Positions 1 to 44,084 of a stretch of 44,084 bases of DNA are shown one piece after another. The notes beneath the pieces were generated by a model. That model made no database searches and was not told the DNA's origin. It worked only from the letters and a program-made list of their open reading frames with translations. The DNA lies in the NCBI GenBank assembly GCA_018004935.1, contig JAGNBF010000066.1:1-44084 (forward strand), given 5' to 3'. The first letter of the stretch is position 1; each line of letters begins with the position of its first letter. A program made the translations under genes and the position numbers. Source of the DNA: Chloroflexota bacterium. Its GTDB lineage: Bacteria; Chloroflexota; Anaerolineae; Promineifilales; Promineifilaceae.

Positions 1-264
1 GGGGGGGAGGAAACCCACAGCGCGGTTTGGCGGGCAGACGCCCGCCAAACCGCGCCAGAAAAGTCCCCTGCCCTGGGGGGCGGGGTTAGGGGTGGGGTTT
101 TCTACGTTGAGGCCAAAGTTTGAGGGGGGTTTAGTCTGAAAACCCATCCCCCGTCCCCTTTGCAGGGGGAGGGGGGAAACCCACAGCGCGGTTTGGCGGG
201 CAGACGCCCGCCAAACCGCGCCAGAAAAGTCCCCCGCCCTGGGGGGCGGGGTTAGGGGTGGGGG
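1..264. repeat. Family A palindromic element, tandemly duplicated (A1a, A1b)
   Basis: Two copies lie 166 bp apart. Each has a 16-bp perfect stem with an AGAC loop (arms 20-35/40-55 and 186-201/206-221), followed by a GC-rich block (ggggcggggttaggggtggg) that recurs at six other places in the window. They sit just beyond the 3' end of the phosphofructokinase gene, where they could act as a terminator or transcript-stabilising hairpin (inference). The first copy may be cut by the window edge. No gene is seen in 1-321. Confidence 0.85.
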
Positions 265-321
265 AAATTGTAGTAGGCAATTGCCCCACATATACCCCTA
301 TAACTGCAAAGAACCACCAAA

Positions 322-1488
322 TCAATACAAGAACATAGGTTTGCCAATAACATGCCGAACTTTGGGGCGATACGCTTTAACATCATACAACTCATCCACA
401 TCCACCCGCTTAACCCCACTGGCAACCGTACTCATAGGAATGTGCGTATAGGTACCATCACGCAATGCTACCATGCGGCCGCTGGCCCCTTCGCGGATCA
501 AATCCATAGCCATATGGGCAAAGTTCACCGCCACCATCAAGTCCAGCGCATCTGGCGCACCCGAACGCATCAGATAAGCCAGGCGTTGGTTAATAATGTT
601 TTGACCCGTCAGCTTCTGCAAAGCCTCACCCGTAATTTCACCAATACCCCCTAACCGACGATGGCCATAAGCATCGGTTTCACCAAATTCAACCACCTTG
701 CCACCTACCATATGTGCCCCTTCACTAATAGTCACCATGGCATAGTTGCTGGGATTATTACGCTTATCTTCCAACACCAACTCAGCCAATCGTTCCGGAT
801 CATAAGGCACTTCCGAAATAATGGCCCGGTCTACCCCGGCCAGATAAGAACTGATGAGGCTGGTTTCACCACTATTGCGGCCAAATAGTTCCACAATGGC
901 GATGCGTTCGTGGGAGCCAGTGCTGGTGCGTAATTGGTGAATAAACTGGACACTCCGGGTAACGGCCGTGCTAAAGCCAATGCAGTAATCCGTTCCATAC
1001 ACATCGTTATCCATTGTCTTAGGGATAGCCACCACCGGAAACCCTTCCCGGTGCAACCGTTCCCCAAAGCTGAGGGTATCATCACCACCAATGGGAATAA
1101 GCCGCTGAATACCCAGGTGTTCCAAATTTTTGAGAACGTGAGGGGTGAAGTCCCGCAGACGAGGATCTGAGGCTTCTGCTTCTAAATGTTGTGGATCACG
1201 TAAGAAAGCAGGAACATTGCCGGGTTTTACTTTGGCGGGATTTGTACGGCTGGTATGCAACATTGTCCCACCAGTCCGGTCAATCGTCCGTACTGCATTA
1301 TTGTCTAATTTGATAAAGTAATTATCAAAGTTTTCCGGTTCATCTCGATTAAATTCGAGCAGACCGGCCCAACCACGCCGTATACCGATAACTTCATGCC
1401 CCTCATCTACGGCCCGGTTTACCACGGCTTTGATACACGGGTTTAGGCCGGGTACGTCACCACCACCTGTCAAAATACCGATTTTCAT
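322..1488 (-). CDS. pfkA: 6-phosphofructokinase, probably diphosphate-dependent type
   Basis: Phosphorylates fructose 6-phosphate to fructose 1,6-bisphosphate in cytoplasmic glycolysis. The 388-residue protein starts with the family nucleotide-loop sequence [16 protein letters not shown], has GGDDT at 134-138, the catalytic PKTMDND at 156-162 and LFGRNSGE at 201-208. In this family ATP enzymes usually have Gly at the second GGDG position and PGTIDND. Asp in GGDD plus Lys in PKT is the combination found in pyrophosphate-using enzymes, so a PPi donor is inferred, which would make the step reversible. The start is supported by a GGAGAG about 6 bases upstream. The gene stands alone: the pot operon ends about 760 bp upstream and an A-type hairpin lies downstream. 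The family assignment is firm; the donor is less certain. Confidence 0.93.
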
Positions 1489-1689
1489 ACTCTACTCTCC
1501 ATTTATCATTGGGTGCTTTACCATGCCCAGAGTCAGACACCCTGTTTTATTTTATTTGGGCAAAACGCCATGCTCTTTCCATCACAACTCAGCCGCAATC
1601 AAGCAGTTCCGCAAGCAAACAGGTTGGCGACTCTTGGTTTTGCCGAATCAATGGGGAAGGAACATGGGCGAACAATCGAACCGTATGAT

Positions 1690-1706
1690 TATACTGCAAT
1701 AGTATA
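1690..1706. promoter_or_regulatory. 17-bp perfect dyad upstream of the phosphofructokinase gene
   Basis: TATACT-GCAAT-AGTATA is a perfect inverted repeat in an AT-rich stretch about 200 bp upstream of the phosphofructokinase start. It resembles the TACT...AGTA layout of PadR-type operators and of the dyad at 8347-8363, but nothing ties it to a regulator. Confidence 0.3.
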
Positions 1707-1733
1707 TCTTTTTGCCCATAGACCGGGTTGGTG

Positions 1734-1975
1734 CAGCAATTCTCAATTTGGCCTGAACGTCTAAAAATGGTGAGGCCGCCCGGCCGTCAACTGGGTGTAG
1801 CACAGCCTTTCCAGGCTGTGCGCTCTCTATACAGGCGGAGTCGGGCTTCGGCAAGCTCAGATCTCGAGGAGGTGCAGGGCGAACAGCCTGAAAGGCTGTT
1901 CTACGGGTTGGGCCATTTTCGAGCGTGTTTTTGGCGGGCCACGGTTTTAACCGTTGGTTAAATTGAGAATTGCTG
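1734..1975. repeat. 242-bp inverted-repeat-bounded intergenic element
   Basis: The ends are a 16-bp inverted repeat (cagcaattctcaattt at 1734-1749, its complement at 1960-1975). The interior holds two hairpins of the type agcacagcct-ttcc-aggctgtgc, a motif that recurs near 41270. Single ends of the same type occur at about 8275-8292 and 31025-31045. There is no coding potential. It looks like a miniature mobile element or its remnant; no clear flanking duplication was found. Confidence 0.6.
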
Positions 1976-2006
1976 GGGTTGGTGGGTAGGGTGATTGCTA
2001 TGTGGA

Positions 2007-2219
2007 TTTCCCCCACCCCTAACCCCGCCCCCAGGGGCGGGGAATTTTCTCAGGCGGGCAAAATGGGGTGCGTTGCCCCATTTTGCCCGTGGATGGGGGT
2101 TCCCCCTTCCCGATTTGGGGAATCGTTGGGGGGATGGGTGGGCACTAACCCTATTCCCAGGGGTGGGGAATCTTTTATGGGCTATTTTTCGCGGGGGGAC
2201 GCCCGCGAAGAATAGCCCA
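2007..2219. repeat. Family A element with two hairpins (A2); likely pot operon terminator
   Basis: It begins with the conserved block ccccacccctaaccccgccc. The first hairpin has arms 2055-2068 and 2076-2089. The second spans 2178-2219 with a near-perfect arm pair around GCTATTTTTCGCGGGG. The second lies only about 30 bp past the potA stop codon, so it could end pot transcription (inference). The stem sequences differ from those of other family A copies. Confidence 0.8.
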
Positions 2220-2247
2220 ATTGGGGGAGTGGGTAATTGCCTGAGAA

Positions 2248-3366
2248 TTATTCCAGTAAAATGCGGGCATCGGCGACGCGCCACCAGACATTGACCTTGT
2301 CCCCCACGTGGAAGGCTCCATACCCTTGGCCTCGGGCATTTTGAGCACGGACGACTAATGTTTCGCGGTTATCTATCCCCACAACATAGCGTGTATCGGT
2401 GCCGATATAGACAACATCACGCACGACTCCTGGTAAATATTCGCTAACTGGGGTAACGGGCGTTTCCCCAGATCCGCTGAGGATCAGTTTTTCTGGGCGC
2501 ATGGTCAACAGAATGGGCTGACCGGTGGTCATTTCACCGGGGCGAATGGGAGCGGTGATTTTTTGTCCGGCGACGAGGATGTAGCCTACGTTGTTGCCGT
2601 TGAGGCCAATAAGTTGGCCGGGCAGAAAGTTTGTTTCACCAATGAAGTCGGCGACGAAACGGGTGGCAGGGTTTTCATAGAGGGATACGGGATCATCTAC
2701 TTGCAATAGTTTGCCCTCGTGCATCACACCGATGCGATCGGACATGGTAAGGGCTTCTTCTTGGTCATGGGTAACATATATGAAGGTAATGCCCACCTGT
2801 TGTTGCAGGTGTTTGAGTTCTAACTGCATGGCTTTACGCAGTTTAAGGTCTAGAGCGCCCAGGGGTTCATCCAGGAGTAAAACGGCGGGTTCGTTGATAA
2901 GGGCACGGGCGAGGGCGACCCGTTGTTGTTGCCCGCCGGAGAGTTGGGTGGGGCGTCTGTCTTCTAAGCCGGAAAGTTGCACAAGTTCGAGCGCGGCCGC
3001 GACGCGCTTCATCTGCTCTTGTGCCGGGACACGTTTGACCTTCAGCCCAAACGCCACATTTTGCCCCACCGAAAGGTGCGGAAATAAGGCATAATTCTGA
3101 AAAACAGTATTTACCGGGCGATGATTGGGGGGCACAACCCCCATCGGCTGGCCTTGAATCATCACCTCACCTGCGGTTGGCTGTTCAAACCCGGCAATCA
3201 TGCGCAAAGTCGTGGTTTTGCCACAGCCACTTGGCCCCAGTAAGGTAAAAAACTCTCCCGCATGAATCTGTAGATTCACCTGAGAAACGGCGGCTAACTG
3301 TCTGGTTCCCCGCCTGGTTGTAAACAATTTGCTTAGATTGTGTAATTCAACCGCTATCTCACTCAC
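2248..3366 (-). CDS. potA: Polyamine-type ABC transporter ATP-binding protein
   Basis: Hydrolyses ATP to power import by the PotBC channel on the inner face of the membrane. The 372 residues show Walker A GPSGCGKT (44-51), Q-loop VFQNYALFP near 88-96, signature LSGGQQQR (142-149), Walker B VLLLDEP (162-168), the H-loop His in YVTHDQ (about 200) and a C-terminal TOBE-like beta region from about 250. That length and TOBE region match PotA and related spermidine, putrescine or thiamine transporters. It is the last gene of the operon and overlaps potC by 4 bases, which implies translational coupling. Substrate class is inferred from PotD. One GCGGCCGC lies within the RVAAALELV segment. Confidence 0.93.
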
Positions 3367-4157
3367 GCCTCACCCTGTCCCGTCCGCCGCAAACGCTCCG
3401 CCAGCAGAATTGTGATAATTGACAATACCATAATCAACGCTCCCAGAGCCACCATTACCGGTAAGCGCCGGGGAAAACGTAGTTGTGAATACATATAAAC
3501 AGGTAACGTAGACTCCGTGCCCATGATGAACACGCTCATTGCGTATTCATCAAACGAAGTCGTGAACGCCGTCAAAAAAGCGGCCACCAGGGCAGGGATA
3601 CACATGGGTAATGTTACCCGCCATTGCGCCCCCCAGTAACTGGTGCCTAAATCCATGGCGGCTTCTTCCAGATTGGCAGGAAAACCAGCCAGCCGTGAAG
3701 CCAGAATAAGCATGACGGTAGGGATATTCAACACCACATGACCCAAACCCACTGTCCACAGACTTAGCTCCACATTTATCATTTGGCGGAACAGAATGAG
3801 CAGGGCCACCCCGATAACCACCGAAGGTATGACCATGGGCAGAGCGGAAACGGTTAAGAAGGCACTTTTGCCGGGAAAATCAAAGCGCATGATGGCAATA
3901 GCGGCCATTGTGCCTAAGATGGTGGCGACCAGAGAAGAGATCAGGCCGACAATGACGCTATTTTGTAAGGATGTCAACAGTTCCCGGGCCTGCAATAAAT
4001 CTTGATACCAACGGGTCGTAAATCCTGTCAGGGGGAACCGCAGGGATGAAGAGTCATTGAAGGAAAAAAGGATTAACAAAATGATGGGTAAATACAGAAT
4101 AATGGCAAATAAGCCATAGTAGAAAGCAGAAGGTGTCAGCCAGGTTTGTCTTTTCAC
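3363..4157 (-). CDS. potC: Polyamine-type ABC transporter permease
   Basis: One of the two membrane subunits of the importer. The 264-residue protein has about six hydrophobic segments, the first at about residues 13-33, and the cytoplasmic EAA loop [15 protein letters not shown] near 164-178 that docks on the ATPase. The length is normal for PotC. It begins one base after the potB stop and overlaps the potA start, so the three are clearly co-transcribed. The assignment as PotC rather than PotB rests on order and on PotC-like features such as [11 protein letters not shown] after the first helix. Confidence 0.92.
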
Positions 4158-5006
4158 TTAAACTCCTGCTAAATCAGATAGGCGTACAAAGCGACCGAAT
4201 ATAAGAAGGGGTAATAAGACGACAACGAGCATAACCAGGCTCATTAAAGCGCCCATTGGCCAGTTGAGGGCACGCAGGAATTGGTCCAGGATAATGTTGC
4301 CAAACATGATGCCATTGGGGCCGCCAACCAGAGCCGGGGTAACGTATTCGCCTACGGTGGGGATAAAGACGAAGAGAAAACCGGCAATGACGCCGGGTAA
4401 ACTGAGTGGTAGGGTGACACGGAAAAAGGCTTCCCAACGAGTACACCCCAAGTCCGCGGCCGCTTCCAATAAACTCTTATCTATTCGCTCCAAGGCGGTG
4501 AAAATGGGCAGGGCCACAAAAGGTATCCACACATATACCAAGGTTACGATTACCGCATCCGCACTATAGAGCAACAGCGGCGAATCTACGGTAAAACCAA
4601 TCCACTCCAACAACGAGGCCAATGCCCCATCTGAACCTAAGATGACTTTCCAGGACAATACTCGCAGTAAATAGCTCACCCAGGCTGGTACGATAATGAT
4701 GCTTAATAAGGTGAATTTCATGGCTCCGGCCTGAAACGTCAGGAAGTAGGCAAGGGGATAAGCCAGGACTACTGTGTAGAGTGAAACCCATAGGGAAAGA
4801 ACGACTGAGCGCCACAGTAGTTTTTGCATGGCGGTATTGGCGAAAAATTCCTGGTAATGGGCCAGGGTAAATTGATCCCGTTCGGCCCCAAAACTGCCTG
4901 CCCGAAAGGAGAACAAGACCATGATGCCCAAAGGCAACAAAAAGAGCAGTCCCAGGAAGAGGACGGAAGGAGTCATTAAGATGAGAACGCGGCCGCGGTT
5001 TTCCAT
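4158..5006 (-). CDS. potB: Polyamine-type ABC transporter permease
   Basis: The second membrane subunit of the importer. The 282 residues contain about six membrane helices, starting with a hydrophobic stretch at about residues 9-31, and the EAA loop LLEAAADLGCTRWEAFF followed by RVTLPLS in the last third. It is encoded directly upstream of potC without a gap. The distance from potD is 81 bp and contains a strong hairpin (5014-5050). Two GCGGCCGC copies fall in the gene: one in EAAADLG and one at the extreme N terminus (ENRGRV). Confidence 0.92.
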   Translation of the reverse strand: MENRGRVLILMTPSVLFLGLLFLLPLGIMVLFSFRAGSFGAERDQFTLAHYQEFFANTAMQKLLWRSVVLSLWVSLYTVVLAYPLAYFLTFQAGAMKFTLLSIIIVPAWVSYLLRVLSWKVILGSDGALASLLEWIGFTVDSPLLLYSADAVIVTLVYVWIPFVALPIFTALERIDKSLLEAAADLGCTRWEAFFRVTLPLSLPGVIAGFLFVFIPTVGEYVTPALVGGPNGIMFGNIILDQFLRALNWPMGALMSLVMLVVVLLPLLIFGRFVRLSDLAGV

Positions 5007-5013
5007 ATACGTT

Positions 5014-5050
5014 TAAAAACCGGGTTTTTCATTGAAAAACCCGGTTTCTT
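5014..5050 (-). terminator. Intercistronic hairpin between potD and potB
   Basis: A long near-perfect stem pairs AAACCGGGTTTTTCA with TGAAAAACCCGGTTT, with a T-rich tail on the minus strand. Placed after the binding-protein gene and before the permeases, it could cause partial termination or protect the upstream mRNA, giving more PotD than membrane subunits (inference from common ABC operon practice). Confidence 0.65.
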
Positions 5051-5087
5051 ACTATTGGCTATTCACCTTTTACTGTTCAGATCTCCC

Positions 5088-6230
5088 CTACGGAGCAACT
5101 TTCACCTCATCCCACAAATCCACCCGCGTCTGCCGTTGTTCTTCCGTGAGTGGTTGATAAAAGACCGTGCGCTCCGTTAGCGTCTCTGCCTGATCCAGGT
5201 CCATAAAATCCACCACATATTCATCAATCAAGGGCAAGGCGTCAAGGTTCGCTGAACCATACCAATACTCATTGGCAAACGCCGCCATAGATTCGGTGGC
5301 AATCGCCGCATCCAGAAATTCATAGATCAAATCCAGGTTCTGGGCGTCTGCACTGACACCAAATCCACATACCCACCCCAAACGACCCTCCGTTGGTTGT
5401 ACATAGGCCACCTCATACCCCTCAGATTGGACAAAAGCATACGCATCCTGCCAGGCATTAACGATAATCCAGGCATCTTCTCCCTTGGGTAGTTCATAGG
5501 CTTCGGTGTAATCGGTCCAATAGGTGAGCAAGTTCGGCTTTAATTCCAGCAACTTCGCTTTGATCCGCTCATCATCTTCAGGCGTGGTGTTCCACGGGTC
5601 CAGCCCCAGGGCTAAGGCGGTCATGGCATAATTAGACTCCCCTGAATCCCACAAGACCACATGACCAGCATATTGTTCATCCCATAAATCGGCCCAGGAA
5701 TCGGGCACTTCGGGCACTAAATCCGTACGCACCAGCATAGATTCGTATCCCCAATCCCAGGGAACAAAATATTGTTCGCCATTAAACTGCCCCATTTGAG
5801 CAAAATCGGCCTGAATACCATCCCAATTGGATAGGCGGCTGGTGTCAATGGGTTGTACCAACCCTTCATCCACGTATAACTGCCACCAGGAGTTGCAAGG
5901 ATGGACCAAATCGGCATGAAAGCCAGATTGTATCTTAGCAAAAGCTTCCGCATCTTCAGCGAAAAAACTATATGTAACCAGATCCGCCAATTGGTCGCCG
6001 TATTTTTCCGTAAAGGGGGCATAGAATTGTGGATAACCGATGGCGTCGTAACCGCTCCACTCTAGAATGACCAAAGGCTCATCGGATGATACTGCCTCTT
6101 CGGATGTTGTTTCATTAGCACCAGATGATGTTGTGTTGGTCTCCCTACTACAACCCGCCACAACCAGAACTAACAAAACCAGGTAAACCATGAAGCTACC
6201 AGAGGTAGCACGCTTCCAAAAATCGTTCAT
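5088..6230 (-). CDS. potD: Spermidine/putrescine-type substrate-binding lipoprotein
   Basis: Captures substrate outside the membrane and delivers it to PotBC. The N terminus has a hydrophobic segment ending in the lipobox VVAGC (Cys about residue 27), then a Ser/Thr/Glu-rich linker (about 28-50). The mature domain starts EPLVILEWSGYDAIGYP, the usual opening of this extracellular binding-protein family. Total length is 380 residues, slightly longer than classical PotD because of the linker. It is the first gene of the operon, with a GAGGA about 8 bases upstream of the ATG and a good promoter at 6287-6314. Substrate could be a polyamine or a related small molecule. Confidence 0.9.
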   Translation of the reverse strand: MNDFWKRATSGSFMVYLVLLVLVVAGCSRETNTTSSGANETTSEEAVSSDEPLVILEWSGYDAIGYPQFYAPFTEKYGDQLADLVTYSFFAEDAEAFAKIQSGFHADLVHPCNSWWQLYVDEGLVQPIDTSRLSNWDGIQADFAQMGQFNGEQYFVPWDWGYESMLVRTDLVPEVPDSWADLWDEQYAGHVVLWDSGESNYAMTALALGLDPWNTTPEDDERIKAKLLELKPNLLTYWTDYTEAYELPKGEDAWIIVNAWQDAYAFVQSEGYEVAYVQPTEGRLGWVCGFGVSADAQNLDLIYEFLDAAIATESMAAFANEYWYGSANLDALPLIDEYVVDFMDLDQAETLTERTVFYQPLTEEQRQTRVDLWDEVKVAP

Positions 6231-6255
6231 TAGGCATCCTCACGTCTAGATATTT

Positions 6256-6279
6256 GCTCTGTGGTTTGTTGTCAGAGCA
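6256..6279. promoter_or_regulatory. Inverted repeat in the potD 5' leader
   Basis: TGCTCTG and CAGAGCA pair across an 11-base spacer between the predicted potD promoter and start codon. It could be an operator or an mRNA hairpin; no regulator is indicated. Confidence 0.35.
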
Positions 6280-6286
6280 ATCATTC

Positions 6287-6314
6287 ATTGTACTAATAGT
6301 TGGGACTAAATCAA
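6287..6314 (-). promoter_or_regulatory. Predicted sigma-70-type promoter of the potDBCA operon
   Basis: On the minus strand TTGATT (6309-6314) and TACAAT (6287-6292) are separated by 16 bp and lie about 57 bp upstream of the potD ATG. The -10 box matches TATAAT at five of six positions and the -35 box matches TTGACA at four of six. Not experimentally tested. Confidence 0.55.
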
Positions 6315-6390
6315 TAATAAGAGGGTATATTTTGTAGGTTGATTCGCTCATCCCCCGGCGATTTCCGGCGGGAAGGGGGAAACACCAGGC

Positions 6391-6434
6391 GGGCCGGTAA
6401 TGAATGGAGCGCGGCCGCGCTCCATTACCGGCCC
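6391..6434. repeat. Family A-like long palindrome centred on GCGGCCGC (A3)
   Basis: Arms 6391-6414 and 6415-6434 are complementary (GGGCCGGTAATG...GAGCGCGG). The left arm carries one extra 4-base unit, AATG, as a tandem duplication. The palindrome centre is GCGGCCGC (6411-6418). A ggcgggaaggggga block just upstream matches the tail of other family A copies. It sits between the divergent potD and oxidoreductase genes. The rest of 6231-6660 holds the pot promoter and a family E repeat. Confidence 0.75.
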
Positions 6435-6552
6435 ATTCTACACGTTTGACCCTCTCCCTATATTTTCTCCTTTTGCCTGTGTCACCTTTATCCCATTTCC
6501 CTCTCTAAGACAGGTAGAAAACAGTGATCAGTGACTGAATACCAGTAACTAC

Positions 6553-6630
6553 TAAACCCGTTGCCTGAGCTTGTCGAAGGCAAAACGGGCTGAGACAAGC
6601 TCACCCCTCGAGCGGGTTAGTCGTTACGAA
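6553..6630. repeat. Family E repeat (GAGCTTGTCGAAGGC type)
   Basis: Contains acccgttgcctgagcttgtc and gaaggcaaaacgggct with an outer arm pair ending ...gcgggttagtcgttac. Related copies lie at about 30935, 36144, 36387, 37715, 38495, 40165 and 42365. It immediately precedes the oxidoreductase gene, and an in-frame ATG inside it (6571) should not be taken as the gene start. Confidence 0.75.
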
Positions 6631-6660
6631 TACCAACTAAATGTAGGAGCAAGCAATAAC

Positions 6661-7329
6661 ATGTCTCTACTCAGTGAAAAAGATCGCCAACATCTCATAC
6701 AGGAATTTACCGGTTTGCAACACCCGGTTCATCTTATTGTGTTTACCCAGGAATTTGAATGCCAGTTATGTCGGGAAACCCGCCAGATTGCTGAAGAGGT
6801 AGCCGCCCTTTCAGACATGATTAGCCTGGAAGTATTGGACTTTGTGGCTGATGCGGAACAGGCCAGACAATATAACATTGACAAGATTCCGGCGACGATC
6901 CTCATGCAGGGAGGGGATGCGGTCAAAGATTTTGGCATTCGTTATTATGGCGTTCCTTCCGGTTATGAGTTTAGTTCGCTCATATTTGATATTTTGATGG
7001 TAGGCCGGGGTGATTCGGGGTTGGCGCAACCAACACGGGAATGGCTGGCCCATTTGACAGTGCCGGTACATTTGCAGGTATTTGTTACCCCTACCTGCCC
7101 CTATTGTCCACGAGCGGTGTTGTTGGCTCATCAGTTTGCGATGGAAAGTGATCTGGTAACGGCGGATATGGTGGAAGCTACGGAGTTTCCAGATATGGCG
7201 ATAAAGTATCAGGTGATGGGTGTGCCGCGTACGGTCATCAATGAAACGATCTTTCAGGAAGGGGCCGCGCCGGAAGGGCATCTATTGGCGAAGTTACAAC
7301 AAGCGATGGCACAGGTATTGGCTGTGTAG
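6661..7329 (+). CDS. Two-domain thioredoxin-fold protein disulfide oxidoreductase (PDO/GlrX-like)
   Basis: Cytoplasmic dithiol-disulfide exchange enzyme built from two consecutive thioredoxin folds. The 222 residues carry a first redox site CQLC (34-37) with cis-proline KIPATI (about 76-81), and a second site CPYC (146-149) in FVTPTCPYCPRA with cis-proline GVPRTV. That arrangement fits the archaeal/bacterial PDO or glutaredoxin-like family, where usually the C-terminal CPYC is the active one. The start at 6661 follows AGGAG (6645-6649); an upstream in-frame ATG at 6571 lies in repeat sequence. It is followed after 9 bases by a glutaredoxin and then GroES, suggesting a redox/protein-folding operon. 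Confidence 0.88.
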   Translation: MSLLSEKDRQHLIQEFTGLQHPVHLIVFTQEFECQLCRETRQIAEEVAALSDMISLEVLDFVADAEQARQYNIDKIPATILMQGGDAVKDFGIRYYGVPSGYEFSSLIFDILMVGRGDSGLAQPTREWLAHLTVPVHLQVFVTPTCPYCPRAVLLAHQFAMESDLVTADMVEATEFPDMAIKYQVMGVPRTVINETIFQEGAAPEGHLLAKLQQAMAQVLAV

Positions 7330-7338
7330 GAGTTAATG

Positions 7339-7602
7339 ATGATAAAGGAAAATGGTAAACAACCCCCGGTAGTTGTTTTTAGTACCCCAACTTGTGGTTA
7401 CTGTAATATGGCGAAGCAGTATTTCCGGCAACACAATATTCGTTTTCGGGATGTGGATGTGAGCCGGGACGCGGCCGCGGCGCGAGACATGGTGCGTCGT
7501 ACCGGCCAGATGGGTGTGCCTGTCATTGATATTGGCGGCAAACTCATCGTAGGGTTTGATAAACCCAAAATTAATCAACTTTTAGGCTTGAAGGAGTATT
7601 GA
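7339..7602 (+). CDS. Glutaredoxin-family protein
   Basis: A small (87-residue) thioredoxin-fold protein with the redox motif CGYC in FSTPTCGYCNMAKQYF, the TVP-equivalent GVPVIDIGG and the C-terminal GFDKPKINQLL typical of NrdH/YruB-like glutaredoxins. It probably reduces disulfides with electrons from a thioredoxin-reductase-like partner. ATG codons occur at 7336 and 7339; AGGAG (7328-7332), which overlaps the previous stop codon, is better spaced for 7339. A GCGGCCGC gives the DAAAARD segment. It is tightly coupled to its neighbours on both sides. Confidence 0.88.
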   Translation: MIKENGKQPPVVVFSTPTCGYCNMAKQYFRQHNIRFRDVDVSRDAAAARDMVRRTGQMGVPVIDIGGKLIVGFDKPKINQLLGLKEY

Positions 7603-7604
7603 AC

Positions 7605-7877
7605 ATGACCATCGAACCACTCGGCACTCGAGTTTTGATAAAACCGCTAGAACAAGAAAGTACAACCCCTAGTGGTCTGATCCTGCCAGAAACGGCCAAA
7701 GAAAAGCCCCAACAGGGGATGGTAGAGGCTGTGGGTAACTCAGAGCAGATGACCAGTGGCCTGACGGTAGGTGATCGGGTGTTATTTCCCAAATACACGG
7801 GTAATGAAGTGCAGTTAAACGGCAAGGTTTACCTGGTAATGGAAGAAAACGAGATTTTAGCCCGCATCAGACTGTAG
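7605..7877 (+). CDS. groS: Co-chaperonin GroES
   Basis: The heptameric lid of the GroEL folding chamber. The 90-residue protein has PLGTRVLIKPL at the N terminus, the mobile-loop region ESTTPSGLILPETAKEKPQQG (written here in two parts: ESTTPSGLILPE and TAKEKPQQG), GDRVLFPKYTGNEV and the C-terminal VMEENEILARI, all family hallmarks at normal length. The ATG at 7605 is chosen because AGGAG (7592-7596) is 8 bases upstream. No groEL is next to it: a terminator follows at once. Its position behind two thiol oxidoreductases is unusual. No CIRCE operator is visible upstream. Confidence 0.95.
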   Translation: MTIEPLGTRVLIKPLEQESTTPSGLILPETAKEKPQQGMVEAVGNSEQMTSGLTVGDRVLFPKYTGNEVQLNGKVYLVMEENEILARIRL

Positions 7878-7905
7878 CCAGACCGTCTGAGGAGGAGAAG
7901 AAAAG

Positions 7906-7944
7906 AGGCTTCCCGCGAGTATCTCGCGGGAAGCCTTTTTTTTT
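7906..7944 (+). terminator. Rho-independent terminator after groS
   Basis: AGGCTTCCCGCGAG (7906-7919) pairs perfectly with CTCGCGGGAAGCCT (7923-7936) across a 3-base loop, followed by a run of T. A clear end for the oxidoreductase-glutaredoxin-GroES transcript. Confidence 0.93.
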
Positions 7945-8071
7945 AGTTTGATCGTTTGCGGAAACCGTAACCGTTCAGTTTTGTGTACGGCCAAAGGGCA
8001 TAATCTGACATTTTCCCGCCATGTCGCCGTGCCACCCTGTTGCTTTATCGCCACGTTGGGTTTGTCCGAGG

Positions 8072-8240
8072 CCACCCCCACCCCTAACCCCGCCCCTGGG
8101 GCGGGGAACCTTTCTAAGGGGCATTTTTCGGAGCATTCGCCCCGAAAAATGCCCCATGGGAATTCCCCCCTTCCCTCGGGAATCGGCAGGGGGGATGGGG
8201 TCAATGAAGGCGTTACCCGATTAAAAATTTAATGAACAAT
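8072..8240. repeat. Family A element (A4), uninterrupted copy
   Basis: It has the conserved ccccacccctaaccccgccc block, a hairpin with arms starting GGGGCATTTTTCGG (from 8118), then a ccttccctcgggaatcgg block and a unique tail to 8240. Bases 8102-8240 match 42962-43100 with 4 differences in 139 and no gaps. It is the 'empty site' for the family B insertion at 42839. Confidence 0.9.
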
Positions 8241-8346
8241 AACCGCCGGGCGGATTAAGGGAATGCTTACCCTTCAAATTGAGAATTGCTGGCGATGTTG
8301 TTTGCTCCTTCTGTTGGCTTATGTTATCGTTTATTCAAATTATAAA

Positions 8347-8363
8347 TACTCAAATTGTGAGTA
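8347..8363. promoter_or_regulatory. Palindromic operator candidate in front of the padR gene
   Basis: TACTCA-AATTG-TGAGTA is a perfect inverted repeat ending 5 bases before the ATG. PadR-family repressors usually bind such dyads and often repress their own gene, so autoregulation is inferred. Confidence 0.5.
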
Positions 8364-8368
8364 GCTTC

Positions 8369-8929
8369 ATGCCTCTGGAAACTCCCTCCGCCATTGAATA
8401 TGTTCTTTTAGGTTTTGTGCGCCAGCAGGCCACACATGGTTATGATATTTACCAACAATTAGCTGAACCTGATGGGTTTGGGCAAGTGTGGCGACCCAAA
8501 CAGAGCCAACTTTACGCCTTGCTTAACAAACTCGAAACGGATGGTCTGTTGACCTCTACGCTGGAATATCAAGAGGCGCGGCCGCCACGTAAACTCTTTC
8601 AACTTACCCCCAGTGGCTTGGCAACCTTTCTCACCTGGACCCAAGAGCCGGTGCGCCACGGGCGACAGTTGCGGCTGGAGTTTTTGGGCAAATTGTATTT
8701 TGCTCGACAGGAAAGTATGACCGCGGCCGCGCTCCTGCTCCATCGTCAGCAATCCCTCTGCCAGACCTGGCTCGACCGCGAACAAACTAACCTGAACCGT
8801 TTCTCGACAGAACCTTCTTTTGCTTATTTGGTCCACACTTTTCGACTGGGCCAGATTCAGGCAATGTTGACCTGGCTAGGACAATGTGAACAGATCTTAC
8901 TCCCCCAGGAGTCCATTGGAAAAAGGTAA
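8369..8929 (+). CDS. PadR-family transcriptional regulator
   Basis: A winged-helix DNA-binding repressor of 186 residues. The N-terminal domain has the PadR pattern EYVLLGFVRQQATHGYDIYQ, then QLYALLNKLETDGLLTS (recognition helix and wing start) and RKLFQLTPSGLATF (wing). The C-terminal part (about 100-186) is helical, as in the long PadR type (Vir_act_alpha_C), and would form the dimer. The ATG at 8369 is chosen because upstream codons fall in a repeat end. There is no clear ribosome site, and a perfect dyad sits right in front. Its target may be itself and possibly modAB downstream, but a mobile element separates them. Confidence 0.9.
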   Translation: MPLETPSAIEYVLLGFVRQQATHGYDIYQQLAEPDGFGQVWRPKQSQLYALLNKLETDGLLTSTLEYQEARPPRKLFQLTPSGLATFLTWTQEPVRHGRQLRLEFLGKLYFARQESMTAAALLLHRQQSLCQTWLDREQTNLNRFSTEPSFAYLVHTFRLGQIQAMLTWLGQCEQILLPQESIGKR

Positions 8930-9055
8930 AAATAGTGGTTCTTTGGGAATTCAGGGGGTAGACACCAGATGTACGGGCTGGCCTTGTGCCTGCCCGGTGT
9001 GGGGCAACCACAAGGGTTGCCCGTACCCCACGAAATCCTGAAGACCCAAAATAGT
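8929..9055. mobile_element. Family B miniature element B1 (111 bp) with 8-bp target duplication
   Basis: The element (8937-9047) has imperfect terminal inverted repeats GGTTCTTTGGGAATTC / GGGTCTTCAGGATTTC and an internal hairpin gggcaaccacaagggttgccc-type core. It is flanked by perfect direct repeats AAAATAGT at 8929-8936 and 9048-9055. There is no ORF, so it is non-autonomous. The 8-bp duplication fits several insertion-sequence families; the parent is not in the window. Related: 25852, 30744, 42839. Confidence 0.9.
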
Positions 9056-9056
9056 T

Positions 9057-9120
9057 AAAAGCCCGGTTTCTTTTTTTCTGGAAGTGACAGTTAAATTAGT
9101 CAGAAACCAGGCTTTTTGCA
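9057..9120. repeat. Family H hairpin repeat (intact copy), terminator-like
   Basis: AAAAGCCCGGTTTCT pairs with AGAAACCAGGCTTTTT around a middle that reads ctggaagtgacagttaaatt. Read on the minus strand it matches the sequence around 30700-30890 except that the latter is interrupted by element B3. It could terminate transcription on either strand. Confidence 0.8.
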
Positions 9121-9151
9121 GTGGTGTACCCATTAATAAGGATCTTTGTTC

Positions 9152-9961
9152 ATGTCAAAACAAAATAAAATGGGTTTAGGGTTAAGTTTGTTGGTTTGCG
9201 TTTTATTATGGGTAGGTTGTGGCCGAAATGATGCACCAATGCCCCTGACCGTATTCGCGGCCGCGTCCCTGACCGATGCGTTTACTGAAGCTGGGGAGAT
9301 TTTCTCCGCGACCCATTCTGACATTGTCGTGACCTTCAGCTTTGCCGGGTCCCAAGAATTAGCCACCCAAATCGGTGAAGGCGCCCCAGCCGATCTGTTT
9401 GCCAGTGCGAATCAACAACAGATGGCTGTAGCGATAACCAGCGGCCGCATTAATGCTGACGCGGCGCAAATTTTCGGGCAAAATCGGTTGGTGGTTATCG
9501 TTCCCCATGATAACCCGGCGGGCATCACCACCCTGGCCGACCTGGCAAATGCAGGGGTGCAACTGGTATTCGCGGCCGCGGCCGTACCCGTTGGTCAATA
9601 CACCCTTGATTTTTTGAGCAAAGCCACCGTTGCTCCCGGTTTTCCGGCTCGCTATGGGGAATTGGTACAGGCCAATGTTGTCTCTTATGAACAAAATGTT
9701 CGGGCGGTGCTGACCAAAATCAGCCTGGGTGAAGGAGATGCCGGGGTGGTGTATGCCACTGATGTCACAGGCACAGAGGCAGAAAATGTGATAGTGCTTG
9801 ACATCCCTGACTCCCTGAATACCATCGCCCAATATCCGATAGCGATGTTGAATGATAGTGCGAATGAAGCCGCGGCCGCGCAATTTATTAGCTTCATCCT
9901 GTCACTAGAAGGTCAGGCCATTCTGGCAAAACACGGGTTCATGCCGCTGACAAATCCCTGA
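9152..9961 (+). CDS. modA: Molybdate-type ABC transporter substrate-binding lipoprotein
   Basis: Binds oxyanions (molybdate or tungstate) outside the cell for import. The 269-residue protein has a signal segment with lipobox LWVGC, then PLTVFAAASLTDAFTEAG, the family's opening strand and anion-binding serine, FAGSQELATQI, GAPADLFASA, and GDAGVVYATDV near the C terminus, all typical of ModA. The ATG at 9152 is used; the ribosome site GGATC is weak. Four GCGGCCGC copies occur, three giving Ala-Ala-Ala. It is followed by modB after a gap invaded by a nested element. Confidence 0.93.
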   Translation: MSKQNKMGLGLSLLVCVLLWVGCGRNDAPMPLTVFAAASLTDAFTEAGEIFSATHSDIVVTFSFAGSQELATQIGEGAPADLFASANQQQMAVAITSGRINADAAQIFGQNRLVVIVPHDNPAGITTLADLANAGVQLVFAAAAVPVGQYTLDFLSKATVAPGFPARYGELVQANVVSYEQNVRAVLTKISLGEGDAGVVYATDVTGTEAENVIVLDIPDSLNTIAQYPIAMLNDSANEAAAAQFISFILSLEGQAILAKHGFMPLTNP

Positions 9962-10005
9962 ATGTAACATTCCGCGCCGATTCTAAGAAATCGTTCGTAT
10001 TTAAC

Positions 10006-10170
10006 TTAGGGATCGCTCGCAAATAACTTGAGGACTTACGGGGTTGCTCAGTTGGTCTCCTGACCGTGCTCGGTGTGGACACCGGCCACAGCGCGTAAGT
10101 CCTAACTTTTGAGTTTGCTGTGGCCGGTCTCCTGACCACACCACCCAAATTAACTTTGAGTGAACCCTAA
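10006..10170. mobile_element. Family C element carrying a nested C' insertion, between modA and modB
   Basis: The outer element has inverted ends TTAGGGATCGCTCGCAAAT / complement of AACTTTGAGTGAACCCTAA. Inside it, 10030-10102 is an insertion with ends AGGACTTACG...CGTAAGTCCT, flanked by TAACTT (10024-10029 and 10103-10108). The copy at 40418-40500 has the same outer sequence with only one TAACTT and no insert, so it is the empty site. Other C' copies are at 11289-11374 and 36228-36322. Confidence 0.85.
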
Positions 10171-10183
10171 ACCACGCGCCAAG

Positions 10184-10957
10184 ATGACTCGAGCCACCCA
10201 TCTCTGGTATTTTACCGCCCTTCCTTTACTCCTTTTCCTGGCCTTGCCTCTGGTTGCCTTACTCTGGCGCACTCCCCTGGCGGACCTGGGCGAAAATCTA
10301 CGCCACACCGGAGTGGGTCAGGCGGTGCGCCTTAGCCTGTGGACGAGTAGTGTGACGGTGATTCTGACCTTTGTATTGGGAACACCTGTCGCCTATCTGT
10401 TGGCACGACGCCAATTCCGCGGCCGCACCCTCCTCGACACCCTCATTGATTTGCCCACCGTGTTGCCCCCGGCGGTAGCTGGTGTGGCTCTGCTCATGGC
10501 TTTTGGGCGGCGGGGGTTGGTGGGTAGTTTGCTGGCCGATTGGGGCATCACCCTGGCCTTTACACCGCTGGCTGTTATCATGGCCCAGTTATTTGTGGCC
10601 GGGTCGCTGTATGTGAAAAGCGCGGCCACGGGGTTTGCCCGTATCGAAAAAGAGCTGGAAGAGGCCGCCCGGTTGGATGGGGCGGGTGAAGGTGCGGTTT
10701 TTTGGTACGTACTACTACCCCTATCACGTGGATCGTTACTGACCGGGGCCATTCTCACCTGGGCACGAGCTTTAGGTGAATTCGGTGCCACTATTATCTT
10801 TGCCGGTAACTTCCCCGGCCGTACCCAGACTATGCCCCTGGCTATCTATCTCGGTTTTGAACTAGACCTGGAAGTGGCCCTTACCCTGGCCACTATCTTG
10901 CTGGTGCTTTCTTTTTGTACCCTTGCCCTGGTCAAACGCCTCATCCGCCCCCACTAA
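10184..10957 (+). CDS. modB: Molybdate-type ABC transporter permease
   Basis: The membrane channel subunit partnering ModA. The 257 residues have about five to six hydrophobic segments, the DLPTVLPPAVAGVALL stretch characteristic of ModB and the EAA loop KELEEAARLDGAGEGAVF for ATPase docking. The start is uncertain: ATG 10184 is preferred because the upstream GTG (10160) is part of the family C repeat end; neither has a good ribosome site. No modC ATPase gene follows. The downstream gap holds repeats, so the ATPase must be elsewhere or shared. Confidence 0.92.
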   Translation: MTRATHLWYFTALPLLLFLALPLVALLWRTPLADLGENLRHTGVGQAVRLSLWTSSVTVILTFVLGTPVAYLLARRQFRGRTLLDTLIDLPTVLPPAVAGVALLMAFGRRGLVGSLLADWGITLAFTPLAVIMAQLFVAGSLYVKSAATGFARIEKELEEAARLDGAGEGAVFWYVLLPLSRGSLLTGAILTWARALGEFGATIIFAGNFPGRTQTMPLAIYLGFELDLEVALTLATILLVLSFCTLALVKRLIRPH

Positions 10958-10973
10958 TGGGGTAAAGACTATG

Positions 10974-11053
10974 AGTATACCCATAAATCGTGGGACACAG
11001 ACCTGACAGGTTTTAGAAACCTGTCAGGTCTCCCACAAAATGTAGATATACTC
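10974..11053. repeat. Family D nested palindrome
   Basis: The outer arms are gagtata / tatactc, the next arms GTGGGA / TCCCAC, and the core stem is GACCTGACAGGTTT (11001-11014) with AAACCTGTCAGGTC (11018-11031). The core recurs at 40351-40383. It lies just after modB and may terminate it. Confidence 0.75.
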
Positions 11054-11137
11054 AAAGACTATTTGGGTCTTGACGAATTCAAGGGGTTGGCACTCTACGT
11101 AATTGTCCAAGAATAACCCCCCTTAATATAGCTTTTA

Positions 11138-11193
11138 AGAAAAAGGGCATGGTTCAGGTTAGCTTGCCGACTTTTGAACCACGCCAGAAAAAG
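11138..11193. mobile_element. Family G miniature element, minimal 40-bp copy with 8-bp duplication
   Basis: The element (11146-11185) consists of almost only its two inverted ends, GGCATGGTTCAGG and GACTTTTGAACCACGCC. It is flanked by perfect AGAAAAAG repeats (11138-11145 and 11186-11193). A longer copy is at 22964-23082. A decayed family B fragment follows at 11203-11259. Confidence 0.8.
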
Positions 11194-11288
11194 ATTTTGA
11201 CTGTACGGGCAACCCTTGTGGTTGCCCCAGTGGAGGGCAGGCACAAGGCCAGCCCCTACTCAAAATCATTATCTTAAGGTCTATAGTT

Positions 11289-11374
11289 TAGGACTTACAG
11301 GGTTGCTCGAGCCGGTCTCCTGACCGCGCTCGGTGTGGCCCGGTGGGGACACCGGCCACAGCACGTAAGTCCTA
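11289..11374. repeat. Family C' element copy
   Basis: The ends TAGGACTTAC and GTAAGTCCTA enclose tctcctgaccgcgctcggtg and accggccacagc blocks shared with 10030-10102. It is 13 bp longer because of an extra cccggtgggg-like segment. It lies just past the antiporter 3' end. The rest of 10958-11390 is families D, G and a B fragment; there is no gene. Confidence 0.75.
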
Positions 11375-11390
11375 AGTTACTTATTTTCCC

Positions 11391-13364
11391 TTATTTCGCG
11401 GCCGCGTCGGGCAAAAACATCTCCTGAAAGGTCGTGAACTGGTCCACATCAGCCATGATCGCCAGGCGATCCCCAGGGGCAAACTGGTAGTCGGCTGAGG
11501 GGTTGGGGTGCAAGGCCCCGCCGCGCATGACCCCTACGACAGAAGCCCCGGTGCGGCCGCGAATCTGCAACGCCCTGATTGTCTGACCATGCAGGGGGCT
11601 ATCCTCAGGCAACGTCACCCAATTCAGGGCCAAAGAACGCGTCGCCCGGCGCAACTGGGCCATCGTCTTGTACTCATGGTGCGCCTCATACAGCGGCGCG
11701 TACAACTCATGGCGCACCTCATCCATAAACGGCTCAATCTCCATCGCCGGAATATTCAGATGGAGCAAAGCCTGCCGGGTAATCTCCAACCCGGCCTCAA
11801 ACTCCGGTTGCACCACCTCATACACCCCCTGGTCATGGAGCAATTTCATCTGCTCTACCCCTTCGGCGCGGGCCACGATGTGCACCTGGGGGTTGAGATG
11901 GCGCACCTGGGCCACCACCGTCTGGGTGATGCTGGTGACGGGAATGGTGATCAATACCAGACGCGCCTGAGGAATCGCGGCCGCGTCCAGCACCAACTCC
12001 TGCGCCGCATCGCCATAAATGATGGGGAAACCGGCCGCCTGGGCCTGCTCCAGCCGCCATTGATCCAGCTCAATCAAAACAAACGCCTGCCCCAGCCGTT
12101 GCAACACCTGGGCCACATATTGCCCGACGCGGCCGCTACCGGCAATCACCACATGATCGCGCAACCCGGTTTCGGGAATATTCATCGTCTGCAACGGTTC
12201 ACGGGGTAGGCGGCGTTGGCTCAAGGCATACAACGGGCTGGTCAGACCGGAGAGGAGCGGCGTCAACACCATTGTGATAATCGCCGTCGTCAGGGTCAGG
12301 GCGTATAAATCCGGGCTGATGGAGTTCGTGCTCAATCCCACTCGCGCCAGCACAAACGAAAATTCCCCCACCTGGAACATGCCCAAACCGAGGGCGAAGG
12401 GCACAACATTGCCATATTTGAAGATGCGGCTCAATCCGGCAAAAATGATCCCTTTGCCCAATGCTACTAGCAAAACCACCAGGAGCACCGTGCCCAGATT
12501 AGCCCACAAAAAGGCCGGATCGAGCAACATGCCCACCGAAGCAAAGAAGAGCAGGCCAAACAGATCACGCAGGGGGATGATGTCGCTGAGAGCCTGATGG
12601 CTGTAATCCGATTCGCTCAACACCATCCCGGCGATGAACGCGCCAAAGGCAAAGGAGAGGCCAAACAGGTAGGTGGCGTAACCCACCCCCAGGCCGATGG
12701 CCGTAATCGCCAGGAGAAACAGTTCGCGGGAGTTCCAGCGGGCGATGTGGCGCATGAGCCAGGGGATGAGCCGGGTTCCCAGGAAAAACATGAGGACGAG
12801 GAAGAGGGTGGCTTTGATCGCGGCCGCGGCCAGCACCTCCAACCCTTCTGCCAAATCGTTCAACTGGGGCAAAATAATCATTAGCGGCACCACCGCCAAA
12901 TCCTGCACAATCAACATGCCAATCATCACCCGGCTGGAGAGCGTACCCAGCCGCCCCTGGCTCATCAACGTTTTCAGAATCACCATCGTGCTGGATAGGG
13001 CGATCATCCCCCCAAACCAGAGGGCGTCGTTCCAGCCCCAGCCCAGCAACTGCCCCACCCCATACCCCACCAGAATAGTCAGCACCATCTGGATAGGTGT
13101 GCCGATGAGGGCGATGTGGCGGACGGGTTTTAGCTCTTTGAGGGAAAACTCCAGCCCCAGGGCAAAGAGGAGCAAGGCCACTCCAATCTCCGCCAGCAGT
13201 TCGATGTCGTGGATGTCGGTGACGGTGGCTCCGCCGGTGTACGGGCCAACCAGCACCCCCGCCAGGATGTACCCCAGGATCAGCGGTTGCTTAAACCATT
13301 GCGCGATCACCCCGCCTATCAAACCGGCCACAACGATCAGGGCAATGTCGGTGGCAATTCCCAT
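11391..13364 (-). CDS. CPA2-family cation:proton antiporter with RCK (TrkA-N and TrkA-C) domains
   Basis: Probably exchanges K+ or Na+ for H+ across the membrane under nucleotide and ligand control, as in KefB/YbaL-type proteins. Of 657 residues, about 1-385 form a 12-13 helix exchanger ([43 protein letters not shown]). A Rossmann domain begins at [14 protein letters not shown] near residue 405 (GxGxxG), and an RCK-C domain covers about 570-650. The start at 13364 follows GGAGGTG at ideal spacing; an in-frame upstream ATG lies in a family F repeat. Five GCGGCCGC copies occur. The exact ion cannot be told. Confidence 0.92.
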
Positions 13365-13385
13365 CGGTGTCACCTCCCACAAAAA

Positions 13386-13436
13386 TGTAGGGCGATTTGG
13401 CAAATCGCCCGGACGATTTACCAAATCGTCCTACAA
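13386..13436. repeat. Family F palindrome, intact copy F1
   Basis: Reads tgtagggcgatttggcaaat, then cgcccggacgatttaccaaa and tcgtcctaca, an imperfect inverted repeat. A nearly identical copy is at 25119-25168 and two further copies lie in 22659-23097. It is the reference for reconstructing the interrupted copy there. Confidence 0.85.
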
Positions 13437-13488
13437 ATTTTCATCTGTCATAAGGAAGTTTATAACCAGAAGTGGGAGATGGGGCAAC

Positions 13489-13690
13489 GCGGCCGCAATT
13501 TCAAAACAGAGGGTAGGGGTGGGGCAACCGGGGGAACTGTGTGCCGAACGGGTAACGCTGTTTCCCGGTTGCCTCACCCCGGTTGCCCGGTGGATGCCTG
13601 GCCCGCACCGGGGCGAGGCAAGTGGGAAGTCACACCTACCGTTTAGCCTCTGCCTGGCCCACCTGCCCCGCCCCTACCCTGTGTCTGCTC
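13489..13690. repeat. GC-rich palindromic repeat related to the 242-bp element at 22678
   Basis: Shares the ggggcaaccgggggaa and cccggttgcctc hairpin arms and the cacctgcccc...cccctaccc tail with 22678-22919 but lacks its terminal repeats. It also contains one of the two intergenic GCGGCCGC copies (13489). It occupies the gap 13425-13796; no gene is seen there. Confidence 0.6.
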
Positions 13691-13796
13691 TGAAACGAGA
13701 ACTGCAGGACCATTTCTCAGTACCCTTTTCTCGTTCCTACGCTCCGCGTGGGAACGCTCCGGCGACGCTCCGCGTCAAACTTGCGTCACCTATAGA

Positions 13797-14405
13797 CTAT
13801 CCAGACCCGGAGCGATACAAGGTGAAGATGGAGCCGATATGTTCATGCACAACGTTGACCCGCAGTTGCACCAGGCATTCTTCTAGCGACGAGAAAATAA
13901 ACGAACCCAAAGCCACCCACAAAAAAGGACGGCTGTAACCGGGCGTGGCAAAGGTGTGCAACAGGAACAACGCCTGGATGATGGCCCCCAGTTTGGCGGA
14001 GTAAAGATGCAGGTTGGACATCTGGCGGAACTTCAGCCAGCCAATCGCCAGGGAAAGGGCATAACTCCCCACCGCCAGACCGATCAGCCCCATATTCTGG
14101 CGGATGGCTAACGGTTCGAGCAGGTAGAGCCACGCGGCCGCGGACACAAACAAAAGATTATCCGCCAGGGAATCCAGCTTACTCCCCAACGCCGTGATCA
14201 TGCCCCAGCGGCGGGCCAGCCAACCATCCAACATATCCGTGCCCCCGGCCACAATAAACACCAGCCCCACCCACAACCCCTCACCCCGCAGAGCCAGCAC
14301 CCACAGAACGGCAATCAGCCCCAAACGGGACAGCGTCAGGAAATTCGGCAGGGTCAAAGGGATGGTTTTCATGTTTGTTATTGAAAATTTACGAATACTA
14401 CTCAT
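13797..14405 (-). CDS. CDP-alcohol phosphatidyltransferase family protein
   Basis: Integral membrane enzyme joining a CDP-activated lipid or alcohol to an acceptor, such as PgsA making phosphatidylglycerol phosphate. The 202 residues contain the family signature DGWLARRWGMITALGSKLD followed by SLAD (pattern DG-x2-AR-x8-G-x3-D-x3-D), which binds metal and CDP, and about five to six helices. The N terminus TLPNFLTLSRLGLIAVLWV matches PgsA-like proteins. The start is uncertain between 14405 and an internal ATG at 14372; neither has a ribosome site. The substrate is not determinable here. Confidence 0.9.
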   Translation of the reverse strand: MSSIRKFSITNMKTIPLTLPNFLTLSRLGLIAVLWVLALRGEGLWVGLVFIVAGGTDMLDGWLARRWGMITALGSKLDSLADNLLFVSAAAWLYLLEPLAIRQNMGLIGLAVGSYALSLAIGWLKFRQMSNLHLYSAKLGAIIQALFLLHTFATPGYSRPFLWVALGSFIFSSLEECLVQLRVNVVHEHIGSIFTLYRSGSG

Positions 14406-14498
14406 AATCTATGCCATTGATCGAGTCGGCATCCAGACCATACTTGTTGTAGGTTTTAACAGGAAGTGGGGTGTAGCACGGCTGTGAACCAGGAAAAC

Positions 14499-14537
14499 AA
14501 AAAGAGCCAGACTTACAAAACATGCCTGGCCCTTTTT
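14499..14537 (-). terminator. Terminator of the M23 peptidase gene
   Basis: AAAAAGGGCCAG and CTGGCTCTTTTT (minus-strand reading) pair with one mismatch, followed by T-rich sequence, 20 bp beyond the stop codon of the peptidase gene. Confidence 0.8.
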
Positions 14538-14556
14538 CATCGCGATACTGCCATGA

Positions 14557-16479
14557 TCAAGACTTCTGATTGTTTTTCCATTTAAGGGCATGCTGGTGGA
14601 TCAATACATTCGTACCAAATGAGCAACCGGGCGGCAAAATACCGTTTGTCCCGGCTCTATCTCTGGCTAATACCCGCCGATAGTATGGCGGTTCCGGGTC
14701 TCCACCAGGGGTTATATTGCTGAACGGATGCGGCCGCACCAAAATCACGATACTGGAACTGCTTTGTATCCAACCGGGCAAAGAAACAATCTCTTGAACG
14801 ATTTTGCTCATGTCAGGACTATACCGCCTGTCTGGAACAGCAGGGGGTAGGTAAATCCAACTGTCGCCACTCTGAATTGTCCAGGGGGTATAGGCTTCCG
14901 TTAATATTCGCGTGGTACTGGATGGAGGGTTAGTTGGGCTAAAAATGGCCGGGAATGTAGCCCGCTCACCATAAAAGCGTAAGGTTAACCCATTTGTGAA
15001 AGGGCCATCAGGTCGAAAATCCAGGAAAGCTTTCAAAATTGTGGCTCCTACCGGTAACCCTACATTGTTAAAGCGAAAGCCGCTCGCGATTCTTTTCCCA
15101 TTAGCACAATGACCAAAATAGATCTCTGAGTGACCAGTATTTGTATTTCCGGGACAAGGCTCCTGATCGGCGCGGGAGCCGGCGTCACCGCTACTGCTGG
15201 TAATGTTGAGGGTCATATCGGGTGGATCAACCAACACAAACGCGACCGCGTCTGCCACAACCCAATTGCCAGATTGTGCCTGTGCCTGCCACACTTTCAC
15301 ATATTCCTGCCCATTACCGCTAAACGCATATCGGCCCAGGTATGCCCACCGCTGGCTACTACGATTTCGGAAACGGTTTTGATTCCAGGTAACTTGAGGG
15401 TAACTATGAATGATCGTCCCTGGCTTAAGGTGCTTGATCTGATAGACAGCCTCTATTGTTTGGTTACTTGGTTCAGGAGGTAAGTAAACGTAAACGTCAT
15501 ATTCAGCAGGGATTAGTTGATTAGGGGCTGGCGTCCAGGTGGCTGAATTAAACCAACCTGCCCCTTGAGTATGATGAAATGTGCTATCCCAACAATCACT
15601 ACCGGTACACGGGACAGATGTCCAACTTCCCGTGGTGCTAAAGCGGGTGCTATTGTTGTCCAGAATAGTAGTATAAGAACTGAAAATGGCAGGGGTTAAA
15701 CGTGGGTCTGGTGAGCCGGTAGGGTAAATGATAGGTACGCCAGAGGAGTAGATGGTAGAGTTGCTGATATTCGGGAAACTGGCCCAATGATTAATGCTGG
15801 GTTGTAAATTCCCCCAAGGGTCTTGGGAAGCAGAGAGCCATCCATAAGGATTTATTTTATTGTCGCTCCGTTTTAAAGCGTTTAGTAAAGTGAAATGTAA
15901 ATGTGGCCCACTTGAATTACCCGTATTGCCACTGATGCCAAGAACGGTACCGCTAGATATTTCTTCACCTGTTTTAACCATCAATGTATTCATATGACCA
16001 TAGATCGTTATATATTGCTCATCTTCGGTCATCATACGAACAAGTAAACCAAACAAAGTATGATTTGGAGTGTCCCACCCTGCTTCAATGACAGTCCCAT
16101 TGTGGGTTGCCAGTACATAATCATAGGCATAAGCATAGTCGACCCCGTCATGACCGCTGTAACCATAGGGGTCTGTATTAGTATCTTCATAGTGAATGCC
16201 ATTATTATGCAAAATTTCACTGGTGATCACATGGGGTGAACTTAACGTGTATTGTGCATAATCTAGCTCAGTGCAATCCACAGGCCAGTCATTACAATAA
16301 ACGGGAAACTCGTGATCAAAAACATTGGAAACATAGGTTGTGTCGAAGTAGGGAGGATATAAAAACTCATCGGGTGGTTGTGATTGGACAACTTCAATTG
16401 CATCAACAAAGATGTAGTACAGAATGAACGGAGCGAACAATACTATCAATAGGATAACAAATCGGTTCAGATTGGACAT
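14557..16479 (-). CDS. Secreted M23-family metallopeptidase with C-terminal accessory domains
   Basis: Probably cleaves peptidoglycan cross-links or another extracellular peptide. The 640 residues begin with a membrane anchor or signal (about 6-24). The LytM-type domain has H110 and D114 (SGHDGVD), H162 (IYGH) and GPHLHF (H193, H195), the complete zinc and catalytic set. Residues about 285-425 look like a golvesin-C-type beta domain (WAYLGRYAFSGNGQEYVKVW, VADAVAFVLV). About 430-630 resemble a DNRLRE-type beta sandwich. GGAGG 5 bases upstream supports the start at 16479. It is AT-richer than its neighbours and has a single GCGGCCGC, near the 3' end. It is last of three minus-strand surface genes. 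Confidence 0.88.
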   Translation of the reverse strand: MSNLNRFVILLIVLFAPFILYYIFVDAIEVVQSQPPDEFLYPPYFDTTYVSNVFDHEFPVYCNDWPVDCTELDYAQYTLSSPHVITSEILHNNGIHYEDTNTDPYGYSGHDGVDYAYAYDYVLATHNGTVIEAGWDTPNHTLFGLLVRMMTEDEQYITIYGHMNTLMVKTGEEISSGTVLGISGNTGNSSGPHLHFTLLNALKRSDNKINPYGWLSASQDPWGNLQPSINHWASFPNISNSTIYSSGVPIIYPTGSPDPRLTPAIFSSYTTILDNNSTRFSTTGSWTSVPCTGSDCWDSTFHHTQGAGWFNSATWTPAPNQLIPAEYDVYVYLPPEPSNQTIEAVYQIKHLKPGTIIHSYPQVTWNQNRFRNRSSQRWAYLGRYAFSGNGQEYVKVWQAQAQSGNWVVADAVAFVLVDPPDMTLNITSSSGDAGSRADQEPCPGNTNTGHSEIYFGHCANGKRIASGFRFNNVGLPVGATILKAFLDFRPDGPFTNGLTLRFYGERATFPAIFSPTNPPSSTTRILTEAYTPWTIQSGDSWIYLPPAVPDRRYSPDMSKIVQEIVSLPGWIQSSSSIVILVRPHPFSNITPGGDPEPPYYRRVLARDRAGTNGILPPGCSFGTNVLIHQHALKWKNNQKS

Positions 16480-16504
16480 AAAGGCCTCCACTAATCAAAA
16501 ACCC

Positions 16505-17824
16505 TTAATCTGTAAGTAAGTCTGCTTTCCAAACGTGAATCGCGGGTACGAAAAACTCCGGCAAAACAAACCGCCAATTACCGGTATTAAGATTGAGAAT
16601 ATATATCCCTGGATCATGCTCGTAACTGTAGTCAGAAAAAACGAACTCCAGTCCATCTGGTGACCAATCGCCACTTAGGACACTGAATCCTGATAAGGTC
16701 ATTTGTGCTTGTAGATTGGTGCCATCTGCACTGACTGTGTAGAAGGTGTAGGGAACACCTGCTAACAGAAACTCAATGGTTGCGTTATCTGTAAGCCAGC
16801 GGAGAGCAATAACGTGAGCCTGAATACCGGGACTTGAAGATTGTGAGAAAACAAGCGTAGCAGGTTCACTATTGCCAATTGGCTGGACATACATGTTTAA
16901 TCCACCATCACCCGTATAGCTATAAGCTAATAAATAATCTCCATCAGAGGAGAGGTGGTAGAAGGCAATAGGCGACAAATTTGTAAATTCAATTGCTGTA
17001 ATGACTTCTGGAGATGGGTTATCACGACATACTTTTTCCAGAGTAACAGACGCAAAAGGGATTTCAGGTTGTTGTTTGTACATGACCAGACAGTTAGACT
17101 GATCCCAAAAGTCGAACCCACGTACTGGTTGCTCTGCACTGGTATAGACTGAGATAGGTTCTGAGCCATTAACATCAGTCATGTAAATACAACAATCCGC
17201 CTCAAATGCTATTTGTTCGCTACTAGGGGCAAAACGTATCCTTGAGACAGCAATGTTGTAAAAAGAGGAAAATAAGCCATTGGTCAATTGTGAGTTTTGC
17301 AGATTATGGCCGTTTGTATCCAGAAAGTAATAACCCTTTTGTTCAGCTAGTTCAGGCGGCAAACTCCGTGAATCATGGCAATCATCCACAATAGTTTCTG
17401 GACAAGGCCAGCCAGAAAAGAAAAAAGACCATGTTACGTCAGGAAAAGGTGTAAAAGTTGGCTGGGGGGTAAGTGGCGTTGCTGTTGGCACTGTAGGGTT
17501 GGCTTGAGCCTCAGCAGTTAATACATCGTACATTGTCTGGGTCATGACCATAGCTGTTGTCACTGTAGCGGCAATGCTTGTCGCTGTGGCGGCATCAGGG
17601 GGAGACGTAGGCGTTGGCCCTATCGTTGGTGTAGGCGTGTACTCAGGTGTAGGCAAAGCGGTACTCGTTACACTTTCTACAGCCGATGTCATGGATGGGG
17701 TAGGTATAGGTGCTGTCAGAGAGGTTGTTGTACCGGAGATCATCGTCGCTTCATCAAGTGCTTCTGGAGCACACCCTACAAATAGACCAACAACGAGCAG
17801 AAACAGCCTGACCGATGCCTTCAT
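16505..17824 (-). CDS. PD40 beta-propeller lipoprotein
   Basis: Predicted outer-face lipoprotein of unknown ligand. The 439 residues start with a signal ending in lipobox LFVGC, then a Thr/Pro/Ala-rich stalk to about 130 (PTPEYTPTPTIGPTPTSPP). A TolB/PD40-like propeller follows with blades such as SGDWSPDGLEFVFSDY and ALRWLTDNATIEFLLAG, and a Cys-rich patch (GWPCPETIVDDCHD). The ATG 17824 is chosen for its signal peptide and GAGGTG just upstream. The upstream in-frame extension overlaps the previous gene's end. It contains no GCGGCCGC. The neighbour 17877-19040 is a paralogue in architecture. Confidence 0.82.
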   Translation of the reverse strand: MKASVRLFLLVVGLFVGCAPEALDEATMISGTTTSLTAPIPTPSMTSAVESVTSTALPTPEYTPTPTIGPTPTSPPDAATATSIAATVTTAMVMTQTMYDVLTAEAQANPTVPTATPLTPQPTFTPFPDVTWSFFFSGWPCPETIVDDCHDSRSLPPELAEQKGYYFLDTNGHNLQNSQLTNGLFSSFYNIAVSRIRFAPSSEQIAFEADCCIYMTDVNGSEPISVYTSAEQPVRGFDFWDQSNCLVMYKQQPEIPFASVTLEKVCRDNPSPEVITAIEFTNLSPIAFYHLSSDGDYLLAYSYTGDGGLNMYVQPIGNSEPATLVFSQSSSPGIQAHVIALRWLTDNATIEFLLAGVPYTFYTVSADGTNLQAQMTLSGFSVLSGDWSPDGLEFVFSDYSYEHDPGIYILNLNTGNWRFVLPEFFVPAIHVWKADLLTD

Positions 17825-17876
17825 AAAACACCTCGTAAACAAATTGAAACAGGAATTGACTGATAGCACTGATTCC

Positions 17877-19040
17877 TCAATCTGGTGATGGCAACTCAGG
17901 AAGAGAAAGCCAGGCAGGAAAACGGCTGGAAATTCCAGCAGGACCAACCGGCATAGGCACACTACCAGGGGAAGATAACCATACTTGATCCTGAACAGTA
18001 AAGGTCAATTGTGTCCCATCCGGCAACCACACCGGATCATAGACGATTGTTGCTGTAAAGCTGGACAGCGGCATTATTTCACCGGTACCGATTTCAACCT
18101 GATAAAGATTACTATGCAGGGCAAGCGGATTGCGATCGGCTAAGGGATCATCGGCATTTTGCCGATAAACATAAACCAGGGATTGTCCATCAGGCGCCCA
18201 TACTGGAGCATAACCATGCCCGGTATCTACACCTTCAGCCAGCCTTTTCAACGGTTGCCCCTGCCTATCAGCCAGCCACAATTCACCAACACTAAATGGG
18301 GTACTGGTATCAGGCATAAGGATGTAAGCCAGATATTGACCATCCGGTGACCAAACAGGATAGGAGAGTATCCAATCAGGAATTTCCTGCCAGATGCTCA
18401 TTTCTCCATTTGTCAGGTCAAAAGCACCCAAAACGGAACCAAAACCAAGCCCCTTACTAGAGGCATAAAGTAAGTGCTGTCCCTCTGGTGTAAAAGCGAC
18501 ATCGTATACTTCAGCGGGTAAACTTAATTCAACCCCTTTACCTTGAGCAGTGGGCATGAGCCAGATAGACTCAGTATCTATCTGTTTGACTAAAAGCCAT
18601 TTGCTATCCGGTGACCAATTCAGAAATAGGGTGTTTGACAGGCTTTTCGCCCCAATTGGTTGGGTGTTTAGCGATAGCAAGAGTACGAACGCAGATTCAT
18701 AACAACCGAACTGAAGCACAAGAAAACGGCTGTCGGGAGAGGCAACCATATCATACGGCTGACATTGCTGATTTATCGGCATATCAAAAAGTGGTAAACC
18801 AATAGTCGTTTGGGGCAAACCCATAGGCCCTAATGGATAAGCTATGACAGAAAGGTTATTGTTTTTGATGTCGTTTGTGATAACAGCCAGATGAGTGGTA
18901 GAGGGAAGGGCGACAGGGGTAACGGGCAAGGGAAAGGGATCTGCTTGAGAAGGTTGGATTTGAGCGACAATCAAGAGGAGTAAAACAAAAAGAGTCAAAA
19001 TCCCCGATAACAGCCAGCGAGTAGACAGATAGGTACGCAT
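17877..19040 (-). CDS. Secreted PD40 (TolB-like) beta-propeller protein
   Basis: The 387 residues have a signal peptide (hydrophobic 10-27, likely cleaved near QADP) and at least five PD40 blades: NWSPDSKWLLV, VAFTPEGQHLLYAS, PVWSPDGQYLAYI, PVWAPDGQSLVYVY and PVWLPDGTQLTFT. Such propellers bind proteins or ligands; no catalytic residues are recognisable, so no function is claimed. It is first of the three-gene minus-strand set (52 bp before the lipoprotein), with AGGAG about 10 bases before the ATG. Base composition is AT-richer and without GCGGCCGC. Confidence 0.85.
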   Translation of the reverse strand: MRTYLSTRWLLSGILTLFVLLLLIVAQIQPSQADPFPLPVTPVALPSTTHLAVITNDIKNNNLSVIAYPLGPMGLPQTTIGLPLFDMPINQQCQPYDMVASPDSRFLVLQFGCYESAFVLLLSLNTQPIGAKSLSNTLFLNWSPDSKWLLVKQIDTESIWLMPTAQGKGVELSLPAEVYDVAFTPEGQHLLYASSKGLGFGSVLGAFDLTNGEMSIWQEIPDWILSYPVWSPDGQYLAYILMPDTSTPFSVGELWLADRQGQPLKRLAEGVDTGHGYAPVWAPDGQSLVYVYRQNADDPLADRNPLALHSNLYQVEIGTGEIMPLSSFTATIVYDPVWLPDGTQLTFTVQDQVWLSSPGSVPMPVGPAGISSRFPAWLSLPELPSPD

Positions 19041-19176
19041 AAGCCCTGACTCCTATGAAGGTAGAAAGATAGGGCAATCTGGCTTTAAGTTGGGGTTGTC
19101 GTTGTTAGCCGCCCAGAAAGCAAAAGGGATGATTTATATTATCCTAACCTGGACAAGCCAGAACCAAAGAGGTCTG

Positions 19177-19241
19177 TCCGCAGATTAACGCAGATTTTCG
19201 CTGATTAAAAAAATCAGCGTTAATCCCCGAAATCTGCGGAT
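19177..19241. repeat. Palindromic CGCAGATTAACGCAGATT-type repeat
   Basis: Arms tccgcagatt and aatctgcgga enclose cgctgatt / aatcagcg. Otherwise 19041-19398 is AT-rich with no gene or other feature seen. Confidence 0.8.
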
Positions 19242-19398
19242 CATTTTCTTGCTAACTGTACAAGAAATTGACTCGTAAGGTACTAATCCGTATTAAATAG
19301 CAAATTTTGATTGATTTGATAAGGCACTTGCTTTAAATACTTCTGATACCTTTTTTAAACCCATTTATATTCAACACTCATAAAGTCACTTCTTCACC

Positions 19399-19629
19399 TC
19401 AATCACCGCCAACTTCAGCAAAAACAACATCTGCTTCTATCTGGCGCAGTTCCGCCTGAATTGCCGGATCGGCGGCCATGGCGGCCAGGTCGGAGACGAT
19501 AAAGGGGTGCTGGAGTAAGGTGCGCTGGCGAATACGGTGCGCTAACCGCTCAATGAGCCACAGTTGTTCATCCAGGGTCAAACGACTGACGCTGTCTTCT
19601 ATCTGGTTAAGAATCATCGTGTTCATCAT
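19399..19629 (-). CDS. Small antitoxin-like protein, without a partner toxin
   Basis: 76 residues. The helical N terminus (QIEDSVSRLTLDEQLWLIERLAHRIRQ, given as QIEDSVSRLTLDEQ then LWLIERLAHRIRQ) and the acidic tail MAADPAIQAELRQIEADVVF resemble small proteins often encoded just before PemK/MazF or PIN toxins in cyanobacteria and Chloroflexota, where they act as antitoxins. Here no toxin ORF follows (19041-19398 is empty), so it may be an orphan or a remnant. A second ATG at 19626 is possible. Family membership is by resemblance only. Confidence 0.55.
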   Translation of the reverse strand: MMNTMILNQIEDSVSRLTLDEQLWLIERLAHRIRQRTLLQHPFIVSDLAAMAADPAIQAELRQIEADVVFAEVGGD

Positions 19630-19698
19630 TCATCTCTGCGGGGTATTTTAGCACAGAACCGGCTCAACCTGTGGAAGGCTTATACGCTAGAGGGAGAA

Positions 19699-19797
19699 AA
19701 TAATTAATTGGTGAATTGGTGAATTGTTGAATGATTAACGGGGAAATACGTCTACCACCTCATTAACCATTCACCCATTTAACAATTCAACCATTAA
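19699..19797. repeat. Inverted repeat of ATTCACCAATTCACC type
   Basis: ttaattggtgaattggtgaa is complementary to the stretch ending aattcaaccattaattatt. Similar sequence occurs near 43140-43175. It abuts the 3' end of the P-type ATPase gene. Confidence 0.7.
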
Positions 19798-22550
19798 TTA
19801 TTCAACCTCTCCCGCAAAACCCACTTCTCCGCCTCAATCGCCAGGAAGGTCACGGCGCCCAGGCCGAGGGCCAGAAGAAGGTTGGGCAGGGAGAGCGGGG
19901 TCACGCCGAAGAATTCGTCCAGGGCGGGCAGGTAGATGACCAGGAGTTGCAGGGCCAACACCAGCACCGCCAGCCCCAATATGACCGGGTTGGAGCGCAG
20001 GCCCAGTTGGAACAAGGACGCCTGCGTGGAACGGGACGCCAACGCCTGCCCAATCTGGGAGAAGGCCAACACCGAGAACATCATCGTCTGCCAGGTGGTG
20101 TCGGACGGGTTAGCCGGGTCGTAGAAGGCGTAACCGAGGCCCAGGGCCACCACGCCAATGATTACCCCCACCCACAACACATGGAACCCTAACCCCTCGC
20201 TGAACAGGCTGGCCTTCGGGTCGCGGGGCGGTTTTTTCATCGTGCCCGGTTCGGCCGGTTCGACGCCTAGCCCCAACCCCAACAGGCCGTCGGTCATCAG
20301 GTTGAGCCAGAGCAGTTGCAGGGGGAGCAAGGCCACGTTGATGCCCAAAAACGGAGCCAGGAGCATGACCAGCACCTTGCCCACATTCCCGGCAATAGAA
20401 AACTTAACGAAGCGGCGAATGTTGTCGTAGATGACCCGCCCCTCTTCGACAGCGGCGACGATGGTGGCAAAGTTGTCATCCATCAACACCATTTCGGACG
20501 CCTCTTTGGACACGTCCGTGCCGGTAATGCCCATGGCAATGCCAATGTCGGCTTTTTTGAGGGCGGGGGAGTCGTTAACGCCATCGCCGGTCATAGCCAC
20601 GATTTGCCCCTGCCGCTGTAACGCCTCGACGATACGCAATTTGTGTTCCGGGGAGACGCGGGCAAAGACGGAGACATCACGCACCACCTCATCCAGTTGC
20701 TCCTGGGACATGGTGCTGAGGTCTTGCCCCGTTTTGACCCGGTTATTACCGGTGATGCCCAGGTCATAGGCGATGAAGCGAGCAGTCAGGGGGTGGTCGC
20801 CGGTGATCATGATGGGGCGAATCCCGGCGGTTTTGGCTGTTTGCACCGCCACTTTGACTTCGGGGCGGGGTGGGTCAATCATGCCCACCATGCCGACGAA
20901 GGTCAGGTTTTGCTCCAGTTCAGCCTCAATTTTGGCGGGAAGAGCGGACAGAGATTGAATGGCTACGCCCAGAACGCGCATTCCATTTTGGGCCATTTGA
21001 TCATTGGCGACCTGGATTCGTTCGCGCCACTGCTCGTCAAAAGGAATGGGGCCATCGTTGACCCAGACCCGCGTACACAGGGCCAGTAACCCATCGGTGG
21101 AGCCTTTGGTGATGGCGAGGTAGGTGGGCGCGGCCGCGTGCAATCCCTGTAATGTCGCAGGCAACCCGTCCGGGTTATCCGGCAGGCGATGCACCGTCGT
21201 CATCCGTTTGCGGTCAGAATCGAAGGGCCATTCGGCGACGCGGGGCACAACTTTTTGTAGCTCCGACTTACGCAAATTGGCTTGCGCGGCCGCGACCAAC
21301 AACGCCCCTTCTGTGGGATCCCCCACCGCCTGATACCGCCCATTTTGCGGGTCGGGCTGGAGTGAAGCATCGTTGCACAACGCTCCCCCCGCCAATGTCA
21401 GGTTGATGGCTGGGGGTTGGTTGAGGAACAGGTCGGGGTCACTTGCGGCGGTACGAAGCGAGGGAACGGGATGTTTGCCCGTGCCCTGAAGTTCCAGAAA
21501 ATGCCCGGCTACGTCAATCACCGTCACCGTCATCCGGTTTTCCGTGAGTGTGCCGGTCTTGTCCGAACAGATAACCGTCACCGAGCCGAGCGTTTCCACG
21601 GCGGGGAGTTTGCGGATGAGGGCGCGGCGGCGGAGCATCCGTTGTGCCCCCAAGGCCAATGTTACCGTCACCACCGCCGGTAGCCCTTCGGGCACGACGG
21701 CCACCGCGACACTGACGGCGGTCAGGAACATTTCGCTGATCCCTTCGCCGCGTAGCACACCGATGAAAAGCACCAGGGCGGCGATGATGATGCCGCCGAA
21801 GGCCAGTTGTTTGCCTACTTTGTCCAGGCTTTGCTGGAGGGGTGTCATGCCTTCGCTGACCCCCTGGATGAGAGTGGCGATTTTGCCTAACTCGGTCCGC
21901 ATCCCCGTTTCCACCACGAGGCCCACAGCCCGACCGTAGGTGGCGGCGGTTCCCAGATAGCCCATGTTGCGCCGGTCGCCTATGGGCAGGTTGTCCCGGC
22001 TCAGGGCTTCGGTCTCTTTTTCCACCGCCTCGGATTCGCCGGTGAGGGCGGCTTCCTGCACGCGCAGGTTGACCGCCTCGACCAGGCGCACGTCGGCAGG
22101 CATGGCACTCCCGGCTTCCAGCAGGATGATGTCGCCGGGTACAAGTTCACGGGCGGAGAGTTCTTGCACCTGCCCACCCCGGCGCACGCGCACGACGGGC
22201 ACGGCTAATTTTTTGAGGGCGGCCATGGCCTGTTCGGCGCGGTATTCCTGGAAGAAGCCGAGCAGGGCGAAGAGGATGACGATGGCGGCGATGGCGGCGG
22301 TTTCGGTCACTTTGCCCAGGAAGCCGGAGACGACTGCGGCCGCGATCAAAATGAGCACCATCGTACTGCTGATCTGCTCCCAGAGGATACGTAGGGGGTG
22401 TTTGCCCCCTTTCTCGATGAGTTCATTGGGGCCAAATTGGGCCAGGCGGCGCTGTACCTCGTCCGGGGCGAGGCCCTGATCGGGGTCAACGGTGAGGGTT
22501 TGGAGCGCGGCCGCGGTAGATAAACGATGCCATTCTTGGGATGGGGTCAT
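19794..22550 (-). CDS. P-type cation-transporting ATPase (Ca2+-ATPase-like, P2 type)
   Basis: ATP-driven export of a cation, most likely Ca2+. Of 918 residues, the N-terminal cation ATPase domain ([15 protein letters not shown]) is followed by the actuator motif [13 protein letters not shown]4 [14 protein letters not shown], the phosphorylation site [10 protein letters not shown] with D330, [10 protein letters not shown], the hinge [18 protein letters not shown], and TM6 [16 protein letters not shown], whose Asn and Asp fit P2A Ca2+ pumps. Six C-terminal helices are present. The start at 22550 has no obvious ribosome site. All four GCGGCCGC copies lie in the N-terminal half. The ion is inferred from TM4 and TM6 residues. 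Confidence 0.92.
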
Positions 22551-22677
22551 AGGGTTTCAGATTCCAGATTTCAAGTTTCGAGTTGAGAGTTTCGAGTTAG
22601 GTGAGTAGGTAAAAGCGATAAACACGGATAAAGAGAACACGGATAGAGCGAGGGCATTTGTAGGGCGATTTGGTAAA

Positions 22678-22919
22678 GGGTGTGTTTCATTGCGGTTGAG
22701 TCGTAGGGGCGGGGCAACCGGGGGAAATATTGACTGATCACCCCAACGTGTTCTCCCGGTTGCCTCGCCCACCTGCCCACCAAGGCCTTGTCTGCTACCA
22801 GGGTGGGACAGGTGGGAGATGAGGCCAGGGTGAAAAGATGAGGCCAACCCCACCTGTCCCACCCCTACCCATTGTGACAATTGAGCATAGCTGTTATCCA
22901 ACTCATTGGAAACACACCC
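22678..22919. mobile_element. 242-bp miniature element with 9-bp target duplication
   Basis: The ends GGGTGTGTTTCATTG and complement of CAATGAGTTGGA...GGAAACACACCC form terminal inverted repeats with 11 perfect outer bases. The direct repeat TTTGGTAAA flanks it at 22669-22677 and 22920-22928. The interior is GC-rich and palindromic, non-coding. The right end of another copy is at 43195-43207, again next to family F sequence. Confidence 0.9.
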
Positions 22920-22955
22920 TTTGGTAAATCGCCCAGTTGTTCAGAGGACGATTTA

Positions 22956-23090
22956 CCAAATCGGGCATGGTTCAGGTCAGCTTTACAAATTTGTAGGACG
23001 ATTTGGTAAATCGTCTCGTGGGCGATTTACCAAATCGCCCTACAAACTGTTAAGCACCGTTTGCGGACTTTTGAACCATGCCCCAAATCG
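22956..23090. mobile_element. Family G element, long copy carrying an internal family F copy
   Basis: The element (22964-23082) has ends GGCATGGTTCAGG and TTTTGAACCATGCC, flanked by perfect CCAAATCG (22956-22963, 23083-23090). Its middle (about 22991-23044) is another family F palindrome. So F lies inside G, which itself lies inside F. Confidence 0.88.
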
Positions 23091-23102
23091 TCCTACAGTT
23101 TC

Positions 23103-23219
23103 TTATCCGGTAACTATTCAGACCCTAAAGGTTTTGACCTCTGGTGATTCTGGCCTCCTGTTAATCAAAACCTTTAGGGTCTCTCTGGCAAAAGTGCCAC
23201 CTGAATAGTTACCTTATCC
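23103..23219. mobile_element. 105-bp nested palindromic element with 6-bp duplication
   Basis: The outer arms GGTAACTATTCAG / CTGAATAGTTACC (23109-23213) enclose a second stem ACCCTAAAGGTTTTGA / TCAAAACCTTTAGGGT. TTATCC flanks it on both sides (23103-23108, 23214-23219). Removing it restores cttatccgtgtttatcccat, a common intergenic repeat. Confidence 0.78.
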
Positions 23220-23277
23220 GTGTTTATCCCATCCGTGTTATACACCTCTTCACGCACCACGCAATACGTACCACGTC

Positions 23278-25098
23278 CTAACCAAGTAGTTGATACGCAA
23301 AGCGCAGTTTCATCTCCTGATGTTCAATTTGCTGTTCGTTTTGGTACGAGCCGTGACCGGCATCAAACCAATGGATACGTATACTTTTACCCAGTGAGTT
23401 GAGTTTTTCCTCATAAACCTGCATTTGTCGGGCGGGGCAACGGGTGTCGTTGGCTCCCTGGATGACCAGAATGGGGGCAGAGACAGCCTCGGCGTAGGTG
23501 AGGGGTGAGGCGGCGCGATGGGCGTCTGGTTTTTCGTCCGGTGTGCCGCCGAAGAGGGCGCGTTGGTAGCCACGCAGGGTCTCGGCCTGATCTTCATACA
23601 TCAAGGCCCAGTCAGCGATTGCCACCGTCGCCATGCCCCCGGCCCACAGTTCGGGCCGTTTGCCCAGCCCTTGCAGGGTGAGGTAGCCGCCGTAGGAGCC
23701 GCCCGTCAGCAGGATGGCATCCGGGTCGGCGATGCCGTGTGTGATCAGCCAGTCGTGCGCGGCCGCGAGGTCATCTACTTCCCATTGCCCCAAATTGCCC
23801 CAAATGGCCTGCTCAAATTCCTTGCCGAAGGTGGTAGAGCCACGATAGTTGATACTCAGGAAGGCGAAGCCGTGATCCAGATACGCCTGGGCTTCCGGGC
23901 TGTACGCTTCGGTGGTGACGGCGGTGGGGCCGCCGTGAATGTGCAGAATGGTGGGGAAAGGGCCAGCCCCTTCCGGGGTAGCCACCCAGGCCTGGATGGT
24001 GGCCCCGTTGGTAGATGGAAACGAGACCGAAGACCAGGGACGACCGCCGGGAGCGTCTGCGGCCGCGAGCACCGTCCGCTTCATTTCCCCTGTGTGGGCG
24101 TCCAGGGCCACCAGTTGGGCGGGCGTCGTGGCGTTTTGCCAGGTCAGGAAAATCTCGTCGTCGGGCATGAACTGGCCGCCACTGAAACCGCCGACCGTGC
24201 CGCCGGGGTGGTTCAGTTTATGTAAACGATTGTCGCGCAAATCGTAGAGGTAAAGCTGGTATTCGGCCTGGTTGAGCTGGCGCAGGAGCAGACACTGACC
24301 ATCCGGCGACCAGTCCCAGACGGAAATTTCGCCGCCCAGGTCAGGCAGGGCCAGGTCGGTGCGCTCATTGGTGCGGGGGTTCCAGATAAGCGGCCGCATA
24401 AAACCGGATTGGTTGCTGGTGGCCGCCAGCCGCATGTCACCGGGCACAGGGGAGAACCGGGCCGGTTGGATGCTGGTGTTTTCATCCCCCAATTCGCCGA
24501 TTTTGTCCCCGGTTGTCAGGTCGAAGGCGACGAGGCTGTATTCGTTGCGGCCGGTGCGTTCGGTGGTGGCGACCACACCGATTTCGCCCCCTTGTGACAG
24601 GGTGGGGCCAAAGGAGAGGGCGCGGGAATGCCACAGCGGCCGCGGTTCGCCTAATGTGCCGTCTGCGGCCGCGTCCATGATATTGGCCTGGAAGCCGTCC
24701 CGTCCGGCGGTCATGAAACCGATGCGGTTGCCTGCCTGGCTATGGTTGACGCCAAAGGATGAGTAGAGGGGCAAATTGGGTGTAATGTCTTGGGCGGGAC
24801 CCCCGGCAAAGGGGACACGGACATAATGGCCGAGTTCGTTGCCTTTGTCATCGTTCAGGTAGTAGATGAATTGCCCATCGGCGGAGATACTACCGACGAT
24901 TTTGCCCCGTTCGTGGTGGGTGAGTTGGGTGAGCTGGCCGGTGGGCACGTCCCAGGCGTAGAGCTGGAAGACGCCGGTCTGGTTGGTGCAGGCGAGGCCA
25001 CGGGTGGGGTTTGCGGCCGCGGTGAACGCATAAGCGATGATGGCGGTGCGGAAGCGTTCGCGCCAGGGGGCATCGTTGCGGAGATTGAGTGGTTGCAT
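23278..25098 (-). CDS. S9-family serine peptidase (prolyl oligopeptidase/acylaminoacyl peptidase type)
   Basis: Cytoplasmic serine peptidase or related hydrolase of 606 residues; no signal peptide is seen. The N-terminal half (about 30-340) is a propeller with PD40-like blades (SVWDWSPDGQCLLL, GSISADGQFIYYLND). The C-terminal alpha/beta hydrolase has HIHGGPTAVTTEAYS, the nucleophile in GGSYGG (S468), the acid D551 in GANDTRCP and the base H582 in DAGHGSYQNEQQ. The length and triad order are normal for S9C. The start follows AGGAG at 8 bases. Six GCGGCCGC copies occur, the most in any gene here. Confidence 0.93.
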   Translation of the reverse strand: MQPLNLRNDAPWRERFRTAIIAYAFTAAANPTRGLACTNQTGVFQLYAWDVPTGQLTQLTHHERGKIVGSISADGQFIYYLNDDKGNELGHYVRVPFAGGPAQDITPNLPLYSSFGVNHSQAGNRIGFMTAGRDGFQANIMDAAADGTLGEPRPLWHSRALSFGPTLSQGGEIGVVATTERTGRNEYSLVAFDLTTGDKIGELGDENTSIQPARFSPVPGDMRLAATSNQSGFMRPLIWNPRTNERTDLALPDLGGEISVWDWSPDGQCLLLRQLNQAEYQLYLYDLRDNRLHKLNHPGGTVGGFSGGQFMPDDEIFLTWQNATTPAQLVALDAHTGEMKRTVLAAADAPGGRPWSSVSFPSTNGATIQAWVATPEGAGPFPTILHIHGGPTAVTTEAYSPEAQAYLDHGFAFLSINYRGSTTFGKEFEQAIWGNLGQWEVDDLAAAHDWLITHGIADPDAILLTGGSYGGYLTLQGLGKRPELWAGGMATVAIADWALMYEDQAETLRGYQRALFGGTPDEKPDAHRAASPLTYAEAVSAPILVIQGANDTRCPARQMQVYEEKLNSLGKSIRIHWFDAGHGSYQNEQQIEHQEMKLRFAYQLLG

Positions 25099-25118
25099 AG
25101 GTGAGACTCCTGCGAAAA

Positions 25119-25168
25119 TGTAGGGCGATTTGGCAAATCGCCCGGACGATTTACCAAATCGTCCTACA
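25119..25168. repeat. Family F palindrome, intact copy F3
   Basis: Nearly identical to 13386-13436 (tgtagggcgatttggcaaat ... cgtcctaca). It sits just upstream of the S9 peptidase start, as F1 does for the antiporter. The following stretch to 25400 contains cacggat-type repeats (25220-25262) and four to five tandem gaatagt units (25361-25390). Confidence 0.85.
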
Positions 25169-25523
25169 GATTTTCATCCCTCTTGGTGCGCCGTAGGCCC
25201 ATGGGGAACTCCTACGAAAATAGCCACGGATAGTGGAAACACGGATAGGAAGAAACACGGATGGGAATGAAAATGGTGGCGTTATTTTCATTCATCTTGG
25301 TGTGCGTTCCGTCCATGTGAAACTCCTGTGAAGAAGGGAATAGTGGCGAGTGGACAGTGAATAGTGAATAGTGAATAGTGAATAGTGTAATGATAGGTCG
25401 TAAGGGTTTGGATGGTTTATGATAGGTCAATCATACTTGAAGAGAGAACCCTCAGCACGTTCAGGTAGGCAATCATCGTGGGGATTTTTTGCTAATCGGT
25501 TCTGGTTGGGTTATTCTTGAAGC

Positions 25524-25693
25524 ACGATGACTTACATAAACGCCAAGAAATTCTCTATCTTCCAAATGGCTGTTATGTCCGGAATAGCGGCGTGGTCTCT
25601 TCAACGCGCCTCGCTAACGGGTTTTATGTAAAGTTATCTCCCATAAAACCAACTATTAAAAAGCCGAGGTGCATCAGCACCTCGGCTTTTTTG
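25524..25693 (+). ncRNA. Candidate structured small RNA or leader ending in a strong terminator
   Basis: ACTTACATAAAC (from about 25530) pairs with GTTTTATGTAAAGT (about 25620-25634), closing a region with smaller stems such as AGCG/CGCT around GGCG...CGCC. This is followed about 25 bases later by a 15-bp perfect terminator. No convincing ORF fits the interval. It could be an independent small RNA, a 6S-like RNA, or an attenuator for the ABC-F gene now separated by repeats. No family was recognised. Confidence 0.35.
25658..25692 (+). terminator. Rho-independent terminator
   Basis: AAAAAGCCGAGGTGC (25658-25672) pairs perfectly with GCACCTCGGCTTTTTT (25677-25692) across loop ATCA, with a T-run. 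No gene ends just upstream, which is why a small RNA is suspected. Confidence 0.88.
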
Positions 25694-25742
25694 TTTGGGA
25701 AAGGGACGGAATGCAAAAATGGGCCAGGGTGCCAGACACAGG

Positions 25743-25850
25743 GATTTCGCCTGGGTGGCGCGGTCAGGAGACCGGCCACAGCGTAAAAGTGTAATAACTG
25801 ACCGCAAATAGTATCGTATATGTGGCCGGTGTGCTCACCGGGCCACCACT
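25743..25850. repeat. Family C-related palindromic repeat
   Basis: Contains cgcggtcaggagaccggcca and tgtggccggtgtgctcaccg in opposite orientation, the core shared with 10006-10170 and 40245-40500. Confidence 0.65.
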
Positions 25851-25851
25851 T

Positions 25852-25962
25852 GGTTCTTTGGGGTTTCGTGGGGTATGGGCAACCCTTGTGGTTGCCCCAC
25901 ACGGGGCAGGCACAAGGTCAGCCTCTATATCTGGTGTCAACCTCCTGAATTTCTAAAGAACC
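25852..25962. mobile_element. Family B miniature element B2 (111 bp)
   Basis: The ends GGTTCTTTGGGGTTTCG and CCTGAATTTCTAAAGAACC, with core gggcaacccttgtggttgcc, make it the closest relative of B1 read in the opposite direction. The flanks CACCACTT and CGCAATTT agree at only 5 of 8 positions, so a target duplication, if any, has decayed. Confidence 0.82.
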
Positions 25963-25986
25963 CGCAATTTTTCACGGATCTTAATT

Positions 25987-26012
25987 GTGAACACGAAACC
26001 GGCCCTGTTCAC
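25987..26012. promoter_or_regulatory. Inverted repeat upstream of the ABC-F gene
   Basis: GTGAAC (25987-25992) and GTTCAC (26007-26012) form a spaced dyad 17 bases before the start codon, overlapping the likely leader. A possible operator or hairpin. Confidence 0.3.
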
Positions 26013-26028
26013 GGCAAGGAGCATCGTT

Positions 26029-27678
26029 ATGGCTGAAATTATTATGAATCTGGATAACATCACAGTCAGTTTGGGGGGGCGGGACATTTTTGTGGGATTG
26101 TGTTGGGAAGTGCAGGATAAACAGCGGATTGGGTTGGTGGGGCCGAATGGGGCGGGTAAAAGTACGCTGATGAAGCTGATTGCCCAGGAATTGACCCAGG
26201 ATGTGGGTCAGGTGTTTCGGGTATCGGGGCTGACCTGGGCACGCCTGGAGCAGGAACCGGTGATGGACAATGAGCGGACGATTTTGCAGGAGGCATTGAT
26301 GGCGCGGCCGCAAATTGCCCTGCTCGAAACACAATTAGACGCCCTGGCGGCTAAAATGGGTGAGCCAGAAGTCTATGGTAATCCCACCACTCTGGAACGA
26401 ATTATAAAACAGCAGGATCGCCTTCTTGTTGAATATGAGCAACTGGATGGAACCCGGTATACGAGTCAGGTGAAGGATGCCTTAAACCGGGCCGGGTTTG
26501 ATCAACCCTGGTGGCATGTGCCCGTGCGCCACCTGAGCGGCGGACAAAAGAAGTTGGTGTTATTGGCGAAGTTGATGGTATTGCGGCCGCGGCTTCTACT
26601 TCTGGATGAACCCGATAATCACCTGGATATTCCTGCCAAGCGAAATTTGGAACGGCTTATTAACAGCTACGATGGCTGTGTTATTCTCATCTCCCATGAT
26701 CGCTATTTGTTAGATGGGGTAGCTACACATATTGCCGAACTGGAGGCCGGTAAATTGAATCTTTACCAGGGCAATTACACAGCCTATACCACTGAGCGGC
26801 AACTGCGCCGTCTACGTCAACAACAACTTTACGCCGCCCAACAAAAAGAAATTGCTCGTATTGAGGCGGCTATTGCCCGGTTTGAATTGTGGGCTTCTCT
26901 GGTGGTGAATGAGCGACATATCCGTCAGGCGCGGAGCCGCCAGAAGATGCTTGATAAGATGGATAAGATTGAAAAAGTGAATGAGGCCCGGCGCATGAGT
27001 TTAGATCTGGCTGGGTGGCGTGGCAGTAATAAGGTGGTTGAGCTGGTAGATGTGGGCAAAATTTTGCCTAATGACCGGGTGTTATGGAATAGTCTGAACC
27101 ATACCATCTGGCATGGGGAACGGGTGGGGTTGGTGGGGCCGAATGGGGCGGGTAAATCTATGCTCCTCAAACAGTTGCTTGATCCGGAAGGGGTAGAATT
27201 TGGTGAGATTAAGATTGGCCCTAGCTCACAGATTGGTTATTACGCTCAGGAGCATGATACGCTGAACTATGAGCGGATTTTGCTGGATGAGATTCGGCAG
27301 ACGGCACCGTTAAGTGAAAATGTGGCGGTGTCTTTTCTGCAACGGTTTTTGTTTACTTATGGGCAGATTCGCGGCCGCGTGGCTGATCTCAGTGGCGGTG
27401 AAAAAAGCCGTCTGCAACTGGCCAAACTGGTGCTGGCCCGACCCAATCTGCTTCTATTGGATGAACCCACCAACAACCTGGACATTAGTTCAATTGAGGT
27501 GCTGGAAGAGACGTTGGAAGAATTTGTGGGTACGGTGATTGTCATTTCCCATGATCGGTACTTTTTGGACAAGGTAGTAGATAGAGTAATCGAATTGCGT
27601 GATGGTTCTCTGCGTGAGTTTAAAGGGGGTTATACGGATTATATTGAAGCTATGGGTAGCGAAAAACTTTCGTATTAA
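26029..27678 (+). CDS. ABC-F family ATP-binding protein (ribosome-associated type)
   Basis: Soluble tandem ATPase; ABC-F proteins act on the ribosome, in translation quality control or antibiotic protection, not in transport. The 549 residues have two ABC domains: Walker A GPNGAGKST (38-46) and GPNGAGKSM (370-378), signatures LSGGQKKLVLLAK and LSGGEKSRLQLAK, and Walker B LLLLDEPDNHLDI and LLLLDEPTNNLDI. The linker of about 80 residues (RRLRQQQLYAAQQKEIARIE) is the tRNA-interaction coiled coil. There are no membrane helices. AAGGAG 7 bases upstream fixes the start at 26029. The first Walker B has DEPDNHLD, where DEPTNHLD is usual. Subfamily not assigned. Confidence 0.92.
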   Translation: MAEIIMNLDNITVSLGGRDIFVGLCWEVQDKQRIGLVGPNGAGKSTLMKLIAQELTQDVGQVFRVSGLTWARLEQEPVMDNERTILQEALMARPQIALLETQLDALAAKMGEPEVYGNPTTLERIIKQQDRLLVEYEQLDGTRYTSQVKDALNRAGFDQPWWHVPVRHLSGGQKKLVLLAKLMVLRPRLLLLDEPDNHLDIPAKRNLERLINSYDGCVILISHDRYLLDGVATHIAELEAGKLNLYQGNYTAYTTERQLRRLRQQQLYAAQQKEIARIEAAIARFELWASLVVNERHIRQARSRQKMLDKMDKIEKVNEARRMSLDLAGWRGSNKVVELVDVGKILPNDRVLWNSLNHTIWHGERVGLVGPNGAGKSMLLKQLLDPEGVEFGEIKIGPSSQIGYYAQEHDTLNYERILLDEIRQTAPLSENVAVSFLQRFLFTYGQIRGRVADLSGGEKSRLQLAKLVLARPNLLLLDEPTNNLDISSIEVLEETLEEFVGTVIVISHDRYFLDKVVDRVIELRDGSLREFKGGYTDYIEAMGSEKLSY

Positions 27679-27682
27679 CGTA

Positions 27683-27797
27683 GCCCCCAGGGGTGGGGAA
27701 TTTTTCTGAGCGGGGTTTTTCGGGGCGAAGGCCCCGAAAAACCCCGCTGTTGGGTTCTCATCCTTCCCGTCGGGAAGGGGGATGGGGGGATGGGTCT
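27683..27797. repeat. Family A element (A5), convergent terminator position
   Basis: An 18-bp perfect stem (AGCGGGGTTTTTCGGGGC at 27709-27726, complement 27731-27748, loop GAAG), then the conserved ccttcccgtcgggaaggggg block. It fills the gap between the converging ABC-F and histidine kinase genes. Confidence 0.88.
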
Positions 27798-30653
27798 TCA
27801 GCCTAAACTTAATTGACCCAGGTAGTGATTAACAGCGCTGAGAAGCGTATCAGCACTATAAGGTTTCTGTAAGAATCCGGTGAGGGCTTTACCCACAAAC
27901 CGTTGGGTGGCTTCTATCTCATTATAACCAGACGAGAGTATGACACGCACCTGTGGATTAATACGGCGCAACTCACGCAAAGTTCGTTCCCCACTCCAGC
28001 CCGGCATAGATAGATCCAGCAACACCAGAACAATCGCCTCCTGCCGTTCCTGATATAGAGCCAGCCCCGTTTCACCGTCAGCCGCAACAATTACTTCAAC
28101 CCCCTTCAGCCCCAAAATATCGGCGACTGCTTCGCGCACGCTGGCTTCATCGTCAATCACAAGTACCTGACCCTGTAAAGCCAGAGAAGTGCTGGTGGCG
28201 TCAGTGGGGAGTATGGCCGGGGCATTATCATAGATAGGGAAAAGAAGCTTGAACGTCGTGCCTTTGCCTATTTCACTATAAACCGTTAGCCCACCCTTAT
28301 GCCCTTTGACAATGCCGATCACGGCCGCCAGGCCTAAACCGTGACCGGTTGGTTTGGTGGTGAAAAAGGGATCGAAAATTTTGGCCAGATTTTCTGGGGG
28401 AATGCCCACACCATCATCATGCAATTCCAGGATTACATATAGCCCAGGCAATAATGGCATCAGGGTGTAGTGCCAATATTTCTCATCATGAGGACCCAGG
28501 GATTGGGTTCCCGTGGCAATGGTAATCGTTCCAGCCTGCTCGCCAATGGCTTCGGCCGCGTTAATGATGAGGTTCATAACAATTTGTTGTATCTGCGCCA
28601 GGTCGGCTTCAATTTGGGGCAGGGAGGGAGTCAGGCTGGTGTGCAGATGGATGTGTTTGGGGATGGTGGCCGCAAACAGGTGCAGGTTTTCCTCGATGAG
28701 TGTATTTAGTTGGAGCGATATTATCTGGAATTGGCCTCGACCGGAGTAAGCCAGGAGTTGTTGTGTTAGCTGGGCGGCCCGTTCGGTGGCCGTGATGGCT
28801 TTTTGGAGATGCGGCCGCGATAGGTTTTCCTCTTTTGTTTTAGCCAGCGCCAGCGATGTTTGGCCTAATATGGCAACCAGTAAATTGTTGAAATCATGGG
28901 CAATGCCGCCCGCCAGTACCCCCAGACTTTCCATCTTTTGCATCTGGCGCATACCTTCTTCCGCCTGTACCCGCTGAGTCAGATCTTCCGCCAAAATAAT
29001 GAGGCCAATTTGCTGGCCTTCACCATCGAAATGGGGCACTACCCGCACCAGCAGATAACTCTTTTTGCCGTTGTTTGCGGTATACCAGATTTCTTTTTCT
29101 TCCTTCTGACCTGAGGCCAACACCCGTTCGAGCAACGGCCCTATGCCAGTATCTACCAGGGCAGGCAAAGCGAAAACAGTCAGCCCCTGTGCCAGGGTTT
29201 TGTTTTCTAGCCCGAGAATTTGTAGGCTACGAGAATTGGCATCCTTAACATAGCCTTCCTTGTTTATCACCACGATACCAATGGGAGTCTGTTCCAGCAG
29301 AATGCGCAGGTATTCGGCTTGCTGGCGAATAGTCTGCTCGGCCCGTTGTCGTTCCGTAATATCAGTCATGGAGACCAATACGAGTGGGCCAGTTTGGGTG
29401 TTGATGGGGCTGAGGGAAATTTCTACGGGGAATTCCTGGCCATCGTGCCGCCGACCAAATAAATAACGTTGGCGCCCCAGTGGGCGGGGGTGGGGGTGCT
29501 GGAAATAGGTTTCATATAAGGCTGGATGGGAGTGTTGAAACCGTTCAGGAATGAGGATTGTTACTTTTTGCCCGATAATCGCGGCAATTTCGTAACCGAA
29601 AATTGCCGTGACCTGAGCATTGGCAAACAAGATTTCCTCTTGGGCGTTGGCGACGATCATGGCATTGGGCGCGACCGCGGTCACTGATTGTAATAACTCA
29701 TCCGCCTGTTTTCGTTCCGTAATCACCGTTAAAACGACCAGAATCTGTTCGGCTGTACCTTCAGGTGTAAAGGAGAGGGCCGTTACCCGGCTGTGTATCC
29801 ATTCCCAATTACCTGTCTTGTGTCTCAGACGATAATCTATGGCCCGGGTTTTACTGGCTGTTTGTTGACTTGTTTCGTACCAAAAATGGAGAGCGGCCGC
29901 ATGATCTTCAGGATAGACGTACTCCACGAGGGAGTTAGATTTCTCTAACTCTTCCAGCGAATAACCGAGAAAACTATCCCGATTTATGTATTCAATCCGG
30001 TTACTTTGCAGGTTAAAGACGAAGATCGTGTCTGGAGAGTTTTGGGTAAGGTGGCGAAACCGCTCTTCGCTGGCGTGGAGACGGAGCAGATAACTATTAC
30101 GGATGGTGGTTGCAATAAGGAATAGCAGAGACATGACGGCGGTAAATAGAAGGAGCGAGTATGCCTGACCCGTCGGAACCCCGGGAATGAAGAAGATGGT
30201 ACTTGTGATCAAAAGGCATAAACTACTGATCAGAATGGTGGTGCGAATGGATAAGAACAGACTGGCCAGCAATATTAAAACCACAAGATAATAGAGCGCC
30301 TGGATGTCGGTGATCGCAAAAGTGGGGGAGGCGAAAATGATGGTGGCAATGGACAGAATGATGATGATGAGGAGAAGGATAGCACCAGACCGGTAATATT
30401 TTGTGCGGCTGAGGGCATAGACAATCAGCAGGCCACCTGTGGAAAAAATGATGAGAGCGGGCGCGGCCGCGAAGCGGAAATTTATGAATGTCAGGGTTAA
30501 CCCATTGATCAGGCTGGCCAGAAACAGGGCTAACGATAAGGCCGACAACATAGTAACCAGTTGGCGAGCCTCATCGCCCTGGATGGTTTGGGCTGGTCGT
30601 GTGAGTAACAACCAATAGCGCCACCAATTGCTATTCCTTTTTGTTTTGGGCAT
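27798..30653 (-). CDS. Membrane-bound hybrid sensor histidine kinase with three PAS domains and a receiver
   Basis: Senses an unknown signal and passes phosphate His to Asp. Of 951 residues, about 30-205 form six or so membrane helices. PAS-like domains start near RFRHLTQNSPDTIFVF, VTAVAPNAMIVANAQ and LLEQTPIGIVVINKEG. HisKA contains LGVLAGGIAHDFNNLL with H586. The ATPase has NLIINAAEAIG, DDGVGIPPENL, FDPFFTTK and GHGLGLAAV. The receiver (about 830-945) has VIDDEAS, the acceptor D880 in LLDLSMPG and the lysine in FLQKPYS. No output regulator lies next to it, so the receiver may act as phosphate sink or relay. No clear ribosome site. Confidence 0.93.
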   Translation of the reverse strand: MPKTKRNSNWWRYWLLLTRPAQTIQGDEARQLVTMLSALSLALFLASLINGLTLTFINFRFAAAPALIIFSTGGLLIVYALSRTKYYRSGAILLLIIIILSIATIIFASPTFAITDIQALYYLVVLILLASLFLSIRTTILISSLCLLITSTIFFIPGVPTGQAYSLLLFTAVMSLLFLIATTIRNSYLLRLHASEERFRHLTQNSPDTIFVFNLQSNRIEYINRDSFLGYSLEELEKSNSLVEYVYPEDHAAALHFWYETSQQTASKTRAIDYRLRHKTGNWEWIHSRVTALSFTPEGTAEQILVVLTVITERKQADELLQSVTAVAPNAMIVANAQEEILFANAQVTAIFGYEIAAIIGQKVTILIPERFQHSHPALYETYFQHPHPRPLGRQRYLFGRRHDGQEFPVEISLSPINTQTGPLVLVSMTDITERQRAEQTIRQQAEYLRILLEQTPIGIVVINKEGYVKDANSRSLQILGLENKTLAQGLTVFALPALVDTGIGPLLERVLASGQKEEKEIWYTANNGKKSYLLVRVVPHFDGEGQQIGLIILAEDLTQRVQAEEGMRQMQKMESLGVLAGGIAHDFNNLLVAILGQTSLALAKTKEENLSRPHLQKAITATERAAQLTQQLLAYSGRGQFQIISLQLNTLIEENLHLFAATIPKHIHLHTSLTPSLPQIEADLAQIQQIVMNLIINAAEAIGEQAGTITIATGTQSLGPHDEKYWHYTLMPLLPGLYVILELHDDGVGIPPENLAKIFDPFFTTKPTGHGLGLAAVIGIVKGHKGGLTVYSEIGKGTTFKLLFPIYDNAPAILPTDATSTSLALQGQVLVIDDEASVREAVADILGLKGVEVIVAADGETGLALYQERQEAIVLVLLDLSMPGWSGERTLRELRRINPQVRVILSSGYNEIEATQRFVGKALTGFLQKPYSADTLLSAVNHYLGQLSLG

Positions 30654-30687
30654 AACCAGAACCCTTTGGATGATAGAAAAATGTGAG

Positions 30688-30890
30688 TCTACTGCAAAAA
30701 GCCCGGTTTCTGACTAATTTAACCGGCGCTTCCAGAGAAAAAGGGGTCTTTAGGATTTCAGGGGGTTGACACCATCTGTAGGGGCAACCCTTGTGGTTGC
30801 CCTCGGCGGGGCAGGCACAAGGCCAGCCCTTACATCTAGCCGCACCCCACGAATTCCGAAAGAGCCAGAAAAAGAAACCGGGCTTTTAAC
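30688..30890. repeat. Family H hairpin interrupted by element B3
   Basis: The outer parts (gcaaaaagcccggtttctga ... agaaaccgggctttt) rejoin to match the intact copy at 9057-9120 (minus strand) once 30744-30866 and one AGAAAAAG are removed. Confidence 0.85.
30736..30874. mobile_element. Family B miniature element B3 (123 bp) with 8-bp target duplication
   Basis: The element (30744-30866) has ends GGGTCTTTAGGATTTCAGG and CCACGAATTCCGAAAGAGCC and core gggcaacccttgtggttgcc. It is flanked by perfect AGAAAAAG (30736-30743, 30867-30874). The family H copy at 9057-9120 is the empty site. Confidence 0.92.
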
Positions 30891-30934
30891 TGTTTTGACC
30901 TTTTTTCAGTGGACTCAAATGTACCGACTAAACC

Positions 30935-31005
30935 TGTTGCCTGAGCTTGTCGAAGGCAAACGGGCTTTGATAAGCTTAGCCCTCAAGAGGGTTAATAATT
31001 ATGAA
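30935..31005. repeat. Family E repeat
   Basis: aacctgttgcctgagcttgt and cgaaggcaaacgggctt, with a tail ending in ctcaagagggttaataatta. It lies upstream of the histidine kinase promoter region. Confidence 0.75.
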
Positions 31006-31078
31006 AAACGCATTATACACCATCCTCGCCATTCTCAATTTGAAGGGTAACTGTTTACAAGGTGATTGCGTACCCGGA

Positions 31079-31201
31079 CTTCCCCACCCCTAACCCCGCC
31101 CCTGGGTCGGGGAACCATTAAGGGCCGTTTTTCGCGGGCAGACGCCCGCGAAAAACGGCCCCTAAAAGGTTCCCTTGCACGCCGCGTATTCCGAAAGAAC
31201 C
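31079..31201. repeat. Family A element (A6) followed by a family B end fragment
   Basis: The conserved block ccccacccctaaccccgccc precedes an 18-bp perfect stem (GGGCCGTTTTTCGCGGGC at 31122-31139, complement 31144-31161) with loop AGAC. At 31178-31201, gcacgccgcgtattccgaaagaacc-like sequence is a lone right end of family B. The element lies between the kinase start and the 3' end of the iron-binding gene. Confidence 0.82.
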
Positions 31202-31222
31202 AACGTTATTTACGAACGAGCG

Positions 31223-32335
31223 TTAAGGCAATATCCCCAGTTCACTCAACAGCGCGGCTGTCCCTTCCAGGTCAGACAAATCATTGAGGGCGATATCCGC
31301 GGCCGCGGCATCTAATTCCGCCAGGGGGGTCAGCAAGGGGGAAACCGTCACCCCCTCCACCACCGGGTATTCAAATGTCTGCGCTGTGAAATATTGCTGG
31401 CCGGGTAGAGAGAGCAAAAAGGCCATAAACCGCTCCGCATTTGCCCGATTCTCGGCCGTTTTGAGGATGCCCGCACCAGAGACCATGATCAGGGATTCTG
31501 GCCCCTCATTGGCCATGAAATAGTTACGAACAGGGAACGTTTCTCCTTGTTCAGCCAGGAAGCGGAATAGATAGTAATGGTTGACGAAACCGATTTCGAT
31601 TTCGCCCGTGCCCACCGCCGCGACAATAGCCGTGTTATTCTCAAAGACAACCGGTTCATTGGCCTGAATACCTGCCAGCCAGGTGCGGGTGCGCTCTTCG
31701 CCCCAGATATTCCGCATGGCAGTAACCATCGCCTGGAAGGAGCCATTGCTCGGTGCCCAGCCAATTTTGCCTCGCCATTGTGGGTCGGTGAACCCTTCGA
31801 TGCTGGCGGGCAAAGCGGCTTCGGTGAGCGTATCGGTGTTGTAGACGATGACCCGGGCGCGGCCGCTAATGCCTATCCATTCTCCATTCACATCGGCGAA
31901 GCGGGCCGGTACCTGGCTGAGAATCTCCTCAGGCAAAGGGGAGAGTAGGCCAGCGGCCTCAACGGCTCCCAAACCACCTGGATCTTGGGCGTAAAAGAGA
32001 TCGGCGGGGCTATTTTCTCCTTCTTCGAGCAGGGTGGCGGCAATTTCTGCTGTACTGCCGTACCGCACTTCAACCCGGATGCCCGTCGCGGCCGCGAACT
32101 GATCAATAATCGGCTGTACCAATGTGTCGGCCCGGCCTGAGTACACGACCAACTCACCGGCTGAGGCGTCGCCCCCTTCGGTGATGGTTTCGGCCTCTGG
32201 GTCGGCTTCCGGGTCTGGCTGAGCTTCTGGGGACGCGGCCGCGTTATTGTTACGATTCGTGTTTGTGTTGCTTTGGCACGCGGCCGCGAGCAGGCACAGG
32301 AACAGAACCAACCAAAGGGATAAATATTTACGCAT
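31223..32335 (-). CDS. Fe3+-type ABC transporter substrate-binding lipoprotein
   Basis: Likely binds ferric iron outside the cell. The 370 residues have a signal with lipobox LAAAC (Cys about 20), an Asn/Glu/Pro-rich linker to about 58, then ELVVYSGRADTLVQPII, SPADLFYAQDPGGLGAVE, WRGKIGWAPSNGSFQAMV and NHYYLFRFL. The adjacent Tyr pair corresponds to the iron ligands of FbpA/FutA proteins. No permease or ATPase genes are adjacent, so its transporter is elsewhere. Four GCGGCCGC copies lie in the linker, mature part and signal region. Confidence 0.9.
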   Translation of the reverse strand: MRKYLSLWLVLFLCLLAAACQSNTNTNRNNNAAASPEAQPDPEADPEAETITEGGDASAGELVVYSGRADTLVQPIIDQFAAATGIRVEVRYGSTAEIAATLLEEGENSPADLFYAQDPGGLGAVEAAGLLSPLPEEILSQVPARFADVNGEWIGISGRARVIVYNTDTLTEAALPASIEGFTDPQWRGKIGWAPSNGSFQAMVTAMRNIWGEERTRTWLAGIQANEPVVFENNTAIVAAVGTGEIEIGFVNHYYLFRFLAEQGETFPVRNYFMANEGPESLIMVSGAGILKTAENRANAERFMAFLLSLPGQQYFTAQTFEYPVVEGVTVSPLLTPLAELDAAAADIALNDLSDLEGTAALLSELGILP

Positions 32336-32509
32336 AGTCTCAACTCCTTGATATGTTTCGTGTTACGTCTGGCGTCGGTCAGACAATGGCTTTAACACGT
32401 GCCCCTATTGTGTCTAAGAACTATAGGGGCAAACAAGGCCAGGGGTTAAGTTGCAACTTGACAGAGCGGTAAAGGAAAAATTAACCGGGGTAAAGTTGGG
32501 AGGATGAGC

Positions 32510-32737
32510 TTAACGGCGGAAGATGCGGATGAGGATGTTGAGCACAATGGTGGCGATGATGCTGATGAGGATCATCGTGGCCAGGGGGAAGTAGACCTGA
32601 AAGTTTTTACCTTCAAAATGGAAATCCCCTGGCAGGTGGCCCAGTGAGGGGAAAACACGGCTAAAAACGAGAATGACCAGCCCGCAGAAGGCGATGGCTA
32701 AACCGATGAGAATGAGTAGGCGGCCGAAGGCTTCCAT
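32510..32737 (-). CDS. DUF2905-family small membrane protein
   Basis: 75 residues with two hydrophobic helices (about 7-27 and 49-71) and between them the family core GHLPGDFHFEGKNFQVYFPLA. The function of DUF2905 is unknown, but it is very often next to ruvB, as here. The gap to ruvB (32738-32810) holds an inverted ttacgatt-type repeat. Downstream 32336-32509 shows nothing else. Confidence 0.85.
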   Translation of the reverse strand: MEAFGRLLILIGLAIAFCGLVILVFSRVFPSLGHLPGDFHFEGKNFQVYFPLATMILISIIATIVLNILIRIFRR

Positions 32738-32810
32738 AGATTTACGATTGTAGATTGTAGCTTTACGATTGGGTGGGGTTAATCGTCAATCGTAAAGCGT
32801 CAATCTACAA

Positions 32811-33860
32811 TTATATGAGACGGGGCTGGGGCGTAGGTTCCTCGGTCATTTTGCCGATGGGGGTGAGGTTAAGGTGTCTGTAGGCGTGGGGAGTAGCCAC
32901 GCGGCCGCGGGCTGTCCGCTCCAAAAATCCCAGTTGCAACAGATACGGCTCCACCACATCCATAATCGTATCCGCTTCCTCACTAATCGAAGCGGCGATT
33001 GTTTCCAGCCCCACCGGGCCACCACTGAACTTCTCAATAATGGCCAGTAACACGCGCCGGTCCAAATCATCCAACCCCAACGGATCAATCTCTAACAAAT
33101 TTAACGCTTCTTTGGCTGTAGATTGGTAAATGTGCCCTTCGGCGCGTACCTGGGCGTAATCACGTACCCGTCGGAGCAGACGCAAAGCCACACGGGGTGT
33201 GCCGCGTGCCCGGCGGGCAATCTCATTGGCCCCTTCTGGGTCAATCGGCACGTTCAGCACCCTGGCCCCTCGTGTCACAATGGAGGTAATGGCTTCAGTC
33301 TCGTAAAAATCCATTCGGTATTGCGCCCCAAATCGTGCCCGCAGGGGGGCGGTGATGAGCGCCAGCCGGGTGGTGGCTCCAATGACGGTGAAACGGGGCA
33401 GTTTGAGGCGTACATTTTTGGCCCCTGGCCCTTTGCCCACCACAATGTCTAACACGAAATCTTCCATTGCCGGGTAGAGAATCTCTTCCACAGCGCGGCC
33501 CAATCGGTGCACCTCGTCAATAAACAGGATGTCGCCAGCCCGCAGGTTTGTCAAAATGGCCGCCAGATCCCCGGCCCGTTCGATGGCTGGCCCGGCAGTG
33601 ATGCGGACATTGACACTCATCTCGTTTGCCACAATATGGGCCAGAGTCGTTTTACCCAGCCCGGGTGGGCCGTGGAATAGGATATGGTCGAGGGGTTCAC
33701 TGCGGGCTTTGGCCGCCGAGATGAGGATGTCCAGGTTAGTTTTGAGCTTTTCCTGGCCAGTGAAATCGCTGAGGCGTTGCGGCCGCAGTAACTCGGCCAG
33801 CTTTTTGTCCTCTTGTTTTTGTTGAGGCGCTATCGTTCGTTCTTTCGGTGTGTCAACCAT
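32811..33860 (-). CDS. ruvB: Holliday junction branch migration ATPase RuvB
   Basis: The hexameric motor that drives RuvA-bound Holliday junctions during recombination repair. The 349 residues show [20 protein letters not shown], Walker [10 protein letters not shown] (64-72), Walker [10 protein letters not shown] (112-120), sensor [18 protein letters not shown] with the arginine finger, and the C-terminal winged helix ending [19 protein letters not shown]. Length is normal. ruvA and ruvC are not in the window. The start ATG at 33860 has only a weak ribosome site. Confidence 0.96.
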
Positions 33861-34025
33861 ATGGGGCGATTATACGTCATCTGTGGGTCAAGTTGAAATT
33901 GGGGAATTGGGCAATTAGGCTAAAATCAGGGCGAGTGAGCGAGTGGACAAGGAATAACGCGACGAATGGGAATTGGCGCCACGTACTCCGTTGCTCTATC
34001 ACCCTATTAAGAAAAGGAGGCGGAA

Positions 34026-34646
34026 ATGATTTATGAATCAAAACACCCACTGGTCAAACATAAACTGGCTTTGCTCCGTTCTGTCGCCACAAAACCTAAA
34101 AAATTCCGTGAATTAGTGCGCGAACTGGCTTTGTTGCTCTGTTATGAGGCTACCCAGGATTTAGGTTTAAGCGCTATGGAAGTAGAAACCCCGATGGGGA
34201 TGGCGCAAGGCCAGGAATTAACCGACAAAATTGGCCTGGTGCCCGTTTTGCGAGCCGGGTTGGGTATGGTAGATGGTATCTGGGAACTGATGCCCCAGGC
34301 GGAAGTGTGGCATATCGGTCTGTACCGGGATGAGCGGACGCTAAAGCCGGTTTCTTACTACAACAAATTGCCCACGGCCCCGACGGTGCAGGTGTGTCTG
34401 GTACTAGACCCGATGCTGGCAACGGGTGGCTCGGCGGTGGCAACGATAGACATTTTGAAAAAATGGGGGGCGCAACGGATTAAATATGTTGGTTTGTTGG
34501 CCGCGCCCGAAGGAATTACACGTCTACAAACGGCCCACCCAGATGTTCCGATCCATATTGCCCACATTGATTCCCACCTGAACGAAATTGGCTACATCGT
34601 GCCTGGTTTGGGGGATGCGGGCGACCGGCAGTTTGGAACGGCATGA
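34026..34646 (+). CDS. upp: Uracil phosphoribosyltransferase
   Basis: Salvages uracil with PRPP to UMP in the cytoplasm. The 206 residues include [12 protein letters not shown] at the N terminus, [11 protein letters not shown], the PRPP-binding loop [11 protein letters not shown] (D128-G135) and the C-terminal [13 protein letters not shown], where the usual form is GDAGDRIFGT. The start is firm: AAGGAGG lies 7 bases upstream. It is first of a plus-strand set with a sugar-phosphate transferase and a small hypothetical gene. Confidence 0.96.
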
Positions 34647-34665
34647 TGCCCGAAATGTATTTATT

Positions 34666-35691
34666 ATGACGTATCTGTTGGTGTTTTTTATCGCGGCCGC
34701 GGCCGCGTTCCTTACCACCCCCTTGGCCCGACGCCTTTCCCTACGCTGGGGTGTTGTCGCCAGACCGGGGGGGCGTCGTTTGCATCAGGGCGTTATCCCC
34801 AAGTTGGGCGGCATCCCGTTGCTCGTAGGTTATTTGGCGGCAATGCCCCTTATCTACTGGCTGGTTCCACCTGCCGGAGATGACGCTTTGCGGTTGCGGG
34901 GAGTTTTGCTCGGTACCCTGATTATGTTTGTGGGGGGCTGGTTAGATGATCGTTACGACTTATCTCCCCGTCTCAATTTTCTCATTCAGGGGGCAGGTGC
35001 TATTGTGGCCATGGCCCACATCATCTTCATCGAATTGTTTACAAACCCCCTCAATGGTGAGCCTGTGACGTTTTTGCGCTGGTTTGCCCTGTTGTTCAGC
35101 CTGTTTTGGATGATGGGGATGATGAATGCGGTCAATTTTTTGGATGGGGTTGATGGATTGGCGGCCGGGGTGGGCATTATTGCCTTACTGATGTTTGCCT
35201 GGCATAGTGCCCGCCTGGGGGAACAGAGTCAGGTTTCTTTGTATGCCGTGCCCTTGTTTCCCATTGCTTTGGCGGGAGCATTGGTGGGTTTTCTGCCGTT
35301 TAATTTTGCCCCTGCTCGTATTTACCTGGGCACGGCTGGGGTTTATCTTTTGGGTTACAACCTGGCGACTCTGGCAATCTTATCTCCGGCGAAGATTGCC
35401 ACGGCTCTATTGGTGTTGGCAATCCCCATTTTGGATGTGGCCTGGCGTGTTGTGGATCGTGTGGTGCATGGGCGTAGCCCTTTTCAGGGCGACCGGGGTC
35501 ATTTGCACTTTTTGTTAGTAGACCGGGGCATACGAGCGCGGCCGCTGGTACTTGGTTATTATCTGGTTGCGGCCGCACTCGGTATGGTAGCTATTCTGGC
35601 CGATGAACGCACAAAGCTGATAACCTTTCTCCTGACCGGGGTGGCCATGGCGGCCTTGCTGGGTTGGTTGACTTTACGGAAATCGTCATGA
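34666..35691 (+). CDS. Undecaprenyl-phosphate sugar-1-phosphate transferase (WecA/TagO/MraY superfamily)
   Basis: Membrane enzyme loading a UDP-sugar phosphate onto the lipid carrier to start a cell-wall glycan. The 341 residues have about ten helices. Motifs: RRLHQGVIPKLGGIPLL, FVGGWLDDRYDLSP (Asp pair), NFLDGVDGLAAG (about 157-168) and GDRGHLHFLLVDRG (His-rich cytoplasmic loop of the WecA/TagO branch). It has no MraY-specific features, so WecA/TagO is preferred. ATG 34666 is chosen because it starts the first helix (TYLLVFFIAAAAAFL); upstream in-frame codons overlap upp. Two overlapping GCGGCCGC encode the Ala run. Confidence 0.9.
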   Translation: MTYLLVFFIAAAAAFLTTPLARRLSLRWGVVARPGGRRLHQGVIPKLGGIPLLVGYLAAMPLIYWLVPPAGDDALRLRGVLLGTLIMFVGGWLDDRYDLSPRLNFLIQGAGAIVAMAHIIFIELFTNPLNGEPVTFLRWFALLFSLFWMMGMMNAVNFLDGVDGLAAGVGIIALLMFAWHSARLGEQSQVSLYAVPLFPIALAGALVGFLPFNFAPARIYLGTAGVYLLGYNLATLAILSPAKIATALLVLAIPILDVAWRVVDRVVHGRSPFQGDRGHLHFLLVDRGIRARPLVLGYYLVAAALGMVAILADERTKLITFLLTGVAMAALLGWLTLRKSS

Positions 35692-36146
35692 GCGACTATC
35701 AACGAACGACACGCATCTGTACGCTGGCCGAATTACCGGCTTCTCTGGGGGCGGCTTTGACTCAACGAGCGCAAGATTTAGGGGTGAAAGAGTTATCCCA
35801 ACAAGTCCTTCTTTGCGCTGAGACCATATCTATCAAAAAGAAACGCACCGGTTTTATTCAGCGTTTGTTGGGGGGTGATCCTGATATAAATCACATCACT
35901 GGCATTGTGGTCACGTCCCAATATCTTATCTGGGGGCATGAAGGGGAAAAACGAGGCATAACCGTGCTTTCGGCAAAACTGAATGAGGTTCGGGTGACAC
36001 CGTTTACCTCGACCCTGGTGCCAGATAGTGGTTTAGAAATATTTGGTTTTATCAGCGGGGTTAGCGAGAAGGTGCAGGCGTTTATTGGCGTGGGTGAGGG
36101 CGCGGCCGCGGATCAGTTGCGCCAGATTATTGCTCAATTAACGTAA
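35688..36146 (+). CDS. Conserved-looking hypothetical protein
   Basis: 152 residues, not recognised. Its ATG overlaps the previous stop (ATGA), so it is translationally coupled to the transferase gene. It is soluble with no signal peptide; alternating hydrophobic strands in the middle (HITGIVVTSQYLIWGHEGE, ITVLSAKLNEVRV) suggest a PH-like beta barrel followed by a C-terminal helix (ADQLRQIIAQL). That fold guess is inference. A CGCGGCCGCG gives GAAADQL near the end. Confidence 0.7.
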   Translation: MSDYQRTTRICTLAELPASLGAALTQRAQDLGVKELSQQVLLCAETISIKKKRTGFIQRLLGGDPDINHITGIVVTSQYLIWGHEGEKRGITVLSAKLNEVRVTPFTSTLVPDSGLEIFGFISGVSEKVQAFIGVGEGAAADQLRQIIAQLT

Positions 36147-36322
36147 TTACTAACCCTCTCGACGGCGGAGCCTGTTGAAATCTGTTTGCCTTCGACAAGC
36201 TCAGGCAACAGGTTTAGTAATCGTTTTTTTTTAACTTAGCGGTTTGCTGTGGCCGGTGTCCTTACCGAGGCATGACGAGCACGGTCAGGCGACTGGCTCG
36301 AGCGACCCCGTACGTCCTAATC
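36144..36322. repeat. Family E repeat followed by family C' copy
   Basis: 36144-36230 holds gccttcgacaagctcaggca with flanking taaccctctcgacgg. 36228-36322 is C' read in reverse (gctgtggccggtgtccttac ... cgtacgtcctaatc). It begins right at the stop of the preceding gene. Confidence 0.75.
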
Positions 36323-36344
36323 TTTCACCACCAGCTAACAAACA

Positions 36345-36386
36345 AAAAGGGCAGAGAAGATTTGAGTAGTTCTTCTCTGCCCTTTT
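36345..36386. terminator. Bidirectional terminator between converging genes
   Basis: AAAAGGGCAGAGAAGA (36345-36360) pairs with TCTTCTCTGCCCTTTT (36371-36386) across a 10-base loop. It serves the plus-strand gene ending at 36146 and the minus-strand gene ending at 36490. A further family E half copy follows (36387-36445). Confidence 0.88.
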
Positions 36387-36489
36387 GTAACTACTAACCC
36401 TTTCGAGGGCTGAGTTTGTAGAAGGCAACAGGCTTCGTCGTTACACCCTTTTGCCATTTAGAGCCAGTAATCAGCCCTTGATCGGACCC

Positions 36490-37506
36490 TTATTCTTGAG
36501 TACGGGTACGAATCCGTCTGGTCAAAATAACAATACCCAACCCCATAATGATGGCTACCAGTAACAAGCCGTTGGAACCACTGCTTTGCCCATTAACAGA
36601 GGCTAACTGAACATCTGTTGGGGGAACCGTTGGCGTTGCCGTTGGCGGTTCGGCTGTAGCAGTGCTGGTTGGCGTTGCCGTTGGCGGTTCGGTGGTGGCG
36701 GTGCTGGTTGGTGTAGCCGTTGGCGGTACTGCTGTGGCGGTGCTGGTTGGTGTAGCCGTTGGCGGTACTGCTGTGGCGGTAGCAGTAGCTGTAGCGGTGG
36801 CTGTAGCGGTGGCTGTAGCTGTAGCTGTAGCTGTGGGGGTAGGGGTTGCCCCACCGACAGCCACACAACCGGTGGTTGTCAACTCGCTAACCGTCAGGTT
36901 GTACGGGCCAGCTGGGCCAGGAGGCACAGCACCAGTAGAGTAACCATCAACGACGATGTAATACGTTTGTCCAGTGGTGGCGGTAAAGTCTACCTGCTCC
37001 GTCACCCCCGCAACACCATCGTCGTCCACGACCACACAGTCACTCAGGCTATTAGTACATTGAGCCAGATATACAATCAAAGACAAATCTTCAGAACCAG
37101 TTGGATCCATGCTTACTCGTAAGTTACAGGTTTGATCAACCGCTAAAGCATACGTAGCATCCGCGGCGGTTCCAGTTCCAGTATAGATGCCTCCAGCTAT
37201 TCCCGCGCCTACAGGTCCGCCACCATCAATCGCTCCGGGAGCCAGGCAGGTTGGGTCAACAGTGTCGGCGGGTAAATCGTAATTGTCGGTTTTGCCGACG
37301 GTTGTGCCGGTATCGTTAAAAGGAAAACTCCCGGTTATTTGCGTCGCGGCAGTGCAAACATCACCCCCATCTTGGGGGGAAAACAAGCTGGAGCTATTTT
37401 CTTGCCCTTTGGCGGGTGACCAGACCAACCAGGCCACGAGGGCCAGGTTGAACAGGAAAAACAGTCCAAACCGATTTGTCTTATTTTGCCATAACCTTTG
37501 TATCAT
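36490..37506 (-). CDS. Surface protein with PPC-like domain, Thr/Pro repeat stalk and C-terminal anchor
   Basis: 338 residues. A signal segment (13-31) is followed by a beta-rich region of about 170 residues (TYALAVDQTCNLRVSMDP, SLIVYLAQC, GQTYYIVVDGYS) that matches the bacterial pre-peptidase C-terminal (PPC) pattern. Then comes a low-complexity stalk (about 220-300) of TATA dipeptides and four 13-residue PPTATPTSTATA units. The end is a membrane helix NGLLLVAIIMGLGIVILTRR with Arg-rich tail, like a sortase-independent wall anchor. No enzyme domain is present. Function unknown; display or adhesion is a guess. Confidence 0.82.
   Translation of the reverse strand: MIQRLWQNKTNRFGLFFLFNLALVAWLVWSPAKGQENSSSLFSPQDGGDVCTAATQITGSFPFNDTGTTVGKTDNYDLPADTVDPTCLAPGAIDGGGPVGAGIAGGIYTGTGTAADATYALAVDQTCNLRVSMDPTGSEDLSLIVYLAQCTNSLSDCVVVDDDGVAGVTEQVDFTATTGQTYYIVVDGYSTGAVPPGPAGPYNLTVSELTTTGCVAVGGATPTPTATATATATATATATATATATAVPPTATPTSTATAVPPTATPTSTATTEPPTATPTSTATAEPPTATPTVPPTDVQLASVNGQSSGSNGLLLVAIIMGLGIVILTRRIRTRTQE
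36627..36840. repeat. 39-bp minisatellite plus hexanucleotide repeat inside the surface protein gene
   Basis: About four 39-bp units (gttggcgttgccgttggcgg...) encode the PPTATPTSTATAV repeat. They are followed by ggctgtagctgtagctgtag hexamers encoding Ala-Thr. Such arrays change copy number readily. Confidence 0.85.
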
Positions 37507-37920
37507 CTACATCCTCCTTAATAAGAAACGGTCTGCTACTCTTGTCAATAAGGTACAAAAAAGTATTGAGGAAGTCGTTAAAGTTTCACAATTACTTTCT
37601 GTAGATTTTATTTTGCTCGGAATATGAGTGGCAGATAAATATGAGTATAGAAAGGTACTCCTGATTGTGCAACTGGAAAGGGCTGTTTTTTCAAAACTTT
37701 ATGGCTAGAAACATAACGACCCACCCTCTTGAGGGCTGAGTTTGTCGAAGCCCCTTTGTATTTTGCTTCTTTGCTCTTAACTTGCGACAATCTCAATATG
37801 CTGTAGTTTGTCGGAGAACTCCCAAAAGTCTGACTTTTGGCGATTTGGTATCAGCGTGTACACGAGATACAAAATCGCCTGACAATTAAAAGTCGGACTT
37901 TTCCGATAGTGTGCTAGAGG
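37507..37920. other. Intergenic region with family E half copy and an AAAGTCNGACTTTT-type hairpin
   Basis: 37715-37765 holds acccaccctcttgagggctg and gagtttgtcgaagcccc. 37825-37910 holds ggcgatttggtatc / gatacaaaatcgcc and aaaagtctgacttttgg / aaaagtcggactttt palindromes. Both gene starts flanking the gap point outward, so promoters should be here, but none stands out. No gene seen. Confidence 0.6.
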
Positions 37921-37930
37921 AGATTTATTG

Positions 37931-38461
37931 ATGGTTCTACGTCGCTATTTGCCTGATAAACGGGCTATTTTGGAACTGTTTTATGTGTGTATTTTAGTGG
38001 TAGAAGTCTGGGCTTTGTTTAATCTCTTGCGCGAGATTCCGGCCTTGCGTTATCGAGAAACATCGTGGGATATGCTCGGGATTGTGGCGATTGTGCAGTT
38101 AGTGGCGCTGGTTGAGAGTGTGCTGGTGGCGGCGTTGTTGGTGTTCGCGGCCGCGATCCTGCCCGCATCCTGGTTTCGCCAACGTTTTGTGGCCCAAGCT
38201 ACGGTGTCACTGTTTGTAACGGCGGGGTGGGCCATTGCCATTCACTATAACCCTGTACCCATGACCACATGGCCGCAAAACCAATTGCTTCTTTGGGCGG
38301 GCTTGTATGCCTTAACGTTGTGGGGGGCTAATGTGGCGATTCGGCGCTCAGCCAGAGTCGAAACAGCTCTACAAAAAGTAGTGCAGAATGGAGCCTTGTT
38401 AGCTCAAGTGTATCTCTTGCTGAGCCTGTTGGCTTTAGTGATTACCTTTATTCGCAATTGA
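37931..38461 (+). CDS. Integral membrane protein of unknown function
   Basis: 176 residues with four hydrophobic helices (about 14-33, 49-75, 89-107, 120-140) and a fifth near the C terminus (NGALLAQVYLLLSLLALVITFI). Not recognised. The start ATG is preceded by GAGGAGA at about 8 bases. Basic N terminus (VLRRYLPDKR) suggests cytoplasmic N end. It stands alone between repeats; the next gene starts 145 bp later. Confidence 0.75.
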   Translation: MVLRRYLPDKRAILELFYVCILVVEVWALFNLLREIPALRYRETSWDMLGIVAIVQLVALVESVLVAALLVFAAAILPASWFRQRFVAQATVSLFVTAGWAIAIHYNPVPMTTWPQNQLLLWAGLYALTLWGANVAIRRSARVETALQKVVQNGALLAQVYLLLSLLALVITFIRN

Positions 38462-38494
38462 ACGAGGGCATCGTCCTACCCATTTTTGACCGAT

Positions 38495-38600
38495 ACCGAG
38501 TAACTATACACCTCCTCGAGGGTTGAGCTTGTCGAAGCCTGGCTCCGCCTTCGATATGCTCAGGCATCGCTGTGCCCCACTTGTATAGATACGATACCGA
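38495..38600. repeat. Family E repeat (long form)
   Basis: ctatacacctcctcgagggt, tgagcttgtcgaagcctggc and tcgatatgctcaggcatcgc, with outer arms ctatacac / gtgccccacttgtatag. It lies just upstream of the sulfatase-fold gene. Confidence 0.75.
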
Positions 38601-38605
38601 TTCTT

Positions 38606-40138
38606 ATGAACAGACGTGAATTTTTGCAATTAATGGCCATGACCTCTCTGGCCGGGGTGACTGGGCCATTTGTCAAGGGAGGAGGGCGGCCGCAACACCA
38701 GGATGCCTCTCAACCCAATATTCTTTGCCTGGTCTTTGACACTTTTTCGGCCGGGCACGTGCCGTTGTTCAGCGGTTATCCCCGCCTAACGACGCCCAAC
38801 CTGGAACGGTTGGCCAGCCATTCCATTGTTTATCATCGCCACCACGCGGCCGCGAACTTCACAACCCCCGCCACCGCCTCCATTCTCACCGGAACTTATC
38901 CCTGGTCCCATCGTGCCTTCAATACCCGGGGAACCGTCATTCCTTCATTCATTCAGCAAAACCTTTTTGCCGGTCTGGAAAACACGCCGTATTATCGTTC
39001 TGCGTATAGCCATAACGGGTATGCCGTACTTTTTCTCAACCAGTTCCAACAATATATTGATTACCTCAAACCTAGCGAGGACCTGTTTTTAGCCAACGAA
39101 ATCATCCTGGATGGTCTTCTCTCCAAAGATGTGAATACCGCACTTCTGGCTGAAGATATTGTTTTTCCCCGCGATGAACGCATTCCCAGTTCGCTGTTTC
39201 TTTCCCTGACCGATCAATGGCGGCGTTATTTCATGCTAAACCAGATCGAAAAAGATCGGGGCAAAGATTACCCTCTGGGCTTTCCAATGGTGGATGAAAA
39301 TTTTCACCCATTTTTGCTGGAAGATGCCACCAATTGGCTCATTTCGCAATTGACGACGATGCCGCGCCCCTTTTGCATGTATTACCACATCTTGCCGCCC
39401 CATGAACCATATCGGCCCCGCATCGAATTTTCGGATCTCTTTAATGATAATTGGGAACCGATCTCCAAACCCGCGCACTATTTCAGTCAGCTATTACCAC
39501 AGGCCAATCTTAACCATCGGCGAAGGCTGTATGATCGATACGTGACCCATGTAGATCATGAATTAGGACGAATATACAATGCGCTCGATCAAAATGGTCT
39601 GATGGAAAATACCTACATCATCTTAACTTCAGATCATGGGCAATTGTTTGAACGGGGCATTCATGGGCACATCACCCAGACATTGTATGAAGGGCTTCTT
39701 CATGTCCCTTTGCTGATCTCCCGCCCCGGGCAGACACGACGAGAAGATGTTTATCTGCCCACCAGTGCAGTGGATTTAATGCCAACCCTGTTACATTTTG
39801 CTGATCAGCCATTTCCAGCCTGGGGTGAGGGGGAACTGTTGCCTCCCTTCAATACCAAACCCACGGCAGATCGGAGCGTGTTTGCCCTGGAAGCCAAGAC
39901 CAGCTTCAAGTTCCGCCCCTTATTGGCGGGAACCATGGTTTTGCTGAAATGGCCGTACAAACTGATTCGCTACTTTGGCTTCCGAGATTACAATGAGGTT
40001 TATGAGTTGTATCATCTGGAAAATGATCCAGAAGAGCTGACGGATCTTTCTCAGGCGGAACCACAACGATTCCGGCAGATGCGTGATGAGATGTTGACCA
40101 AACAAGAAGCGGTTGATCAACCGTTTGCCACGGATTAA
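38606..40138 (+). CDS. Tat-exported sulfatase-fold hydrolase with Thr at the nucleophile site
   Basis: A member of the alkaline phosphatase/sulfatase superfamily, exported by the Tat pathway: the N terminus NRREFLQLMAMTSLAGVTG has the twin arginines at 3-4. Residues 38-50 (NILCLVFDTFSAG) provide the first metal Asp (D45). The nucleophile region reads NFTTPATASILTG (84-96), where classical sulfatases have Cys/Ser-x-Pro-Ser-Arg, so T86 or T87 would be the nucleophile and formylglycine cannot form. LTSDHGQLFERGIHGH gives later metal ligands, and LYEGLLHVPLLI is conserved. 510 residues, normal length. Probably a phosphodiesterase, phosphatase or phosphotransferase, not an arylsulfatase. Confidence 0.85.
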   Translation: MNRREFLQLMAMTSLAGVTGPFVKGGGRPQHQDASQPNILCLVFDTFSAGHVPLFSGYPRLTTPNLERLASHSIVYHRHHAAANFTTPATASILTGTYPWSHRAFNTRGTVIPSFIQQNLFAGLENTPYYRSAYSHNGYAVLFLNQFQQYIDYLKPSEDLFLANEIILDGLLSKDVNTALLAEDIVFPRDERIPSSLFLSLTDQWRRYFMLNQIEKDRGKDYPLGFPMVDENFHPFLLEDATNWLISQLTTMPRPFCMYYHILPPHEPYRPRIEFSDLFNDNWEPISKPAHYFSQLLPQANLNHRRRLYDRYVTHVDHELGRIYNALDQNGLMENTYIILTSDHGQLFERGIHGHITQTLYEGLLHVPLLISRPGQTRREDVYLPTSAVDLMPTLLHFADQPFPAWGEGELLPPFNTKPTADRSVFALEAKTSFKFRPLLAGTMVLLKWPYKLIRYFGFRDYNEVYELYHLENDPEELTDLSQAEPQRFRQMRDEMLTKQEAVDQPFATD

Positions 40139-40500
40139 AGCAATTCTGTATCTTCTCAATAAAATGTGGTGAAGTGGGTTGAGCCTGTCGAAACCTCGTG
40201 TTGCCTTCGACAAGCTCAGGCAACGGCTGAGGAATGAGAACTAAATAACTTGTTTGCTGGGAGTGGCACGGTCAGGAGACCGGCCACAGCAAATGGCTAA
40301 GTTAATTGCGAACGATTGCTAAGGGCCTGTAAAAGATTAAGTTCCGTCAAGACCTGACAGGTTTTCGGAAACCTGTCAGGTCTAAACCGGGAAGTTACAT
40401 TTTTACGAACCCTAAGGGTTCGCTCGCAAATAACTTTTGAGTTTGTTGTGGCCGGTCTCCCGACCGAGCCACCCAACTTAATTTCGAGTGAACCCTAAGT
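40139..40500. repeat. Intergenic cluster of families E, C and D
   Basis: 40165-40235: family E (gccttcgacaagctcaggca). 40245-40320: family C core in reverse (acggtcaggagaccggccac). 40351-40383: family D stem (gacctgacaggttttcggaa ...). 40418-40500: intact family C element with ends ctaagggttcgctcgcaaat and tttcgagtgaaccctaag, the empty site for the nested insertion at 10030-10102. No gene seen. Confidence 0.82.
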
Positions 40501-40521
40501 TAAATGAGGATGGACAGTTTT

Positions 40522-41226
40522 ATGGGTAAAAAATGGCTGACCTGGTTTTTGGGTGGTTTATGGTTATTACTGGTATTGCTCGCGATTGCCTGGCGATTTG
40601 GTTTTGCTAATGGAACCATCGCCAGTGTGCCAACTGTGACCGTTCCCCCGCCGCCCACCCCTACCGCCAACGAATTGCTGACCGAGGCCGCCCTCACCAA
40701 TTATGACGGGCTGGCGGATGCCCCAGTCAAACTGGTGGTGTTTAGTGATTTTGATTGCACTTTTTGTAAGGTGTGGCAGATACGGGGGTTGCGGACTACG
40801 CTCAAAGCTGAATTTGGGGATCAATTGGCGATTGTTTTTCGTCATTATCCCATCAAAAGCGAAGATTCGGTGATGGTGGCTGAGGCCAGCCAGTGTGCCG
40901 CCGACCAGGGAAAATTTTGGCAGTTTCATGATGCCTGGTTTGAGCAACATGAACCGGGTGAAATTACGGAAGAGGAGATTGTGGGTATCGCGGCCGCAAT
41001 CGAACTTGATATGACTGTCTGGCAAACCTGCCGCGACTCCGGCCAATTTGCCGCCTACGTACAACAGGATTTACAACTGGCGCAAACCACTGGCTATCCT
41101 GAACCACCCGTGTTTTTCGTTAACGGAGAACGGGTCATCTTCAAGATAGCCGCCCAGATAGATGCGGTGCGTCAGGCTCTGCTCTTCGCCTGTCCAGCAG
41201 GGCAAACCTGCACCAGTAGCGATTAG
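40522..41226 (+). CDS. Membrane-anchored DsbA-family thiol:disulfide protein
   Basis: Extracytoplasmic thioredoxin-fold oxidoreductase of the DsbA-like (Thioredoxin_4) type. The 234 residues have an N-terminal helix anchor (about 4-24), a Pro/Thr linker (PTVTVPPPPTPT), then KLVVFSDFDCTFCKVW with CTFC at 79-82, RHYPIKSEDSVMVAEASQCAA and the cis-proline TGYPEPPVFFVNGE. It ends with a further Cys pair (CPAGQTC). The family usually forms or shuffles disulfides in exported proteins. ATG 40522 is preferred over 40504/40510 by spacing to AGGA. A family C repeat lies immediately upstream. Confidence 0.88.
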   Translation: MGKKWLTWFLGGLWLLLVLLAIAWRFGFANGTIASVPTVTVPPPPTPTANELLTEAALTNYDGLADAPVKLVVFSDFDCTFCKVWQIRGLRTTLKAEFGDQLAIVFRHYPIKSEDSVMVAEASQCAADQGKFWQFHDAWFEQHEPGEITEEEIVGIAAAIELDMTVWQTCRDSGQFAAYVQQDLQLAQTTGYPEPPVFFVNGERVIFKIAAQIDAVRQALLFACPAGQTCTSSD

Positions 41227-41263
41227 TAAGAATTCGACGCTGACGAATTGGAACGCAACCCCT

Positions 41264-41302
41264 GGACAGAGCACAGCCTTTCCCGGCTGTGCGTCCTCTG
41301 GT
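41264..41302. repeat. AGCACAGCCT-type hairpin repeat
   Basis: gagcacagcctttcccggct and gtgcgtcctc match the hairpins inside the element at 1734-1975. It lies between the DsbA-like gene and the next start. Confidence 0.6.
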
Positions 41303-41335
41303 GAAAACGAAAAACGGGTGTTCGGTAAAACAGGT

Positions 41336-42367
41336 ATGGAAATCAATGGAATTCTAGGTATTTTGAGTGGAACTACGGCCTTCATGGGTTTGCTTCGGGC
41401 ATTGCAGGTAGGGGGCAACAACAAAGGTTGGGTCATTGCCTCGGCAGTGGTGTTAGGGCAACTCCTGGTCACCGCCTGGGTACGTCCTGCGTGGGCGGGA
41501 TATGTGGGGGCAGTTTTATGCCTGCTCCTCATTGTGTTGCCCAGCCTGGGGCTGTTATGGCTAGATCGGCTGAGTATGCGCCAACAGTACCGGCGGGCGC
41601 AGTTATTGGCTGGCCTGCTCCGCTATTTGCACCCGGCAGATGGTTGGAGTCAGTTGCCTCGGTTATTCAGGGCATTGGCTCTGGCAAAAGAAGGCCAGGA
41701 ACGGGACGCGGCCGCGATTCTCAAGGAAAAAGAGATTCCTTCTACTCTGGGCCGGACGGTGGTGGCGCAGTTTTACCTGCTTCGCGGCCGCTGGGATGAA
41801 CTGCTGGTCTGGATTGAGAAACATTACGACGATAAGGCTTTGCTCCGTGACCCCAGTATAATGGTGACGCTGGTGCAGGCGTTGGGCGAAAATGGTGATC
41901 TTAACAAGATGATGGCCCGGTATGTCCTGTTCGACAAACCCTTACGGCGAGCTAACCGTATGCAGTTAGCGTTGATGCAGATGATGGTGTTTGCTTTTTG
42001 CGGCCGCAAAGATCTGGTAGAACGTCTTTTCACCGGTCGGCTGGCCCAGTTTCCTCCCAGCATTCATACATTCTGGCTGGCTACGGCGGATCTAGCCTGC
42101 GGCCGCACCCAAATCGGGCTAGAGGCGTTGCATCAAATGGTGTCGCAGTGTCAGGAAGATAAGGAATGGTACGAAAAGGTAGACGATATGACGTTGCAAA
42201 GTGACGCCGGACAGGCCCGGTTGTCTAAGATGAGCGATTGGTGTGATGAGCAGGTAATTGCGGCCGCACAGCGCCGTTTACAGCATCATCTAGCCAATCC
42301 CCAACAGGCTTTAGATGTGGCGGCTCAGGCCCAACTTACCTGGGCTGAGGCCGGACTTCTTATTTAA
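41336..42367 (+). CDS. Membrane protein with TPR-like helical repeat domain
   Basis: 343 residues, not confidently assigned. The first about 85 residues contain three hydrophobic segments (GILGILSGTTAFMGLLRAL, WVIASAVVLGQLLVTAW, YVGAVLCLLLIVLPSLGLLWL). The rest is soluble and helical, with pairs such as AQLLAGLLRYLHPADGW, RLFRALALAKEGQERDAAAI and VAQFYLLRGRWDELLVWIE that look like tetratricopeptide repeats. This layout resembles the helical part of some rhomboid-protease proteins, but no rhomboid GxSG or His motif is present. Five GCGGCCGC copies occur. The start at 41336 is the first ATG past the repeat; no ribosome site is visible. Confidence 0.75.
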   Translation: MEINGILGILSGTTAFMGLLRALQVGGNNKGWVIASAVVLGQLLVTAWVRPAWAGYVGAVLCLLLIVLPSLGLLWLDRLSMRQQYRRAQLLAGLLRYLHPADGWSQLPRLFRALALAKEGQERDAAAILKEKEIPSTLGRTVVAQFYLLRGRWDELLVWIEKHYDDKALLRDPSIMVTLVQALGENGDLNKMMARYVLFDKPLRRANRMQLALMQMMVFAFCGRKDLVERLFTGRLAQFPPSIHTFWLATADLACGRTQIGLEALHQMVSQCQEDKEWYEKVDDMTLQSDAGQARLSKMSDWCDEQVIAAAQRRLQHHLANPQQALDVAAQAQLTWAEAGLLI

Positions 42368-42440
42368 AAATCGTAACGATACACGCCCTCCAGGGCTGAG
42401 CTTGTCAAAGTTCGGCTCTGCCTGTATAGATACGAAAAAC
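42365..42440. repeat. Family E repeat (degenerate copy)
   Basis: atcgtaacgatacacgccct, ccagggctgagcttgtcaaa and ctgtatagatacga match the long form at 38495. It starts right at the previous stop codon. Confidence 0.65.
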
Positions 42441-42576
42441 GATTATTTTTCTTGTGACTATGGCACTATAGCCGATTTTACATGTTCACCGTAAACTGCT
42501 TTGTAATCTAAAGTTGGCATCTTTGTAACATACCATAAGCCAGCAGTATCTACGGCCACAAGGAGTAAGATACCCT

Positions 42577-42762
42577 ATGGAGACAGACATACTGAAGCGA
42601 TTCCCCCGCTTACGCCCTTTTAAACAACGTGTAACCGATCTGGGACAACGTTTGAATCATCTGCAACAGCTATCCAGACGAGTGAAAGCCCGGGCTGTCA
42701 ATCTGGGTGAACTCAACTACCTCATTCACAGCAAGCTAGAACAAAGCAAGCATCACTCCTGA
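42577..42762 (+). CDS. Small basic protein, hypothetical
   Basis: 61 residues, rich in Arg, Lys, Leu and His, predicted largely helical (FKQRVTDLGQRLNHLQQLSR). No motif recognised. It is considered real because AGGAG lies 11 bases before the ATG, the gap of about 200 bp in front has room for a promoter, and the codons look coding-like. A nucleic-acid-binding role is possible from its charge but unproven. Confidence 0.5.
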   Translation: METDILKRFPRLRPFKQRVTDLGQRLNHLQQLSRRVKARAVNLGELNYLIHSKLEQSKHHS

Positions 42763-42768
42763 AAAATG

Positions 42769-43100
42769 GGCCTGGCTCAGGTCACTTTTACAAAATTGCA
42801 GGACGATACCCCCAACCCTGCCCCCAGGGGCGGGGAACGGGTCTTCGGGATTTCAGGGGGTTGACACCATCTGTAGGGGCAACCCTTGTGGTTGCCCTCG
42901 GCGGGGCAGGCACAAGGCCAGCCCCTACAGGTAGCTACACCCCGCGAATTCCGAAAGAACCCGGGGAACTTTTCTAAGGGGCATTTTTCGGGGCATTCGC
43001 CCCGAAAAATGCCCCATGGGAATTCCCCCCTTCTCTCGGGAATTGGCAGGGGGGATGGGGTCAATGAAGGCGTTACCCGATTAAAAATTTAATGAACAAT
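42769..43100. repeat. Composite of G fragment, family A copy (A7) and inserted B4
   Basis: 42769-42805 is a G left end joined to family F-like gcaggacgata. 42810-42838 plus 42962-43100 is family A, matching 8102-8240 at 135 of 139 positions over its right part. Its hairpin stem is GGGGCATTTTTCGGGG with full complement. Between them lies element B4. Confidence 0.88.
42831..42969. mobile_element. Family B miniature element B4 (123 bp) inserted in family A
   Basis: The element (42839-42961) has ends GGGTCTTCGGGATTTCAGG and CCGCGAATTCCGAAAGAACC and the core gggcaacccttgtggttgcc. It is flanked by perfect CGGGGAAC (42831-42838, 42962-42969). The A4 copy at 8102-8109 has a single CGGGGAAC and no insert. 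Confidence 0.93.
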
Positions 43101-43194
43101 CACCCCCGATTTTGCCCGCCGCGTGGGTTCCCCTGGTTAATCATTCACCAATTCACGAATTCACCGATTCATTATTTTCTTCCTCTCAACTGAA

Positions 43195-43240
43195 ATGAAA
43201 CACACCCTTTGTCAAATCGCCCTACAAATTGTTTAGGGCG
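43195..43240. repeat. Right end of the 242-bp-type element next to a half family F copy
   Basis: gaaatgaaacacaccc (ending 43207) equals the terminal repeat of 22678-22919 and is followed by tttgtcaaatcgccctacaa, the right half of F. The left part of the element is missing. The stretch 43140-43175 is attcaccaattcacg-type repeat. No gene in 43101-43275. Confidence 0.75.
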
Positions 43241-43275
43241 ATGGCTTTTTTGTTTTGGGTTGCCCCGTTGTTCAG

Positions 43276-44084
43276 CTATTCCCCATTACGCAAACCACAA
43301 ATCGGGTAATTTTCGCGTTCTTGAGGCCAATTGGCCGTGTACCAGAGCAAATAATCACGCACGTGGCTGGCCCAGTACGCGTCTTCATGGGTTCCTGTGT
43401 TAAGGTGCCACTCGTGGGGGATGTTCGCGGCCGCTAAATCTGTGTGCAACTGTTCAAAATTTAGCCGATACCAGTCCGCATCCCCCGTATCCAGGTACAG
43501 GCTCAAACCCGTTAACTCTTTTCCCTGCCAGCTATATTGAGGGTTAATAGCCGGTGTGGCCGCTGTATCTTCCAGGGCCGCGCCGTGTGCCCCCACACGG
43601 GCAAAAGCCGCCGGGTGTTGGAACGCAATTTCCAAAGCCCAATATCCCCCACGGGACAGGCCGCCCATGGCTCGCCAGGGAGCCTCTGCACCCACACAAT
43701 AATTGGTTTCTATAAATGGCAGTAAATATGCCATCACTACGCCTTCCCATGAATTGGGGCCACCAGAGGAGTAATAATCAATGTTGGCGCTAGTTGGCAG
43801 AACGATAATCAGTGGTGGTATTTCTCGCGCCAGGATCATCACCTCCGCCGCTTCATCCACACCATGCTGATCCCAGGCTGTATCATCCTGGAATGTGCCA
43901 TGAAACAGATATAGCACCGGATAGATGCGCCCATCCTCGCCATAACAGGGTGGCAAGTACACCCGATACGCTCGTTCTGGGCCATCAATAGGATCAGGGA
44001 AAACGCCGGTTACTATTTGCCCTGGGGTGGTACAGGTGGTTGTCCAATGGGGTGTGGGTGAAGGGGTGTAGGTGGGGTTAGGGC
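43276..44084 (-). CDS. Alpha/beta-hydrolase esterase (putative esterase/enterochelin-esterase type), 5' end outside window
   Basis: Open to the right edge of the window, so the N terminus (probably signal or lipobox) is missing. The visible part starts in a Pro/Thr-rich linker (PNPTYTPSPTPHWT), then GQIVTGVFPDPIDGPERAYR and VYLPPCYGE, VLYLFHGTFQDDTAW (oxyanion region), nucleophile elbow GLSRGGYW, LYLDTGDADWY (acid) and NTGTHEDAYW with the catalytic His. This is the esterase D/enterochelin esterase superfamily, often secreted in this lineage. Substrate unknown. About 269 codons are visible. Confidence 0.88.
   Translation of the reverse strand, partial: PNPTYTPSPTPHWTTTCTTPGQIVTGVFPDPIDGPERAYRVYLPPCYGEDGRIYPVLYLFHGTFQDDTAWDQHGVDEAAEVMILAREIPPLIIVLPTSANIDYYSSGGPNSWEGVVMAYLLPFIETNYCVGAEAPWRAMGGLSRGGYWALEIAFQHPAAFARVGAHGAALEDTAATPAINPQYSWQGKELTGLSLYLDTGDADWYRLNFEQLHTDLAAANIPHEWHLNTGTHEDAYWASHVRDYLLWYTANWPQERENYPICGLRNGE

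Follow-up and report, generated by a model that had tools for sequence, protein, structure and literature searches.

Palindromic REP sequences were described in 2006 as targets of insertion sequences (ISs), with the symmetry axis included among the points of insertion (PMC1525189). GTAG-tagged repeats have been reported from Chloroflexi, and their RAYT genes may be lost (PMC3733652). The ISKra4 group generates 8- to 9-bp target duplications and has been reported upstream of sigma-A promoters (PMC3942029). The locus considered here lies at 22660-23220 of the window, by which we mean the whole stretch of 44,084 nucleotides that was analyzed (contig C27 of an 8.0-Mb genome assembly of 229 contigs, 96.6% complete). 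The rest of the genome was covered by searches, by selected stretches, and by a sample of 800 kb. It contains a GTAG palindrome, which we call F, and three miniature elements, which we call E, G, and H.

F is a GTAG-tagged REP-type palindrome, usually found as paired hairpins arranged head-to-head. An intact copy reads GTAG-stem-centre-stem and then the same reversed (GTAGGGCGATTTGGCAAATCGCCC GGACGATTTACCAAATCGTCCTAC). The stems are 9 bp long, the centre is 3 nt, and copies occur in head-to-head pairs and in tandem clusters. This agrees with the definition of GTAG REPs and REPINs taken from PMC3733652, namely GTAG at the foot of a short-stem palindrome, pairs, and clusters. Two intact double hairpins occur in the window, at 13387..13434 and 25120..25167. 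One end of each immediately precedes the ribosome-binding site of an open reading frame (ORF) on the minus strand, which in the second case spans 23278-25098. Across the genome, a half-site pattern of F gave 544 forward and 563 reverse matches, each palindrome usually matching on both strands, and the reversed control pattern gave none.

No RAYT (Y1) gene flanked by F was found in the genome, where the one Y1 match had no F nearby. With no candidate gene, we rejected a RAYT as the current mover of F in this genome. The single Y1 domain is at the end of a 389-aa protein (L155, C65:3416-3664), and relatives also have proteins of 380 to 450 aa with this weak match, which suggests a host gene derived from a transposase. 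F also forms tandem arrays with a 102- to 106-bp unit that includes AGGAG-TTCCCC-ATG (L156, C11:1928-2785; L157, C21:10963-11812; and L309, near 5188). Many of these units hold a small start-like signal, and a leader peptide in the unit (ATGGGCCTACGG...) was considered and rejected, as the frame is not kept from unit to unit.

At the nest, the F double hairpin occupies 22660-23096 and is split by E and by G. The left part of hairpin 1 (GTAGGGCGATTTGGTAAA; 22660..22677, plus strand) ends with the left copy of E's 9-bp target duplication, TTTGGTAAA (22669..22677), which comprises the centre and inner stem of the hairpin. E, a 242-bp MITE with 11-bp inverted repeats GGGTGTGTTTC and ISKra4-type ends, follows at 22678..22919 on the plus strand, and the right copy of the duplication is at 22920..22928. 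The segment at 22920..22963 (plus strand) holds the remainder of hairpin 1, an 11-nt linker (AGTTGTTCAGA), and the left part of hairpin 2, up to and including the left copy of G's 8-bp duplication, CCAAATCG (22956..22963). G is a 119-bp MITE with inverted repeats GGCATGGTTCA (22964..23082, plus strand), and an F copy at about 22993..23043 (plus strand) is a constant part of the 119-bp G family. The right copy of G's duplication (23083..23090) begins the remainder of hairpin 2, which has CTAC at its end (23083..23096, plus strand). Adjacent to F is H, a 103-bp MITE with ends GTAACTATTC...GAATAGTTAC and IS66-like termini (23110..23212, plus strand), between two copies of its 8-bp duplication, CTTATCCG, at 23102..23109 and 23213..23220. 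The terminal inverted repeats are paired at 11 of 11 positions in both E and G.

An earlier note, made from the letters of this DNA, had described the locus as a nest of miniature elements that can be read back to F. The nest is real and layered, and its boundaries and duplications are observed directly. The 242-bp length and the duplication given for E were correct (the latter being TTTGGTAAA, 9 bp), as were the duplication given for G (CCAAATCG, 8 bp) and the F copy inside it. The third insert is present beside F, but it had been described as 105 bp with a TTATCC duplication, whereas 17 genome copies of 103 bp with 8-bp duplications fix the ends of H. Removal of the inserts had also been said to restore matches to the copies at 13386 and 25119; this holds for the hairpins, with one substitution, but not for the linker AGTTGTTCAGA, which is absent from both intact copies and from every other locus of this genome that was compared. 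The outcome named beforehand as refuting, a failure of rejoined F to align with other copies, did not occur: the alignment scores were 80 and 85, far above the shuffle maxima of 20 and 26, and the left or right half alone scored 33 or 46.

All four families are multicopy in the genome, with recurring terminal repeats and duplications, so the nest is not due to chance. It would have been built by separate insertions, with E entering hairpin 1, G entering hairpin 2, and H entering an adjacent tccgtgtttatcc repeat. Since none of E, G, and H lies within another, their order cannot be read from the nesting. The distances of these copies from their family consensus (E, 6/243; G, 2/119; H, 1/103) hint that E may be the oldest insert and H the youngest, a weak signal owing to variation at the level of copies. 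Motifs of the ATCCGTGTT/AACACGGAT type are scattered at 22601-22660 and 23210-23250 and in other intergenic regions; one of them received H. Elsewhere in the window, 39-bp tandem repeats (36590-36823) lie inside a minus-strand frame (36490-37506), and a 97-bp direct repeat (1-97 and 167-263, 97% identical) surrounds a GC-rich palindrome. An Rfam search of the window returned no match.

Ends of the E family gave 134 pattern matches in the genome, and a control pattern gave 0. One solo end abuts the F hairpin half TTTGTCAAATCGCCCTAC at 43187..43207 of the window (minus strand). The complete set comprises 40 copies of 146 to 458 bp (at most two mismatches in the ends), each with a 9-bp target duplication in which at most one mismatch was allowed. 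Most were retrieved with E-based searches, the first of which also included F. For 29 of these copies, the empty site is at most three mismatches from the F core, and the point of insertion does not vary: it is the exact axis of the hairpin. To set this against chance, we used an 800-kb sample (five large contigs and the start of a sixth, picked regardless of elements), which holds 94 F hairpins and gives a probability of about 1.2e-4 (about 1 in 8,500) per insertion; the binomial p is about 1e-105. In the same sample, an F half directly adjoins 11 of the 13 exact E ends (two mismatches allowed). Repeated targeting of noncoding palindromes, as the earlier note had proposed, is thus strongly supported for E.

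E occurs in either hairpin of F, and in F alleles with the centres GGT, GGC, ACC, and GCC. Among 79 segments from the outer flanks of E (130 to 330 bp outside), no pair aligns over 150 bp or more, so the copies look like separate insertion events. The 25 E copies whose duplication is exactly TTTGGYAAA/TTTRCCAAA are all in F. Empty exact 9-mers, however, are common outside F (31 of 93 in the sample, a ratio of 62:31) and carry none of these 25 copies, which argues that the arms of F matter. The remaining 11 of the 40 copies lie outside F with 9-bp duplications of their own; at these sites, 4.9 of 11 flanking pairs are palindromic, against a background of 2.7, and one site, CCTGTCAGG, lies within AAACCTGTCAGGTTT, itself palindromic. 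Beyond this genome, nearly all finds of the E/F junction came from assemblies of Anaerolineae and other Chloroflexota, which suggests that the window belongs to that group. In other Anaerolineae, 38 of 50 junctions have the CGA arm, which the search pattern had left free.

A pattern scan of other species yielded a 1672-bp element with both ends of E (L254, JAGRDI010000340.1), and the same sequence context recurs in a relative (L317, genome G015). Its open frame of 529 residues matches the ISKra4 transposase model NF033572 at 292.9 bits (cut-off, 205). E is identical to this element over 22 to 23 bp at each end (left, GGGTGTGTTTCATTTCGGTTGA; right, GGGTGTGTTTCAAATGAGTTGAA), so that E has the ends of an ISKra4-encoding element, and its 9-bp duplication is within the 8 to 9 bp of ISKra4-derived MITEs. 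The ISKra4 element adjoins a TTTTGCCAAA site. Ends of this kind also occur in two further loci, L261 (1626 bp, 506-residue frame) and L318 (relative G011). No matching 9-bp duplications were seen at these intact ISs: L254 runs to a contig end and the flanks of L261 do not match. Several of the relatives' genomes hold shorter E-like elements whose 9-bp duplications match. The search that was positive in relatives found no ISKra4 transposase in the window's own genome (G000, 96.6% complete), so mobilization in trans rests on a relative's element. E may be inactive at present. A hidden autonomous copy at several contig ends was considered and proved unneeded, as those ends match a 265-bp E variant in L161. 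The E variants in L161 and at 22678-22919 of the window differ in inner length, apparently through other GC-rich palindromic inserts, and nesting may continue inside E.

G has over 40 near-complete copies in the genome; 35 copies of 119 bp have 8-bp duplications. Its short length, inverted terminal repeats, constant duplication length, and many copies are those of a MITE; no cognate transposase was found for it. The body of G contains an F pair, and F copies borne by G harbour 14 E ends, which indicates that G spreads the target of E. At L108/L215 (C50:7606-8644), several G copies form a chain with short CTCTAC/GTAGAG spacers and masked stretches between them. H has about 20 near-complete copies in the genome, mostly 98 to 99% identical. 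IS66-type elements have GTAA termini and 8-bp duplications. H, like IS66-type MITEs, begins with GTAA and has 8-bp duplications; the IS66 transposase (PF03050) was not found in this genome, and control genomes were positive. Judged by its ends, H would be a MITE with IS66-like termini and putative IS66 membership. Repeated targeting of palindromes had been suggested for these inserts as well, but the F core occurs in only 3 of 44 empty sites of G-type elements with duplications and in 1 of 33 for H-type elements. The insertions of G and H at this locus look incidental.

The explanation that we consider very probable is that E, an ISKra4-family MITE, was put in trans at the axis of F and that G and H are independent MITEs. 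E would be the nonautonomous partner of a Mutator-type DDE transposase that, acting in trans, would cut with a 9-bp stagger centred on the CGATTTRSYAAATCG palindrome axis and paste E in. A stagger so centred would account for the duplication TTTRSYAAA being the hairpin centre plus inner stem, and the hundreds of copies of the site in this genome would account for the targeting of F. G, with an F pair as its body, would insert at AT-rich 8-bp sites without preference for F and so provide new targets for E, and H would also insert without such preference. What we infer is that an ISKra4 transposase moves E in trans, as well as the geometry of the reaction. Against this explanation stand the missing ISKra4 transposase in this genome, the 11 of 40 copies outside F, the relatives' intact ISs without demonstrated matching 9-bp duplications, and the location of published ISKra4-group elements upstream of sigma-A promoters and not in palindromes (PMC3942029). 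The missing transposase would also suit another reading, in which a different transposase family moves E and its ends resemble those of ISKra4 by convergence. We regard this as improbable, given the identity of 22 to 23 bp per end with an element from the same family of bacteria, the TTTTGCCAAA site next to that element, and the similar ends of the second such element in relative G011.

F lies on both sides of most E copies, as it would if E and F amplified jointly as one composite with the F halves as part of the unit. We rejected this, and give it next to no credence: E is found in one or the other hairpin, in more than one F allele, and within G; the outer flanks are unrelated; hundreds of F copies have no E; and 11 E copies outside F have their own duplications. 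Equally implausible is insertion anywhere, with survival only in harmless F-rich intergenic DNA. The free F clusters inspected do lie between genes, but survival cannot explain why insertions in F fall on a single base, and G and H, likewise MITEs, are not enriched in F. A variant of the trans-mobilization explanation holds that the transposase reads an extruded hairpin (a cruciform or single strand) and not double-stranded sequence. Single-stranded F folds far better than shuffled versions of it (z, -6.6 to -10.7). Exact 9-mers that lie outside F palindromes are spared, and the non-F sites of E also tend to be palindromic. However, the same data would be expected of a dimeric transposase that reads a symmetric 15-bp sequence in double-stranded form, and in the predicted fold of F both hairpins merge into a single long stem, where the E site does not form a loop. 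We consider shape-reading possible but rather unlikely. A broader picture, which we hold somewhat more doubtful still, is an ISKra4-type system in Anaerolineae specialized on extruded REP hairpins, reading the shape of DNA and not its sequence, and fed by the hairpin-multiplying G, with unrelated small elements forming an interdependent network.

The hairpins also have a recurring position relative to genes. A GTAG hairpin often has its end immediately upstream of a Shine-Dalgarno motif and about 16 to 24 nt from the start codon. In this genome, a ribosome-binding-site cassette (CTACATTTTCGTAGGAG or close to it) ends 21 of the 27 F clusters outside G, and after 11 of those 21 cassettes comes the start codon of an ORF with 80 or more codons. 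Among 24 hairpin ends at loci of other Anaerolineae, 10 have a start codon 16 to 31 nt downstream, together with a Shine-Dalgarno-like motif. For random positions the figure is 3 to 4%; as these are mostly coding, the real excess relative to intergenic DNA is lower. The spacer between hairpin and start is a fixed cassette in this genome and is unrelated among other Anaerolineae. The arrangement is seen at 13387-13434 and 25120-25167 of the window and at L280, L288, L289, L296-L299, and L309 of the same genome, and in other species at L219, L229, L237, L239, L262, and L275. Should this position of the hairpins turn out to have a function, every insertion of E at such a site would amount to a natural mutation in a 5' leader.

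With these results, MITEs that have ISKra4-type ends join the elements that target a palindrome axis; the preference reported for this family is a different one, upstream of promoters. The dozens of independent E insertions are material for the question of whether transposases read sequence or structure, and one miniature element, G, carries the target of another, E. A literature search for ISKra4 and palindrome targets, which left most subscription journals outside its range, found no evidently relevant paper by title. The combination of ISKra4-type MITEs, Anaerolineae GTAG hairpins, and a target-spreading carrier provisionally looks new.

F shares with GTAG REPs and REPINs (PMC3733652, PMC3116915) the GTAG tag, head-to-head pairs, and tandem clusters; it differs in that no typical RAYT was found here, many copies have a ribosome-binding-site cassette, and a MITE carries it. 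With the ISKra4 family/p-MULT 4 Mutator-like elements (PMC3942029), E shares terminal inverted repeats, 8- to 9-bp duplications, and, for its putative partner, the transposase profile NF033572. Those elements are reported upstream of sigma-A promoters, whereas E lies at a palindrome axis and encodes nothing. ISPsy8, ISRm22, ISPpu9/10, and ISPa11 (PMC1525189), like E, use one fixed point of a repeated palindrome, and their rejoined halves restore the REP; for ISPsy8 and ISRm22, that point is the symmetry axis, as for E. In type 1 of that study, every copy is at the same REP position, whereas E is in F in 29 of 40 copies, at the same position whenever it is there. The REP-targeting ISs are full ISs of Proteobacteria with duplications of 0 to 6 bp, whereas E is a nonautonomous element of Anaerolineae with 9-bp duplications and ISKra4-type ends.
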